Positions 1 to 64,000 of a stretch of DNA of 64,000 bases are shown in pieces (position 1 is the stretch's first letter; the number at the start of each line of letters is the position of its first letter). Position numbers and translations under genes: made by a program. Source of the stretch: Desulfosarcina alkanivorans (lineage in GTDB: Bacteria > Desulfobacterota > Desulfobacteria > Desulfobacterales > Desulfosarcinaceae); contig NZ_AP021874.1 in NCBI RefSeq assembly GCF_009688945.1, positions 4,774,001-4,838,000 of the forward strand, written 5' to 3'. The notes beneath the pieces were generated by a model. That model did not search any database, was not told the DNA's origin, and was given only the letters and a program-made list of their open reading frames with translations.

Positions 1-1
1 G

Positions 2-325
2 CCCGATTCCCTTGAAAGCTTCATGGCCATCTTTCCCTTTGGCCTGAATGCCGACGCCGCCGGAGACCGAGCGGTGGTTCTGCAGTTCACCTTTTCCGGT
101 CAGGTGGACGATTCTTGCTATTTCACCATTGAAAAGGGCGCTGTCGGCGCCTGCAAAGGAACTCCCGGGACCCCCGACCTCACGATTGAGACCCCCTTTA
201 ACCTGTGGATGGACATCATGACCGGCAAGGCGGACGGGCAGCAGATGTTCCTGGAGAAAAAGTATAGCGTCATCGGCGATCTCACCTTGATGCTTCGCTT
301 GTTAAAAGGCCCCGCGAAAAAATAA
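2..325 (+). CDS. SCP2 sterol-binding domain protein, C-terminal part
   Basis: The frame is open from base 2 to the stop at 323-325, so the first ATG (base 23) is probably internal and the gene starts before the window. The visible 107 residues match the second half of an SCP2 (sterol carrier) fold: a hydrophobic beta strand ending FTFSG, then DLTIETPF, a DIMTGKADGQQMFL stretch typical of the SCP2 ligand tunnel, and a closing helix MLRLL. Such domains bind lipids or acyl chains and are often fused to flavodoxin or reductase domains. The partner domain, if any, lies outside. It converges on the cache gene across a shared hairpin. Confidence 0.75.
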   Translation, partial: PDSLESFMAIFPFGLNADAAGDRAVVLQFTFSGQVDDSCYFTIEKGAVGACKGTPGTPDLTIETPFNLWMDIMTGKADGQQMFLEKKYSVIGDLTLMLRLLKGPAKK

Positions 326-386
326 GTTTGCCGCCTTCCCGCCTGGTTTTCCGTCATCGGCGACGCCGGCCAGCCGCGGCAAAAAG

Positions 387-417
387 AAAGCCAGCGCGGG
401 GCTGCTGCGCTGGCTTT
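387..417. terminator. Bidirectional hairpin between convergent genes
   Basis: Perfect 11-bp stem (387-397 with 407-417, arm AAAGCCAGCGC) around a 9-nt loop. The arm begins with an A-run and ends with TTT, so it can terminate transcription from both the SCP2 gene and the convergent cache gene. Confidence 0.75.
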
Positions 418-433
418 GTCGAGGTTCAATCGG

Positions 434-901
434 TTATTTGTAAATACCGGCGCCCACAAAGTAAGGGGTGCCTTTGACCCGCTGGATAAAACTGCTTTTG
501 GCCGCCGGTTTATCCTCGCCCGGTTTGGGCCACATGTAGTCTACCCAGCCTTCCCCCTTGTTGCCGGCCACCTGGACGAACTCGACAAACAGGGGTTTGC
601 CGTCAGTATCGGCAACCTGGAGCAGATTGTCGCGTTGGGTCAGTTCCGGCTTGATGGGATGGGCGATCATTTTGCCGTCCAGATCCATCAGGAACACATA
701 GGTGTCTTTCCAGACAAAGGGCCCCTCCTTGTCTCCGATGGTTTGGCTGGCCATTTCCACCCCCTTTTCCTGAATCAGCTTGGCCGCGGCTTCGCATTTG
801 GCGAGCACCTCTTCCTTCGTGGCGCCTTCGGCCCAGCCCAGCGCGGCAAAGCAGGCAATCAGCATAATGACGATGGCGGTTGTTTGAATTGATTTTTTCA
901 T
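434..901 (-). CDS. Exported single-cache (sCache_2) domain protein
   Basis: 155 residues. The start at 901 is chosen because GGGAGG lies just upstream and MKKSIQTT begins a classic signal peptide (Lys-rich start, hydrophobic core, cleavage near GWAEG). The rest is a single cache domain: an N-terminal helix, then GPFVWKDTYVFLMDLDG, AHPIKPEL, a WVDYMWPKPG strand and the terminal VGAGIYK, all hallmarks of sCache_2. Cache domains sense small ligands such as organic acids. Here it stands alone with no transmembrane output domain, so it is probably a free periplasmic binding protein. Ligand unknown. Confidence 0.8.
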   Translation of the reverse strand: MKKSIQTTAIVIMLIACFAALGWAEGATKEEVLAKCEAAAKLIQEKGVEMASQTIGDKEGPFVWKDTYVFLMDLDGKMIAHPIKPELTQRDNLLQVADTDGKPLFVEFVQVAGNKGEGWVDYMWPKPGEDKPAAKSSFIQRVKGTPYFVGAGIYK

Positions 902-1434
902 GATGTACCTCCCTCTTGATTGGTTGTTGACCGCAGATTTCCACTTTGGAGCAAACATGATCCGGACAATTGCGTGCTGACATCACCTCCTTCTTCCCCC
1001 GAATGGGGGCATGACGGACGGCAACTGGACGGCGCCATGTGCCGTCACGACCCTCCGGCGGGGTTGGGGACTGCCTGTTTTTGTCGAAGCGTGTCGGAAA
1101 AGAGAAGGGAGGCCCTAAACAGTCTGTGTCTGAATCAAACCAGACGCGGCAACATCAGTTCAGATAGGTTTCTATGCCGTGAAGACACGCGATCAGCGGA
1201 ACAATAATGTTTTCGTGAAGATCCCTTTTTCGGGAGGGCTTTCGGCCCTCTGTCGGGGAACTAAAAGCCAGTACTATGCTAAAAACATGCCCAACTGTCA
1301 ACTATTTGTAATTAATAAACTTTTTTATTTTGCCGGATGGCATTCGTTGCCTTGGTTACGAAATTTGCACACAGGGTGGGCCGTTGCCGGGCTGGAAAGG
1401 GGGTGCTGGTGTCTCAGGTGCGGGCGATGGGCGC
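902..1434. other. Intergenic region, 533 bp
   Basis: No supported gene. It holds the ribosome site of the cache gene, a small CCCCC/GGGGG hairpin near 995-1012, a 6-bp stem at 1234-1250 without a T-run, and an AT-rich stretch at 1300-1335. I see no recognisable riboswitch or RNA gene. Confidence 0.5.
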
Positions 1435-1653
1435 TTAAATCTGATTGTATTTTCGTTGGACGCGTTTTTTCCTGACCTCGGCGGACTCGTAGTAGCGGCT
1501 TTTCTTATCGATCCACCAGCCGTTGGCCGTGTTTTCTCCGTCGGTGTACCCCAGGTTGTAGCCACGATGGGCACCGGCCAGGAAGACCGAGATCAGCAGA
1601 AGGATGGCAACCGCCGCCGTGATAAGCTTTCCTTTGGTTATAACCGATCTCAT
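1435..1653 (-). CDS. Small single-span membrane protein
   Basis: 72 residues from the ATG at 1653, which has GGAGGA about ten bases upstream; a longer reading to 1761 lacks a ribosome site. A short basic N-terminus (MRSVITKGK) precedes one hydrophobic helix (LITAAVAILLLISVFLAG), then a polar tail with GYTDGENTANGWWIDK and a strongly basic end. This suggests an inner-membrane anchor with a small periplasmic or cytoplasmic tail. I do not recognise a family and assign no function. Confidence 0.55.
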   Translation of the reverse strand: MRSVITKGKLITAAVAILLLISVFLAGAHRGYNLGYTDGENTANGWWIDKKSRYYESAEVRKKRVQRKYNQI

Positions 1654-1939
1654 GATGGAACCCGTCCTCCGGTGCTGAATTTCATTCCTGCTTTCGGCAT
1701 TTATGCCGGAAACTTGAACTTTTTTGCGAAACCCCCGGGGGAACAGGGGGGTCGCCTGCAACCACCGGTTCCAATTTCAAATGGTCTCCGGCAACCGGCC
1801 CGCATTCGATCACCGCCAGTGATCCGGTTTCCCAAAAATGCCATCATTTAATGAACTTGCGTTCGTGTCGGGAAGTAAGATATACAATGGCTGACGAAAA
1901 AGCACCGCATCATGGGCGGTCCCTTGAATCGCCCTGCGC

Positions 1940-4555
1940 GTGATGATGCACTCCATGTCGTGTCCCTCCTGTAAAGGTATGCAGGGAATGAATAAACCAC
2001 CCAAAACCAAGGCACCCCCCCCGGTCGGACGTCTGGGCACGTTCGCCGGCGTGTTTACCCCCAGTATTCTGACCATCCTGGGGATCATCCTTTTCCTGCG
2101 GCTCGGTTATGTGGTGGGCAGTGCCGGATTGGCGCGGGGGCTGCTCATCATCGCCCTGGCCAACACCATCAGTGTGCTTACCAGCATTTCCCTGTCTGCC
2201 GTGGCCACCAATCTTAAAGTCAGGGGCGGCGGTGATTACTACCTGATCTCGCGGACCCTGGGGCTGGAATTCGGCGGCTCCATCGGCCTGGTGCTGTTCC
2301 TGGCCCAAAGCGTTTCCATCGCCTTTTACAGCATCGGTTTTGCCGAGGCGGTGGCCGCATTTTTCCCCGGGCTGCCGCCGTTGGCCGTTCAGTTGATCGC
2401 TGCGGGAGCCGTGGCGTTTCTTTTCATTTTCGCCTGGCAGGGTGCGGACTGGGCCACCCGTTTCCAGTTCGGTGTCATGGCCCTGCTGGTGGCCGCATTG
2501 GTTTCATTTTTCATCGGCGGCATCCGCAACTGGGATTCGGCGCTGCTGGCCGCCAACTGGGCGGCGCCGGAAAATGGCGTCCCTTTCTGGCTTCTTTTTG
2601 CCATTTTTTTCCCCGCTGTCACCGGGTTCACCCAGGGCGTAAGCATGTCCGGGGACCTGGCCGATCCGGGGAAGAGCATTCCCGCGGGGACGTTTATGGC
2701 CGTAGGGATTTCGATTGTCGTTTATTTTGCCGTGGCGGTTCTGTTTTCGGCAGCCATGCCCAACGCCGGCCTGTCGTCGGACTACGGTGCCATGAAACGT
2801 GTATCTGCCGTCGGTTTTTTCATCGATGCGGGGGTGATTGCCGCAACCCTGTCGTCCGCCATGGCCTCTTTTATGGGCGCTCCCCGAATTCTCCAGTCCC
2901 TGGCCGCCGACCGCATTTTCTCAGTGCTGACACCCTTTGCCACGGTCAGCCAGCCGTCGGCCAATCCCCGGCGGGGCGTGCTGCTCTCCGCCGGCATCGC
3001 CTTTGCCACCATTGCATTGGGGCAGTTGAACCTGGTGGCCAGTGTGGTTTCCATGTTTTTTCTCATTTCATACGGGCTGCTCAACTATGCCACCTATTTC
3101 GAGGCCAGAACCCAAAGTCCTTCTTTTCGGCCCCGATTCAAGTGGTTCTCTCCGCCCCTCAGCCTGCTGGGTTTCATCATCTGTCTCGGCGCCATGCTGG
3201 CCATCGACCCCAAGAGCGGGGCGGCGGCCATCGCCCTGCTGTTCGCCGTATACCAGTATCTAAAACGCACCGCCGGGCCGGCCCGGTGGGCCGACAGCGC
3301 CCGATCCCACCACCTTCAGCAGGTTCGCCAGCACTTGCTGGCCGCCGGAGAAGATCCCGAGCATGCCCGTGACTGGCGGCCACAGCTGCTGGTGTTTACC
3401 CACGATTCGGAACGCCGGACGGCGCTGTTGACCTTTTCTTCCTGGATCGAAGGCGGAAGCGGGTTTACCGAGGCGGTGCAGATCGTGGAAGGGGACGGCG
3501 CCGCTGTTCGGAAAGCGCGGGCAGCCGCCCATCAGGCGCTGGCGGAAGCGATCGTCCGCGGCGGTCACCCCATGTTTCCCCTGACCGTCTGTGCCACGGA
3601 TGCCACCCAGGCCATGGGCCTTCTCATTCAAAGTTCGGGGATCGGCCCCCTGCGTCCCAATACGGTGGTGGTCAACTGGATGGGTGACGCTGCCAAGCCT
3701 TTTCCCGGTGTCAGTCCCTATCATTACGTGAAAAACCTCAGGCTCATTTTCCGGCAGGGGAAAAACCTGGTGATATTGCGCATGGACGCCGAATCCTGGA
3801 ACCGGGTCCAGGCCGCTCCAAGGGCGGAGCGCCGGATCGATGTGTGGTGGCAGGGAGATGCCACCAGCCGCCTGATGCTTCTTTTGGCCCATCTGATGAC
3901 CCGCAAGGAGCCGTGGGACAAAAGCACCATTAGGGTGCTGACGCAGGGCGATGGTCAGCGCATCGAGGCAGAACGGGCAATATTGGAAAAAAACCTGGCG
4001 GACATTCGCATCGATGCGGATGCCTGCATCGTTGCAGATTTTGACGCCGACACCATCGTGGCCCAGTCGGCCGCCGCGACCTTTGTTTTTCTGCCCATGA
4101 AAATTCAGGAAAACCGCATCGTCGATCCCACCGGCAACTCCTTTGAGCGCTCCCTGCCGCGGCTGCCGGTTTCTGCTGTGGTCATGGCCGCTGAAGACCT
4201 CGATCTGGACGCGGCCCCCGAAGAGGGGCTGGCCGCCCAGATTGCCGGGGCGTCGGACGACCTGGAGGCGGCCCGCAAAAAAGCGGAGGCTGCCCAAAAG
4301 GTGGCCGCAGAGAAAAAAGAAGTGCTGGAAAAGCTTTCCCGCCAACTGGCTGTGCTGGAAGAACAGGGCGTTGACGGTGTCGTGCCCCTGGACTCACGCA
4401 GCGCCTTGACCCAGGAACGCGACAGTGCGGCGTCCGCTGCCGAAAAGGCCTTTCGGCGTGCGGTCAAGGCCAGGGTCAAGGCCGATGATGCAGAAAAAAC
4501 GGTGGATGGCTTGACCCCCGGATTAAAATCTGAAAAAGACCCGTCAAGCGGATAG
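1940..4555 (+). CDS. SLC12-like (cation-chloride cotransporter / APC superfamily) transporter
   Basis: 871 residues. After a Cys-containing leader (MSCPSCKGM), residues about 30-440 form roughly 12 membrane helices of APC type (FTPSILTILGIILFLRLGYVVG is the first, followed by a GGGDYYLISRTLG segment). The soluble C-terminal half carries SLC12 C-domain signatures: KNLRLIFRQGKNLVILRMD and IDVWWQGD...LMLLLAHLM. The last ~120 residues are Ala/Glu/Lys-rich and predicted coiled coil. Bacterial members of this family are poorly studied; the eukaryotic ones move chloride with Na or K. The start is uncertain: no good ribosome site precedes 1940, and ATGs at 1979 and 1988 are alternatives. Confidence 0.8.
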   Translation: MMMHSMSCPSCKGMQGMNKPPKTKAPPPVGRLGTFAGVFTPSILTILGIILFLRLGYVVGSAGLARGLLIIALANTISVLTSISLSAVATNLKVRGGGDYYLISRTLGLEFGGSIGLVLFLAQSVSIAFYSIGFAEAVAAFFPGLPPLAVQLIAAGAVAFLFIFAWQGADWATRFQFGVMALLVAALVSFFIGGIRNWDSALLAANWAAPENGVPFWLLFAIFFPAVTGFTQGVSMSGDLADPGKSIPAGTFMAVGISIVVYFAVAVLFSAAMPNAGLSSDYGAMKRVSAVGFFIDAGVIAATLSSAMASFMGAPRILQSLAADRIFSVLTPFATVSQPSANPRRGVLLSAGIAFATIALGQLNLVASVVSMFFLISYGLLNYATYFEARTQSPSFRPRFKWFSPPLSLLGFIICLGAMLAIDPKSGAAAIALLFAVYQYLKRTAGPARWADSARSHHLQQVRQHLLAAGEDPEHARDWRPQLLVFTHDSERRTALLTFSSWIEGGSGFTEAVQIVEGDGAAVRKARAAAHQALAEAIVRGGHPMFPLTVCATDATQAMGLLIQSSGIGPLRPNTVVVNWMGDAAKPFPGVSPYHYVKNLRLIFRQGKNLVILRMDAESWNRVQAAPRAERRIDVWWQGDATSRLMLLLAHLMTRKEPWDKSTIRVLTQGDGQRIEAERAILEKNLADIRIDADACIVADFDADTIVAQSAAATFVFLPMKIQENRIVDPTGNSFERSLPRLPVSAVVMAAEDLDLDAAPEEGLAAQIAGASDDLEAARKKAEAAQKVAAEKKEVLEKLSRQLAVLEEQGVDGVVPLDSRSALTQERDSAASAAEKAFRRAVKARVKADDAEKTVDGLTPGLKSEKDPSSG

Positions 4556-4588
4556 TCCCCTGCACGGCCTGTTAGAGTGGAGATTACC

Positions 4589-5050
4589 ATGCCCAGTCCC
4601 AATCCGGCCTATATCGATGCCCTGATCCGCGTGATCAACGCCAGTCCTTTTCCTTCGCATATGTCGATGCGACTCGAATCCATCGCATTCGACCAGGCGA
4701 TGGTTTCCCTGGAAACCGGACCCTGCCATCTTCAGGCCTACGGAATCGCTCACGGCGGCGTACTGGCGACGCTCATCGACACAGCCACCTTCTGGGCCGT
4801 CTTCCTGAGGCTCCCGCAAGGAGACGGGTTGGTCAATGTGGATCTGAAACTCAACTACCTGAAGCCGGTGACCGAGGGGGTGCTGACCGCAGCCGGGAGA
4901 TGCATCCGTGCCGGCCGATCCCTGAGTTATGCCGAGGCCGGGGTGACGGATGCCGACGGGACGTTGGTGGCCCATGGCACGTCGACCCTGATGACCCTGC
5001 CGGGAAAAGGGCTGAGTCTCAATGAGCCCAAATTCCTGACGGCCGGCTGA
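4589..5050 (+). CDS. PaaI-type hotdog thioesterase
   Basis: 153 residues from the ATG at 4589, which has GGAG six bases upstream; an in-frame GTG at 4577 overlaps that site. The hotdog core is clear: HLQAYGIAHGGVLATLIDTATF holds the HGG and catalytic-type Asp of the PaaI/4HBT family, followed by VNVDLKLNYLKPV. Such enzymes hydrolyse acyl- or aryl-CoA thioesters. It follows the transporter by 33 bases and may be cotranscribed, although no functional link is obvious. Substrate unknown. Confidence 0.8.
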   Translation: MPSPNPAYIDALIRVINASPFPSHMSMRLESIAFDQAMVSLETGPCHLQAYGIAHGGVLATLIDTATFWAVFLRLPQGDGLVNVDLKLNYLKPVTEGVLTAAGRCIRAGRSLSYAEAGVTDADGTLVAHGTSTLMTLPGKGLSLNEPKFLTAG

Positions 5051-5271
5051 AACATCCGCCACCAGTATGAAGCCCAGCCCGGGTGATCCGCCGCCGCCGT
5101 GTCCGGTTCGTTAAAAAGTCTTGATTGTTGACCGGATTTGCGATGAAATATGGCGGTTCAGCGATCACCCGGGAAATCGTCTGGCCCTGATTGACGCCCT
5201 GTGTCCATAAGGAATCGTGTTGTTCACACCCTGACGGGCAGGCATGCTCCTGAATCTACGGATAGCCGGTC

Positions 5272-5772
5272 ATGATCATTTATTGTGAGGAGTGCGGTTT
5301 TAAAAATACGATTGACGAGACACGCATCAAAGGTCCCGACCCTCAGATTCCATGCGAGAAATGCGGGGACTTTCTGCGTTTTTACGGGCTGAAGGCCAAA
5401 GCCATCCAATCGTCTCCGCGCAGCCACAAGGCGATGGTGCGATCCTGCCTGGTATTGAAATATGGCAAGGTGGTGGTCCTGGTAAACGAAACCAACGCCC
5501 GCGTGGAAATCGGCCGCCAGAAGAGCAACGACATCCAGGTGGTTAAAAACCGGGTATCACGGACCCACGCCTTGATCGAGTATAAAAACGGAAAATATTA
5601 TCTCACCGACCAGAGCTCCAACGGCACCTATCTTATCATGGAGGGCCGCAAAGGCGTCACCGTTAAAAAAGAAGAAGTCCTGCTGACCGCTAAAGGTGTT
5701 ATCGGCCCGGGTTATAAAGTCGATTTAAAATCCCCCGAGGGCATCCATTTTTTTTTCGAGCAGACCCCCTGA
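5272..5772 (+). CDS. Zinc-ribbon plus FHA domain protein
   Basis: 166 residues. The N-terminus is a compact Cys4 zinc ribbon (CEECGFKN ... CEKCGDF, residues 5-30) of the MJ0042 type. Residues about 65-160 form an FHA phosphothreonine-binding domain with the diagnostic EIGRQKSNDIQV, SRTHALIEY and SSNGTYL strands (Arg, Ser, His, Asn-Gly all present). FHA domains read Ser/Thr-phosphorylated partners, yet no kinase gene is in this window. No membrane segment. It probably acts as an adaptor; partner unknown. Confidence 0.8.
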   Translation: MIIYCEECGFKNTIDETRIKGPDPQIPCEKCGDFLRFYGLKAKAIQSSPRSHKAMVRSCLVLKYGKVVVLVNETNARVEIGRQKSNDIQVVKNRVSRTHALIEYKNGKYYLTDQSSNGTYLIMEGRKGVTVKKEEVLLTAKGVIGPGYKVDLKSPEGIHFFFEQTP

Positions 5773-5952
5773 TCCCGGCGTTCCGTTGCTGCTTCGGGGG
5801 TGAACCGATAAGGGGGGGGCTCAGCCGGCGAATACTTTGCCTGTTGCCGTGCGCAGACGCAAGGTGCATGGACCCCCCAACCCTGACTGCTGCGCCGCCT
5901 CGCCATTGCCCCAGCCACCATTCATCCCCCTGGATGTAAGGAGATTCCGATC

Positions 5953-7677
5953 ATGTGGCCCGTTTTGATGAAACTGTTTTTCCTGATTTTCGCGGCCTAT
6001 GCCGCCGGTATCCTGGCCCAGCATTTTCGCCAGAGCGCCATCATCGGATACCTGCTGGCCGGCAGCATCGTCGGCGCCCTGTTGTTCAACTACGCCACAA
6101 TCGCTGCGGTGGCGGAACTGGGTGTGGCGTTGCTGCTCTTTTCCATCGGATTGGAATTCTCCTTCCGGCAGCTCAAAGCCCTGGGAAAGGTGGTGCTTGC
6201 CGGCGGCATCCTTCAGGTCCTACTGACGCTGGTTGCCTTTGCCTCACTGCTGACGCTCCTCATCCCCGCCTCCCAGGCCGTGATCATCGGTTCCGCGTTT
6301 ACCCTGAGTTCCACGGCGATTGTGCTGAGGGTGCTTCTGGACACGGCGCAGATGGATTCCAACCGGGGGCGAATGGCACTGGGTATTCTCCTTGTCCAGG
6401 ATCTGGCCGTGGTGCCGCTGGTGATCCTGGTTTCCATGATGGGCGAGGCCGGTTCGGCCATGTCGGTGGTGATGAAAATCGGCAAAACCATCGCCGCAGC
6501 CGGAGGCATGGTGCTGGTCTTTTACCTGATGTTCTATCGGATCATACCCTGGCTTTTGAAAAAAGAAGGCCTTTTTGCGAACCGGGAATTGACCATCCTG
6601 CTGGCCATCCTTTCGGCCATGGGCGCCATTGCCGGGGCCCATGCGGTCGGTCTTTCACCGGCCCTGGGCGCTTTTCTGGCAGGCATGCTGCTCGCCGAAT
6701 CCCCGTTCGCCACGCAGATCCGTTCGGACATCGATGCCATCCGCACCCTATTTGTGGTGCTTTTTTTCACCTCGATCGGCATGTTGCTGGACCTGCGCTG
6801 GCTGGCGGTCCACATCCATCTCGTCCTGCCGGCGATGGTGCTCGTCTTCATCATCAAGACGGCTGTCACGGCGTCAATTCTCAAAATGATGCGAGTGGAC
6901 ATCCAGGTGGCCCTGGGGACGGGCTTCTCCCTGGGGCAGGTCGGGGAGTTTGCCTTCGTTCTGGTGGTGGCCGGCCGGGACAGCGGCATGGTGGGGCCCG
7001 ATCTGTTTGCCGGTGTGGTGTCGGTCACCCTGCTTTCCATGTTTCTGGCCCCATACATGGTCGGATACGCCGAACCCATGGCCGAAAAGCTGTGCTCCCG
7101 GCTGTTCAACCGGCCGGCGTCCCCTATGCCGGCCGGTGACGCCGTCGGATGCCCAAAGACGCTGATCATCGGCTTTGGACCGGCCGGAGTCAAGGTCGCC
7201 AAGAGATTGCAGGAGGAGGGGGTGCCTGTCGAATTCATCGAACTGAACCCGGCCGCACTCGATAACGCTGACCGACAGGGCCTGGTCATGCATCTGGGAG
7301 ACGCGACCAAGGCCGACGTGCTCGACCATGCCGGTCTCCATGACGCGGCCGTGGTGGTGGTCACCGTTCCGGACAGCCGAACCGCCGCGCGAATGATTCG
7401 TGCCATTCGCGGACTCTCGCCGGCGGTGAAGATCATCGCCCGGGGCCGTTATCATCGCCACCTGTCGATGCTGGCGGCGGCCGGTGCATCCCGGGTTGTG
7501 GATGAGGAGCAGATGATCGGCGATCATCTGGCGGAGGCCACGATGGCTCAGCTGGCTGAAACGGATTTTTACACCATGGCCTGCCGTATCATTGGAAAAA
7601 CGCCGCAATCGGAATCCACCGCCGCTGCCGCATCCATGCCCGAAGACAAGCCGGAAAAAAGCGGGTCGGTCCATTGA
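5953..7677 (+). CDS. KefB/KefC-like cation:proton antiporter (CPA2) with TrkA-N domain
   Basis: 574 residues, with AAGGAG upstream. Residues 1-380 form about 12 membrane helices of the Na/H exchanger (CPA2) fold, including the VQDLAVVPLVILV helix and LGAFLAGMLLAESPF. Residues about 395-530 are a RCK/TrkA-N Rossmann domain starting LIIGFGPAG, with the acidic end of beta 2 (FIELN) and LGDATKADVL. In KefC-type systems this domain gates K+ efflux by binding nucleotide or glutathione adducts. The C-terminal tail is polar. No ancillary KefF/KefG is adjacent. Confidence 0.85.
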   Translation: MWPVLMKLFFLIFAAYAAGILAQHFRQSAIIGYLLAGSIVGALLFNYATIAAVAELGVALLLFSIGLEFSFRQLKALGKVVLAGGILQVLLTLVAFASLLTLLIPASQAVIIGSAFTLSSTAIVLRVLLDTAQMDSNRGRMALGILLVQDLAVVPLVILVSMMGEAGSAMSVVMKIGKTIAAAGGMVLVFYLMFYRIIPWLLKKEGLFANRELTILLAILSAMGAIAGAHAVGLSPALGAFLAGMLLAESPFATQIRSDIDAIRTLFVVLFFTSIGMLLDLRWLAVHIHLVLPAMVLVFIIKTAVTASILKMMRVDIQVALGTGFSLGQVGEFAFVLVVAGRDSGMVGPDLFAGVVSVTLLSMFLAPYMVGYAEPMAEKLCSRLFNRPASPMPAGDAVGCPKTLIIGFGPAGVKVAKRLQEEGVPVEFIELNPAALDNADRQGLVMHLGDATKADVLDHAGLHDAAVVVVTVPDSRTAARMIRAIRGLSPAVKIIARGRYHRHLSMLAAAGASRVVDEEQMIGDHLAEATMAQLAETDFYTMACRIIGKTPQSESTAAAASMPEDKPEKSGSVH

Positions 7678-7698
7678 GAAAAGGAGTCAGGAGGCGGA

Positions 7699-8214
7699 TT
7701 ACCGGCCGGAAAACGGCAGGGGCGCCTGAGCGGTCAACGGCGTCTCCGGATTTTCCAGCCGGATCAGCCGCCGCTTGGCATCGAGCCCGCCGCCGTAGCC
7801 GGTCAGGCTGCCGTTTTTTCCGATGACCCGATGGCAGGGGATGATGATGGAGATGGGATTGCGGCCGTTGGCGGCGCCCACGGCCCGTTCGGCCCCGGGA
7901 CTGCCGATGCGCCGTGCGATCCACTGGTAGGAGACGACACGGCCATACGGGATGTCCCGCAGCGCCGCCCACACCTTCATCTGAAACGGCGTTCCTTCCG
8001 GTGCGAGATCCACATCGAACGATCTGCGCTCGCCCGAAAAATATTCGGCCAGTTGGGTTTTCACCGCCGCCAACCCCTCCGGGGCCCGTCGCCACCCGGC
8101 CGCAATGGCAATGGGGTGCCGCCCGTTGATAAAGTTCAGGTGGCGCAGTCCCCGTTCGTCCGCGGCCAGAATCAGGGCGCCGGCCACTTCGGTTTCAAGG
8201 GTGTCATAAATCAT
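7699..8214 (-). CDS. ogt: O6-methylguanine-DNA methyltransferase
   Basis: 171 residues. The ATG at 8214 overlaps the upstream stop as ATGA, which decides the start. The C-terminal half has the complete suicide-methyltransferase site: IPCHRVIG with the acceptor Cys, a preceding GAERAVGAANGRNP segment carrying the conserved Asn, and GYGGGLDAKRRLIRLE after it. It removes methyl groups from O6-methylguanine irreversibly. Its translational coupling to the Ada/AlkA protein makes a two-gene alkylation-repair operon in which the regulator and the O6-repair activity, fused in E. coli Ada, are separate. Confidence 0.92.
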   Translation of the reverse strand: MIYDTLETEVAGALILAADERGLRHLNFINGRHPIAIAAGWRRAPEGLAAVKTQLAEYFSGERRSFDVDLAPEGTPFQMKVWAALRDIPYGRVVSYQWIARRIGSPGAERAVGAANGRNPISIIIPCHRVIGKNGSLTGYGGGLDAKRRLIRLENPETPLTAQAPLPFSGR

Positions 8215-9686
8215 TTTTCCTCCTGCCCCATCCACAGGTAGATCGCTGCGTATGCGCGCCAGGGACGCCATGCCTCGGCACGCTCCCCGGCTTCCTTCTC
8301 CGTCGGCCGGCGTTGCCCTTCCTGCAGCGCTTTCAGGAGCCCCAGGTCCGCCGCCGGAAAGGCGTCGGGCTCTCCCAGGGCACGCATGGCCACATAGTGG
8401 GCTGTCCAGTCGCCGATTCCGGGTATGGCGGTCAGCGCAACCACAAAGCGGGGTAAATCCATGACGCTCTCCAGCCGCAGCGCCCCCGAAGCAACGCGCT
8501 GCGCCAATTGCCGCAGGGTCTCTTTTCTTTTCCGGGGCATGCCGATGGCTGCCATATCCGCTGCCGCCAGGTCTTCAGCCCGCGGAAACAGCCGTGTTAA
8601 ATGGGGCTCGCCTTCCTCTTGATACGGCGTTCCCGCCAGGCGGGCGATGCGGCCCAGCTGGGTGACGGCCCCTTTTACCGACACCTGCTGGCCCACCACC
8701 GCCCGTACCGCCGTTTCAAAGGGATCCCATGACCCGGGAAGCCTCAGCCCCGGCAGCCTGCCCACCCGTTCGGCCAGCAGAGGGTCCCGGTTCAGGGTCC
8801 GGTGGATGGCCTGGGGATTGGCGTCCAGGTCGAACATGCGGCGAACCCGCGCCACAACGGTCATCAACTGGCGGTTGTCCGGCAGGTCAACCGCCAGTTC
8901 CAGGGCATGGCCCTTCGGGGCATGTCTTACGGCGATGGCTCCCCGGGCGGCAGACGGGCGGATCGTCCGCCGATAGACCTTGCCATCCGCCCATTCAACC
9001 CCGGGGATGGCCCGTGCGCGGAAAAAGGCCAGCATCCGCTCCCAATCATAGGGCGGCCGGTAAGTCAGGGTCAGGATGCAGCTGGATGCGGACCCGGTGA
9101 CACGGCGTGCCTGGGGGCGACGGCCGCGAAGCTGCGACGGCGACCGGCCGAGCCGTTGGCGAAAGGCGGCATTGAAGCGCCGGATGCTGCCGTATCCGGC
9201 GGCAAGGGCCGCCTGGGTGATGGGCATATCCGTCTCCACGACCAGCCGTTTGGCGAACAGAAGGCGCTGGTTGTCGGCGATGGCCTTGGGGGTGGCCCCG
9301 ATGTGCCGGCGGAAAAGCCGATCCAGGTGCCGTGTGCCGATGCCCAACCGAACGGCCAGATCCTTCACCGACCCGCCGTCCAGAGCTCCCTGGCGAATCA
9401 GATGCATGGCCCGGGCGACGGTGGCCGATGTGCCGTTCCAGGCGGGGGTGCCCGGGGCAGTCTCGGGACGGCACCTCAGGCACGGGCGCAGACCGGCGGC
9501 GGCAGCGGCGGCGGCCGTGGGATAATAGACGATGTTTTCCGGACGGGGTGAAGGGGCCGGGCAGATGGGGCGGCAGTAGATGCCCGTGCTTTTGACGCCG
9601 GTGAAAAAGAGGCCGTCAAAGCGCGGGTCCCGGGCCCGTCTGGCGCGGTCGCAGGCGGCGCGATCCATGAGTTTGTCCATGTTCAA
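8211..9686 (-). CDS. Ada-type regulator fused to AlkA 3-methyladenine DNA glycosylase
   Basis: 491 residues in three parts. Residues 1-80 are the Ada metal domain with Cys38, Cys42, Cys69 and Cys72, at the same numbers as in E. coli Ada; Cys38 is the one methylated by phosphotriesters. Residues ~85-190 form an AraC-type HTH (IGTRHLDRLFRRHIG). Residues ~200-485 are AlkA: an N-terminal half, then the HhH-GPD motif IPGIGDWTAHYVAMR and the catalytic Asp in FPAADLGLL. It thus senses methylation, activates transcription and excises alkylated purines in one chain. This fusion class is known from actinobacteria and others. Confidence 0.9.
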   Translation of the reverse strand: MNMDKLMDRAACDRARRARDPRFDGLFFTGVKSTGIYCRPICPAPSPRPENIVYYPTAAAAAAAGLRPCLRCRPETAPGTPAWNGTSATVARAMHLIRQGALDGGSVKDLAVRLGIGTRHLDRLFRRHIGATPKAIADNQRLLFAKRLVVETDMPITQAALAAGYGSIRRFNAAFRQRLGRSPSQLRGRRPQARRVTGSASSCILTLTYRPPYDWERMLAFFRARAIPGVEWADGKVYRRTIRPSAARGAIAVRHAPKGHALELAVDLPDNRQLMTVVARVRRMFDLDANPQAIHRTLNRDPLLAERVGRLPGLRLPGSWDPFETAVRAVVGQQVSVKGAVTQLGRIARLAGTPYQEEGEPHLTRLFPRAEDLAAADMAAIGMPRKRKETLRQLAQRVASGALRLESVMDLPRFVVALTAIPGIGDWTAHYVAMRALGEPDAFPAADLGLLKALQEGQRRPTEKEAGERAEAWRPWRAYAAIYLWMGQEEK

Positions 9687-9794
9687 TCAATGGTCCTTTT
9701 TCGGTCGGTACGGTACGGCCCTTGAGTGCGTTTACCGGCATGCTCACCGCCATAGTGTGCTATTTCCCATCGGCTGACAAGTCGTTTTCGGACA

Positions 9795-10052
9795 TCATTT
9801 GAAGCGGCGCTCCCGGATTCGCCGGTCCTTGTCCGTGCTCACCGTGTTCGCCGGAATGGCTTCCTGCTCGGTTTCCCTGCAGGTAGAGATTCCCAGTGCG
9901 GCGGACACGGGACACCAGGCAATGATTGCCGTCAAGAAGATAACGACGCCCACCACGTAGAACCCGTTCCAGATGCCGGCGCCCAGAGCCAGGCATACCA
10001 GGCCGGCAACGATGCGGAGTATGCGTTCGGTTTTGCCTAAATTGCATTTCAT
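9795..10052 (-). CDS. DUF2892 / YgaP-type membrane protein
   Basis: 85 residues with AAAGGAG before the ATG. The pattern matches DUF2892: an N-terminal NLGKTERILRIVAGLVCLAL helix, a second helix GVVIFLTAIIAWCPVSAALGI, and two Cys (CPVSAALGISTC), like the membrane domain of YgaP-type rhodanese proteins. No rhodanese domain is attached. The short polar tail has no recognised motif. Function of the stand-alone family is unknown. Confidence 0.75.
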   Translation of the reverse strand: MKCNLGKTERILRIVAGLVCLALGAGIWNGFYVVGVVIFLTAIIAWCPVSAALGISTCRETEQEAIPANTVSTDKDRRIRERRFK

Positions 10053-10326
10053 AGCCAGCTCCTTTCAGGATTGGTTGCACTTATCCACAGAGATACAGCA
10101 AGAGAAATACCAACGCGGTGCCGGAAACTTTATAATTGGTTCAATTGGTTATGGAAACGATATGACCGGTATGCCGCTCCGGGTGTCAGCTTTTTTTACC
10201 CGCTGACAAGCCCGGATGCACCTGTATCCAATCACGGCGGCCGGCAAATTTACAAAGCATGTCATTTGCGTTACACTTAGAGCATCTATCCTGAGTCCGG
10301 TATTCCGCTTTTTCAAAGGATCACCC

Positions 10327-11391
10327 ATGCTCCGATTCACAAGGACGTCATCGAAGACGGCCGGCAGTTCTCCCGGCACACTGGTTCATGTGGGAGAGAA
10401 GAAAACCGAAACCATCCGCCTGGGCATGCTGCACTATGACCCGGACACGCTGCTGGAGAGGTCCCTGGAACGGGTTGAAGACGCATTGCCCCTGCTGAAA
10501 CCCGCCACCACGACCTGGATCAATGTCGATGGTGTCCATGACACCGCTTTCATTGCGCATATCGGCCGGCAGTACGGCCTTCATCCGCTGACCCTGGAGG
10601 ACGTGCTCAATACTCACCAGCGGCCCAAGGCCGAGGCGTTCGATGATTATCTTTATGTCGTGATGAAAATGCTTCGCTACGATGCAGACCAGGATCGCAT
10701 CCGCCCGGAGCAGATCAGCCTGATACTGGGAAAAGAGGTCCTGATTTCTTTCCAGGAGGCGGCCGGCGACGTCTTCGAACCGGTCCGGGAGCGGATTCGG
10801 AAAGGAAAGGGGCGGATTCGCAAGGGAGGGTGCGATTACCTGGCCTACGCGCTCGTCGACGCCATCGTGGACAATTATTTTGTGATTCTGGACCGGCTGG
10901 GTGAACGGCTGGAGGTCCTGGAAGAGACCCTCGATGACCATCCCGATGCCGGCATCTTAGAGGAAATCCATACCATTCGGCGGGAGTTGATTTACTTGAG
11001 AAAACAGGTCTGGCCGTTGCGGGAAATGATCACCCATTTCCTTAAGGCCGACACCCCCTTCATCGGTGAGGACACCGGCCTGTTCATGCGCGATGTCTAC
11101 GATCACACCATCCAGACCATCGATACCATCGAATCCTTCCGGGATATCCTCTCCGGCATGCAGGACCTCTACCTGTCCATGATCAGCAACCGCATGAACG
11201 AGGTGATGAAGGTGCTCACGATCATCGCCACCATCTTCATTCCCATCACATTTGTCGCCGGCATCTACGGCATGAACTTTACCCACATGCCCGAACTGAC
11301 CTGGCGCTGGGGCTACCTGTGCGTGTGGCTGGTCATACTTGCCATCGTCATCGGCATGGTGGCTTTCTTCAGGAACAAGAAGTGGTTGTGA
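10327..11391 (+). CDS. corA: CorA magnesium/cobalt transporter
   Basis: 354 residues from the ATG at 10327, preceded by AAGGA; an upstream in-frame ATG at 10216 has no ribosome site. The long soluble N-domain includes TTWINVDGVHD and HPLTLEDVLNTHQRPK, both typical of CorA. Two membrane helices close the protein and flank the signature YGMNF (GIYGMNFTHMPEL), the ion-selectivity loop of the pentameric channel. It should import Mg2+ down the membrane potential. Its 3-prime end overlaps the convergent MFS gene by 23 bases. Confidence 0.92.
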   Translation: MLRFTRTSSKTAGSSPGTLVHVGEKKTETIRLGMLHYDPDTLLERSLERVEDALPLLKPATTTWINVDGVHDTAFIAHIGRQYGLHPLTLEDVLNTHQRPKAEAFDDYLYVVMKMLRYDADQDRIRPEQISLILGKEVLISFQEAAGDVFEPVRERIRKGKGRIRKGGCDYLAYALVDAIVDNYFVILDRLGERLEVLEETLDDHPDAGILEEIHTIRRELIYLRKQVWPLREMITHFLKADTPFIGEDTGLFMRDVYDHTIQTIDTIESFRDILSGMQDLYLSMISNRMNEVMKVLTIIATIFIPITFVAGIYGMNFTHMPELTWRWGYLCVWLVILAIVIGMVAFFRNKKWL

Positions 11392-12697
11392 GGCGGGTCG
11401 ATGGGTCGTGCTGCAATGCCGACTCCCGACTGCCTGACGACGCATAAGCCGTTTGCGTGTCCTGAATCTCCCTGCGCGGGTCCATGGCCATGACCACCGG
11501 GGAGGTGCTTTTCATGGGGACGAAGGCCACCTGGTCGGCTACAGGCACAGTTTCCATTTTTTCATACTTTCTCAAATAGACGGCGATTGCGGCGAAGGCG
11601 CCGTTGACCAGGCACCAGAACGCGAAAAGCCCAAAGGGGGTGTGCAGCAGGGTCATCATCCCTGATGCCAACACAGGGCTGACGCTGGCACCGATGCTGT
11701 AGGCGAAAAGCAGGCCGGCACTGACCGCGATCGTATCCTGTCCGCCGAATATATCGTGGGCCCGGGCCACGGATAGCGGGTAGACGGCAAACACCAGGGC
11801 CCCAATAACGCCCATTGCTGCAGCCAGAGGCCAGAACGACGCTGCCGCGCTGATGAAGATGACGCCGCTGACTGCGGCAATGGTGGTTGCGATCACGGTG
11901 AGGACGACGGTGCGGTCCAATCGATCCGACAGCTGGCCGACCACCATCTGGGCGGCCAGGCCGGAGAAAACCGTGATGGACATGATCCAGGAGAGCTGGC
12001 GAAGCGTCAGGCCGATGCCGTTGCAGACCACCGGGGTCATGGCATAAAAGGCGCTGTTGGTCAGGCCTGCGGCCATGCTGCCCAACATGCCCAACGGTGA
12101 TTTACGGAAGATGGCGATGAAACTGAAGGCCTTTCGCTCGGGCATTCGCGGATGAACCCCTTCGGTTGCCGATACCGGCACCAGGCCCAGCGCAAAGATG
12201 ATGCCCACGATGATAAAGAGCTCGTGTCCCGTGACGTCTCCGACGTTCAATAATTGCTGGCCAATGCCGATGCCCAGGTAGCTGAGGGTCATGTAGATCG
12301 AAAAAACCGTCCCCCGGTTGCGAGATTCGGTGCATTCGTTGAGCCAGCTTTCGATGACCATGAACATGCCGAACGTCGCAATACCGCACAAAAACCGCAG
12401 GGCGCCCCAGAACAGGGGTGACAAGTACAGCCCGTGAAGGAGGGCGGCGGCGGTCGTAACGGCCACAAAGATGGTGAAGGCCCGGATATGGCCGACGCGC
12501 TGGATCAGGTGATGGCACAGAAAGGAGCCCGACAGCAGGCCCGTGAAATAGCAGGACAGGACGATACCGGTGGCGGCGGTTGAAAACCCTTCCACGGCCA
12601 TCCGCGTACTGAGCAGGGTGTTGAGCAGACCGTTGCCGGTCAGACAGATAAAGACGGCGACAAACAACGCCCCGAAGGCACCCACGGCGTTAACCAT
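11369..12697 (-). CDS. MFS transporter (YcaD/UMF2-like)
   Basis: 442 residues, start preceded by AAGGAA. About twelve hydrophobic helices with the MFS loop after helix 2 and the strongly conserved FGMFMVIESWLNECTESRNRG, typical of YcaD-like carriers. The C-terminal ~45 residues are polar and overlap corA on the other strand. It is the last gene of the minus-strand operon with the PLP enzyme, DgcN, the PP-loop/creatininase fusion and DgcA (103-base gap), so it may import that pathway's substrate or export its product. Substrate unknown. Confidence 0.8.
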   Translation of the reverse strand: MVNAVGAFGALFVAVFICLTGNGLLNTLLSTRMAVEGFSTAATGIVLSCYFTGLLSGSFLCHHLIQRVGHIRAFTIFVAVTTAAALLHGLYLSPLFWGALRFLCGIATFGMFMVIESWLNECTESRNRGTVFSIYMTLSYLGIGIGQQLLNVGDVTGHELFIIVGIIFALGLVPVSATEGVHPRMPERKAFSFIAIFRKSPLGMLGSMAAGLTNSAFYAMTPVVCNGIGLTLRQLSWIMSITVFSGLAAQMVVGQLSDRLDRTVVLTVIATTIAAVSGVIFISAAASFWPLAAAMGVIGALVFAVYPLSVARAHDIFGGQDTIAVSAGLLFAYSIGASVSPVLASGMMTLLHTPFGLFAFWCLVNGAFAAIAVYLRKYEKMETVPVADQVAFVPMKSTSPVVMAMDPRREIQDTQTAYASSGSRESALQHDPSTRLTTTSCS

Positions 12698-12800
12698 TTT
12701 TGATTTTTCCTTAATTCATTGGCCGGAGGGCGCAGGCCGACCGGTCAGCTTGAAATTTGAATCGTCCCTCAACGGGCATCCAAGAGGGATACACCTGCCT

Positions 12801-13868
12801 TCAATGCGACGGATCCCATCCGATACCGGGCTGGCCGGTGGGTCGCAGAATGCCCTTATCCAAAAGAACCGCCCCGGATGCGGGGTCACCATTCAGGTCC
12901 AGATGGCCGTCCAGGTCAGCATATTTCACGTTGGGGCGTGCCAGTGCAAAGTGAAGGCCGGCAGCGATGCCCAGGGCCGACTCGTCCATGCACCCGACCA
13001 TTACCTCCAGGTCGGCGGCGCGGGACACGGCATTGATCTTCAAGGCTTCATCGATGCCCCCGACCTTCATGAGCTTGATGTTGATCATGTCCACCAGGTC
13101 ATTCCTGGCCAGCCGGAAGGCGTCCTTCAGGTTCATCAGGCTTTCATCGGCCATGATGGGCAGGGCAACCTGCCGGGTGACCCGTCCCAGCAGGCGGTCC
13201 TGTGTCCGTGGGGTGGGCTGCTCGATGAGTTCCAGTCGCGCCGGCCGCACCCCCGCTACCAGCCGCATGACGTCCGCCTCGGCATAGCCCTGATTGGCAT
13301 CGAAGCGCAGGTCGATTTTCCTGCCCACCGCCTCCCGGACCCTGAGCAGGCGTTCGATATCGGCGTCCACATCCGTACCCCCCTTTATTTTCAGGGCGCG
13401 AAATCCCTGGGCGGTCCGTTCAACGGCGCGTTCGACGGTTTCTCCGACAGGAAGAATGCCGATGGTGATGCTGGTGCGCATGCGATCCCGGAATCCGCCG
13501 AGAAGTTTGTACAGCGGTAAACCGGCCGCCTTGCCCAGAATATCGAACAGGGCCATGTCGGCCATGGCCATGGCCGATGGTTGCGCCTTCAGGTCCGGGC
13601 GGATGCGTTCCATGAGCATGACCGGCCGCAGGGGATCCGACCCCTTGAAGGCGGGAACGATGATAGTGGTCAGGGCGTCCATAACACCCGCTGCGGTTTC
13701 GCCGGTCACTTCCCGGTCCGGTGCCGCGCAGCCATAGCCGATGATGCCCGTCGAGGTTTCCATGCGCAGGAAGACATTGGTGACCCTGCTGACGGATTCG
13801 TAGGCAATGGTATACGGCTCGGTCAGCCGCATGGTGACCGGCCAGGCGTCCATGTGTGTAATTTTCAT
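12801..13868 (-). CDS. dgcA: Enolase-superfamily epimerase, DgcA-like (N-acetyl-D-Glu racemase / dipeptide epimerase)
   Basis: 355 residues with a full dipeptide-epimerase (muconate-lactonizing subgroup) active site: KIK motif (Lys160, Lys162), metal ligands Asp190 (DANQGY), Glu216 (ELIEQP) and Asp241 (MADES), opposite base Lys265 (NIKLMKVGG), and the specificity loop GCMDES. These enzymes interconvert the alpha-carbon of acylated amino acids or dipeptides. Its pairing with a DUF1611 gene is the DgcN-DgcA arrangement reported for D-glutamate use, in which N-acetyl-D-glutamate is racemised. Substrate is inferred from that context only. It starts six bases after the fusion gene ends. Confidence 0.75.
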
Positions 13869-13874
13869 CGGCTG

Positions 13875-16232
13875 CTAATACTTTCTCTGATAGATTTCCT
13901 TGAGGGTCATGGTTTTCAGCTGGTCCACGAAGCCCACCAGATTGGCGATCATGACCGCCCACATCTTCTCACCTTTTTGGGCGCTGGCCTTGGTCGGATC
14001 TCCCATGACTCCGCTGGCCGATATCTTGTGGGTGTGGGCATACCAGGAAACCCCCCGTTTGGACGTAAAATCAAGATAGCGGCTGGTGAATGCCGGCACC
14101 TCCATCTGCAGGCGGTCCAGGCGCACCAGATGGGGCCGAATGGCCAGGCTGGTGCTCGTCTCGATCTCGCCGGCATGGACATCGTTGGGGGTTTCGATGA
14201 GGCGGTCCACGTCCACGTCGCTGGTCTCCCCGGTATCCACGCAGACGAAAATGCGGGCATCCTGGTTGATGCGCTGGGCGGCAAAATTCAATGACGGCGC
14301 ATTGCCGCCGTGCCCGTTGATGATCACCAGTTTTTTGATGCCGTTTTTGGCCACGCTGATACCCACGTCGTAGACCAGGTTGGCCAGGGTGTCATTGTTG
14401 ATGCTGATGGTGCCCTTGAAGGCTTCATGGTGGTAGGAGACCCCGTAGGCGATCAGCGGCAGCACCAGCGGCTTGGGGGCGCTGCAGCCGTCGGCGACGC
14501 GCCGGGCCAGGTAATCGGCATCGAAGGCATCCGTGTCCAGGGGCAGGTGGGGGCCGTGCTGCTCGATGGCGCCCACCGGCAGCAGGGCAGTATCCACGAT
14601 GCCGAGCCGGTCCATGGCATCCGGCCAGCAGAGGTCTCCCCAGAAGAAGGTCGCCGGCGGCGTATCGGCGGCCATCGTTTCCACGGCTGCCGATTGTCCC
14701 GGTTCGAAGGCCCGGGGCCTGTTCAAGTCCGGGTGGGAAAACGGATCCACCGGCTGCCATCCCGATCGATCAGGCGCAACCGCGCCGGCCGCGTATTCCA
14801 TGCAGATGCGGTAAAGGTCCACCCGCAAGTCTTCCGGGATGCCATCGATGGGCGATACCATGGGGTCGAACCGCAGCCGCATAACCTCCGGATAAGGACG
14901 GACCGCCCGGGCCTCTGCAGGGGGCACCGTGATGGCACCCCGTTGGGAAAGCATATGGAGCAGGTGCGCCGCTTCGGCTGTTGGCTGGGAGTAAAGCCCC
15001 TTGTCCAGCAGGGCTGTCAGACAGGTTTTGATCTGAGCCCTCGTGTAGCCGCAGCGGGTGGGGTCTGCTTCCAGGGCGGTGAGCATGGCCACGATGCGGC
15101 GGCACTTCTCGCACTTGCCGCAGGGCTTGACCCGGTCGCCTGCCTTGTGGGTGGCGTGGCAGGACATCTGATGCTCCTGGAGATGGGGATAGCGCTCGAC
15201 CAGTATTTTTTCGATCAACAGTTCGGACAGGGGGCGCAGCATCGAAAACTGGTTCACCGCCCACCCCTTGCCGTTGAAATAGGCTGACAGGGCGCGGTCG
15301 AACCAGATGCTCTGGTCGTAAAGGCCGTCGTAGTGGCGGATCCCCCGGGTGGTGACGCGCCGGGAGGTATCGAACTCGTCCCCGATGATCAGCCGGCCCA
15401 TGCCCCGTTTCTGCATCAGCGGCAGGGCGCCGAAGAGAAATACCGCCACCGTCCACAGGCGGATGGGGTACTGGTCCGAGCGCACGCCGGCAAAATCTTT
15501 TCGGATGAAGGGCATCCGGCGAAGCATCCAGGAGAAAAAGCGGTCCGCGTTGACCCATACCCGTGCCGTGTTGGGGATGCTGTCCCTGAAGTGGCGATAG
15601 GCGTTCAAGGCCGTAAACCAGTGCCGGCCCGACTCGTTGACGAAAATGGGGTGCACCTCCCTGCCCATATCTTCGAGCAGACCGAAACCCAGCAGGCTGT
15701 CCTTGCCGCCGCTGGAGAGAATGCAGTGGCGGTTCGGGTCGGTCTTCCAGGGACGCAGGCCCTCAACCCGAACCCCGCGGGGGAAGATCAGCCGCGCCTG
15801 CAGGTAGGTTTCGGCTTTCACTGCCGGCAGGCTGGCCGCATCACCCACCAGGAAGGGATTGGGAACCAGGAACTTGTTGACGAAAATTTCCCGGGCGGTG
15901 TTTTTCGCCATCTCCCTGAGAAAACGGCGGTCGGTTTTGTCGAACAGGCCGTTGAAGACGATATCACGGCAGAACAGGCCGTAATTCAGGGCCACCTGGG
16001 CGGCGATCATGTCGGCCAGATTCCGGGATTCGGGTGAACGGGGATCGAAAACATCCTCCTCGTATGTGTAAATCAGTTCGGTCTGCTCAGCCTCTCCGGC
16101 AACCGTCAGGCGATAGGGCGCCACCAGCCGTTTGGGTTCCAGCCTTACCGGTCCCACTTCCAGCCGATCGAAAACCACGAGAGGGGCCAGGGCATCTTCA
16201 TGGTTCAATACAGGCGTATTTGCTTCTGGCAT
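13875..16232 (-). CDS. Fusion of a PP-loop (QueC-like) ATPase domain and a creatininase-family amidohydrolase
   Basis: 785 residues, GGGAG before the ATG. Residues ~30-480 contain a PP-loop ATP-pyrophosphatase signature SSGGKDSLLGF (174-179 core) and a QueC-like zinc site: Cys358 plus CGKCEKCRR (Cys371, 374, 377). Residues ~528-785 are a creatininase-family domain: VGAIEQHGPHLPLDTD with Glu/His/Asp metal ligands, INGHGGN and VHAGEIETS. PP-loop enzymes adenylate a substrate; creatininases hydrolyse amides or cyclic amides. One continuous frame with no frameshift, so the fusion is genuine. It sits between dgcN-like and dgcA-like genes with gaps of 17 and 6 bases. I know no characterised protein with this pair of domains. 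Confidence 0.8.
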   Translation of the reverse strand: MPEANTPVLNHEDALAPLVVFDRLEVGPVRLEPKRLVAPYRLTVAGEAEQTELIYTYEEDVFDPRSPESRNLADMIAAQVALNYGLFCRDIVFNGLFDKTDRRFLREMAKNTAREIFVNKFLVPNPFLVGDAASLPAVKAETYLQARLIFPRGVRVEGLRPWKTDPNRHCILSSGGKDSLLGFGLLEDMGREVHPIFVNESGRHWFTALNAYRHFRDSIPNTARVWVNADRFFSWMLRRMPFIRKDFAGVRSDQYPIRLWTVAVFLFGALPLMQKRGMGRLIIGDEFDTSRRVTTRGIRHYDGLYDQSIWFDRALSAYFNGKGWAVNQFSMLRPLSELLIEKILVERYPHLQEHQMSCHATHKAGDRVKPCGKCEKCRRIVAMLTALEADPTRCGYTRAQIKTCLTALLDKGLYSQPTAEAAHLLHMLSQRGAITVPPAEARAVRPYPEVMRLRFDPMVSPIDGIPEDLRVDLYRICMEYAAGAVAPDRSGWQPVDPFSHPDLNRPRAFEPGQSAAVETMAADTPPATFFWGDLCWPDAMDRLGIVDTALLPVGAIEQHGPHLPLDTDAFDADYLARRVADGCSAPKPLVLPLIAYGVSYHHEAFKGTISINNDTLANLVYDVGISVAKNGIKKLVIINGHGGNAPSLNFAAQRINQDARIFVCVDTGETSDVDVDRLIETPNDVHAGEIETSTSLAIRPHLVRLDRLQMEVPAFTSRYLDFTSKRGVSWYAHTHKISASGVMGDPTKASAQKGEKMWAVMIANLVGFVDQLKTMTLKEIYQRKY

Positions 16233-16249
16233 GGATTCTGACTCCCTGA

Positions 16250-17368
16250 TTAACGAGGGGCGCCGTCAGCGCCTGGTTTTATGCTGTCCGGTGGCTGTTT
16301 GCGCTTCACGTGCGGCAGCAGTGTCGCAACCAGCCGGTCTCCCTGATCCCGGAGCACATCGAATGCCGGCAGGCCGACCACCATTTCGATGGCCTCGCAG
16401 GTTGCCGGGACCCGATCCGCGACGATGCCTTCGTGGTTGATCGTAATGGCAACAACCGGTTTGCCCGACAGGGATTCAACGGCCTGGATCTGCCGGGACA
16501 GGGGCTGGATCGGGTAGCCGGGAAAACCGTCATAATCCTTTCTGGCGGGGGCGTGCTGCAGGACCACCAGATCCGGCCGGCCCGCCGCCAGAATTTCGAA
16601 GCCGCCCGGGTAGGCCGGGTTCATCAGGCTGCCCTGGCCTTCGATGATGATCACATCCGGGTGCTGTTCGTTCCAGGCCTGCCACACGGCGTGTTCGATT
16701 TCACCGGACACGAAATCGTTGACCAGCGAATCCATGATCATGCTGTAGCGTGCGCCCTGCATCCAGGCGGTCTGGCCGGTCCCGATCATTTCGGTCCGGT
16801 ATCCCAGCCGCTCAAATGCCTGCACCATCAGCCAGGCGGTGGTCCGTTTACCCACGGCCGAGTCGGTGCCCAGCACAGCGATTTTCAATGCTTCCACCGC
16901 TTCGATTTTCCCTGAGAAAAAATGCAGTTGGCTTCGATCTGGCGGTTTGCGGATGTCGCGGAGGACCACGCCATGTGAAGCGGCCAGCCGTCTGAGTTCC
17001 TCATCTTCTGACAGGAAATCGTGAAGGCCGCAGTCAATGTTGAGCTTACGCGCAATGGCTGCGATAACATCCTGGCGGGCCTTTTCTCCCAGGCGCCCCC
17101 CGTCAGGGGCAATACCGATCACCAGGTGTGTGGCCGGCAGGCCTGTTTTTTCGGCAACCTGCATGGCGGCATCAATGGAACCCAACACCGGTGTGCCGCT
17201 GGTTTGGCCATCAATCACCTCACCGGCATCCCGGCCGGCATAACGGGAATCCACAACGGCGACAACATGATACCGGCGGCAGAACCGCACCAGGCCATGG
17301 GCCGTTTTGCCGTTGAGCGTGTTAAACGCACCTTCACAATAGACGATTGCTTTTCCTTCGGGCTTCAT
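16250..17368 (-). CDS. dgcN: DUF1611 protein, DgcN-like (N-acetyltransferase DgcN family)
   Basis: 372 residues. Residues 1-160 form a Rossmann-like domain; residues 161-350 form the P-loop part of DUF1611 with GTDSAVGKRT (167-176), then GTGQTAWMQGARY and IIIEGQGSLMNPAYPGG. In marine D-glutamate degraders, DgcN is reported to acetylate D-glutamate before DgcA racemises it; that role is transferred here by homology and by the presence of a DgcA-like gene two genes away. It overlaps the upstream PLP-enzyme stop by four bases (ATGA), so the two are translationally coupled. Confidence 0.75.
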   Translation of the reverse strand: MKPEGKAIVYCEGAFNTLNGKTAHGLVRFCRRYHVVAVVDSRYAGRDAGEVIDGQTSGTPVLGSIDAAMQVAEKTGLPATHLVIGIAPDGGRLGEKARQDVIAAIARKLNIDCGLHDFLSEDEELRRLAASHGVVLRDIRKPPDRSQLHFFSGKIEAVEALKIAVLGTDSAVGKRTTAWLMVQAFERLGYRTEMIGTGQTAWMQGARYSMIMDSLVNDFVSGEIEHAVWQAWNEQHPDVIIIEGQGSLMNPAYPGGFEILAAGRPDLVVLQHAPARKDYDGFPGYPIQPLSRQIQAVESLSGKPVVAITINHEGIVADRVPATCEAIEMVVGLPAFDVLRDQGDRLVATLLPHVKRKQPPDSIKPGADGAPR

Positions 17369-18462
17369 GATTTTCTTCCTGTCAGGACGACCACATATCG
17401 ATCGTTGGGCAGTGGGTTTAGCCGGTGGCGGTCGATCAGGGCAATCAGCCCGGCGGTGGACGCCGGCAGCACGTCCAGGCCTTCTCGCTCACGGATCAGA
17501 CGTGAGTACAGGCGCATATTCCTGTCCGAGGCATCGCCGGCCCAGCCGCCGGTTTCACGGATGGCCCTGAGGGCGGCGTTGCCGTCGATGGCATGCCAGT
17601 TGATCAGCGGTTCATTGATTCGGGTCTCCCTGATTTTTTCCGGAACCAGGTCTTCACAGATGGGCCTGTTTTTCAGAGCGGCCTGGACGATGGGGTTCTT
17701 CCGAAAGGAGGAGCCGGCCACCATCCGAGGCATGCGCGAGGTCTTGCCCCGTCGGTGCAGGCTGGCAAATCCTTTGAACACGCCGGCGAATGTCGTTCCG
17801 TTGGAAACCGGCAAGGCTACTGCCGCCGGTGCATCCCCCAGTTCATCGTAAATTTCGTAGGAGATCCCACCATAGGCGGTCAGTTGCATCATCGTGTTAC
17901 TGCCGCCCGGGTTGGCGTCGTACCATTCCGATTTCTCGGCCTGCTCGCTGGAGGTGGCCACCGCCCCTTCATAGTCGCCCGGCACGCGAACGATTTCCGC
18001 TCCCAGCGCCTCCATCTCCCGAATCCGGGGGGTATGGTAGTTCCCCGGGAGGTAGATCACGCAGTGAATGCCGGCCAGGGAGGCCGCCAGCGCCTGGGCC
18101 ACACCGAAGTTGCCGCAGGTGGCCACTGTAACGGTGTCGAAGCCTCGCCGCATGGCATCCATGGCCTGGGCAAAGGCGACACGGTCCTTCTGGGTGCCGG
18201 TGGGGTTGCCTCCTTCGAACTTCAGGAAAATCTGGCGCAGCCCGGTTTCCCGTTCGATGTTGCGGGCGCGGATGAAAGCGGTGTCGCCCACCTCGGAGTC
18301 GATGATGTCCTCATAGGCTTCGAGACGCTCTTCAAGCGTCCGTGACAGATCGGCGGTAATTTCCCGCTGGCGGTTCACATCTTGCTGTATCTGTCGGAAT
18401 TCTCCGGATGCACCGTCCATCAGCTCGAAAGGTTGGTTGAGGCGGCTGTTTTCACGCGTCAT
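17365..18462 (-). CDS. Fold-type II PLP enzyme, threonine synthase-like
   Basis: 365 residues from the ATG at 18462, which has GAGGGA upstream; an in-frame GTG at 18477 overlaps that site. The PLP lysine lies in EGGNPTGTQKDR (Lys92), and the cofactor-phosphate region is ATCGNFGVAQALAAS. The family includes threonine synthase, threonine/serine dehydratase and diaminopropionate lyase; the sequence looks threonine-synthase-like but lacks its usual operon partners. As first gene of the five-gene operon it may make or consume a (D-)amino acid handled by the DgcN/DgcA pair. Exact reaction unknown. Confidence 0.75.
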   Translation of the reverse strand: MTRENSRLNQPFELMDGASGEFRQIQQDVNRQREITADLSRTLEERLEAYEDIIDSEVGDTAFIRARNIERETGLRQIFLKFEGGNPTGTQKDRVAFAQAMDAMRRGFDTVTVATCGNFGVAQALAASLAGIHCVIYLPGNYHTPRIREMEALGAEIVRVPGDYEGAVATSSEQAEKSEWYDANPGGSNTMMQLTAYGGISYEIYDELGDAPAAVALPVSNGTTFAGVFKGFASLHRRGKTSRMPRMVAGSSFRKNPIVQAALKNRPICEDLVPEKIRETRINEPLINWHAIDGNAALRAIRETGGWAGDASDRNMRLYSRLIREREGLDVLPASTAGLIALIDRHRLNPLPNDRYVVVLTGRKS

Positions 18463-19067
18463 TTTCTGTTCCCTCACTCAGGCGCAATACCTGTTTCCCA
18501 TCGACGGAAAACGACGTTGGCCAAAGCAAATTTCATGACAATTTTTTTAAACGGCCAATTATTTTTTCGTGGAATTCTTTCTCAGACGCATCGGGTCCTG
18601 GCGTCTCTATGAAATTAGAAACATTCCGGTAGGTTAAAAAACCCTTGTGCACAACGTTCCTATTCGTGCCGGCGTCACTTGTGCCGACGGCCCCCACATG
18701 CACCCCTGGCTTTCGTGGTGGTGACAGCTTTTTTCTCCGTGAATTTCCAGCCAACCCGCCAGGGGCGGAACGGATGATTCCGGTTTTTCGAAAATCGGAA
18801 TCCTGTTTTCTTTTTATTTTTTAGTAAATATGCCGGGGTGTTAAACAGGTTTCTGCAACGTTTGAATGTTCCCCGGTGCCGAACGGTGTGTGGATGATCG
18901 GACCTGTCAGTTCTGATTTTAGACATGGCCTGCAAATTTTATAATAAAAACAAATATATAAAATTTTGGCCCGATCATTGCTGAAGGTGATGCGTCAGGA
19001 TTTTATAGCCCTCTGGCGAAGGTTATTGGGGACACGTGGTCCTTTATGAAACAAAAGGAGAGAAACG
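18463..19067. other. Divergent intergenic region, 605 bp
   Basis: Lies between the divergently read PLP-enzyme operon and a small exported protein, so it should hold promoters for both. It is AT-rich at 18780-18830 and 18930-18975. No open frame in it has a ribosome site or recognisable product. I found no convincing operator or structured RNA. Confidence 0.5.
18917..18945 (+). promoter_or_regulatory. Putative sigma-70 promoter for the small exported protein
   Basis: Perfect TATAAT at 18940-18945 with a weak -35 (TTTTAG to TTTAGA, 16-17 bases upstream). It would leave a leader of about 115 bases before the ATG at 19068. Judged from sequence only. Confidence 0.35.
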
Positions 19068-19358
19068 ATGAAAAAGGGAAAAATGAACATGTGGCTGGTG
19101 TTGACGATGCTGGCGGTGATCACCCTTCTTCCGCTGCTCGCAATGGCATCGGAGCCGGTGACCATCGAAGGCGAGGTGAATGACAATTTTCAGATTGTCG
19201 ATGCCGACGGTCAGGTTTTTGAGATCGCGGACACCGTTCAGGGCACCGATCTGGTCGAGAACCACATCGGTGAAAAAGCCAAGGTGGTGGGGACACTCGA
19301 GCAGGATCAGGACGTAAACATAATTACTGTCACCACTTTCGAAATTCTGGCCGAATAA
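19068..19358 (+). CDS. Small exported protein, possible OB-like fold
   Basis: 96 residues with AAAAGGAG before the ATG. A signal peptide runs to about residue 28 (MNMWLVLTMLAVITLLPLLAMA then SEP). The mature 68 residues alternate short beta-like strands: VTIEGEVNDNFQIVDADGQVFEIAD, then KAKVVGTLEQDQDVNIITVTTFEIL. This strand pattern resembles periplasmic OB-fold (BOF-like) proteins, but the similarity is weak. Followed directly by a GC-rich terminator. Confidence 0.6.
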   Translation: MKKGKMNMWLVLTMLAVITLLPLLAMASEPVTIEGEVNDNFQIVDADGQVFEIADTVQGTDLVENHIGEKAKVVGTLEQDQDVNIITVTTFEILAE

Positions 19359-19364
19359 GCCTTC

Positions 19365-19396
19365 AAGGGCCCGCCCGCCGGTGGGGGCGGGCCCTT
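19365..19396 (+). terminator. GC-rich hairpin terminator
   Basis: Perfect 12-bp stem, AAGGGCCCGCCC (19365-19376) with 19385-19396, loop of 8, right after the stop at 19358. The T-run is short (TTT within the arm), so efficiency is uncertain. Confidence 0.65.
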
Positions 19397-19414
19397 TCCA
19401 AAACAGGAGTGGCC

Positions 19415-19678
19415 ATGAAAAAAAAGCCTAACGCATCCATGCAGACCCTGGTCGGGATCGTCACTCCGTTCGCCTGGGATGAGTGCGATCGGGTTTCTGA
19501 AGTCTCGCTGTCAGCTACCGACGATGAAGAATACATCATTGAAAACAGTGCACGATTTATCGACCTGCTCCAAAAACCGATCCGTGCCGTAGGACTTGTC
19601 AGGAGCGGCAAGAAGATTCACCGGGCGATCAACATCAAAAAATTCGAGCTGTTGGAAAGCGTTTCGTTTGCTGAATAG
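19415..19678 (+). CDS. Small conserved-looking protein of unknown function
   Basis: 87 residues from the ATG at 19415 with AGGAG five bases upstream (an in-frame GTG at 19409 overlaps that site). Starts MKKKPNASMQTLVGIVTPFAWD, no signal peptide or membrane helix. It contains an acidic patch (ATDDEEYII) and ends with a basic-then-acidic helix (KIHRAINIKKFELLESV). The alternating strands suggest a small beta-rich domain. No family recognised. Confidence 0.55.
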   Translation: MKKKPNASMQTLVGIVTPFAWDECDRVSEVSLSATDDEEYIIENSARFIDLLQKPIRAVGLVRSGKKIHRAINIKKFELLESVSFAE

Positions 19679-19899
19679 GTCTTTGCCGACCACCCAAAGA
19701 GCCCGCCGGCCCGGGAGCAATCCGGTTTGTGGGGCCGTCATGTGGAAGTCTGGACGCATGCCGATCCGGTCTCCCCCGGCCTTCATCGGTGCCGGGAGGA
19801 CGCCGACAACCGGCGTCCATCTTCTCGGCCGCCGCCGGGACCGTTTCCACACCTCGGTGCCGGCCGACTCAACCCCATCAACGACTGCAGGGGGAACCC

Positions 19900-20265
19900 A
19901 TGAAGGAAAAAGATCTGGACTATTTTCGTCAACTGCTGGAAAGAGAACTGGATCGGCTGATCGATAAAGCCGAAGATACGGTTTGGGAACTCACCGGTTC
20001 CACTTCGGACAATGAAGCAGACCCGCTGGACCGTGCGACCCTGGAGCTTTCCCGGAGCAATGTTTTTCGCATTCGAAGCCGGGAGAGCCGACTGATCAGA
20101 AAAATAAAAGAGCGTCTTCAGGCCATTGAAGAGGGCACCTACGGCATCTGTGAGGACTGCGAGGAACCCATTGCCATGAAGCGGCTGTTGGCCAGGCCGG
20201 TCACCAGTTACTGCATTACCTGCAAAAACCACCGTGAGACGCTTGAAAAAGTCATCGGGTACTGA
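19900..20265 (+). CDS. dksA: DksA/TraR-family RNA polymerase-binding protein
   Basis: 121 residues, the usual DksA length, from the ATG at 19900 after AGGGGG. The N-terminal coiled coil carries the tip motif DPLDRA (the D-x-x-D-x-A signature of true DksA), and the C-terminus holds a Cys4 zinc finger (CEDC ... CITC). DksA enters the RNA polymerase secondary channel and, with ppGpp, adjusts rRNA and stress promoters. It heads a stretch of stress genes. It could be one of several DksA paralogues. Confidence 0.9.
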   Translation: MKEKDLDYFRQLLERELDRLIDKAEDTVWELTGSTSDNEADPLDRATLELSRSNVFRIRSRESRLIRKIKERLQAIEEGTYGICEDCEEPIAMKRLLARPVTSYCITCKNHRETLEKVIGY

Positions 20266-20595
20266 ACCCTTGCCCTGATGGAACGCCGGCGCTTGTCTGG
20301 CTGTTTCCCCCGCCTGCTGTCCCTGTTTTTTCTCTCAATTTATGACCCTTCCGCTACCGGATAGCCTCAACCGGGGCTTTTCGGTGGTCAAGGATGTTCG
20401 CGGCGGCCTGACGGCTTTCCGGGATGATTGCCTGCCTCCCCCTCCCGAATGCATCCGGTGTGGCAGTTTGAACTTGTTTTTAGCTGCTTTTTATGGGAAA
20501 TCCGAGCTCATAAGATAGGTGTTTTGGCAACACATATCCTTAAAGCCCTGTCCCCATACACCCGTGGGGCATGGGGACGCCCCGCGCGCAGGCCT
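20266..20595. other. Intergenic region, 330 bp
   Basis: No gene supported. Contains the probable leader of the sigma-54 activator gene. An upstream in-frame extension of that gene (from 20428) lacks protein-like character. No clear terminator or promoter match seen. Confidence 0.45.
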
Positions 20596-22005
20596 ATGGA
20601 TACCATTCTCATCGCCACACAAGAACCGCGAACCAATGCGGCCATCCGCAGTATTTTATCCGGTGGCGGCCGGTGTGCCATTGCCGATCAACCGGACCGG
20701 ATCCGGCAGCAGGTCAAGACCATCGCCTGTGATTGCCTTTTTATCGACCTGCCGCTGATGGAAGCCTTGTCTGGCGGGCCGGACCGGGCCGTGGATCCGA
20801 AGGCGGGGATTCAGCATCTGAAGGATATGCGACCCACGATGGCCATTGTTATGGTTGTCGGAAAAGGCGACGTTCGAAACGCCGTGCGGTATGTGAAAAA
20901 CGGTGCCAGCAACTATATTACCGCACCTGTCGATGCCGATGAGCTGCACCTGGTGATTGATGAAATTTCAAGGGAACGCCACCGGCAGTCAGAGCTTGCC
21001 TATTTGCGGGAGCGGATATGGAAGGATGATTCCCTCGATATTGTCCAGACGCTGAGCCCCAAAATGAAAAAAGTCTACCACAATGTCCTTTCCGTCAGCC
21101 CCACCAAGACCACGGTGCTGTTATTGGGTGAGACCGGAACGGGAAAAACGTTTACGGCCAAACTCATTCACCGGCACAGCAATCGAAAAGACGGTCCCTT
21201 TATCAGCGTTCATTGCGGGGCCATACCGGACACCCTGATCGAAAGCGAGCTTTTCGGTCACGAAAAAGGGGCCTTTACCGGTGCTCACCGGCGTAAGCTG
21301 GGCAAGTTCGAAGTGGCCTCGGGAGGCACCATTTTCCTGGATGAAATCGGCACCATCGCCAAATCAGCGCAGGTTAAACTGCTGACGGTTCTCCAGGAAG
21401 GAAACTATCAGCGTGTGGGCGGCGAACAGACCCTCAAGGCCAACGTTCGCGTAATTGCCGCCTCCAATGCCGATCTCAAACAGATGTGCGATGAGGGCCT
21501 GTTCAGAAAAGACCTATACTACCGCCTCAACGTTTTTCCCATCACGATCCCTCAGGTCAACGAGCGTAGAGAAGATATTCCCCTGTTCGTCAATGCCTTT
21601 CGCGAAAAATTCAACCAGTTCAATGCCAAGGACATCCAGGGTGTTCATCCCGATGTCATGCATGCCCTGATGCATTACGACTGGCCGGGCAACATCCGGG
21701 AAATAGAGAATCTGGTGGAACGGGCGCACATCCTCGAGACGACATCCGAACTGACGCCCGAAAGTTTCCCGGCCGAACTCTTCGATACCGTCGAGCCAAC
21801 CACCGAAGTGGCCATCGACACCACCCAAACGCTGGCAGCGGTGAGGAAAAAGGGGCTGACGGAAATTGAACGCCGCTACCTGAAAGACGTTCTTTCCCGG
21901 AACAAGGGCAGGATCAACACCTCGGCATCAGAGGCCGGCGTAAGTACCCGGCAGTTGAACAAGCTGATGCACAAGTATGGCCTGGACAAAGGCCTCTTTA
22001 AATAG
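20596..22005 (+). CDS. Sigma-54-dependent response regulator (NtrC family)
   Basis: 469 residues. Residues 1-130 are a receiver-like domain with the phosphoacceptor candidate Asp51 (CLFIDLP) and a [13 protein letters not shown] end. Residues ~150-390 form the AAA+ sigma-54 activator core: Walker A GETGTGKT, the GAFTGA loop that contacts sigma-54, Walker [11 protein letters not shown] and the R-finger region. The C-terminus has a Fis-type HTH ([18 protein letters not shown]). No sensor kinase is adjacent, so it is an orphan regulator. Start chosen at the ATG where homology to receivers begins; its ribosome site is weak. Confidence 0.88.
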
Positions 22006-22507
22006 GGTTTTTTCACACGGGCCCCCTTCAGTATTTCCCGGAGGGGCAACACCTCCGGATCGGGATACTGCACCCGCGGGCCATGCCTTCACTCCTGCGG
22101 GGCGGCAGACCCAATCCTGCCGCTCTGATAGGAAGCATGCCGCGCCATTCCCCGATGGACGTCCACGTGCGTTGCCAGACGCTTGCAGAACCCTCATTTC
22201 CGATTCTACGGAAAATCGGAACTTCTGGTTCTGAACCCAGCTGTTCCTCCCTTGACCCCTCAACGGCGCGGCATCGTTATCTGTTCGCGGGTTGCGGTCG
22301 CTGATTGCCTCTAACCGGTGCCTGAACGACCGGAACGGGCCTTTCCTCGCCGGACCGGTATTCGTTTTACGCCTCACCCTGTCGAGTCGATATAAGTTGG
22401 TATGCTTTTTGGTAGCACGATTCTGCACCGCTGAAAGTGCCTTCCAGCCGGGAGGGCATGGTCGATGCGGAGAACCAAAATCGACAAGCATGAAAGGATA
22501 CTCTTCG
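22006..22507. other. Intergenic region, 502 bp
   Basis: No gene supported. Begins with a T-rich stretch after the activator stop, then the hairpin at 22029-22070. The rest has no recognised motif; a GCACG...TGCA string near 22417 is one base too short for a sigma-54 promoter. Confidence 0.45.
22029..22070 (+). terminator. Imperfect long hairpin after the sigma-54 activator gene
   Basis: Inner 7-bp stem CCGGAGG/CCTCCGG (22038-22044 with 22052-22058) extended by an outer CAGTAT/ATACTG pair (22029-22034 with 22065-22070). No T-run follows, so it may be an RNA-stability or weak termination element. Confidence 0.4.
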
Positions 22508-22840
22508 ATGAACTGGAAATTCTGGAAAAAAGAGGCCCGGGACACCGCTGTTGCCGTAAAGAGACCCAAACTTCCCAGGCCCAGAGACCTCCCGGAAGAG
22601 GTCGGTCGCAAGATGGTCGTGGCAATGAAGCTGGATCCGGATCTGGTATGGTCCCTCAAATATGTGAGCCGGCCCATGGAATTGCATCGAAGTGCCAGTG
22701 AATTCAGAATATATGATCCTGCAACGGCCCATCACAAAGGGCTTGTGGTAAAAAACTGGATCTCCCTTGACGATTTTCCGGACATGGTTCTTTACACGGG
22801 CAATTACGACAAAAGCACCAGCACCGTCGACATTCATTAA
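22508..22840 (+). CDS. Hypothetical protein
   Basis: 110 residues from the ATG at 22508, with AAGGA upstream; the frame extends earlier but without protein-like sequence. A short Trp/Lys-rich start (MNWKFWKKEARD) leads into KLPRPRDLPEEVGRKMVV and a compact region RPMELHRSASEFRIYDPATA. The end, DFPDMVLYTGNYDK, reads as the edge of a small alpha/beta domain. No signal peptide. Family not recognised. It lies between a stress regulator and groESL. Confidence 0.6.
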   Translation: MNWKFWKKEARDTAVAVKRPKLPRPRDLPEEVGRKMVVAMKLDPDLVWSLKYVSRPMELHRSASEFRIYDPATAHHKGLVVKNWISLDDFPDMVLYTGNYDKSTSTVDIH

Positions 22841-22905
22841 TTTCAATGGCGGTGGGCTGGAGGATACCCGTCACCCCTCTGTCGGGTCGACATCGGACAC
22901 GCGAA

Positions 22906-22936
22906 AAATGCCTGCCCGGATGCGGGTCAGGCATTT
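22906..22936. terminator. Bidirectional terminator
   Basis: 9-bp stem AAATGCCTG/CAGGCATTT (22906-22914 with 22928-22936) continued by an inner CCCG/CGGG pair with one bulged T. A-run on the left, T-run on the right. Confidence 0.65.
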
Positions 22937-23058
22937 GGCTTCGGTGGCAGGCTTGTTTGCAGCCCCTTTTACGAGTCACATCACCGATGCATGCCGGCCG
23001 AAGATGAAATTTTTGCAACATATTGTTTGTATTGAGTAAAAAATTGTTTTTTCCGGTC

Positions 23059-23086
23059 TTGACAACAAGTCTTTTCGCTTTAATGT
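23059..23086 (+). promoter_or_regulatory. Candidate groESL promoter
   Basis: CTTGACA (-35 TTGACA at 23059-23064) with a weak -10 TAATGT at 23081-23086, spacer 16. The CTTGA start is compatible with either sigma-70 or sigma-32; no CIRCE follows. Confidence 0.35.
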
Positions 23087-23236
23087 TGAGAACATCCATA
23101 ACAGGCATTGTCCTGATTTCGACAATTACAAACTGATGTACGGACATGGCCGCGGATACCGGCGGCAACGCCACCGGTGCGAGTGGCGCAGGTTCCCGTC
23201 AGGCAAGTTTCTGGAATCCCAAAAAAGGAGAAAAAA

Positions 23237-25160
<1,924 letters not shown>

Positions 25161-25185
25161 TCGGATAAACGCTCCAGCATAAACA

Positions 25186-25224
25186 CCATACCTGTCCCTT
25201 GTCTGGACAGGTATGGCTTTTTTT
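25186..25224 (+). terminator. Strong rho-independent terminator of groESL
   Basis: 12-bp perfect stem CCATACCTGTCC (25186-25197) with 25205-25216, loop of 7, then C and seven T. Confidence 0.9.
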
Positions 25225-25241
25225 GAAGGAAAGAAAACCGG

Positions 25242-26105
25242 ATGAACCTGCAATCGTTTTGGGTCGGTTCTTTCGCGACGAAGCTGGTAAGTACGACGGT
25301 TCTTATCATTATCGTCTTGATCATCAGAAAATACATTGTTCATTGGATCAAAAACAAGGAGACGTTTCCTCCGACATTCAAACGACAATGGGTCGTTCGG
25401 GTCCGCAACATTACCATCTTTCTGATATTCGGTATTCTGGTTGTGGTCTGGCTCGAGCAGCTGCGCACCATTGCGGCATCCATTGTGGTGATAGCAGCGG
25501 CTATCGTAATCGCCACCAAGGAGTTTCTGTTGAATGTGGTCGGTTTCTTTTATCGAACCACGACAAAGTTCGTGACCGTAGGCGATCGCATCGAAGTAAA
25601 CGATATCCGTGGAGATGTGATCGATCAGAATCTGATGGGCATGACGTTGCTGGAGATCGGTCCGGGAGACAAGACCCATCAGTATACCGGGCTCACCATC
25701 TACCTGCCCAACAGTCTGTTTCTGTCGGCAACCGTAAAAAATGAGACGTTTTTGTGGAGCGACTACGTCTTTCACCTGATGACCATCCCGATTAACGCCG
25801 ACGGTCAATGGGAAAACGCCGAAAAGGCGTTGCTGCAGGCCGCCAGGGATGTGAGCATTCCATATATTGACAAAGCGGGTAAGGTCATGAAGGCCCAGGC
25901 GCTTCACCAGAACCTCGAGGAGCCGAGCATCGAACCACGCGTTCAGATACAGATTGCCGAGCCCGAAAGATATAATATGGTATTGCGGGTCACGGTTCCG
26001 GCGCGCAAACGTGCACGCCTGGAGCAGGATATTACCCGGCGCTATCTGCAGATCATGCAAAACGCCAGCGAAACGTTTCACCAAGTCAAGGCAACCGAAA
26101 AATAG
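25242..26105 (+). CDS. MscS-family mechanosensitive channel
   Basis: 287 residues, AAGGAAAG before the ATG. Two to three N-terminal helices (LVSTTVLIIIVLIIRK, NITIFLIFGILVVVWL, then the pore-lining ASIVVIAAAIVIATKEFLL) precede the MscS beta domain: VGDRIEVNDIRGDVIDQNLMG and YLPNSLFLS. A C-terminal alpha/beta region follows. Short MscS proteins like this release solutes under hypo-osmotic stress. It sits just after the groESL terminator in the stress cluster. Confidence 0.85.
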   Translation: MNLQSFWVGSFATKLVSTTVLIIIVLIIRKYIVHWIKNKETFPPTFKRQWVVRVRNITIFLIFGILVVVWLEQLRTIAASIVVIAAAIVIATKEFLLNVVGFFYRTTTKFVTVGDRIEVNDIRGDVIDQNLMGMTLLEIGPGDKTHQYTGLTIYLPNSLFLSATVKNETFLWSDYVFHLMTIPINADGQWENAEKALLQAARDVSIPYIDKAGKVMKAQALHQNLEEPSIEPRVQIQIAEPERYNMVLRVTVPARKRARLEQDITRRYLQIMQNASETFHQVKATEK

Positions 26106-26450
26106 ACCCCTTCCAGTTGTATTTCAGTCCGCGGGAACAGCCGGCACCCATTTATCCCAAACCGCTCCACGGTTGTCATTCCTCACGGTTTTCATCCGGA
26201 TTGGGCGGGCTTTTGGAACCGGTCCCCGAGCGGCCCGGCTTCCGCCGGCCCGCTGGCCCGAGAAAGGCCCCTCCAATGACCGGTAGCAAGCAGCGGTTCG
26301 GTTCGCCCTGTTGTGTCGAGCGCAAAACCGGTCGGGGGGTTTCCGTTTCCCCATAAAACCGGATATGAGGTTTCCCAGAAGATGAACGTTCCGCGACAGG
26401 CCAAGCCGATCGGGTCCTTGTCATCTATCTTTTAAAAGGGAGGATGAGAT
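26106..26450. other. Intergenic region, 345 bp
   Basis: Nothing supported beyond the ribosome site (AAAGGGAGGATG region) of the following gene. GC-rich with several short overlapping frames on both strands that look like shadows. Confidence 0.45.
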
Positions 26451-26819
26451 ATGTTTGATCTGATGCATAACCGCAAACGGCCGGGTAGGAATCTCGTGGG
26501 CTTCAAAAGCGAAATCGACAATTTGTTCAACCGTTTTGTCAATCTTGATTTTCCGCTTTCCCGTGAAATCCTGAAAGAGGGGCACTGGTCGCCCCGCGTG
26601 GATGTCAGTGAGCGTGAGAGAGATATTACCATTGGGGCAAGTTATTTTTCTTCGGTTGGTTTGCGCAAAGGGGAAATTATAACCTTGAGGAGAAATGATG
26701 CCGCCTGGGCTGACGCGCCCTTTCAGATGGTGACATCTGAAGTCATCAGATGCGAAGATGTATTGAATGGCATTTTCAATTACAAGGTGGGCGTCAGGCA
26801 TCTATTGACCTATTTTTAG
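26451..26819 (+). CDS. Chimera of Hsp20 N-terminus and PilZ-like C-terminus
   Basis: 122 residues after GGGAGG. Residues 1-61 read as the N-terminal arm and first strand of a small heat-shock protein: NLFNRFVNLDFPLSREIL, then PRVDVSERERDITI. At that point the alpha-crystallin domain should continue, but it is replaced by GASYFSSVGLRKGEIITL and, later, VIRCEDVLNGIFNYKVGVRHL, which resemble the second half of a PilZ (c-di-GMP-binding) domain. The key PilZ RxxxR motif is missing because the front half is gone. It looks like a deletion fusion and may be non-functional, although the frame is intact. Confidence 0.55.
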   Translation: MFDLMHNRKRPGRNLVGFKSEIDNLFNRFVNLDFPLSREILKEGHWSPRVDVSERERDITIGASYFSSVGLRKGEIITLRRNDAAWADAPFQMVTSEVIRCEDVLNGIFNYKVGVRHLLTYF

Positions 26820-26852
26820 CTGGACGATTGTCGTTCAACCGAGGAGAAATGT

Positions 26853-27341
26853 ATGCAACGCAATGTTAAGATAATGATCGCCTGCGACCTGTCTGCCCAT
26901 GCCCTTGAAGCCCTGCGCTGTGGCGTTTCGCTGGCATTGGATCTGAACGCTGAACTGCTGATTGTCAACGTGATCAACCAGCGCGACATTTCGGCCATGG
27001 AAATCGCCCTGAAAAGAATAAAAGCCGAAATAGACAATTTTCCAGCTACCATCGGTGGATACACGAAGGGGATCAAGGAGGAACGCACCGACGCGATATC
27101 GGCCATGGTAAAGCAGGCCGCCGGCAGCCAAATCCCTTATCGGAGCGTCATCGCCACGGGCGTACCCTTCAAGCGCCTGATCGAAATTGCCAGGGAAGAA
27201 CGCCCCCGTCTGATTGTCATCGGCACCAAAGGGCGAAGCAATCTGGCCGATGTCATGCTCGGCTCAACTGCCGAAAAAATGTTCCGGCACAGCCCGTTTC
27301 CGCTGCTCAGCGTTCGCCCGGAAAAGGGTGAGGGCCGGTAA
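26853..27341 (+). CDS. Universal stress protein (UspA family)
   Basis: 162 residues after GAGGAGAAA. UspA fold: IMIACDLSAHALEAL as strand 1/helix 1, and the ATP-binding signature G-x2-G-x9-G-(S/T) in GTKGRSNLADVMLGST near residue 130. It therefore likely binds ATP. Such proteins are induced under starvation or stress. It follows the Hsp20/PilZ chimera by 33 bases. Confidence 0.9.
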   Translation: MQRNVKIMIACDLSAHALEALRCGVSLALDLNAELLIVNVINQRDISAMEIALKRIKAEIDNFPATIGGYTKGIKEERTDAISAMVKQAAGSQIPYRSVIATGVPFKRLIEIAREERPRLIVIGTKGRSNLADVMLGSTAEKMFRHSPFPLLSVRPEKGEGR

Positions 27342-27609
27342 ACGCACGGGGGGACTTAAAAGATAGGCGGGATTTTCATGGATTTGGGGTATGTTTGGAC
27401 CTTGGCGGGCTGATGCGGGGCATTATCGATAGCACCCGGGAAAACGATACGGCCGGAATTATGGGTGATCACCGGTCATAGGCCCTTATTTGACCGACGA
27501 CAGCTGCGGTGCCTGGCGCCGGCAGGCCCATGCAGGTATCCATGCCCAGGAGGGCACGGATCGCAAGAGGCGACTGGCGAAGACCCATGCGATGGACAGG
27601 AGGCAGACC

Positions 27610-28167
27610 ATGACCCCGAAAGCAACCACCACTTACCCGCTTAAATGGATTACACCAGACATGGCCGTCGGTTATGCCCCCCACTCCCGGGCGGATATCG
27701 AGGCCCTTAAGGCCTGTGGCATTGAGGCGGTCCTGAATTTATGCGCCGAATGCTATGACCTGAATGAAATAGAGGCCGCAGAGGGTTTGGAGGTCCACTG
27801 GCTGCCCGTTGCCGACGAAGATGCCCCTGATTCTGATCTGGCGCAACAGGCAATCCAATGGCTAAATGGGATCCTGGCGCAACACAAAAAAGTGTTGGTG
27901 CATTGCCGATTTGGAATTGGGCGCACCGGCACGATGGTCACCGCATGGCTGCTCGACCAGGGGTATACTCTGGAAGATGCACAGGACATGCTGGGCCATA
28001 CGCCGGCCAAACCCAACAGCAGGCGGCAATGGGATTTTCTGGATGCTTACAGCAGGTCGATCGGCAAACCGGCGGTCAAAAGGCCGCCTGATCTGGAACA
28101 ACGGCGTTCCCGCCTGGGAAGGTTTTTTCGAAAATATGCTCGGATGAATGATTGGTGGACCCGATAG
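27610..28167 (+). CDS. Dual-specificity protein phosphatase
   Basis: 185 residues from the ATG at 27610 with AGGAGG six bases upstream (earlier in-frame ATGs lack one). The catalytic P-loop is VHCRFGIGRTG (Cys-x5-Arg), with the general-acid Asp in PVADEDAPDSD before it and WLLDQGYTLEDA after. A basic Arg-rich tail (EQRRSRLGRFFRKYARM) could contact membrane or nucleic acid. Substrates unknown; lipid, RNA-cap-like and protein substrates all occur in this family. Confidence 0.85.
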   Translation: MTPKATTTYPLKWITPDMAVGYAPHSRADIEALKACGIEAVLNLCAECYDLNEIEAAEGLEVHWLPVADEDAPDSDLAQQAIQWLNGILAQHKKVLVHCRFGIGRTGTMVTAWLLDQGYTLEDAQDMLGHTPAKPNSRRQWDFLDAYSRSIGKPAVKRPPDLEQRRSRLGRFFRKYARMNDWWTR

Positions 28168-28307
28168 CTTCAATCGGTCCCGATTTTCCCATCAGACGGC
28201 GGCAGGGATGAAGCGCCCTTCATCCGTTGGCCTCAAGGGGGCCGGGGGGCGTCAGTTTTTTGGGAAAGAATGACCGTTGTCTGATGAACGCCGCGACCGG
28301 TTTACTG

Positions 28308-28351
28308 CGAGGAAAAAAGAAAAGGGCCTTCCGAAAAAACGGAGTGCCCTT
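28308..28351 (-). terminator. Terminator of the cold-shock gene
   Basis: Read on the minus strand: AAGGGC..TCCG pairs with CGGA..GCCCTT across 28322-28351 with a T6 loop, followed by a T-rich tract to 28308. Confidence 0.65.
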
Positions 28352-28373
28352 AAAAAAACCGAAAAACGAAGTG

Positions 28374-28574
28374 TTAGACCACGGTCACGTTTGCTGCGGC
28401 GGGACCTTTGGGACCCTGCTCGATTTCAAAGGTAACCCGATCACCTTCGTTGAGAGATCTGAACCCGCTGGAATTGATTGCCGAATGATGAACAAATACA
28501 TCCGGTCCGTCTTCCTGCTCGATAAAACCAAACCCCTTGCTGTCGTTAAACCACTTCACGATACCATTTGCCAT
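28374..28574 (-). CDS. Cold-shock domain protein (CspA family)
   Basis: 66 residues after TAGGAGG. Complete cold-shock domain: [17 protein letters not shown] carries RNP1 (KGFGFI) and VFVHHSAI is RNP2. It binds single-stranded RNA/DNA as a chaperone. The leader upstream (28575 onward) is AT-rich, as often seen for such genes. Confidence 0.95.
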
Positions 28575-28668
28575 TCTAACTTCCTCCTACGAATAAAAAA
28601 AAATAAAATCATTGCTTCAAACTTCAGGGGCCACTTTGACAAATGGATCGTTCCCTCAGAAAGAAACC

Positions 28669-28690
28669 GGCCTGTCAACAACGGCAGGCC
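28669..28690 (-). terminator. Terminator after lpd
   Basis: 6-bp stem GGCCTG/CAGGCC with a 10-nt loop, followed on the minus strand by a T/C-rich tract. Lies 48 bases after the lpd stop. Confidence 0.5.
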
Positions 28691-28737
28691 TTTTATGATT
28701 TCCAACCATATCACCCGGTAAAAGAAAAGCAAGAAAA

Positions 28738-30171
28738 TTATTCATTTTTTTTCTTTCGTTTGGGGCGGTAATAATGCGTGGCCGTGCCGTGGAAGATGTC
28801 GGCGGCTTCCTTGAGGGTTTCGGCAAGCGTCGGGTGCGGATGGATGGTCAACCCCAAATCGGTGGCGTTGGCGCCCATCTCAATGGCCAGGGTTGCCTCG
28901 GCAATCAATTCTCCGGCGCCGGGCCCCACGATGCCTGCGCCCAACAGTCTTTCGGACGCTGGATCGATGACCAGTTTGGTGAGCCCGTCGCTGCGGCCCA
29001 GGCTGACGGCGCGGCCGGATGCCGCCCAGGGGAAGCGGGTCACTTCGACCGCCGTCCCCCCGGTTTTGGCCGCGCTCTCGGTAAGGCCCGTCCAGGCCAC
29101 CTCCGGATCGGTGAAGACCACCGCCGGGATGGCGGCAGGATCGGCGATGACATTTTTTCCGGCAATCGTCTCCACGGCGATGCGTGCTTCGTAGGCAGCC
29201 TTATGGGCCAGCATGGGCTGTCCGGCCACGTCGCCGATGGCGAAAATATGCTGGGCCGCGGTTCGGCAGTGAGCATCGATTTTGACAAAGCCGCCCTCAT
29301 CCAGCGTCACTCCGGCCGTTTCCAGGCCGAGGCCGGCCGACCGGGGCCGGCGGCCCACGGCCACGAGCACCCGCTGGAAAAGCCGGGTAAGGGGCTTGTC
29401 ATCCTGGCCCCCGAAGGTCACCTTGACGCCGTTTTTCTGGACCTTGGCCGCCGCCACCGTGGTGCCGAGGAGGATGGCTTTAAACCGGTCCGTCAGCCGT
29501 CTGGCGAGGAAGCGAACCAGATCCCGGTCCGCACCGGCCAACAGGTGGGGCAGCATTTCCACCACGGTTACGTCCGACCCCAGGGCCGCATAGACGCTGC
29601 CCAGTTCCAGGCCGATATAACCGCCGCCCACCACCAGCAGGGTTGTGGGCACCGTTTCCAGATCCAGGGCTTTTTTCGAGTTCCAGATCCGATCCGAATC
29701 GGCCGGGAACAGCGGTATGTCCACGGCAGCCGAGCCAGTGGCCAGGACGGCATGGGCAAAGCCCAGGGTGCTTGTTTTTCCTTCCATGTCTGCCAGCGAC
29801 AGGGTGTGGTCGTCCATAAACCGGGCGGTGGCCCGGACGTGATTGATCTTTCGCTGGGCCACCAGACGTCCCAGCCCGCCGGTGAGGCCGTCGATGATTT
29901 CCGATTTCCAGGCCCGCATCCGCTGGATGTCGATTTTCGGTTTGCCGAAGGAGACACCCCAGTCCGCAGCATGAGACGCTTCGTCGATCAGCCGGGACAC
30001 GTGTAAAAGGGCCTTGGAGGGAATGCACCCGCGGTAAAGGCATACTCCCCCGGGATTTTCCGCCGGGTCGATGAGGGTGACGGCCATGCCCATGTCAGCC
30101 GCCAGAAATGCCGCCGCATAACCGCCGGGACCGGCGCCGATGACCGCCACTTGTGTGTTGTTGTCCTCCAT
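28738..30171 (-). CDS. lpdA: Dihydrolipoyl dehydrogenase (E3)
   Basis: 477 residues. FAD-binding GAGPGG (12-17), redox disulphide Cys44/Cys49 in GGVCLYRGCIPSK, NAD-binding GGGYIGLE, and the C-terminal His-Glu region IHPHPTLAETLKEAA. E3 reoxidises dihydrolipoamide and reduces NAD. Third gene of the aceE-aceF-lpd cluster, 47 bases after aceF. The ribosome site is weak (GCTGGA). Confidence 0.93.
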   Translation of the reverse strand: MEDNNTQVAVIGAGPGGYAAAFLAADMGMAVTLIDPAENPGGVCLYRGCIPSKALLHVSRLIDEASHAADWGVSFGKPKIDIQRMRAWKSEIIDGLTGGLGRLVAQRKINHVRATARFMDDHTLSLADMEGKTSTLGFAHAVLATGSAAVDIPLFPADSDRIWNSKKALDLETVPTTLLVVGGGYIGLELGSVYAALGSDVTVVEMLPHLLAGADRDLVRFLARRLTDRFKAILLGTTVAAAKVQKNGVKVTFGGQDDKPLTRLFQRVLVAVGRRPRSAGLGLETAGVTLDEGGFVKIDAHCRTAAQHIFAIGDVAGQPMLAHKAAYEARIAVETIAGKNVIADPAAIPAVVFTDPEVAWTGLTESAAKTGGTAVEVTRFPWAASGRAVSLGRSDGLTKLVIDPASERLLGAGIVGPGAGELIAEATLAIEMGANATDLGLTIHPHPTLAETLKEAADIFHGTATHYYRPKRKKKNE

Positions 30172-30218
30172 GAATCCAGCTCGCTTTCTTCGCTAGGTTG
30201 TCGGGTGATGCCCGTCGG

Positions 30219-31508
30219 TTATTCAAGAAACAGGCTTAAGGGCTGTTCCAGTCCCGCGCCGATCCAGCGCAGGAAGCGCGCTGCATCGGCCCCGTCAATG
30301 ATGCGGTGATCGTAGGACAGGGACAGGGGCAGGATGGTCCGCGGCTCAAAGCGGTCCTTCACAAACACCGGCTTGATGGTGGACCGGCTTACCCCGAGGA
30401 TGGCCACCTGGGGCCACAGGACAATGGGGGTGAACCCCACTCCGCCGATGCCACCCTGGTTGGAGATGGTAAAGGTGCCGCCTTCCATTTCATCGGATTT
30501 GATTTTTTTACTGCGGGCCCGTGACGACAGATCCCCGATGACCAGGGCCAGGTCGACCAGGCTGCTTTTGTCGGCATCGCGAATCACCGGCACCAGCAGG
30601 CCCCGGGAGGTGTCGGCGGCGATGCCGATATGAACGTATCGTTTGAGGATGACCCGCTGGTTGGCCATGTCGATACTGGCGTTGAATCGTGGGAACCGTT
30701 TCAGCGCTTCTGCGCACACCCGGGTGATGACAGCCGTTATGGTGAGTTTGGCTCCGGCCTTTTCCACTTTGGCCGCATTTTTCTGGATGAATGCGTTCAC
30801 CGTGCTGATGTCGGCTTCATCGAACTGGGTGACGTGGGGTATGGCCGTCCAGGAGCCTGCCGTACTCTGAGCCGTCAACCGCCGGACCGTGTCCATCGCT
30901 TCGACGTCGATCGGGCCCCATCGGCTGAAATCGGGCAGCGCCGGCGCTTCGCCGGTGCTTCCCGGAGCGGCAGTCTGCCGGTGCCGCACATGGGTTTTGA
31001 TGTCCGCTTCGGTTATCCGGCCGCCGGGGCCACTTCCTCTGACCGCGGCAATGTCGACCCCCAACTCCCGGGCCAGGCGCCGGATCGAGGGCGATGCCGG
31101 CACCAGCGGACGGCCGCGCCCCGCCTGGCGCTGCTCCGGGGGCGGTTCAGCCTCCTCCGCCGCTGGCGCCGGCGGCAAGGGGATCGCAACGGCTTCTTCG
31201 ACCCTGCCTGCGGTTTCGGTTGCCGGGACGGCCGTCTCCGTGGGCTTTTCCGCCTCTTTGGCCGGCGATGCATCGGTTTCCACCCGGGCGATCACATCGC
31301 CAACGTTCATCTGGGCCCCCTCCCTGGCCAGCACTTCGGTCACCCGGCCGCTGAAGGGGGACGGAATTTCCACCAGGGCCTTGTCCGTTTCCAGTTCGAT
31401 CACGGTGTCGTCCACCGCCAGCGTATCCCCGGCCTTGACGTGGACGGCCACGACAACGCCCGATTCGACATTCTCACCAATTTCCGGTACCTTGACTTCC
31501 TGTAGCAT
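30219..31508 (-). CDS. aceF: Dihydrolipoamide acetyltransferase (E2) of pyruvate dehydrogenase
   Basis: 429 residues after AGAAGGAG. One lipoyl domain with Lys43 in ELETDKALVEIP, an Ala/Pro/Glu-rich linker (90-140), a peripheral-subunit-binding domain (PSIRRLARELGVDIAAVRGSG), and the catalytic acyltransferase domain ending with DHRIIDGADAARFL, which holds the active His and Asp. It transfers acetyl from lipoamide to CoA. E. coli has three lipoyl domains; this one has a single domain. Confidence 0.93.
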   Translation of the reverse strand: MLQEVKVPEIGENVESGVVVAVHVKAGDTLAVDDTVIELETDKALVEIPSPFSGRVTEVLAREGAQMNVGDVIARVETDASPAKEAEKPTETAVPATETAGRVEEAVAIPLPPAPAAEEAEPPPEQRQAGRGRPLVPASPSIRRLARELGVDIAAVRGSGPGGRITEADIKTHVRHRQTAAPGSTGEAPALPDFSRWGPIDVEAMDTVRRLTAQSTAGSWTAIPHVTQFDEADISTVNAFIQKNAAKVEKAGAKLTITAVITRVCAEALKRFPRFNASIDMANQRVILKRYVHIGIAADTSRGLLVPVIRDADKSSLVDLALVIGDLSSRARSKKIKSDEMEGGTFTISNQGGIGGVGFTPIVLWPQVAILGVSRSTIKPVFVKDRFEPRTILPLSLSYDHRIIDGADAARFLRWIGAGLEQPLSLFLE

Positions 31509-31523
31509 GGGGGGCTCCTTCTT

Positions 31524-34202
31524 CTATGCGAATAAAGGATTGACACGTTCGGGGTCTATTTGGAACGATTTGCGGGCCTTTTTCACCGCGGTCATGGGAA
31601 CGGCCTTTTCCCGGGCCAGGGCGGCCAGGGCCGAAAAGGCGATGTGACGGGCATCCACTTCGAAAAAGTCCCTCAGGGCGTCGCGGGTTTCGCTGCGGCC
31701 GTACCCGTCGGTCCCCAGGACCACCACCGGCCCGGGCAACTGGCGGGCAATGCTTTCCGGCAGGGCCTTGAGGTAGTCGCAGGCAGCCACGAAAACCCCG
31801 GATTCACCGTCGGTCTGCTGTTGCAGAAAGGAACGGCGGGGCTTTTTCTCCGGGTTGAGCCGGTTGGTGCGTTCGGTATCCTGGGCATCCCAGTAGAGAT
31901 TTTTGTAGCTGGTGACGCTCCAGACATCGGTTGCAACGCCGAAGTCCGCCTCCAGCAGGTCCCGGGCCTTGAGGCACTCGTTGAGAATGGCACCGCTGCC
32001 CAGCAGGTGTGCCCTGGCTTTGGATTTTTTAAGAGACGACTGCGAGAATTTGTAGATGCCCTTGAGGATTCCCGTTTCCGCACCGGCGGGCATGGCGGGC
32101 ATGGGGTAGAATTCGTTGGTGATGGTCAGGTAGTAAACCAGGTTCTCGCCTTCTTCGAGCATCCGTCGAAGCCCCTCGCGCACGATGACGGCGATTTCGA
32201 AGGCGAAGGCCGGGTCGTAGGCCAGCAGCGACGGGTTGGGAAGCGCCAGGATATGGCTGTTGCCGTCCTGGTGCTGAAGGCCCTCGCCGGCCAGGGTGGT
32301 GCGCCCGGCCGTGGCCCCCAGTAAAAATCCCCGGGCCTGGACGTCGCCGGCGGCCCAGATCATGTCGCCGATGCGCTGGAAGCCGAACATGGAGTAAAAG
32401 AAAAAGAAGGGCACCATGTTGATGTCGAAGGTGGAATAAGCCGTTCCGGCGGCGATGAACGAGGCCATGGACCCGGCCTCGGTGATGCCTTCCTCCAGAA
32501 TCTGGCCGTCGGTGGCCTCTTTGTAGTAAAGCAGGCTGCTGCGATCCACCGGCTCATAGTTCTGTCCCACGTGGGAGTAAATGCCGATCTTGCGAAACAG
32601 GCTCTCCATGCCGAATGTTCGGGCTTCGTCGGGCACGATGGGCACGATATAGCGCCCGATTTTTTCATCCGCCAGCAGTTTGGCCAGCAGGGTCACCATG
32701 GCCATGGTGGTGGCCACCTCGCGGCCGCCTGATCCTTTCAGAAAATCGGTGTACAGGGTTTTTGCCGGCGGCCGGAAGATGGGTACCGAGACGCTGCGTG
32801 CCGGCAGGTAGCCGCCCAGCGCACGCCGCCTTTCCTTCAGGTAGCGGATTTCCTCGCTGTTTTCCCCGGGCCGGTAAAAGGGAGCCTCCTGGATCTGGTC
32901 GTCGGGGATGGGGATGCCGAAACGGCTTCTGAAATGGCGCAATTCCTGTTCGTTGAGTTTTTTCTGCTGGTGGGTGACGTTGCGTCCCTCGCCCGCCTCT
33001 CCCAGGCCATAGCCCTTGATGGTCTTGGCCAGGATGACCGTCGGCCCCTCACTGTGCTCGACGGCCGACTGGTACGCCGCATAGATTTTCTGGGGGTCGT
33101 GGCCGCCCCGGCGCAGTTTCTGCAATTGTTCGTCGGTATAGCCGTCTACCATGCGGGCCAATTGGGGGTAGCGCCCGAAAAAATCCTTGCGGATATAGTC
33201 GCCGCCGGCCACCGAGTACATCTGGTACTGGCCGTCGGGCACCTCCTCCATGCGCCTGGCCAGCAGTCCCTGGTCATCCTGGGCCAGCAGCGGATCCCAG
33301 TCGTCCCCCCAGATCACCTTGATGGCGTTCCAGCCGGCCCCGCGAAAGGCCGCTTCCAGTTCCTGGATGATCTTGCCGTTGCCGCGAACGGGGCCGTCCA
33401 GGCGCTGGAGGTTGCAGTTGATCACGAAAACCAGGTTGTCCAGCCGCTCCCGGGCCGCCAGGGTGATGGCCCCCAGCGTTTCCGGTTCGTCGGTCTCGCC
33501 GTCACCCAAAAAAGCCCACACCCGCCGGTCGTCGGGGGGTTTGATGCCCCGGTCTTCCATATAGCGGTTGAAGCGGGCCTGGTAGATGGCCATGATCGGC
33601 GACAGCCCCATGGATACGGTGGGAAATTGCCAGAAGTCGGGCATGAGGTAGGGATGGGGGTAGGAACTCAGGCCCCCGCCCTCGGCGAGTTCCCGGCGGA
33701 AATTCTCCATCTGCGTTTCGGTGATGCGCCCCTCCAGAAAGGCCCGTGCATAGATCCCCGGCGCCGCGTGGCCCTGAAAAAAAACCATGTCGCCGGGGTG
33801 GCCGGCGCTTTTGGCCCGGAAGAAATGGTTGAAGCCCACCTCATAGAGGGTGGCGCTGGAGGCAAAGGTGGAGATGTGTCCGCCGATGCCTGCGTGCTGG
33901 CGGTTGGCCCGCACCACCATGGCCATGGCATTCCAGCGGATGATGCTCTTGATGCGCCGCTCGATTTCCCGGCTGCCCGGAAAGGCCGGCTGGCGGGTCA
34001 CCCCAATGGTGTTGATATAAGGCGTATTGGCGGAAAAGTGGACCTGAACGCCGCGCTGCTGGGCCCTTACCTGAAGGTGTCGCAGCAGTTCTAAAACCCG
34101 TGCGGGCCCCTGGCTTTCGTATACATAGTCCAGGCTTTCGATCCACTCCCGGTTTTCGGCCACGACCTCACCGGCAATGGCGTCGGCATCTTCATGGCGC
34201 AT
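31524..34202 (-). CDS. aceE: Pyruvate dehydrogenase E1, homodimeric type
   Basis: 892 residues from the ATG at 34202 (AAGGAA upstream), close to E. coli AceE (887). Thiamine-diphosphate motif GDGETDEPETLG...NLVFVINCNLQ, and the family-specific HIST-like GIGGHISTFASSATLYEVGF. It decarboxylates pyruvate and acetylates lipoyl-E2. First gene of the aceE-aceF-lpd operon, with a 15-base gap to aceF. The frame extends to 34289 but lacks a better start. Confidence 0.95.
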   Translation of the reverse strand: MRHEDADAIAGEVVAENREWIESLDYVYESQGPARVLELLRHLQVRAQQRGVQVHFSANTPYINTIGVTRQPAFPGSREIERRIKSIIRWNAMAMVVRANRQHAGIGGHISTFASSATLYEVGFNHFFRAKSAGHPGDMVFFQGHAAPGIYARAFLEGRITETQMENFRRELAEGGGLSSYPHPYLMPDFWQFPTVSMGLSPIMAIYQARFNRYMEDRGIKPPDDRRVWAFLGDGETDEPETLGAITLAARERLDNLVFVINCNLQRLDGPVRGNGKIIQELEAAFRGAGWNAIKVIWGDDWDPLLAQDDQGLLARRMEEVPDGQYQMYSVAGGDYIRKDFFGRYPQLARMVDGYTDEQLQKLRRGGHDPQKIYAAYQSAVEHSEGPTVILAKTIKGYGLGEAGEGRNVTHQQKKLNEQELRHFRSRFGIPIPDDQIQEAPFYRPGENSEEIRYLKERRRALGGYLPARSVSVPIFRPPAKTLYTDFLKGSGGREVATTMAMVTLLAKLLADEKIGRYIVPIVPDEARTFGMESLFRKIGIYSHVGQNYEPVDRSSLLYYKEATDGQILEEGITEAGSMASFIAAGTAYSTFDINMVPFFFFYSMFGFQRIGDMIWAAGDVQARGFLLGATAGRTTLAGEGLQHQDGNSHILALPNPSLLAYDPAFAFEIAVIVREGLRRMLEEGENLVYYLTITNEFYPMPAMPAGAETGILKGIYKFSQSSLKKSKARAHLLGSGAILNECLKARDLLEADFGVATDVWSVTSYKNLYWDAQDTERTNRLNPEKKPRRSFLQQQTDGESGVFVAACDYLKALPESIARQLPGPVVVLGTDGYGRSETRDALRDFFEVDARHIAFSALAALAREKAVPMTAVKKARKSFQIDPERVNPLFA

Positions 34203-34329
34203 GGGCACATTCCTTTCATAGACTACACGTGGCTGGAGGCGGTCGCCGGGTGTCCGGGAAACGCCCGCCGGAAGCATTGCAGGACACATGGCAACACAGG
34301 GTTGCCGGACATCTGGAATGTTACCTCGT

Positions 34330-34466
34330 GTCCGTCCAGAAATAAGGGATTTCGGTCGAGATCAAGGCGTGCGAAAAATTTATCCGGAGGCATATCGTTG
34401 ATATTCCGGGGATAAAACTTTTCGTACAACGCAGCGATCGGGCAAAATAACCATTTATGGATGGGC
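34330..34466. repeat. Long imperfect palindrome, copy 1 of an intergenic element
   Basis: Symmetric about base 34398: tip ATATC-GTT-GATAT, then arms with frequent matches out to GTCCGTCC (34330-34337) and GGATGGGC (34459-34466). It fills part of the 547-bp gap between aceE and the next gene; the remaining gap holds nothing I can support. On alignment it shares ordered blocks (CAAGGCG, then GGCATA at the same spacing, GGAT, and a GATCGGGC-type end) with the palindrome at 55983-56134 read on the opposite strand. Confidence 0.75.
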
Positions 34467-34749
34467 ATCACCCATTATCGGGCCGAACCCGAACGCGTGT
34501 CAATAGGCGTGACGTGAACGGGCGTTTTTGGAACGTCCGACGTGGATGGTGGTGGCACGGACGCCTGCGGTACGGCGGCGCCCACGATTATAACGGGGCT
34601 GGCCGACAGGCTCCTGCGCCGGGCGGTTGCCTGTCGGCTGTGAAAATGGATTGCGTTGGTACCGAAAGGACGTTTTTCCAGCCACCGGGGAAAGGCCGCC
34701 CCGCCAGGACGGTTCAAGGCGAATGGTCCGGCAGGCTGGCCCGTAGCCC

Positions 34750-35049
34750 CTAAAAGCGCAGATAGAAAAACTCATAATCCCCGTTGTTGATATCGATTTT
34801 CAGGTTGTAGCCCCTGGATTCGGCAAACACGAGCCATGGCGGCCGCCCACTGCCGCCGCATTCGTAATTGGGCCAGAATTCGCCGGTTTTGCCGCTGTGG
34901 TAGGACAGCATCATGGCATTGCTGTCCATGTCCCGAGCCTTGGCTTTGGCCATGGCCCTGGCTTCATTCAGGTCCAGCGTCGCGTCTTCAACGGTCATCT
35001 TTACGGTATCGCGGGTATACTCGGTGGATGTGGTTTGAAGTTCAGCCAT
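34750..35049 (-). CDS. AF1514/DUF5619-like small protein
   Basis: 99 residues from the ATG at 35049, with GAAAGGAA upstream. The segment DLNEARAMAKAKARDMDSNAMMLSYHSGKTGEFWPNYECGGSG... then WLVFAESRGYNLKIDINNGDYEFFYL recalls the AF1514 (DUF5619) family as I remember it; this is a memory-based match. No signal peptide. Function unknown. It is divergent from the NYN gene by 166 bases. Confidence 0.55.
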   Translation of the reverse strand: MAELQTTSTEYTRDTVKMTVEDATLDLNEARAMAKAKARDMDSNAMMLSYHSGKTGEFWPNYECGGSGRPPWLVFAESRGYNLKIDINNGDYEFFYLRF

Positions 35050-35215
35050 TGGTGTTTTCCTTTCTTGGAAACGTGGTTGCATTCCGAAAAATAAGTCGCT
35101 TTCGGCCTTTGTAAATCAAGGCCGGGTGAGGGCGCATCATCAGCGTTTCTTTTTTTGACCAATCGGGGTATGCTTGATTCCTGATCAATTGAAATGAAAA
35201 TCCGGAAAGGAAACT

Positions 35216-36043
35216 ATGAGCAAGACCCTGGAAGCGACCAATCTGGCCGTGTTCTGCGATTTTGAAAATGTGGCCCTTGGTGTGCGCGATGCTCGCTTCG
35301 CCCAGTTTGATATCAGCAAAGTGCTCGAGCGGCTGCTGCTCAAGGGCAGCATCGTGGTCAAGAAAGCCTACTGCGACTGGGAGCGGTACAAGGAATTCAA
35401 AGCGGCCATGCACGAAGCGGCCTTCGAACTGATCGAGATCCCCCACGTGCGCCAGTCGGGAAAGAATTCCGCAGACATCCGCATGGTGGTCGATGCCCTG
35501 GACCTGTGCTACACCAAATCCCATGTGGATACCTTCGTGATTGTCAGCGGAGATTCGGATTTTTCGCCATTGGTCAGCAAATTGCGGGAGAACAACAAAA
35601 ACGTCATCGGTGTGGGCGTGAAGAACTCCAGTTCCGATCTGCTGATCGCCAACTGTGACGAATTCATCTATTACGACGACCTGGTCCGAAAGAAGAAAAA
35701 GGCCAGAAAACCGGCCCGCAAACCGGCGGCCAAAGGCCCGAAAGCACCGGCTGCCGGGGCCGCGACCAAAGAAGATGCCGAAACGCTGACCCAGGAGGCC
35801 CTGGACCTGGTGATGGAGACCCTGGAGGCCCTGGCCGAAGAGCGCGGGTCGGAAGATAAAATCTGGGGCTCCATGGTCAAGCAGACCCTCAAGCGCCGCC
35901 GCCCGGGGTTCAACGAATCCTACTACGGATTCCGCTCCTTCAAACGCCTGCTCGACGAGGCTGCCAGCCGGGGCCTCATGGAACTGGAGCCGGACGAAAA
36001 ATCCGGGGGGTACATCATCCGCAGCTTCCATGCGGAGGAGTGA
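35216..36043 (+). CDS. NYN-domain (LabA/DUF88) protein with OST-HTH/LOTUS domain
   Basis: 275 residues after GGAAAGGAA. Residues ~8-165 are a PIN-like NYN ribonuclease domain with its acidic residues in AVFCDFENV, NSADIRMVVDAL and VSGDSDFSPLVSKL. A Lys/Ala/Pro-rich linker (165-195) leads to residues ~200-270, which look like an OST-HTH (LOTUS) winged helix (GSMVKQTLKRRRPGFNESYYGFRSF). This combination suggests an RNA-binding nuclease. Common in bacteria yet little studied. Confidence 0.85.
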   Translation: MSKTLEATNLAVFCDFENVALGVRDARFAQFDISKVLERLLLKGSIVVKKAYCDWERYKEFKAAMHEAAFELIEIPHVRQSGKNSADIRMVVDALDLCYTKSHVDTFVIVSGDSDFSPLVSKLRENNKNVIGVGVKNSSSDLLIANCDEFIYYDDLVRKKKKARKPARKPAAKGPKAPAAGAATKEDAETLTQEALDLVMETLEALAEERGSEDKIWGSMVKQTLKRRRPGFNESYYGFRSFKRLLDEAASRGLMELEPDEKSGGYIIRSFHAEE

Positions 36044-36071
36044 TTCGCCGCCGGCGCCATCGAAGGCCCGA

Positions 36072-36398
36072 TCACGCCTCTATCCGGAGATACGCCAACA
36101 GTTTCGCAAGGGAGACGTTTTCCGAAACCACCATGATTTTCTTTTCCCGGGGCAGCTTTTTGATGCCGTATTCAACCCGGTAGGCCAGGCGTTTGGCGCC
36201 TACCCGGCAGCTGTATACCAGCTCCACGGGGGAGAAGGCCCGGGTGAAGCGGGCACAACGCCGGCCCTGGTCCGCATGTTCGCGAACCCGCCGCGGCACG
36301 TCCGTGGTGACGCCGGTATACAGCGCGCCGTTGCCGCAGCGCAGGATGTACACGAACCAGTCGTTGTTGGCGTCGTCGCTGATGGGGGTCTCCGTCAG
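36072..36398 (-). CDS. GIY-YIG endonuclease domain protein (UPF0213 type), CTG start likely
   Basis: 108 residues. The protein is a single GIY-YIG domain: WFVYILRCGNGALYTGVTTDVPRRVREH holds the GIY (here VYI), YTG and catalytic Arg, with the Glu in LAYRVEYGIKKLPR. No ATG, GTG or TTG lies close upstream; the only nearby initiator is a CTG at 36398 that overlaps the MATE stop (TGA), giving a natural MTETPISDD start. A GTG near 36487 inside the MATE gene is an alternative. Role unknown, related to E. coli YhbQ. Confidence 0.75.
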   Translation of the reverse strand: MTETPISDDANNDWFVYILRCGNGALYTGVTTDVPRRVREHADQGRRCARFTRAFSPVELVYSCRVGAKRLAYRVEYGIKKLPREKKIMVVSENVSLAKLLAYLRIEA

Positions 36399-37729
36399 CC
36401 CTTCAAGGGACTTTTTCCAATTGCCGGCCAGATACGAAGCAGGCCGAAGCAGGTCCGGATCGAGATCCAGGCGCCGGTGACCCACCAGATGCCCGTCAAC
36501 AGGTCGGGCGATCCCCCGCCCAGCATCCAGATGCCCAGTGCGCCGCAGGCGGTGGCCAGGACCACCACATTTCTCAGGTAGCGAAAGTCTCCCGTTCCCC
36601 AGTGGATGCCATCGGTAACAAAGGCCAGTGCGCCGATGGGCTGGGTCAGGGCAGCGGCCATCCAGGCAGGGAAGAACAGGGCCCGGGCCGAGGGCGGCAC
36701 GAGGGTGTCGGCGATGAGGTGGCGCCCCCCAAGCATGGCCGCCGCCAGCATCGTCCCCACCATGGTGCTCCATAAACAGACGAACCCGGCCACCTTGCGT
36801 GCTTCGGCAACCTGTCCGGAGCCGACAAACCAACCGATCAGGCTCTGGGCGGTAATGGCCGACGCATCCAGGAAAAGCGCCGTAAACACCCACACCTGGC
36901 GGATGGCCTGGTGCGCCGCGCCCGCCTCGGGCCCCAGCCGTGTGGCCGCGCGGGTCGCCAGCAGCAGGAAGACCGTCAGCATGCCCGTGCGAACGAACAT
37001 GTCCGCTCCCACCCGCAGCAGCCGCCTGACATCGATGATCTGTATCCGCCGCGTAAACCCGAGTCGCCGGTAAACCCGGTATGCGGCCCAGCCGGCACCG
37101 ATCCACTGGCTGAGGGCGCTGGCCGCCGCGGCACCGGCGATGCCCATGGCCGGCACGGGACCCCAACCGAATATCAGGATCCCGTCGAGGAGGATGTTCA
37201 TGGCGTTGACCCCCACGGCAATCCACAGGGGCAGGCGCATCTCCTGAAGGCCGTACAGGATCCCGAAGGCGGTGAGGGTCAGCAGGACCGCAGGGGCGCC
37301 GACGGCCCGCCACTGAATATACACCACGGCCTGCCGATGAACCGCCCCGGCCGCCCCCATGGCCGTGGCCACCGGTGCGGCGAAAACCCATGCCAGCAGC
37401 GTCAGGGCCAGTCCGGCGCACAGGGCCAGGAACATGGCCAGGGAACCCATGCGCACTCCGCGCGCCATATCCCGGCGCCCCAGGGCCTGGGACACTTCCG
37501 TCTGGCTGCCCACACTCAGGAAATTGAAGATCCAGAACACGCTGGACAATACCATGGTGCCCACGCCCAGCGACGCCAGTGAATCGGCTCCCAGGCGGGC
37601 CACGAAGGCCGTGTCAACCAGGCCGGTCACCGGCTCGGCAACCAGGGAGAATAACACCGGCACCCAGAGTGAGAAAAAGGTTCGCAGGGGCGATTTGAGG
37701 AATCGGGCGGTATGGGCGTCTGCGGGCAT
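36395..37729 (-). CDS. MATE-family multidrug efflux protein (DinF-like)
   Basis: 444 residues. Twelve helices in two six-helix halves; the first half starts FFSLWVPVLFSLVAEPVTGLVDTAFVARLG, the MATE/DinF signature with the substrate-path Asp. The ATG at 37729 has GAAAGG upstream; an in-frame GTG at 37765 is an alternative. It likely exports cationic compounds with Na or H counterflow. It overlaps the downstream GIY-YIG gene. Confidence 0.87.
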   Translation of the reverse strand: MPADAHTARFLKSPLRTFFSLWVPVLFSLVAEPVTGLVDTAFVARLGADSLASLGVGTMVLSSVFWIFNFLSVGSQTEVSQALGRRDMARGVRMGSLAMFLALCAGLALTLLAWVFAAPVATAMGAAGAVHRQAVVYIQWRAVGAPAVLLTLTAFGILYGLQEMRLPLWIAVGVNAMNILLDGILIFGWGPVPAMGIAGAAAASALSQWIGAGWAAYRVYRRLGFTRRIQIIDVRRLLRVGADMFVRTGMLTVFLLLATRAATRLGPEAGAAHQAIRQVWVFTALFLDASAITAQSLIGWFVGSGQVAEARKVAGFVCLWSTMVGTMLAAAMLGGRHLIADTLVPPSARALFFPAWMAAALTQPIGALAFVTDGIHWGTGDFRYLRNVVVLATACGALGIWMLGGGSPDLLTGIWWVTGAWISIRTCFGLLRIWPAIGKSPLKG

Positions 37730-38314
37730 TGCCGGCCTTTCGTGCACAGGTGTCGGATCGGTCACCGTGGACCGACGATTCTTATGACGTCATTGCCGGC
37801 CGTTTTCAATGAAAAAAGCGGACCTTCGCCTGTCAACGCAACGGGCGCTTCAGGATTAATTGTTTTTCGATGGATGCGGGCCGAATTTCTGGATACCCGA
37901 ACTCCGGGCCCGGACCGCCAAAAAAGGCATCGCCTGCAAGGACCGGCCGGCGTATGAGACGGCATTCCATCGGGCGGCGATGGTGAAAGCGCCACGGTGG
38001 CTTTCTGCCGGCCCATGGGTGACCCTCGAATTCCAATCGACCCGGTGGTTGGGCAGGAGGTGCACCGGCCATTGACGCCGGGCGGATACTGCCGCTATAC
38101 TGATTTGAGGACCATTCCCGTCTGCTCCGGTGAGCATGCCGCCACCCGGTCGCGTCCGTGCTTCAACCGCTTGCTCCACCTGTCGCTGCTTTGCCCCGGC
38201 CCATGGGTAAAAGAACCTGCGGACCAACCGAATTCGTGCCCTGAACGGACACCTGATGGCGGATACGGCAACTGCCCGGAGCACGATAACCCATCAGAAA
38301 AGGGGACCGGAGCG
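37730..38314. other. Intergenic region, 585 bp
   Basis: Divergent region between the MATE gene and the sulfite-oxidase-like gene. The downstream gene's frame is open far into it (from 37997) but upstream of 38315 the sequence is not protein-like. No promoter, repeat or RNA recognised. Confidence 0.45.
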
Positions 38315-39358
38315 ATGACCACGTCCATGCGTATCATGACCGACAATCCGTTGAACGCCGAAACCCCGGCAGCGCGGCTGCGATCCTGGATTACCCCCAA
38401 TGCGGTTTTTTTCGACCGCAACCAGGGCCAGATCCCCGATGCGCCGGCTGATTTGGACACCTGGCGGCTGACCATCGATGGTGACGTCAACCAATCATTG
38501 AAACTGGACCTGGACCGGATCCAGAGCCTCCCCAAAGCCATCGTTGCCAATACCCTGGAGTGTTCGGGCAACAGCCGGTCGCTGCTTGAAAAAAGGGCCC
38601 CCGGGAACCCATGGACCATCGGCGGTGTCGGCAATGCGGTGTGGGGCGGTATCTGGCTTCGCGATTTGCTGAACAAATCCGGCCTGGCGGACCGGGCCGC
38701 CCATGTCGCTTTCGAAGGCATGGACACCCCGCTTGGCAAGTCCCGGATCAAATTCGTCCGCAGCATACCTATCGAAAAGGCGATGTCATCCACCCTGCTG
38801 GCCTATGAAATGAACGGGGACCCACTGCCCCTGAAGCATGGCTATCCCCTGCGGGCCCTGGCCTTGGGATGGACGGGCGCCAACTGCGTGAAATGGCTCA
38901 ATCGAATTACGGTCCTGGAAAGGCCGTTCAAGGGGTTTTTCATGGACCAGGTCTACCGGGTGTTTCAAAAAGGCCAGATGCCCGCGTCCGGGGAGGTGGT
39001 CACCGCCATCCGTCTCAACTCCATCATCACCCGCCCGCTGGCCGGTGAGCGGTTGAAGAAAGGCGATGTGGTGGTTCTCGGCGCCGCCTATGCCGGTGAA
39101 GGTCGCGTGGCGCAGGTCGACGTGTCCACCGACCACGGCGCCTCGTGGCAACCGGCCGAATTCATTGGCCCTGATGAACCTTATGCCTGGCGGCAATGGC
39201 AGTATGTCTGGCGTCCTGACCGGGGGGGGGACCACACACTTTGGTCACGGGCCGTCGACGACCAGGGCGGGCAGCAGCCCATGTCTGCAACCTGGAATTT
39301 CCTCGGCTACGGCAACAACGGCGTCGATGAACACGCCGTGAGGGTCGTCGTCACGTAA
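38315..39358 (+). CDS. Sulfite oxidase-family molybdopterin enzyme, cytoplasmic
   Basis: 347 residues. The molybdopterin-binding Cys is in NTLECSGNSR, near residue 85. Later GMDTPLGKSRIKFVRS, HGYPLRAL and GWTGANCVKWL are oxidoreductase molybdopterin domain signatures, and residues ~240-340 form the C-terminal Mo-co dimerisation domain (VSTDHGASWQPA). No twin-arginine or Sec signal is visible, so it appears cytoplasmic. It may oxidise sulfite or reduce another substrate; exact specificity cannot be read. Confidence 0.85.
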   Translation: MTTSMRIMTDNPLNAETPAARLRSWITPNAVFFDRNQGQIPDAPADLDTWRLTIDGDVNQSLKLDLDRIQSLPKAIVANTLECSGNSRSLLEKRAPGNPWTIGGVGNAVWGGIWLRDLLNKSGLADRAAHVAFEGMDTPLGKSRIKFVRSIPIEKAMSSTLLAYEMNGDPLPLKHGYPLRALALGWTGANCVKWLNRITVLERPFKGFFMDQVYRVFQKGQMPASGEVVTAIRLNSIITRPLAGERLKKGDVVVLGAAYAGEGRVAQVDVSTDHGASWQPAEFIGPDEPYAWRQWQYVWRPDRGGDHTLWSRAVDDQGGQQPMSATWNFLGYGNNGVDEHAVRVVVT

Positions 39359-39395
39359 ATGCGAGTTCCCGCAATACCCGGCGCCGGCGGAAAGC

Positions 39396-39851
39396 CTATC
39401 GGGGTTTGCGCCTGATCATGCGCCTGATGGTATAGGCCATGACGGTTTCATCGTCCTGATTGCTCACCTGATGAGAAAACCACACGATGCCCCGATCGGT
39501 TTTTTGGGTTTCCCGTCGATCCACCACCTCGATGGCCACCCTGATCGTGTCGCCGACAAAGACCGGTCGGACCACCGTCAGATCGACTCCCAGAAACGCG
39601 ATGCCCGTTTCGTGCAGGATGCCCGAAAGGATCGTCAGGCCCTCGGCCATGGAGAACGTCAGCGCCCCGGGAACGACGGGCTTTTCGTAGGGCGTTTCGC
39701 GTTTGACATAGTCCCGGTCCATGAACAGGGGCTCGAAAAAGCCGAAGGCGGTGGTAAAGTTGAGATGGTCCGCTTCGGTGACCGTGCGGCGGTCGGTGCT
39801 GTACCGCCGGCCCGCCGAGAACTCCTCATAATAAATTCCGCGCCGGCCCAT
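39396..39851 (-). CDS. MaoC-like hotdog dehydratase
   Basis: 151 residues from the ATG at 39851, spaced well from GAAAGGAA; the ATG at 39860 touches that site. The R-hydratase hotdog is seen in VTEADHLNFTTAFGFFEPLFMD (Asp of the DxxxxH-like motif with His replaced by Asn-Phe-Thr) and KPVVPGALTFSMAEGL. The usual catalytic His is not evident, so it may be a CoA-binding protein lacking hydratase activity. It ends 26 bases before the msrA stop side. Confidence 0.7.
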   Translation of the reverse strand: MGRRGIYYEEFSAGRRYSTDRRTVTEADHLNFTTAFGFFEPLFMDRDYVKRETPYEKPVVPGALTFSMAEGLTILSGILHETGIAFLGVDLTVVRPVFVGDTIRVAIEVVDRRETQKTDRGIVWFSHQVSNQDDETVMAYTIRRMIRRKPR

Positions 39852-39877
39852 GGCTTCCATTTCCTTTCACGGCGGAC

Positions 39878-40705
39878 TTACTGACGATCATAATTCCACT
39901 GGCGGTCGGTCATCGCCACCACGGCTTTCCGGCCCGCCTCCGTCAGGCCCAGGCGGTCGATCTCGCGGGCCAGTTGATCCCTGCTGCCGTGCCCGGCCGC
40001 GTAGCCGTTGAGGCGGGCAGCAGCGGTCGAGTCGATCAAATCACGATGAACCGGATAAATCCGGGACATCTCGGCCCTCAGGTTATCGTGCTGTTTGAGA
40101 ATATACTTCTGGTGGTAGTCTTCTGCAAGGGTAAACGTGCGCAGGGGCGCCACCTCGGTCTTGACCTGCCGGCCGAGTTTTTTCTCAACGGCCGACCGGG
40201 ATACCGTCGCCAGCGTCCGTTGCCGGTCGTCGTGGTAAAATATCGCGTTCATGTACTGCCGGGACCACGCACGCCCGGTGGGTTTGTGGCTGCGCCAGAA
40301 GATGTCCAGCAGTCCGTCGTAGGAGATGCGCTGCGGATCATAATCCACCTGCACCGTTTCCGTATGGTCACCGATATGGCCGTAGTCCGGATTATCCTGC
40401 CGGCCGCCGGCGTACCCTACGCGGGTTCGAATGACGCCCTCGATCATCCCGAACCGGGATTCGATGCCCCAGAATCAACCCAGGCCGAAGGAGGCGGTTT
40501 CGAAAACCGCCGGTGCCGACATATCGATGGGTGGGATTGAAGGGGATGGGGCCTCGATTTCATGTGCCAGGTTCATGGCCGCCTCCGTTGGTTCCGATTC
40601 ATGGTTTGCCTGCGAGTCCATCGCCGGGGAGCAGCTCCACAGCAAGAACAGCACGCCCAAATAAACTAAACACGACAGGTGGCTGATGCAGCATCTTTTT
40701 TTCAT
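39878..40705 (-). CDS. msrA: Selenocysteine-containing MsrA lipoprotein (methionine sulfoxide reductase A)
   Basis: 275 residues if the in-frame TGA at 40475-40477 is read as selenocysteine (Sec77). Upstream and downstream parts are in the same frame, and the junction reads ETASFGLG-Sec-FWGIESRFG, where the catalytic Cys of MsrA (GCFWG) is expected. The N-terminus is a lipoprotein signal (hydrophobic core, LLWSC lipobox). Downstream: VGYAGG, GHTE-like GDHTETVQVDYDP and LAEDYHQKY, all MsrA. No Cys follows Sec77, so there is no resolving Cys, as in known Sec-MsrA enzymes. A SECIS-like hairpin follows the TGA. Periplasmic/outer-membrane repair of methionine sulfoxide. Confidence 0.85.
40440..40477 (-). 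promoter_or_regulatory. Sec codon and bacterial SECIS-like hairpin in msrA
   Basis: TGA at 40475-40477. Seventeen to nineteen bases after it, stem AUCCCG-GUU-CGGGAU (40460-40455 with 40451-40446) with an outer UCGA/UCGA pair (40464-40461 with 40443-40440) forms a hairpin with G in the apical loop. The distance and loop resemble E. coli fdhF SECIS. Confidence 0.75.
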
Positions 40706-40991
40706 TGCAAGGGTCCTCTTTTGGGCAGCCCGTTTTCATCCTCGGGCGATACATGTCAATTGATCCTGTCCAACACGCCCCGTTCCTTATCAGTGTTCTG
40801 TAAAGATTCGATAAAGAGGGGCCGACAGGAGGGCAACGACAGACGGTGGACCCCCGCGACTGAATACCGCTTTGGCGCAAAACACGTTGCCGGACGGTTT
40901 TTTGGGGTTGACGATGAGGTCTGGTCTGCATGACATATTCAACACATTGATTTTTATGCGGGCGTTGCCGACGCATCGTCGAAGGAGGAAA

Positions 40992-41432
40992 ATGAAAAAG
41001 CAGGTCGATCCACGCATGCACAGCGCCGAGCATCTCCTTAACCAGGCCATGGTACGCCGGTTTGATTGCGGCCGATGCTTCAGCGCCCATATCGAGCGTA
41101 AAAAATCCAAATGCGACTATCGATTCGACAGACCGCTGACCGACGAGGAGGTGGCGTCACTGGAAGAGGACGTCAATGGGGTGATCGAGGCGAACCAGGC
41201 GGTTACGGAACGGTTCGTTCCCATCGATGACGCCCGCAGCGCCTATAACCTGTCGCGGTTGCCCGACCATGCGGGGGACCGAATCCGTATCGTGAGCATC
41301 GGCGATTACGACCACTGCCCGTGCATCGGCCCCCATGTGTCCGCGACCGGAGACATCGGGCGATTTCGGATCACGTCGTCCGGGCATGAAAACGGGGTCC
41401 TGCGCATTCGCTTCAAGCTGACGCGTCCTTGA
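40992..41432 (+). CDS. AlaX-like tRNA-editing domain protein
   Basis: 146 residues from the ATG at 40992 after AAGGAGGA. HxxxH in MHSAEHLLNQAM and CxxxH in CIGPH supply the zinc ligands of the alanyl/threonyl-tRNA synthetase second additional domain. Freestanding AlaX proteins hydrolyse mischarged Ser- or Gly-tRNA(Ala). This one is short and lacks the beta-barrel N-domain, so its tRNA specificity cannot be read. Confidence 0.8.
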   Translation: MKKQVDPRMHSAEHLLNQAMVRRFDCGRCFSAHIERKKSKCDYRFDRPLTDEEVASLEEDVNGVIEANQAVTERFVPIDDARSAYNLSRLPDHAGDRIRIVSIGDYDHCPCIGPHVSATGDIGRFRITSSGHENGVLRIRFKLTRP

Positions 41433-41579
41433 GAAGGCCCAGATGTCGGTGGTCCATCCGCCCATGGTCGTTCGGTTAGCGATTTCGCCGTCGGCGACGG
41501 CCAGGCTTTCCTGAGCGAGGCCGGGGAGCCCTATGGGCGGGAGATAAAACCGCTGGCGCACCCAGCGAGTCAGGGGCGG

Positions 41580-42701
41580 TTATCTCACGCTTCGATACCC
41601 CGGGCGCAGTCCCTCTTTCGAAAAGACGATCTGCCACAGCTGGTTTCTGCGGGCGCGGAAGGATCCGGCGCAGGCCAGCAGGTAGTAGGTCCACATGCGA
41701 AAAAAGCGGCCGTCATAGGCCTGCTTGATGCGGTTCCAGTTTGCAATGAAGTTGTGATGCCAGGCCAGCAGCGTCGGATCATAATCCGGCCCGAAGCTGT
41801 GCCAGTCCTCCATCACCAGCAGTTTTTCCGCCGCCGAGGCAATCTGCCGGCCGGAGGGCAGCATGGAGTTGGGGAAGATATACTTGGATATCCAGGGATC
41901 GCAGAAGCGGACCGACCGGTTGCCGGCGATGGTGTGCAGTAAAAACAGTCCCTCGGGCGCCAGGCAGCCTCGAATCCTTCGCATGAAGGTGCGGTAGCGG
42001 CCCGCCCCCACGTGCTCGAACATGCCCACCGAAACGATTCGATCGAAGGTGCCGTTCAACCGGCGGTAATCCTTTTTTTCGATGGTTACCGGCAGCCCCC
42101 GGCAGCGTTTCCGGGCCAGTTTGGCCTGCTCCCTGGAAACCGTGATGCCCGTCACCTCGACGCCGTATCGTTTGGCCGCATAGGCGGCCAGGCCGCCCCA
42201 TCCGCACCCCACATCCAGGAGCCGCATGCCGGGTTGAAGTTGCAGTTTGCGGCAGATCAGGTCCATTTTAGACCGCTGGGCCTCGTCGAGATTCCCGGCA
42301 TCCCGCCAGTAGGCGCAGGAGTAGTTCATCCATTTGTCCAGCATCAGTGTAAACAGATCGTTGCCGATGTCATAGTGGCGCCTGCCGATGGCAAAAGCAC
42401 GGAAACGGCCCGGCGAGCATGTCGCTGCGGATCGGATGCCGGACCACAACAACTTGATGGATCGGGCTGCCTGTTGATCCAGGCGGAATCGCAGGATCCG
42501 GTAGAAGAGCTGGTCCAGGGCCTCGCAGTCCCACCAGCTGTCCATATAGCTCTCCCCCAGGGCAAGGGAGCCGCCAGCCACCAGCCGATTGTAAAAAGCA
42601 GGGTTGTGCACCTGGATATCCCAGGGTCGGGTGCCGTTGATAACGATATCGGCAGATCCGAACAACTCCGGAACCAGGCGTTGGGGTGATGTTTTTTTCA
42701 T
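41580..42701 (-). CDS. cfa: Cyclopropane-fatty-acyl-phospholipid synthase
   Basis: 373 residues after GGGGAG. SAM-binding LDVGCGWGGLAAYAA, then the Cfa-specific YDIGNDLF, MNYSCAYW, FEHVG and HTIAG. It methylenates cis double bonds of membrane phospholipid acyl chains, a stationary-phase or acid-stress adaptation. The N-terminal lipid-binding half is present. Length is near E. coli Cfa (382). Confidence 0.93.
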   Translation of the reverse strand: MKKTSPQRLVPELFGSADIVINGTRPWDIQVHNPAFYNRLVAGGSLALGESYMDSWWDCEALDQLFYRILRFRLDQQAARSIKLLWSGIRSAATCSPGRFRAFAIGRRHYDIGNDLFTLMLDKWMNYSCAYWRDAGNLDEAQRSKMDLICRKLQLQPGMRLLDVGCGWGGLAAYAAKRYGVEVTGITVSREQAKLARKRCRGLPVTIEKKDYRRLNGTFDRIVSVGMFEHVGAGRYRTFMRRIRGCLAPEGLFLLHTIAGNRSVRFCDPWISKYIFPNSMLPSGRQIASAAEKLLVMEDWHSFGPDYDPTLLAWHHNFIANWNRIKQAYDGRFFRMWTYYLLACAGSFRARRNQLWQIVFSKEGLRPGYRSVR

Positions 42702-42942
42702 GATCCGCTCCCCTGTTTTCGTTCACGGTCGTTGCCGATTTTCCGGTCAACGCCTTCCAGGAAAAGGACGGTTCGGAAACGGGAGATCGAAAGCGCTTCC
42801 GGGGGCGCCTCAGGGAGGGGATGGGGTGTCCTAAAACCGGGAACTCAGATGGTGCGGAAACGCAGTCGGATCGCCGGGTCCTTTCCCGACGAATACTCAT
42901 AAATACCATAGCGCGCTGCGGCGCCGGGGGGCAAGTGGAATT

Positions 42943-43860
42943 TCAATTTCTGTGTTCGATCACCTTTATGATCTGCTGCATGGTTTCGTTTACCGGCGTG
43001 GGGATCCGATAGGCTTGTCCCATGGCGACCACCTTGCCGGCAAAAATTTCCACTTCGGTTTTTCTGCCGGCCTCCACATCCTGAAGCATGGATGTTTTTC
43101 CTGCCGGAGACAGCTTCATCAATATTTGTTCCCACGCATCGATATCTTTTTCGGTCAGGTCGATGCCGGCTTCTCCGGCCAGTTCCACCACTTCCCTCAT
43201 CAGCGACCGCATCAGCGACCGGGCTTCGGCAGAGGATTGAAAGACGCCGTAGGGGGCGCGCAGAACGGCTGACGCCTGGTTGATGCCCACATTGATCATG
43301 AATTTCCACCACATGGCCCGCATGATGTCCGCCGGCACCTCGCAGGCAATTCCCGCCCGGTTTAATGCTTCCCCGATGCGCGCCAACCGTGGCCCGCTGT
43401 CGTCATTCGCCATGGGACCGAAAATGATTTTGCCGGGATTGGCATAGGAGAAACGTTGGTCTGCACGCAGGGCGTCGATGCCAACGGCAATGGCGTAGAC
43501 CAGCTTGTCCCTGCCGCAGGCCGCCCCGATGGTTGCCTCGCTTTCCAGGCCGTTCATCACCGAAAGGACGGTCGTCTCCTCGCCAGTCAGGGCGGCGATG
43601 TCGCCGACAGCGCCGTCCAGATGATGGTGTTTCAAGGCCACCAGAACGAGATCCGCTGGTTCGGGACGCAGGTCCGGGTGAACCACGGGGACATGATACA
43701 GCCGGTCGTTTACGGTCAGGGTTTGGTTTTTGAGACGCTCGTAACGCTCACCCCGAGCCACGAAGGAGACGGAAAAACCGACTGCATCGGTAAACATGGC
43801 TGCATAGGCTGCGCCCATGGCGCCGGCGCCCACGATGGCTACCGTTCGAATCTCCTTCAT
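42943..43860 (-). CDS. panE: 2-dehydropantoate 2-reductase
   Basis: 305 residues from the ATG at 43860 with AAGGAG eight bases upstream (an in-frame TTG at 43866 is closer to it). N-terminal Rossmann GAGAMGAAYAAMF, then the ketopantoate reductase core with VALKHHHLD and the C-terminal helical domain starting MWWKFMINVGINQASAVLR. It reduces ketopantoate in CoA biosynthesis. The family also has broader specificities, so substrate is moderately certain. Confidence 0.85.
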   Translation of the reverse strand: MKEIRTVAIVGAGAMGAAYAAMFTDAVGFSVSFVARGERYERLKNQTLTVNDRLYHVPVVHPDLRPEPADLVLVALKHHHLDGAVGDIAALTGEETTVLSVMNGLESEATIGAACGRDKLVYAIAVGIDALRADQRFSYANPGKIIFGPMANDDSGPRLARIGEALNRAGIACEVPADIMRAMWWKFMINVGINQASAVLRAPYGVFQSSAEARSLMRSLMREVVELAGEAGIDLTEKDIDAWEQILMKLSPAGKTSMLQDVEAGRKTEVEIFAGKVVAMGQAYRIPTPVNETMQQIIKVIEHRN

Positions 43861-44165
43861 GCTCAATGCTCCTTCTTTCCCATTGTCCGCCCGGACCGCT
43901 TAAGGCCCCGGCAGCATCCAGGGTAACGAATCCGGCCGAAATCGGCGCAATGACATCCGCCGCCCGCCATGATCGGCAGTCAAGGCCCTGGACCTCGGGA
44001 TTTACAACCTGTCAAAAAAATTTCCAATACAAGATTTACCCTTATCCTAAAAACGATGTGTTTTCAACGGGTTGTTTCTGGCACCCATTTTGTATTCTTC
44101 CAGATGGTAGCCGGTGCCGATGTTGCCGTTAATCGATGGGCACTTAAAATGATAAAGGAGGTCCC
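43861..44165. other. Intergenic region, 305 bp
   Basis: Divergent region between panE and a small Cys-rich protein. AT-rich at 44015-44060. No confident promoter match or hairpin seen. Confidence 0.4.
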
Positions 44166-44384
44166 ATGATTCAGTCACCGTGTCTCAATTGTCCGAATCG
44201 GTACAAGGATAAACGCCTTTGCATGGATACCTGCGTTCTGTTGCATCGCGTGCAGACATTACAGGCCGGGCGCCTGGAGCGGTCATTGTTTACTGCCGTG
44301 GACGCTGCGGATGAAGATCGCTATCAGTTGATGACCGCCCGTGACAGCCGCCAATCCGTTATGGACGGCCTGCGCCTCTATTGA
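44166..44384 (+). CDS. Small Cys-rich (probable zinc-binding) protein
   Basis: 72 residues after AAAGGAGG, a strong ribosome site. The N-terminal third has four Cys in CLNCPNRYKDKRLCMDTC (C-x2-C-x10-C-x3-C), a plausible zinc knuckle; the rest is a helix-rich polar tail. No known family. A regulatory or protein-interaction role is possible but not shown. Confidence 0.65.
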   Translation: MIQSPCLNCPNRYKDKRLCMDTCVLLHRVQTLQAGRLERSLFTAVDAADEDRYQLMTARDSRQSVMDGLRLY

Positions 44385-44423
44385 GCGGCCAACCCGTGGC
44401 CGACCGTTGCCGGGCCCCGGTCC

Positions 44424-45830
44424 CTATCGGCCGGGCCAGCGGTCATTCCAGGGTCTTATCCTTTCATAGGCCCGGGCCGCCTGAAGGACGCGATCATCCC
44501 GATGCCGGGGCGCGACGATCTGAAGTCCTGCCGGCAGTCCGTTTGCCGTCAGTCCTGCCGGCACAGAGGCGGCCGGGTGTCCGGAAAGATTAAAGGGATA
44601 GGTAAAGGCCACGGCCCCCAGCAGGGGGATGGGCTGCCCGTCAATTTCAGCTGGCGGCGGTCCGCCGGCGGCGAACGCCTCGGTGGGCATGGTGGGGGTG
44701 AGCAGAATGTCGAATTTTTCGAAGAGCGCCTGCAACTCCCGGTTCAACCGGGCCCGCAGCTGTTGAAAGGCGGTGAGTTCCGCCACCGTAAGACGCCGGG
44801 TCCGGTCTACCACGGCGGCCAGGGTTCTTCCGATGTCCCCCCGGTCGGTTTCCAGCACACCGGCGAGCTGGGCGTAAATATCCGTGCCGATCAGGGGCGT
44901 CCAGACCTCGGCCGTATCCGGCAGGCGCCCGGTCCACCGTTCCACCCGATGGCCCATCTCCCCGAAGGCGTGCACCGCCTGTTCCACACACGATAACACA
45001 TCATTTTGAACCCTGGCGTATCCCAGATCCGGGCTGAAGGCGATTTTCAGCCGGTCCGGAAGGTCGTCGATACCGGCCAGATAGGGCCTTGGCGGCTTGG
45101 GCAGGGAATAGGGGTCTGCCGGGTGATACCCTGCCACGCAGTCCATGTAGAGGGCGGCATCCCTTACCGTCCGGGTCAGTGGCCCCATCACGGTCATGGC
45201 GCTGTAGCTCAAGACCGGCGACGGCCCCACCGGAATCCGGCCGAAGGAGGGTTTGAGCCCGAAACAACCCGAATAGGAGGCGGGGATGCGAATGGACCCC
45301 CCGGCATCGGATCCCGTGCACAGCGGCACCAGGCCTCCGGCAATGGCTGCCGCCGCCCCTCCGCTGGAGCCGCCCGGAGTCCGCTCCCGATTCCACGGAT
45401 TGCGGGTCATGCCGTGGAGCCTGTTTTTGGTGAAACCGGTAAATCCGAACTCCGGCACATTGGTTTTCCCCACCACAATGGCGCCCGCCGCCCTGAGCCG
45501 CGCCACCTGAACCGAATCGCCCTGCACCCGATTGTCCTTAAAGGGGATGGAGCCATAGCTGGTCACCATGCCGGCGGCATCCTCCAGGTCCTTGACGCCC
45601 AGGGGCAGGCCGGCCAGGGGCCCGACGGGTTTTCCTGCCGCTATTTTCTCGGTCATGGCCCGCGCCTCGGCCATGGCCGCTTCCGGCCGCAGCGAGACGA
45701 AGGCATTCAGGCCGGGATTGACCCGGTCCATCCGGTCGAGGGTGTCGCGCATGACTTCCAGCGGGGTAATTTCTCTTCTGGCGATGCGGGCGGCCAGCCG
45801 CCAGGCGGATTCGTGGCTGATTGGCTTCAT
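44424..45830 (-). CDS. Amidase (amidase-signature family)
   Basis: 468 residues from the ATG at 45830 with AGGAG six bases upstream. The Ser-cisSer-Lys triad is intact: GVKDLEDAAG supplies Lys, GGSSGGAAAAIAGG supplies both Ser, and GSDAGGSIRIPAS follows. Substrates of this family range from simple amides to Gln-tRNA; gatC and gatB are not adjacent, so a free amidase is more likely than GatA. Confidence 0.87.
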   Translation of the reverse strand: MKPISHESAWRLAARIARREITPLEVMRDTLDRMDRVNPGLNAFVSLRPEAAMAEARAMTEKIAAGKPVGPLAGLPLGVKDLEDAAGMVTSYGSIPFKDNRVQGDSVQVARLRAAGAIVVGKTNVPEFGFTGFTKNRLHGMTRNPWNRERTPGGSSGGAAAAIAGGLVPLCTGSDAGGSIRIPASYSGCFGLKPSFGRIPVGPSPVLSYSAMTVMGPLTRTVRDAALYMDCVAGYHPADPYSLPKPPRPYLAGIDDLPDRLKIAFSPDLGYARVQNDVLSCVEQAVHAFGEMGHRVERWTGRLPDTAEVWTPLIGTDIYAQLAGVLETDRGDIGRTLAAVVDRTRRLTVAELTAFQQLRARLNRELQALFEKFDILLTPTMPTEAFAAGGPPPAEIDGQPIPLLGAVAFTYPFNLSGHPAASVPAGLTANGLPAGLQIVAPRHRDDRVLQAARAYERIRPWNDRWPGR

Positions 45831-46050
45831 CAAAGCTCCTTACAGGAGGTGAAAGACGAAGGCGCGGTCTGCGCCATGGTGCATTGGATTACATGATCCG
45901 CTGATGCCCGTCAATTCGGTTGTGTTTAATTCAACGCCGGCCTATCCGCAGGGCGTGCTTCGCTTCAGCCCGGCCGGCGGCTGGATTATTTACGGAATCC
46001 GATTCAGCAACTGTTGCGCATAAGGAAACAGAACCGCAATAAAAAATTGC

Positions 46051-46079
46051 TTGACATATGCTCGCCAGCGCAATAAGTT
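46051..46079 (+). promoter_or_regulatory. Strong sigma-70-like promoter for the regulator/BKACE operon
   Basis: Consensus TTGACA (46051-46056), 17-base spacer, TAAGTT (46074-46079). It points at the XRE-cupin gene. Confidence 0.65.
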
Positions 46080-46093
46080 TCCAATCCGGAAAC
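46077..46093. promoter_or_regulatory. Candidate operator overlapping the -10 element
   Basis: Inverted repeat GTTTCC-N5-GGAAAC. It overlaps the end of the -10 box, a position from which a repressor would block transcription; the neighbouring XRE-cupin protein is the natural candidate. Confidence 0.45.
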
Positions 46094-46130
46094 ACTTCTT
46101 TAGTTCTATTTATATAAATATTACTTATAG

Positions 46131-46162
46131 TTGAAATTGATTGGCGTTGCATGAAATTTCAA
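46131..46162. promoter_or_regulatory. Second inverted repeat in the leader
   Basis: TTGAAATT-N16-AATTTCAA. Could be another binding site or an RNA hairpin. Confidence 0.35.
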
Positions 46163-46333
46163 TCATGAAACTTGACGGCCCGGAACGGAGCCCTTTCGGT
46201 CGTCAGGTTCGAGCCATGGCCCCATACGGTCCGCATCGCCTTACCGCATCTCCGGCCGGGATCGACGTTGAAAAGGGAACCGCTGTCCCGGCAGTTGCCG
46301 GCCACAAGTTTACTGAACCAGTGGGAGGTGTGA

Positions 46334-46891
46334 ATGATTCCGGAATCCCAGATCGGAAAAAACATCAAGGCCCTTCGCCTTTCCCGAAAATTCACCCTGG
46401 AGACCCTGGCCGGAAAAGCCGGTCTCACCAAAGGCTATCTGTCCAAAGTCGAGAATTCCAAAAAATCACCGCCCGTATCCACCCTGATCGTCATTGCCAA
46501 GGCGCTTGGCGTGACCCTCTCCCAGATCTTCGGAGAAGAGAAGAAGGCTGTCCGCTGTTCCGTTGTCAAGAAGGGCGAGCGTCAATTCATGGCCAAGACC
46601 GGTGCCGGCTTCGGTTACTCATACGAAACCCTGGCGCATAAATATCCCGATAAAAAGATGGAACCGTCCATTTTGACGATTCCGGCCGACTCCAAAAAAA
46701 GCCTGGTTTTCCAGCATGACGGTGAGGAGATGGTGCTGGTGCTCGAAGGCGCCATGCGGTTTTTCCATGGCGGGGACGAGTACCTTCTGGAAGCCGGTGA
46801 CTGTGTTTATTACGACTCCAGCGTCCCCCATTATGCCCTTCCGGCCGATCATCGGGATGTGAAATGCGTGGACGTCATTTACGTTCCTTGA
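46334..46891 (+). CDS. XRE-family regulator with cupin domain
   Basis: 185 residues after GGGAGG. Residues 8-62 form an XRE HTH (LETLAGKAGLTKGYLSKVEN), and residues ~105-183 a single cupin beta-barrel with QHDGEEMVLVLEG and YLLEAGDCVYYDSSVPHYA supplying the two cupin motifs. The cupin likely binds a small metabolite. As first gene of the BKACE operon it probably controls it, perhaps in response to a keto acid or CoA ester. Confidence 0.88.
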   Translation: MIPESQIGKNIKALRLSRKFTLETLAGKAGLTKGYLSKVENSKKSPPVSTLIVIAKALGVTLSQIFGEEKKAVRCSVVKKGERQFMAKTGAGFGYSYETLAHKYPDKKMEPSILTIPADSKKSLVFQHDGEEMVLVLEGAMRFFHGGDEYLLEAGDCVYYDSSVPHYALPADHRDVKCVDVIYVP

Positions 46892-47048
46892 GCACATTCG
46901 GGAGAAACGGCAGGTCCGAGGGAAAAATGAAAGATGTCGGCATCCGGATTCCTGCCCGGCTGAACCTGTTTTCGCATCAAGCGGTCAATCCGGCTGTTTT
47001 TTTGAACTGAATCGATTCAGAACCGAAAAGGGAAAGGGGAAGCAACGA

Positions 47049-47987
47049 ATGGGAAGCCCAACGCCACCGAAAGCGATCATCACCGCCGCCGTAACCGGCG
47101 CCATCCACACCCCGACCATGTCTCCGTATTTACCACTCACGCCGGAGCAATTGATCGATGACATCATGAGCGTTTACGACGCCGGGGGCGCCGTGGCACA
47201 CCTGCACGTTCGCGACCCGGAAACCGGTCAGCCTAAAGCGGATCAGGAAATATTCCGGGAAGTGGCCGCCGAAGTCAAACGCCGCTGCGACATCGTCCTG
47301 TGCACCACCACCGGCGGCAGCCTCGGCGACACGGTGGAAAACCGGGCCAAGGTGGTTTCCAGCCTGGAGCCGGAACTGGCCTCCCTGAATGCCGGCTCCC
47401 TGAATTTTGCCCTGTTTCACGTGGTTCCCAAATATGAAGGCCTTTGGAAACACGAATGGGAAAAACAATATCTGGCCGGCACCGATGATTTCATTTTCCC
47501 CAACACGTTCTACACCATAGGCGAATTCACCGAACTGATGAGCCGGTACGGGACCAAGCCGGAATTCGAGATATACGACGTGGGCATGATCAACAACCTT
47601 GCCTACCTGATCAACTCCGGACAGATTCAGACGCCCGTTTATCTGCAATTCGTGCTGGGCATCCTGGGCGGCATTCCGGCCACCGTGGAAAATCTGGTCT
47701 ACCTGGTCCAGACCGCCCGTCAGCAGATCGGCGATTTTGAATGGTCGGTGTGTGCAGCCGGCCGGGCCCAGTTTGCCATGACCACCCATGCCCTGCTCAT
47801 GGGCGGCCATGCCCGTGTGGGGCTGGAGGACAACCTCTATCTTGAAAAGGGGGTCCTGGCCAAGAGCAGCGGCGAGCAGGTGGCCAAACTCAAACGCATT
47901 GCCGGCGAACTGGGTGTGGAGACCGCCACGCCAGCAGAGGCCCGCCGGATATTGGGGCTGAAAGGACTGGACAAGGTCAATTTCTAG
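47049..47987 (+). CDS. Beta-keto acid cleavage enzyme (BKACE)
   Basis: 312 residues after AGGGGAAG. BKACE signatures: TAAVTGAIHTP, the metal-binding HLHVRDPETG (two His and Asp), LCTTTGGS, and the C-terminal ARVGLEDNLYL. These zinc enzymes condense a beta-keto acid with acetyl-CoA to give acetoacetate plus a CoA ester. The next gene activates acetoacetate, which fits that product. The substrate beta-keto acid cannot be read; the best-known one is 3-keto-5-aminohexanoate (lysine fermentation), whose other genes are absent here. Confidence 0.9.
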   Translation: MGSPTPPKAIITAAVTGAIHTPTMSPYLPLTPEQLIDDIMSVYDAGGAVAHLHVRDPETGQPKADQEIFREVAAEVKRRCDIVLCTTTGGSLGDTVENRAKVVSSLEPELASLNAGSLNFALFHVVPKYEGLWKHEWEKQYLAGTDDFIFPNTFYTIGEFTELMSRYGTKPEFEIYDVGMINNLAYLINSGQIQTPVYLQFVLGILGGIPATVENLVYLVQTARQQIGDFEWSVCAAGRAQFAMTTHALLMGGHARVGLEDNLYLEKGVLAKSSGEQVAKLKRIAGELGVETATPAEARRILGLKGLDKVNF

Positions 47988-48055
47988 TCCCCGGCCAGAA
48001 ACGGCATCTGCAATCCAACCTTTCTGGACGACCACTTTATCGAAAAGGAGGCAGC

Positions 48056-50017
<1,962 letters not shown>

Positions 50018-50132
50018 CCCTGCCCGCAGGGCCTGGATGGATCATCGGCCCGGGCGACCCCCCGGGCCCCGGTTTCCATTCGGTGCCGGAACTCGTGCGG
50101 CGCCGTCCAATGTCAATCTAAAGGAGGAGCAC

Positions 50133-51536
50133 ATGTTAAGTGGTATCGGAACGTTTTTTGCTGAGCGGTTTAGACGATGGTTGCCGGATTCCTTCATTTT
50201 TGCCCTGATCCTCACGCTCATCGCGGCGGTCTGGGCCTTGTTCGCCGTGGATGCAGGGCCGGTGAAAATCGCCGAGGCCTGGTACAAAGGCTTCTGGATC
50301 CTGTTGAAATTCGCCATGCAGATGGTGCTGATCCTGGTCACCGGCTACGCGATTGCCATCAGCCCCGTTGCCAGCCGGTTCATCGACTGGCTGGCCGGCC
50401 GGATCAACCGGCCGCTGTGGGTATACGCCAGCGTGGTTTTTGTCGGCCAAATTTTTACACTGATCTCGTGGGGGTGGATCGTACTCGTGGCCGTACTGGC
50501 ACGGGAATTGTCCATGCGGGTCAAAGGCGTCGATTATCGGCTGGCTGCAGCCGCGGTGTATGCCTCCTTTCTGCCCTGGCACGGCGGCCTGTCCGGCTCC
50601 ATCCCGCTGGTGCTCAATACCCCAGAGAATTTTCTGATCAAGGCCGGGGTGCTTTCCGGAATCATCCCCACGACGCTGACCCTGGGCAGCCCGATGAACA
50701 TTGTGATCAGCCTGGGGCTGCTCTTCACGCTGCCCCTGCTGTTCATGCTGATGCGCCCGCAAAAGGAAAACGTGCAGACCTTCGATGATCTGCGAGCGGG
50801 TGATGCGCCCGTCAAACCGCTGAGTGTCGAAGAGGAGGCCAACAGCCTGTGCCTGTCGCAGAAATGCATCAGCGATACACTCAATTCCTCATGGATTATC
50901 AGCGTGTTGATCATTCTCATGGGCCTGTACATTATCGTCTCCCACTTCTGGGCCAAGGGATTTGACATCAACCTCAACATCATGAACTTTCTGTTCATCA
51001 TCCTGGGCATGATGGCCCACAAGACGCCTATCCGCTACGTCGTGGCCATGAAGCGGGCCTGCTCCAATGTGTCCGGCATTATCATGCAGTTTCCCTTTTA
51101 CGCCGGCATCATGGGCATCATGATCTACACGGGCCTGGGCAAACAGGTGGCCACCTCCCTGGCGGCCTCCACCTCACCGGGAAGCTTTCCCCTGGTGGCT
51201 TTTCTCACCGGCGGCCTGCTCAACATCTTCGTGCCCTCTGGCGGGGGTGAATGGGCCGTCGTGGGCCAGCCCATCGTCGAAGCGGCCAAGACCGTTGCCG
51301 CCAGCGCCGGCATGACCGTCGAGGCCACCCAGGCCTTCATCGCCAAATCTTCCATGGCCGTGGGCTACGGCGACAGCTGGACGAACATGATCCAGCCGTT
51401 CTGGACCCTGGCCTTCTTCCCCATCGTGGCCGCCGGCAGCAGCCTGCAGGCCCGTGACATCATGGGGTACACCTTCGTGGCCTTGCTGTGGTCCTTTGTT
51501 ATCTTCGCGCTGGGGGTCACCTTCCTGCCCATGTAG
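50133..51536 (+). CDS. atoE: AtoE-type short-chain fatty acid transporter
   Basis: 467 residues from the ATG at 50133 after AAAGGAGGAG. It follows AtoE throughout: RWLPDSFIFALILTLIAAVWAL, MQMVLILVTGYAIA, MNFLFIILGMMAHKTPI, FPFYAGIMGIM, LLNIFVPSGGGEWAV and DIMGYTFVALL. About 11-12 helices. In E. coli AtoE is tied to acetoacetate and butyrate uptake; the same substrate class fits here. Last gene of the regulator-BKACE-ligase-carrier operon. Confidence 0.9.
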   Translation: MLSGIGTFFAERFRRWLPDSFIFALILTLIAAVWALFAVDAGPVKIAEAWYKGFWILLKFAMQMVLILVTGYAIAISPVASRFIDWLAGRINRPLWVYASVVFVGQIFTLISWGWIVLVAVLARELSMRVKGVDYRLAAAAVYASFLPWHGGLSGSIPLVLNTPENFLIKAGVLSGIIPTTLTLGSPMNIVISLGLLFTLPLLFMLMRPQKENVQTFDDLRAGDAPVKPLSVEEEANSLCLSQKCISDTLNSSWIISVLIILMGLYIIVSHFWAKGFDINLNIMNFLFIILGMMAHKTPIRYVVAMKRACSNVSGIIMQFPFYAGIMGIMIYTGLGKQVATSLAASTSPGSFPLVAFLTGGLLNIFVPSGGGEWAVVGQPIVEAAKTVAASAGMTVEATQAFIAKSSMAVGYGDSWTNMIQPFWTLAFFPIVAAGSSLQARDIMGYTFVALLWSFVIFALGVTFLPM

Positions 51537-51776
51537 CGTCGATCGATCTGACCGGGGGGGGCGTCTATGCCCCCTCGTTCTTCTCGAGCGTCCAACCGAC
51601 GGCCCCCCGCTGGCATCCATGCAATTCAACAACGGGCAGGATCCTGCAGGCGGACGCATGCGTATCGGTTTCATTACCTTCCGCTTCCCCATTCCATAAC
51701 GGCGCAGTCATCCTCAATGGCACAGCGCGCTCGGATGCCGATCCGCTTGCCTTACGGGCCGGTCATGCGTCGACGA

Positions 51777-52214
51777 TCATCGAACCACCAGCCAGGTTCC
51801 CAGCAGCATCAGTCCCATGCCGGACAGGCGCGTCAGGTCGATGGGCCGCAGGTCGGCGCCCAGTATGCCGAAATGATCGAGGATGGCGCCGGTGATAAAC
51901 TGGGCGGCGACGATGACGGTCATGGCGGTCACCAATCCCAGTCGTGCCGTGCCGTATCCGATGGCGCCGACGATCACCAGCCCCAGTACCCCGGCGGACA
52001 GTGCATACCAGGGCACCATCGGCCAGGCCGCCAGGTTCCCGCCCCGGTTGATCAGCATGGCCAGTCCGACCAGCAGTCCCCCGCTGCCATAGGTGATGAA
52101 CATGCTTTCCAGCGTGCCGATCTGTTTGTCCATCAGGCCCATGAACTGGGCCTGGATCGCCACGGCGATGCCGCCGATGGCAGCGACGATGATCAGTGGA
52201 TTGGATGCGCCCAA
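51777..52214 (-). CDS. DMT-superfamily membrane protein (DUF606/YdcZ type)
   Basis: 145 residues. The start is TTG at 52214 with AAAGGAA seven bases upstream; there is no ATG. Five hydrophobic helices, first IIVAAIGGIAVAIQAQFMG, a Gly-rich GSGGLLVGLAML and a GLVTAMTVIVAAQFITGA helix, characteristic of the DUF606 half-transporters. These usually pair as homo- or heterodimers. Substrate unknown. Confidence 0.75.
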   Translation of the reverse strand: MGASNPLIIVAAIGGIAVAIQAQFMGLMDKQIGTLESMFITYGSGGLLVGLAMLINRGGNLAAWPMVPWYALSAGVLGLVIVGAIGYGTARLGLVTAMTVIVAAQFITGAILDHFGILGADLRPIDLTRLSGMGLMLLGTWLVVR

Positions 52215-52291
52215 TTCGGGATTCCTTTCTTCTGGGGGTCAGTGATGGCATTATGTGGGGGGCCGGCTGCAGGGGAATGAAAAACTGTCGC

Positions 52292-52528
52292 CTACAACCG
52301 CCGAAGCGGCGTGAAGAGATATTCCAGCCCGTTGACTTTGATTTCATAGACCATGCGAAGCATGTCGCCCAACTGCCCGGACGGAAAGCCCTTGTTGGAC
52401 AGCCATATGACGTAGGCCTCCGGCAGGTCGATCAGCCGGCGGTCCCTGTACCTGCCGAAAGGCATGCGCATGCCGGCCAGCTTGAGCAGCACATCCGGAT
52501 CCGGTTGACATTCCGTGTCATTCCCCAT
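52292..52528 (-). CDS. DUF3820 small protein
   Basis: 78 residues from the ATG at 52528 with AAAGGAG upstream (the frame runs back to 52732 without protein-like sequence). MPFGRYRDRRLIDLPEAYVIWLSNKGFPSGQLGDML and VYEIKVNGLEYL match the DUF3820 pattern. The family is small and cytoplasmic; its role is not established. Confidence 0.75.
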   Translation of the reverse strand: MGNDTECQPDPDVLLKLAGMRMPFGRYRDRRLIDLPEAYVIWLSNKGFPSGQLGDMLRMVYEIKVNGLEYLFTPLRRL

Positions 52529-52819
52529 GGGGCTCCTTTCCTCAACGGGTAAACGAATTGAAGTGATTATCCGCACCACTGAAAAATGGCAAGCCCCATG
52601 TTCCCTTTTCCCATGCACGATTCGAGTGCATGCCGGCCTGGTCCTCCGATTGACCGGTTTCAGGCCAGTGTTTTCCCGATGGCCTGTCATGCTGAGTTTG
52701 AAAACCCGGATCGAGGCCTTATGTTTTCCCAACGTGCGTTCAACCTTATCCTGTCATCCGGTGTCCGGTTCTGATTGAATGCCAAATGTTCGATTTGCCT
52801 GCTGAGAGGAACGACAACC

Positions 52820-53485
52820 ATGGCCCTGCTTGAAGCGCGCCACATCACCAAAACCTACACCGTGGACCACCGCACCATCACCGTACTGGAGGATGTGTCC
52901 CTGGCGGTGGACCCGGGGGAGTTCATTGTCATCGCCGGCAGCAGCGGCAGCGGCAAAACCACCCTGCTGACCCTGCTGTCCGGGCTGGACCATCCCACGT
53001 CGGGCCAGGTATGCATCGATGGCCGGGACATCACCGACGCCACCGAAGAGCAGCTGGCGCCGCTGCGCAACCGCACCATCGGCTTCGTGTTCCAGTCTTT
53101 CCACCTGGTGCCGTCCATGACCGCCAGGGAGAACATCATGTTTCCGGCCGAGTTGACCGGGGATACCGAAGCCCGTGTGCGTGCCGGGCAGCTGCTGTCC
53201 CGGGTGGGTCTGTCGGCGCGGGCGGACAACCTGCCCAGCCAGCTGTCCGGGGGGGAAAAGCAGCGCATCGCTCTGTGCCGAGCCCTGATCAACCGGCCCA
53301 AGCTGCTTTTTGCCGACGAGCCCACCGGCAACCTGGATTCGGAGAATGGCGCGACCGTTCTGGCCCAGCTGATCGATCTGAAAAACGAACACGGGGCCAC
53401 CCTGGTGCTGGTCACCCACAATCCGGAGATCGCCGGTGCCGCCGACCGTGTGCTGACCCTCAAAGACGGACACCTGACAGGATAG
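52820..53485 (+). CDS. ABC transporter ATP-binding protein (YbbA/LolD-like)
   Basis: 221 residues from the ATG at 52820 after GAGAGGA. Walker A GSSGSGKTT, signature LSGGEKQRIALCRAL, Walker B LLFADEPTGNLD and the H-loop VLVTHNP. The short length and FtsX-type partner six bases downstream place it in the MacB/LolD/YbbA group. With the GDSL esterase gene that follows, the arrangement matches E. coli ybbA-ybbP-tesA (in a different order). Confidence 0.9.
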   Translation: MALLEARHITKTYTVDHRTITVLEDVSLAVDPGEFIVIAGSSGSGKTTLLTLLSGLDHPTSGQVCIDGRDITDATEEQLAPLRNRTIGFVFQSFHLVPSMTARENIMFPAELTGDTEARVRAGQLLSRVGLSARADNLPSQLSGGEKQRIALCRALINRPKLLFADEPTGNLDSENGATVLAQLIDLKNEHGATLVLVTHNPEIAGAADRVLTLKDGHLTG

Positions 53486-53491
53486 CCGCCC

Positions 53492-55987
53492 ATGCGTCAC
53501 ATGCCAACCATCCTCCGCCAGGTGCGGCGCTCCTCCCGACAGGCCGGACTGTTCGTGCTCTGCGTGGCCCTTTCCCTGAGCACCCTGACCGCTTTTTCCG
53601 GGTTTTCCAGGAGTGTGGGCCGGGCCCTGTTGAATGACGCGCGCAGCCTGCATGCCGCCGACATCGTTATCCGCTCCTACGATCCCATCTCGGCGGCCCT
53701 CTCCCGGGCCATCGACCGCCTGGCGGACCAGGGGCGGGTTGAGCGGGTCGACGTTCACGAATTTTACACGGTGGTGCGGGCGGCCGACGAATCGGCGTCC
53801 GTGCTGTCCAGCCTGAAAGTGGTCCAGCCGGGCTACCCCTTCTACGGCCGGGTGACCCTGAAATCGGATCGGCCGTTCGGCCAGGTTCTGGCACCGGGCA
53901 CGTGCATCGTTGAACAGACCCTTCTGGATCGAACCGTGCTCCGGGTGGGGGGGCGGTTAAAAGTGGGCTACGCCGTGCTGACGATTGCCGACGTGGTGGT
54001 TGCCGAACCGGACCGGCCCCTGGACCTGTTCGCCTTCGGCCCGCGGGTATTCCTTCACAGTGCCGACCTGGACGCCCTGGGGCTGATGGCCACCGGCAGC
54101 CGCATCCAGCGCGTGGTGCTGCTCAAGGTTCCTGACCCGGTTCAGGTGGAATCCATTGCCGCACGCCTGAAACAGGCCGCACCCGAGGGCGGGGAGCGCA
54201 TCGACACCTACCTGACGGCCCGGTCGGCCGTGAAGCGTTTTCTGGACAGTCTGCTCTTCTTCCTCAAACTGGTGGGGCTGTTCATCCTGATCGTGTCCGG
54301 GCTGGGTATCCAAAGCACCCTCATGGCCCTGTTCAATGAAAAACAGCCCACCATCGCCGTGATGAAAACCGTCGGCGCCGGCAGCCGGTTCATCACCGTC
54401 CATTTCATGCTCATGGTGTTTGTGCTGGGCGCCGCGGGTACCGCTGCCGGTATCCTGGCCGGTGCGGCCGTCCAGGCGGGTCTGGCCTGGATGATGGCCC
54501 CGCTGCTGCCCGGGCGCCTGGGCCTGTCCATATCCTGGGGCGGGGTGGCGGAGGCCCTCATGCTGGGGTTTGCCGTCGTCGTCCTGTTTTCGTTTCTGCC
54601 CCTGTACCGGCTCCGGCAGATGCGCCCCGTGGCCATTTTCAACCGCCGGCCGTCCGCCGGGATCAGGCGCTGGCCCTATTACCTGTCCGGCGTCCTGATC
54701 CTGCTCTTTTTTCTGGCCCTGGTGCTGTGGCATATGCGCGACATCCGTTTCGGCTTGTATTTCGCGGGCGCCGTGGCCGCCATGATCCTGGTGGCGGCCC
54801 TTCTGGCCCAGGTCCTGCTGGGGGCCGTCAAACGCCTGCCGGTACGCCACCTGGCGCTGCGACAGGCCATCAAGGGACTGTTTCGACAGGGCAACGCCTC
54901 CCGGGCCATCATGATCACCCTGACCGTCTCCCTGACCGTGATTTTCGGCGATTATCTTATCGAACGAAACCTGACCGCCACCTTTGTGCAGTCTTTTCCC
55001 GCCGACGCCCCCAACGCCTTTTTCGTGGACATTCAACCCGGCCAGACCGGCGCGTTTGCCGCCGCCATCGGAGGCCCGGTGACGTTTTACCCCATCGTGC
55101 GGGCGCGCATCACGGCGGTGAACGACCAGGCGATCGACCGGCGCCGGGAGGGCAAAAAGCGCCGTGACAACCTGTCACGGGTGTTCAACCTGACCTACCG
55201 GGAAACCTTGCTGGACGATGAGACCCTGGTCGACGGCGACGCGCTTTTTCGAAGCGACTGGACCGGGCCCCAGGTGTCGGTCATGGACACCGTGGTGGCC
55301 ATGCGCGAGATGAAAATCGGTGACCGCATCCGCTTCAAGATACAGGGCGTTCCCCTGACGGCACGCATTTCCAGCATCCGTACGCGCGACAACCGGTCCC
55401 TGAGCCCGTTTTTCTATTTTGTGTTTCCGGAGGCGGTGCTGGCCCAGGCCCCGCAGACCCTGTTTGCCGCCCTGAGGGTGGATGCCGGCGGGCTGGGACC
55501 GCTGCAGACCCGAATCGTCGCCCGGTTTCCCAACATCAGCGTCATCGACATGTCCCAGACCATCACTGTTTTTGCCCGGCTGATGGCCAGGTTGTCACGG
55601 ATCGTCCGCGTTTTCAGCTCGTTCAGCATCCTGGCCGGCATCCTGATCCTGGTCAGCGCCGTGTTCGCCACCCGCGCCGAACGGGTGATGGAGGCGGTCT
55701 ACTACAAAATTCTGGGTGCCGGCAGGCGCTTCGTCCTTACCGTATTTGCGCTGGAAAACCTGATGCTCGGCATGCTCAGCAGCCTGCTGGCCCTGGCCAT
55801 GGCACAGGCGGGCGCGTACTGGGTCTGTGCGTTTAAATTCGACATCGGCTACCGGCCTTTTCCAATGGTGTCGCTGGCCATGATCGGGCTCACCGTTCTG
55901 CTGACCGTCACCGTGGGCCTGGTCGCTTCGCGGTCGATCATGACCCAAAAACCGGTTTCTTACCTCAGGAATCAGCAAAATGAATAA
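53492..55987 (+). CDS. FtsX-like ABC permease (YbbP type)
   Basis: 831 residues. Ten membrane helices in the YbbP pattern: one N-terminal, a large periplasmic domain (residues ~45-250), a three-helix FtsX bundle (FLKLVGLFILIVSGLGIQS...), two extra helices, another large loop and a final FtsX bundle (SSFSILAGILILVSAVF). The C-terminal loop AEPVYYKILGAGRR-like element (VYYKILGAGRRF) is the coupling helix to the ATPase. These machines are mechanotransmitters acting on lipoproteins or esterases rather than classic transporters. Its stop codon lies in the left edge of the 55983-56134 palindrome. Confidence 0.88.
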   Translation: MRHMPTILRQVRRSSRQAGLFVLCVALSLSTLTAFSGFSRSVGRALLNDARSLHAADIVIRSYDPISAALSRAIDRLADQGRVERVDVHEFYTVVRAADESASVLSSLKVVQPGYPFYGRVTLKSDRPFGQVLAPGTCIVEQTLLDRTVLRVGGRLKVGYAVLTIADVVVAEPDRPLDLFAFGPRVFLHSADLDALGLMATGSRIQRVVLLKVPDPVQVESIAARLKQAAPEGGERIDTYLTARSAVKRFLDSLLFFLKLVGLFILIVSGLGIQSTLMALFNEKQPTIAVMKTVGAGSRFITVHFMLMVFVLGAAGTAAGILAGAAVQAGLAWMMAPLLPGRLGLSISWGGVAEALMLGFAVVVLFSFLPLYRLRQMRPVAIFNRRPSAGIRRWPYYLSGVLILLFFLALVLWHMRDIRFGLYFAGAVAAMILVAALLAQVLLGAVKRLPVRHLALRQAIKGLFRQGNASRAIMITLTVSLTVIFGDYLIERNLTATFVQSFPADAPNAFFVDIQPGQTGAFAAAIGGPVTFYPIVRARITAVNDQAIDRRREGKKRRDNLSRVFNLTYRETLLDDETLVDGDALFRSDWTGPQVSVMDTVVAMREMKIGDRIRFKIQGVPLTARISSIRTRDNRSLSPFFYFVFPEAVLAQAPQTLFAALRVDAGGLGPLQTRIVARFPNISVIDMSQTITVFARLMARLSRIVRVFSSFSILAGILILVSAVFATRAERVMEAVYYKILGAGRRFVLTVFALENLMLGMLSSLLALAMAQAGAYWVCAFKFDIGYRPFPMVSLAMIGLTVLLTVTVGLVASRSIMTQKPVSYLRNQQNE

Positions 55988-56134
55988 AAACGGATCACAA
56001 AAAGGTCTTTTGGCCCAATCTCTGTGTTGGGTATGCGTTTTAAATCCTCGACATACTGCAGTATGCCTGCGGCTTGAAACACATCCCCGCCTTGACCTTG
56101 GACCAAAATCCTCTTTTTGAGACAGTTTTTTATC
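55983..56134. repeat. Long imperfect palindrome, copy 2 of an intergenic element
   Basis: Symmetric about 56058.5 with central CATACTGCAGTATG (56052-56065) and arms matching out to the AATAAAAA/TTTTTTAT edges. Inserted between ybbP and the esterase gene; the ybbP stop codon falls within its first bases. Read on the minus strand it aligns with the palindrome at 34330-34466: CAAGGCG and GGCATA occur in both with the same 32-base span. Confidence 0.8.
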
Positions 56135-56143
56135 TGAAGGAGG

Positions 56144-56875
56144 ATGATGATAAAAAACGGAATAACGGTTCTGGCATCACATCTACAACGTTGGCCAAGA
56201 GTGAGTGCAGGGGTTGCCCTGCTGGTGATCGGCCTGATTTTGTCCGGCTGCAGCCAGGAGCAGGCGGTTGAGGAAGCTGCCGTGGCGTCCCAACCGCCCG
56301 AAGCGACTTATGCCGGCACCATCGTGGCCATGGGGGACAGCCTGACCGCCGGACTGGGTGTGGACGAAGAGCTGGCTTATCCGGCCCAGCTGGCCCGCCG
56401 GCTGCAGGCAGACGGTTACAACTACCGGGTGATCAATGCCGGGGTCAGCGGTGAAACCAGCAGCGGGGCCGTGTCGCGGATTCAATGGGTGACCGCCAGC
56501 CTGTCCCCGGACATCGTCATCCTGGAAACCGGGGCCAACGACGGGCTTCGGGGACTGGATCCCGGCCTGCTGGAAGCCAACCTGGACCGGCTTGTGGGTC
56601 TGTTGCGGGCCGAGGACATCCAGGTGATCCTGGCCGGCATGCTTATGCTGCCCAACCTCGGCCCCGGCTACACCCGGGCATTCGCCGAGATTTACCCGCG
56701 GGTTGCCGCCAGACACGGGGTGCTTTTCGTCCCTTTTTTTCTCGAGGGGGTGGCGGGAGAGGCCAGGCTCAACCAGGACGACCGGCTGCACCCCACGGCC
56801 GAAGGCTATGCCCGCATCGTGGAGACGGTCTACCCCGTTGTCGTCACGGCCATCCAACGGCACGGGGCCCGGTAA
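56144..56875 (+). CDS. GDSL esterase/lysophospholipase lipoprotein (TesA-like)
   Basis: 243 residues, AAGGAGG directly before the ATG. A lipoprotein signal ends in the lipobox LSGC (about residue 36). The SGNH hydrolase blocks are complete: VAMGDSLTAG (catalytic Ser), NAGVSGETSSG (Gly), ETGANDGLRG (Asn) and DRLHPTAEGY (Asp, His). TesA-type enzymes cleave thioesters, lysophospholipids and aryl esters in the periplasm. It is the third member of a ybbA-ybbP-tesA-like set. Confidence 0.9.
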   Translation: MMIKNGITVLASHLQRWPRVSAGVALLVIGLILSGCSQEQAVEEAAVASQPPEATYAGTIVAMGDSLTAGLGVDEELAYPAQLARRLQADGYNYRVINAGVSGETSSGAVSRIQWVTASLSPDIVILETGANDGLRGLDPGLLEANLDRLVGLLRAEDIQVILAGMLMLPNLGPGYTRAFAEIYPRVAARHGVLFVPFFLEGVAGEARLNQDDRLHPTAEGYARIVETVYPVVVTAIQRHGAR

Positions 56876-56951
56876 TCCCCTTTGGTCAGGACCCTTTTCG
56901 GATGGTGGCAATCGTGAATTCAAATATGCACCGATATGTGATAGAAAACCA

Positions 56952-56972
56952 ACCGTTCATGGATTGAACGGT
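56952..56972 (+). terminator. Short hairpin after the esterase gene
   Basis: 7-bp stem ACCGTTC/GAACGGT (56952-56958 with 56966-56972), loop of 7, then CGTTTC. Weak T-run. Confidence 0.45.
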
Positions 56973-57002
56973 CGTTTCTCATCCAAAGGAGATCCAGCAA
57001 CC

Positions 57003-57674
57003 GTGTCGTGGCATATGATCCGATCTTTTGGCGCGTCCGACTACCCGGCGGTCATGCGGTACCGGGATCCGGACACGGGGCAGTTCCGGTTCCGATCCTC
57101 GACCAGCCGACGGTTAACGCGGGAGATGCGCCGGAAAGACCGCTGGTATGTCGCCGGATGGAAGCTTCATCTGTCCATCTATCCGGCCGACTATGCCAGG
57201 GCCCTGCCGGCCCTCAGGCTGTTTGAAGACCGCGTGGCGCCGACCGGCCTGGTTTATAAATATGCGGCCTCCAAACGAATCTATGAAAGCTTCGTCGGCG
57301 AGGTGAGGGGTAAATTCGCCACGATATACTGCAGGGCGCCGTCGGAGATCCCAACGGCCATCTATCTGCTGAACCAGCTGTTCACCCAGGAGGGCATCAC
57401 GCCCGTCGATCGGCGCACCATCGATTCCCTGGACGGACTGAAGGTCGAACTGCCCCTGCTCGGCGGGTACGGCTTCGTCCGCTACGGGGCCTTTTGCTAC
57501 ACCAACGGGATCCTGGACCCCACCGATGCCAGCCGGGAACCCATGCAGGACAGCCGGCAATGCCCGTTTCCCCGATTCAGGGACCCGATCCGGCTGGCGG
57601 AGGACATTGCCGTGTTCAGGGATCTTCTCCAGCCCGGTTTCCCGCCGGCGGGGCCAGAGGCGGGGGCGGGGTGA
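57003..57674 (+). CDS. Orphan phospho-Ser/Thr lyase-like protein (OspF / class III-IV lanthipeptide synthetase lyase fold)
   Basis: 223 residues from a GTG at 57003, with AAAGGAG about eleven bases upstream; an ATG at 57015 is an alternative. The order of motifs follows the N-terminal lyase domain of LanKC/LanL enzymes and the OspF/SpvC phosphothreonine lyases: GWKLHLSIYP (Lys54, His56), a VYKY strand (Lys86), GKFATIY (Lys104), FVRYGAF (Arg160) and a closing LDPTDASREP...CPFPRF. Those families eliminate phosphate from Ser/Thr to give dehydro-amino acids. The kinase and cyclase domains of LanKC are absent. Recognised by motif memory, not by search. Confidence 0.6.
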   Translation: MSWHMIRSFGASDYPAVMRYRDPDTGQFRFRSSTSRRLTREMRRKDRWYVAGWKLHLSIYPADYARALPALRLFEDRVAPTGLVYKYAASKRIYESFVGEVRGKFATIYCRAPSEIPTAIYLLNQLFTQEGITPVDRRTIDSLDGLKVELPLLGGYGFVRYGAFCYTNGILDPTDASREPMQDSRQCPFPRFRDPIRLAEDIAVFRDLLQPGFPPAGPEAGAG

Positions 57675-57693
57675 ACCCATGGCCCGCCTGTCG

Positions 57694-58491
57694 CTAGTCC
57701 GGCAGGACATCGGCCGCCGGCCCCTGGAGCGGCACATCCTGCGGCGACGCATCCTTTAAGGCAACCCCGGACACCCCCCGTCGATCCGCTTCCGTCACCA
57801 GATAAATCAGCCTGGCCGCGGCCTGTTCACAGGAAAGCCCCCGGCCATGGATGTTCGAGATACAATTGCGATCGGCATCGGTGCATCCCGAATGGGGGGC
57901 ATAGGTGACGTAAATACCCATGCTGTCCGGGCTGCTCAGGCCGGGACGTTCACCGATCAGGATCACCGCCAGGCGGCAGCCCATGGCTTCGGCCACCGGG
58001 TCGGCCACGGCCACACGGCCCTGTCGCACCAGCGCGACGGGTGAGCAGGTATAGCCCCGTCGCGCCGACAGGGGCATGAAGGCCTTCAAAAAAGGGACCG
58101 CGTGCCGCTGGATGGCGATGGACGAGAGGCCGTCGGCAACCACCAGGGCGATGTCGGCGGCGGTTCCCGCAACCGCTGCCTGGAGCAGCGCCCTGCTCCG
58201 GGGGGCCAGCTGCCGCCCCCGATCCGGGTACTGCAGATACTCGCTGCGGCTGCCCGCCAGGGTGTCCAGGCGCAAGGTCGCCACACCCGTTTCCTGCAGG
58301 CGCGCTTCCAGGGCATCCATGTCCAGCGGCCGCCGGACGGCATCCTTGGCCCGGGCATGGGCCAGCTGAAAATCGAGATGGGCCCGGGTGGGCAGGCTGC
58401 TGCCGGCCCGACCCAGGGCGATGCGCGCACCCGTAAAGCTGCGCAGCCGGGTCCACGAATCCCGCTGCAGGCCATCGGTGGGTTGATCCAT
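57694..58491 (-). CDS. eutC: Ethanolamine ammonia-lyase, small subunit
   Basis: 265 residues after AGGAG. EutC signatures: RIALGRAGSSLPTRAHLDFQLAHARAKDAV, DIALVVADGLSSIAI, VLIGERPGLSSPDSMGIYVTY and the C-terminal CISNIHGRGLS. With EutB it binds adenosylcobalamin and splits ethanolamine to acetaldehyde and ammonia. Four bases after eutB. No microcompartment or eutE/eutG genes are in the window. Confidence 0.92.
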   Translation of the reverse strand: MDQPTDGLQRDSWTRLRSFTGARIALGRAGSSLPTRAHLDFQLAHARAKDAVRRPLDMDALEARLQETGVATLRLDTLAGSRSEYLQYPDRGRQLAPRSRALLQAAVAGTAADIALVVADGLSSIAIQRHAVPFLKAFMPLSARRGYTCSPVALVRQGRVAVADPVAEAMGCRLAVILIGERPGLSSPDSMGIYVTYAPHSGCTDADRNCISNIHGRGLSCEQAAARLIYLVTEADRRGVSGVALKDASPQDVPLQGPAADVLPD

Positions 58492-58495
58492 GGGG

Positions 58496-59890
58496 CTACT
58501 CCTGGTGTGTTTTCAGTTGACGCATCTCCAGCAGGGGGGCGCGCGCCGGCGGGGGCAGCAGCCGGTTGTCGCCTGAGAAGATGCCGTTTTCGATCAGCCA
58601 GGCTTCGAACTCCGGTGCGGGCCGCATCCCGAGAACCCTGCGGATATACAGGGCATCGTGGAAAGAGGTCGCCTGGTAGTTGAGCATCACGTCATCCGAC
58701 CCGGGAACGCCCATGATAAAGGTGCCCCCGGCAACGGCAAACTGGGTCAGCAGCATATCCATGTCATCCTGGTCCGCCTCGGCATGGTTGGTGTAGCAGA
58801 CGTCGCAGCCCATGGGCAGGCCCAGCAGCTTTCCGCAGAAGTGATCTTCCAGGCCGGCGCGGATGATCTGCTTGCCGTTGTAGAGGTATTCCGGCCCGAT
58901 GAAGCCCACCACCGTGTTGACCAAAAGGGGCGAGAATTTGCGGGCCACCGCGTAGGCCCGCGCCTCACAGGTCTGCTGGTCCACCCCGTGGTGCCCCCCC
59001 GAAGAAAGGGCGCTGCCCTGGCCGGTTTCAAAGTACATGACGTTCTGGCCCAGCGATCCCCGCTGGAGCGACAAGCCGGCCTCATAGCCTTCCTGCAGCA
59101 AGGCCAGGGAGACGCCGAATCCCTCGTTGGCCTTCTGGGTGCCGGCGATGGATTGAAACACCAGGTCCACCGGCGCACCCTGTTCGATGGCCTTGATGGT
59201 GGTGGTGATATGGGCCAGGACACACGACTGGGTGGGGATGGCGTATTTTCTGATGATCCGGTCGAGCATGGAGATGAGCTTGACGGCAGCGGACACATTG
59301 TCCGAGACCGGGTTGATGCCGATGACGGCATCGCCGTTGCCGTAGAGCAGGCCGTCCACGATGCTGGCCGCGACGCCGGACGGGCAATCGGTGGGATGGT
59401 TGGGCTGCAGCCGGGTGGACAGGCGACCGGCCAGGCCGATTGTATTCCTGAAGCGGGTGGCCACCCGGCATTTGGCCGCCACCAGTATCAGATCCTGGAT
59501 GCGCATGATTTTGGAGACCGCCGCCGCCATTTCGGGCGTGATCCCCATTTTCAATGCCGCCAGCGCTTCGGCGTCGGCCGCATCGGACAGGAGCCAGTCG
59601 CGAAACCCGCCCACGCTCAGGTGCCGGATGGGTGCAAACGCCCGGCGGTCGAACCCGTCGACAATCAGACGGGTCACTTCGTCGACCTCGTAGGGAATCA
59701 GCAGTTCTTCCAGAAAACGATCCAGGGGAACATCGGCCAGCACCATCTGGGCCGCCACCCGTTCCAGGTCGTCGTCCGCGGCGATGCCGGCCAGGCGGTC
59801 CCCGGATCGTTCGGGGGAGGCCTTGCCCATCACGGCTTTCAGATCGCTGAAGTTGAAGTGGCGCCCGTCAATACGAATCGCATACGTCAT
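58496..59890 (-). CDS. eutB: Ethanolamine ammonia-lyase, large subunit
   Basis: 464 residues, close to E. coli EutB (453). Conserved: GDAVIGINPVSDNV, CVLAHITTTIKAIEQGAPVDLVFQSIAG, FETGQGSALSSG.HHGVDQQTCEARAYAVAR, and MGCDVCYTNHAEADQDDMDMLL. It forms the radical active site. Its ATG overlaps the upstream oxidase stop by four bases, so the oxidase, EutB and EutC are translationally coupled. Confidence 0.93.
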   Translation of the reverse strand: MTYAIRIDGRHFNFSDLKAVMGKASPERSGDRLAGIAADDDLERVAAQMVLADVPLDRFLEELLIPYEVDEVTRLIVDGFDRRAFAPIRHLSVGGFRDWLLSDAADAEALAALKMGITPEMAAAVSKIMRIQDLILVAAKCRVATRFRNTIGLAGRLSTRLQPNHPTDCPSGVAASIVDGLLYGNGDAVIGINPVSDNVSAAVKLISMLDRIIRKYAIPTQSCVLAHITTTIKAIEQGAPVDLVFQSIAGTQKANEGFGVSLALLQEGYEAGLSLQRGSLGQNVMYFETGQGSALSSGGHHGVDQQTCEARAYAVARKFSPLLVNTVVGFIGPEYLYNGKQIIRAGLEDHFCGKLLGLPMGCDVCYTNHAEADQDDMDMLLTQFAVAGGTFIMGVPGSDDVMLNYQATSFHDALYIRRVLGMRPAPEFEAWLIENGIFSGDNRLLPPPARAPLLEMRQLKTHQE

Positions 59891-61086
59891 TGGGTCCCCT
59901 GAGCCGTTGTCTGTCGATTGTCAAAAGACGGTTTGCCCGGTCTTCGTGGAGAGAAAAAGGAGACGTCAACCGCAGGCGAACGGCCCTGGACCAAATCGGC
60001 CAGGATCTCGCCCAGCACCGGTGCGAATTTAAAGCCATGACCGGCCAGTGCAACGGCAAAGACATTGTCGTTACCGGGAATGGCCCCCATCAAAAAGTGG
60101 TGGTCCGGGGTCAGTGTGTACATGCATGTATCGGATGTGATCGGCTGCCCGGACAGCGGCGGGAGGAACCGGGCCAGTGTCCTCCGGATGGCCGCCACCT
60201 CCCCGGCGGATGCCGGCGGGGCCGGGTGGTGCGGGTCGCCGTCGGCCAGGCCGTTGTGGAACGCCGCCTTGACCCGTCCGCCTGGCCCGATGGCCGGCAG
60301 GGCGTAAAACTCGCGATGAGGGGCATGGGGGTCGTCGGTCCCCTCCGTGGGGACCTGCCAGAAATTGACGGGAAAGGTTCCCAATGCATAGCCGGCCGCA
60401 TCCGGTGGTTCAATCCAGTGGACAGGCACCCGTTTGGGCGACAGCATGGCGCCGGTGTCGCCCAGCAGCCGGCCGCTTCTGGCGCCGGCGGCGATCAGGA
60501 CCCGCCCGGCGGAATAACTGCCCAGCGACGTGTGCACCTTGATGGCCTCGCCCTCGATCGTCCACCCGGCTACCCGTTCATCCGTGTGCAGTGTGGCCCC
60601 CGAGGCTTCGGCCATGCGCAGAAATACGCGGATGCATGTTTCCGGAAAAACGATCCCGGCCTCTTTTTCCAGGCCGCCGGCAAGGTCGTCGGAGGGCGCC
60701 AACGGGGGCCACCGCTTGCGGATTTGAGCGGCGGAGAGGCATTCATGGGGGATGCCGCCCGTTCGGGCGCTGGCCAGGAATCCGGTCAGCGCCGGTCCGT
60801 CCGGCGGTCCGATGGTCAGGTTGCCCGTGGTGACCAGCAGACGTTCCCCGGAATCGGTTTCCAAGCGCCGCCACAGGTCCCACGCCCGACGCGCCATGGG
60901 AAGGTACACGGAGCCTTCCAGATAGGCACGCCTCACGCTTCGGGATCGACCATGATGGCTTCCCATGGTATGCGGGGGACGGAACATATCCACCCCCAGA
61001 ACCGACACCCCTCTTCGGGCCAGTGTCATGCAGGCGGCCGAACCGGCGGTGCCCAGACCGACGACGATAACGTCATAGCTACGCAT
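59887..61086 (-). CDS. SolA-like FAD amine oxidase (monomeric sarcosine / N-methyl amino acid oxidase family)
   Basis: 399 residues. N-terminal FAD motif VIVVGLGTAGSAACMTLARRG, then MGSHHGRSRSVRRAYLE as in monomeric sarcosine oxidase. The covalent-FAD Cys is in SDTCMYTLTPDHHFLMG, followed by GNDNVFAVALAGHGFKFAP. Family members oxidatively demethylate N-methyl amines. Coupled by overlap to eutB, suggesting an N-methylethanolamine or related substrate yielding ethanolamine; this is inference. Confidence 0.85.
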   Translation of the reverse strand: MRSYDVIVVGLGTAGSAACMTLARRGVSVLGVDMFRPPHTMGSHHGRSRSVRRAYLEGSVYLPMARRAWDLWRRLETDSGERLLVTTGNLTIGPPDGPALTGFLASARTGGIPHECLSAAQIRKRWPPLAPSDDLAGGLEKEAGIVFPETCIRVFLRMAEASGATLHTDERVAGWTIEGEAIKVHTSLGSYSAGRVLIAAGARSGRLLGDTGAMLSPKRVPVHWIEPPDAAGYALGTFPVNFWQVPTEGTDDPHAPHREFYALPAIGPGGRVKAAFHNGLADGDPHHPAPPASAGEVAAIRRTLARFLPPLSGQPITSDTCMYTLTPDHHFLMGAIPGNDNVFAVALAGHGFKFAPVLGEILADLVQGRSPAVDVSFFSPRRPGKPSFDNRQTTAQGTQ

Positions 61087-61116
61087 TCCATCCGCCTTTC
61101 GGTTTGCCCGGCGGGT

Positions 61117-62652
61117 TCACTCCCCCGCCGTGACCATTTCGGGGCCAATCAGTACGCGCGCCCGGCATTGTCGGGCGATTCCCTTGAGCATCTTGCGGAA
61201 CACCCATTGGTGGGCCGGGTACAGGCCGTACCAGTAACCCATGCCGAAAAGGCCCCTGGACAGGAAAAGAGACTGCAGCACCAGCTCCGTGTGGTCTGAG
61301 CGGGAGGTCAGCTGAAACACCATCAGTGCCCCGCCGGGGGCTTTCATTTTGGATTCGAGCACCAGGCGGCGCGGTGGCGTCACTTCCGCCACCCGCCAGA
61401 AATGAAAGGTTTCATCGGGACGCAGCCGGTCGCCGGGTTTCCTTTTCTTTTTCAGCCCGGGCCCGCCGATGAAGGCGTCCAGCGCCCCCCGTGCCATCCA
61501 CAGCCAGCGGTTGCCGTAATACCCTTTTTTCCCGCCGATGGCCTCGACGACCTGCCAGACGGCTTCGATCTCCGCGGTCAGTGCGATCCGAAAGCCCATC
61601 GTCAGCGTGGTTCCCCCGGCGTAGTCCGCATCACCGCAGGCTTCCCATTCCGGGGGGGGAAGGGTGTCGGGGGGCAGGTCGCAGGCATCCTGCCCGGCCT
61701 GCGGTTCCCGGTTCAGGGCGATTCGCATTGTTTCCCTGCAGTCCTGCAGATCAACTGGAGCGACAGCTTGAATCCGTTTGTCGCGGCAGACCACGGGAAT
61801 GCTCAACCCTTCTGCCAGTGGCCTGGCGATGACCGAGGGCACCGGCGTGACCAGGTGGATCCACAGGGAACTCAATCTGGGGGTCAGCACCGGCACGGGG
61901 AAGATGATGCGCGGCATCAGCCCGGCCGCTTCGGTGTAGACGTGGATGAGCTGGCGATATGTGAGCACTTCCGGCCCACCGATGTCGAAGGTCCCGCCGG
62001 TGGTTTCGGGCACTTCCAGGCACCGTTTGAGGTATTCCAGGACGTTGCTGATCGAGATGGGCTGGCACGGCGTGTTGACCCACCGGGGGGTGACCATGAC
62101 CGGCAACCGGTCGGCCAGGTAGCGGAGCATTTCAAAGGAAGCGCTTCCGGATCCCAGGATCATGGCAGCCCGCAGGCAGGTAACCGGCACCGCACCGTCC
62201 CTGAAGATCTCCTCCACTTCATGACGGGAGCGCAGGTGCCTGCTCAGGTCCGGGTGATCCGTGTCGCCCAGTCCGCCCAGATAAATGATCCGGCGGACAC
62301 CCCGGGCCGATGCGACCGCCGCCATGTTCAATGCTGCCGTGCGGTCCGCATCGGCGAACCCGCCCTTGCCGGCAATCATGGAATGGATCAGGTAGAAGAC
62401 GACGCCGCAGCCGGTTACCGCCTCGGTCACCGCCCCCAGGTCCAGGGCATCCATGGCCACGGTCTCCACATTGGGGTGCCCGCTCCAGGGCCGTTTTTCC
62501 AGGCGCCGCGGATCCCGCGCACAGGCCCTGACCCGGTAACCAGCAGCCAGCAGCAGCGGAACCAGCCGGCCGCCCACATACCCGGTCGCACCGGTGACCA
62601 GGACGGGTTGGGAAGATTCGGCCATCGCCTGGGAGTTCGCATCCGGTTTCAT
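61117..62652 (-). CDS. SDR oxidoreductase with C-terminal DUF2867 domain
   Basis: 511 residues after AGGAGAAA. N-terminal NAD(P)-binding TGATGYVGGRLVP and an atypical SDR domain (to ~320), followed by DUF2867 (about 340-490) recognisable by GFRIALTAEIEAVWQVVEAIGG, YGNRWLWMARGALDAFIGGPG and FWRVAEVTPPRRLVLESKMK. A known but uncharacterised fusion. It ends 31 bases before the oxidase gene and may share its operon. Confidence 0.82.
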   Translation of the reverse strand: MKPDANSQAMAESSQPVLVTGATGYVGGRLVPLLLAAGYRVRACARDPRRLEKRPWSGHPNVETVAMDALDLGAVTEAVTGCGVVFYLIHSMIAGKGGFADADRTAALNMAAVASARGVRRIIYLGGLGDTDHPDLSRHLRSRHEVEEIFRDGAVPVTCLRAAMILGSGSASFEMLRYLADRLPVMVTPRWVNTPCQPISISNVLEYLKRCLEVPETTGGTFDIGGPEVLTYRQLIHVYTEAAGLMPRIIFPVPVLTPRLSSLWIHLVTPVPSVIARPLAEGLSIPVVCRDKRIQAVAPVDLQDCRETMRIALNREPQAGQDACDLPPDTLPPPEWEACGDADYAGGTTLTMGFRIALTAEIEAVWQVVEAIGGKKGYYGNRWLWMARGALDAFIGGPGLKKKRKPGDRLRPDETFHFWRVAEVTPPRRLVLESKMKAPGGALMVFQLTSRSDHTELVLQSLFLSRGLFGMGYWYGLYPAHQWVFRKMLKGIARQCRARVLIGPEMVTAGE

Positions 62653-62754
62653 TGTTTCTCCTGGAGGGGGGCCCTTGCAGAGGCGGCCGCCGTGATGGCG
62701 GTTGCGGACGTCTCGTTGCTCCGGCTGGGAACGCGCCGGAGGCGGCGGCTCCGG

Positions 62755-63780
62755 TCAGACCGCCACATTTTTCCTGCCGCCGTAGTACTTCATGAACTGC
62801 ACCCGTTCGTATACGGACGGGTCCGTGCTTTTCGCCTGGCTCATTTTGCCTTTGAAGCTGTTAATTCCCATGAACCGGTTTTCCGTCATCCAGCGCTCCA
62901 GACCGCCCAGCATCTCCTCCAGGTAGGCCAGGCCGTTTTTGTACAGGCACGACGCCACCTGGACGGCGCTTGCTCCGGCCAGCAGCTGCTTGATCACCGC
63001 CGCCCCATCGTGGATCCCGGTGGAGGCCACCAGGTCGCAGTCGACCTTTTCCGCCATGATGGCGATCCATCGCAGGGACATGGCCAGGTCCGACGGGGTG
63101 CTGAAAACGAAACCGTTGGTGACCTCAAGCCGGTCGATATCGATGTCCGGGCTGAAATAGCGGTTGAACAGCACCAGGCCGCCGATGCCGGTCCGGGACA
63201 GGCGCTGGATCATCGGCCCGAGGTCGGTAAAATAATGGCTGATTTTCAACGCGGTGGGAATCGAAAGGTTTTTGGTCACTTCTTCGGTGACTTTAAAGTA
63301 GATGCTTTCCTTGTCGGCCCGGGTTTTCGTGAAATCCGTGGGGGGAAAGAACATGTTCAGTTCCAGTGCATCGGCACCGGCGGCCTCCAGATGCCTGGCA
63401 TAGGACATCCATTCAACCGAGCCGAGAAAGCAGTTGATGCTGGCCATCACCGGGATGGAAACCGCTTTCTTGCTTGCTTCGATCAGGGATACGTATTTTT
63501 TGAGGTTTTCTTCCCGGATGACGTAGTCGTAGTACTCGATGGGGCTTCGGCGCCCGTCGTAATCGAAATACGGGGTCTCGCCGGCAACGGATTTGGCCGT
63601 TTTCATGAACTCGGCGTAGGCCAGGGCCACCTCCTCTTCGAAAATGGACTTGAGGACCACCGCACCGGCGCCGTGATGCTCGGCCTGTATGACCTTTTCG
63701 ACCGAACCGGTCAATCCTGAACTGCCCACGATAATCGGATTTTTCAACTCGAGACCCAAATAGTGTGTGGATAGATCCAT
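62755..63780 (-). CDS. Dihydroorotate dehydrogenase-like flavoprotein
   Basis: 341 residues after GAGGAGG. DHOD-family TIM barrel: GLELKNPIIVGSSGLTG, VMASINCFLGSVEW, LELNMFFPP, ISHYFTDL, STGIHDGAAVIKQLLAGASAVQVAS. The catalytic Ser/Cys loop of true PyrD is unclear, so this belongs to the DHOD-like subgroup whose members need not make pyrimidines. The pyrimidine operon is not adjacent. Ends 103 bases before the SDR gene. Confidence 0.85.
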   Translation of the reverse strand: MDLSTHYLGLELKNPIIVGSSGLTGSVEKVIQAEHHGAGAVVLKSIFEEEVALAYAEFMKTAKSVAGETPYFDYDGRRSPIEYYDYVIREENLKKYVSLIEASKKAVSIPVMASINCFLGSVEWMSYARHLEAAGADALELNMFFPPTDFTKTRADKESIYFKVTEEVTKNLSIPTALKISHYFTDLGPMIQRLSRTGIGGLVLFNRYFSPDIDIDRLEVTNGFVFSTPSDLAMSLRWIAIMAEKVDCDLVASTGIHDGAAVIKQLLAGASAVQVASCLYKNGLAYLEEMLGGLERWMTENRFMGINSFKGKMSQAKSTDPSVYERVQFMKYYGGRKNVAV

Positions 63781-63865
63781 TTTCCCTCCTCAACCACGCT
63801 TCGTGTTGAACAGCCATCAGTCATGCAGCCCTGACGTGGCGGCGGCATGGGTATCGTAAAACCGA

Positions 63866-63900
63866 AAAGGGCAGGCGCCTGCTGTGAGGGCCTGCCCTTT
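63866..63900. terminator. Bidirectional hairpin at the window edge
   Basis: 11-bp stem AAAGGGCAGGC/GCCTGCCCTTT (63866-63876 with 63890-63900), loop of 13, with T-rich sequence on the minus-strand side. It probably ends a gene lying beyond base 64000. Confidence 0.7.
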
Positions 63901-64000
63901 GCCAATCGACCAACCAGTTATGATGAACATGAACGGTTTTCGTGTCCATACATGCCACCTAGTTTCTCATCACTGCCGGTTGCAGTAGGATCTGCCGTTT

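Follow-up and report, generated by a model that had tools for sequence, protein, structure and literature searches.

The window (the whole 64,000-nucleotide stretch of DNA analysed) carries on its minus strand a gene of the MsrA family that begins with ATG at 40705 and ends with TAA at 39880..39878 (Table 1). Read without recoding it falls into two open reading frames, 40705..40475 (76 aa, terminated by TGA) and 40447..39878 (189 aa), which share one frame, interrupted solely by the TGA at 40477..40475. Read as selenocysteine (Sec, U), this codon places residue 77 in the context FGLG-U-FWG, the active site of MsrA, at the position of the catalytic Cys, as in the selenoprotein MsrA of Clostridium oremlandii (CoMsrA), where Sec likewise occupies the catalytic position of G-x-FWG. 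No Cys follows Sec77, and the resolving Cys is thus absent. A prior sequence-only reading had given the gene its correct limits, 39878-40705, leaving the strand unstated, and had proposed two in-register frames split by TGA alone, FGLG-x-FWG flanks where Cys belongs, and a Sec-MsrA devoid of resolving Cys; translation of 40705..39878 bears out each of these proposals. It is very probable, judging from sequence, that the gene encodes a peptide methionine-S-sulfoxide reductase with a predicted catalytic Sec and no resolving Cys, exported and probably lipid-anchored.

Table 1. Features of the msrA locus, in window coordinates
Feature	Coordinates	Strand	Details and basis
MaoC-like dehydratase	39396..39860	-	Pfam; 17 nt downstream of msrA
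Sec-msrA	39878..40705	-	275-aa selenoprotein; translation with TGA as U; orthologues share the in-frame TGA
C-terminal helical domain, residues 209-275	39881..40081	-	PF20939-like; model compared with 4lwj
MsrA catalytic domain, residues 71-208	40082..40495	-	PF01625, 143.2 bits (cut-off 23.7)
SECIS-like apical hairpin	40446..40460	-	6 bp, GUU loop at 40454..40452; folding and pair counts
UGA codon, selenocysteine 77, active site GUFWG	40475..40477	-	translation; TGA in relatives
N-terminal export signal, residues 1-25, probable lipobox LLWSC (Cys25)	40631..40705	-	hydrophobic segment by rule

The protein aligns with Cys-MsrAs and, best among solved structures, with those of the C. oremlandii Sec-MsrA (E 1.6e-52), the alignment extending to residue 265; this is the comparison with both kinds of MsrA that had been proposed as a check. 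The C-terminal region matches PF20939, a family named for the selenoprotein MsrA helical domain, at 20.7 bits, below the cut-off of 23.7. A structure predicted from an input of 13 family members (mean pLDDT 79; residues 1-53 poor) superimposes on 4lwj over 202 columns, helical domain included, with a TM score of 0.90 by target length and 0.68 by query, and 43% identity in the structure alignment. Glu116, assigned by spacing, stands at the place of the catalytic Glu55 of CoMsrA, and a Glu is found at +39 from the catalytic residue in all 78 rows examined.

Homologues with an in-frame TGA occur in 14 of 30 genomes of the same taxonomic family, a count that includes the window's own genome and one fragment and leaves out a weak match carrying two TGA (genome G016). 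In one genome of the same genus (G013) the only MsrA match, L039, is stop-free; the Sec form is therefore patchy within the genus. A Sec homologue, L058, is present in Desulfosarcina widdelii. A phylum sample of 395 genomes yielded 45 MsrA places in 44 genomes at E <= 1e-45, a limit of our own choosing that drops weaker members. Of these places, 28 extend into the helical domain, the window's own among them, and every one has the in-frame TGA (two of them carry two); the other 17 stop near residue 201-207 and have no such TGA. We also scanned a species-genome collection using two patterns, one of which held Cys, so that the scan should not favour Sec forms: it found 216 relatives, and in the best 80 of these 216 the catalytic codon is TGA in 74 and TGC or TGT in 6. 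Addition of the window gene and six same-family loci to these best 80, and removal of three duplicates, gave a set of 84 genes, of which 78 have TGA and the other 6 Cys codons; the open frames of two, L121 and L123, are shortened. Five of the Cys rows (L127-L131) extend 160-165 residues past the catalytic position, less than most of the others, and the 79 rows left when they are set aside form what we term the helical-domain group, a group delimited by this subtraction and not by row-by-row checking for the domain. TGA is present in 78 of its 79 rows. The exception, a Dehalococcoidia homologue (L089:5335-5976), has TGC for TGA, yet retains 6 of the 7 hairpin pairs described below; this, together with its position inside a Sec clade, gives it the look of a gene in which Sec gave way to Cys and a remnant SECIS survives.

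The means of decoding a UGA as Sec, which the sequence-only reading had marked for verification, are all present in the single-contig, 7.32-Mb genome: selA (612.5 bits), selB (372.1), selC, the gene for tRNA-Sec (75.4), and selD (372.3) each score above their cut-offs. The selD gene (L050, G000:C1:4927117-4928043) itself has an in-frame TGA, and its product is therefore probably a selenoprotein too. SelB and tRNA-Sec would decode the msrA UGA, aided by a hairpin just 3' of it, as the conservation of that hairpin suggests.

The apical loop of a SECIS is expected to begin with G. The hairpin just downstream of the msrA UGA has such a loop, GUU, at a spacing of 20 nt from the UGA, close to the 19 or so bases and the short G-containing loop first noticed; a lower helix of 4 bp is predicted between 40464..40461 and 40443..40440. 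Its folding energy is ordinary (z -0.86, 40 of 200 shuffles being as stable; z -1.3 against synonymous shuffles), and the mean z of the 78 Sec genes is -1.09, as against -0.29, -0.40 and -0.50 in three control stretches. Because folding energy is weak on its own, we counted the pairs formed and compared them with a null in which synonymous codons were drawn at each gene's own usage, in 2000 simulations. The 78 Sec genes form on average 6.12 of 7 pairs, against 3.99 in the simulations and a simulated maximum of 4.40, and sliding the partner strand by 1 to 3 bases lowers the number to between 1.3 and 4.2. Pairs change in kind: +15/+29 is C-G in 32 genes, A-U in 26, U-A in 5 and G-C in 4; at +16/+28, 52 genes have U-A and 11 have G-C, with mismatches G-A (6) and G-G (4); +20/+24 is G-C in 53 and A-U in 12, the mismatch A-C accounting for 12 more. 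Only 41 of the 78 have a standard pair at +14/+30, and the window gene is not one of them. Among the five Cys homologues that fall outside the helical-domain group, 1 to 3 of the 7 pairs form. By these counts the SECIS-like hairpin is maintained by compensatory changes, beyond what synonymous codon choice would be expected to give. Searches of the 64-kb window for Rfam families and for tRNAs found no match.

The evidence thus far bears on two ways of doing without selenocysteine. Since a single base separates TGA from TGC, a Cys codon (TGC or TGT) might have turned into TGA in a dead gene, or been misread as TGA; we accord this practically no weight and reject it, for the TGA is conserved in relatives (14/30 same-family genomes, 28/28 helical-domain places in the 395 genomes, 78/79 group rows) and the rest of the msrA frame is kept. 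The particular error that the sequence-only reading had named as fatal to its proposal, one at 40475-40477, is excluded because the same TGA is found in other genomes. Very improbable also is a true stop, by which the upstream frame would encode a small lipoprotein and the downstream frame a separate, truncated MsrA initiated at its first Met (residue 87): both frames do have ATG starts, but the second protein would lose the GxFWG active site, and the in-register conservation across the UGA, the presence of the Sec machinery and a hairpin kept by compensation all tell against termination. Conservation leads us to reject this reading as well.

The selenoprotein was also held from the outset to be an exported lipoprotein. 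The signal is clear by our rule (a basic N-terminus together with a hydrophobic run of 12 residues close to the start), a crude one that picks the best of several starts. Lipid anchoring is likely, but the box, LLW-S-C25, with Trp before Ser, is off consensus and misses our coded lipobox pattern. Three near relatives have canonical boxes: LLAC in L052 and L054, LGAC in L053. By the same rule 65 of the 78 Sec genes (from the best 80 of 216 plus additions) have a signal, against 87 of 1497 random open stretches; the coded pattern finds a lipobox-like motif in 23 of these 65 and not in the other 42, the window protein among them. One member, L081, has by eye a twin-arginine lipoprotein signal that the rule misses. 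Of 16 Cys-type MsrAs examined from the same taxonomic family, 14 have a signal by the rule; this control was drawn from 32 stop-free MsrA places, and L040, wrongly sited, is counted in it as having none. Because Cys-type MsrAs are exported too, the Sec form is not special in this respect: these bacteria usually export MsrA. The genome has a second MsrA, of Cys type (L001/L046, G000:C1:2683104-2683589), in a 412-aa open frame, presumably an MsrA-MsrB fusion, with an export signal by rule.

Across the helical-domain group, 65 of 73 scored members have a signal and 8 do not; the six rows outside this count are doubtful (L055, L081, L108, L126) or fragments (L123, L032). With CoMsrA as a ninth signal-less protein, signal state changes at least 6 times on a tree that is midpoint-drawn, with many inner branches unsure, and on which change counts cannot separate gain from loss. 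CoMsrA groups with L103, which is clostridial and also signal-less (support 98/90). By record titles the group spans nine phyla—Thermodesulfobacteriota, Chloroflexota, Nitrospirota, Bacillota, Planctomycetota, Synergistota, Spirochaetota, Acidobacteriota and Actinomycetota—although single placements are uncertain because most members are metagenome bins. Acidobacteriota and Actinomycetota are represented by one member each, without signal; the other seven phyla have members with signal.

A Sec-MsrA that faces the cytoplasm, its N-terminus a mere anchor or unused, and that is served by a cytosolic glutaredoxin as in C. oremlandii, would accommodate the off-consensus lipobox, the 8 of 73 scored members and CoMsrA that are signal-less, and the one glutaredoxin detected in the genome, an 86-aa protein with no signal. 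It accords poorly with the basic N-terminus, hydrophobic segment and Cys25 of the window protein, with the canonical boxes of its three near relatives and with the signals of 14 of the 16 same-family Cys-type MsrAs, and we regard it as improbable. In the exported form that we prefer, the msrA chain would leave the cytoplasm by its own signal.

Sec-MsrA is a known selenoprotein family, a deltaproteobacterial member having been listed in 2006: a table of that survey places MsrA among the selenoproteins of Syntrophobacter fumaroxidans (PMC1794560). MsrA appears as one of the bacterial selenoprotein families in two reviews (PMC13188914, PMC9312934) and is counted as such in a marine survey (PMC2398784). 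In PMC13188914 and PMC2398784 the terms lipoprotein, periplasm and signal peptide are all absent; in PMC9312934 lipoprotein is absent and periplasm occurs twice, neither time on MsrA. The deep-Sep study covered D. widdelii and D. ovata, for which its table gives 38 and 24, apparently numbers of known selenoprotein genes, and the string "Msr" is absent from its text (PMC12013277). Among open-licence literature, no paper on an exported Sec-MsrA was found by title or abstract start.

The closest characterized likeness is CoMsrA, from Clostridium (Alkaliphilus) oremlandii (PDB 4LWJ, 4U66), which shares with the window protein GUFWG, the lack of a resolving Cys, the helical domain and the catalytic Glu. 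CoMsrA cannot do without its helical domain, which some of the selenoprotein MsrAs conserve (PMC4333827). Lacking a resolving Cys and having E55 as catalytic Glu, CoMsrA is reduced by glutaredoxin, not thioredoxin (PMC4479559). Unlike CoMsrA (209 aa), which has no room for an export signal because its Sec is at residue 16, the window protein is longer at its N-terminus by some 60 residues, export signal included. The MsrAB proteins of Streptococcus pneumoniae have a resolving Cys; they are Cys enzymes with no Sec, unlike the window protein. They are likewise exported and repair MetO outside the cytoplasm with surface lipoproteins of thioredoxin fold as partners (PMC3914529).

By analogy with CoMsrA, the selenolate of the window enzyme would attack Met-S-sulfoxide in the envelope, yielding Met and a selenenic acid. 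Because the resolving Cys is absent, an outside dithiol must then reduce the enzyme, and the likely envelope location argues for a donor other than glutaredoxin. That donor might be a periplasmic thioredoxin-fold protein fed by CcdA/DsbD, in place of the glutaredoxin of the Clostridium enzyme. Three DsbD_TM matches occur in the genome; judged from their ORFs, one of them resembles CcdA and another DsbD, the latter with a thioredoxin-type CxxC at its C-terminal end. Since no reductase recurs beside msrA, it is their presence in the genome that points to this route. The CcdA/DsbD-fed donor is a guess, to which we give somewhat less than an even chance and which stands outside the confidence we attach to the main explanation, given above.

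Some relatives may have another solution. Among 77 members of the helical-domain group, 18 end in Cys-Pro, 9 have another Cys after the catalytic residue and 50 have none; the window protein lacks the Cys-Pro tail. This tail, which lies beyond the helical domain and whose state changes at least 10 times on the tree, could possibly supply a resolving Cys for Sec. Six of the 18 (L111, L116, L118, L119, L120 and L124) have three Cys at the same positions, and L079 and L088 have the tail Cys without Pro.

A further-reaching reading, to which we give an even chance, is that Sec-MsrA is mainly an envelope repair enzyme, as its spread over nine phyla, seven with signal, suggests; outside the cytoplasm, selenium would make a resolving Cys unnecessary. 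On this view the Clostridium enzyme, signal-less and served by glutaredoxin, would represent a side branch whose export was lost, and the Cys-Pro-tail subset would have kept a Sec-Cys resolving pair. With this msrA gene comes a well-supported selenoprotein whose coding sequence would be cut in two at the UGA by ordinary gene finding. The gene raises the question of how such a Sec enzyme, which has no resolving residue, is returned to its active state in the envelope, a compartment in which glutaredoxin is not expected, and the family offers natural comparisons, between members with and without a signal and between those with and without the C-terminal Cys-Pro tail. Export, electron source and the Cys-Pro tail elsewhere in the family are its less explored aspects, and lend the gene a mild added interest.

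From its position, the MaoC-like dehydratase gene is possibly co-transcribed with msrA. We clustered 639 ORFs of at least 90 aa from about 6 kb around each of the 79 helical-group genes, retaining groups of at least 4 loci; the dehydratase belongs to none. No conserved reductase partner was found beside msrA among the 79 loci, a survey in which small partners and those on cut contigs could be missed. The largest group, response regulators, covers 6 of the 79 loci, and one 4-locus group is histidine kinase-like; the remaining groups (ketopantoate reductase, molybdenum oxidoreductase, tRNA_SAD) each comprise 4 or 5 near-kin loci, window included. Plasmid records gave no match. Near msrA, at 38300-39358 (+), is a molybdopterin oxidoreductase gene with a sulfite-oxidase-like dimer domain (PF00174, PF03404), found in four relatives too. 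Divergent from msrA, at 40992-41432 (+), and likewise in three relatives, is a gene for a small tRNA_SAD protein resembling a free-standing alanyl-tRNA editing domain.
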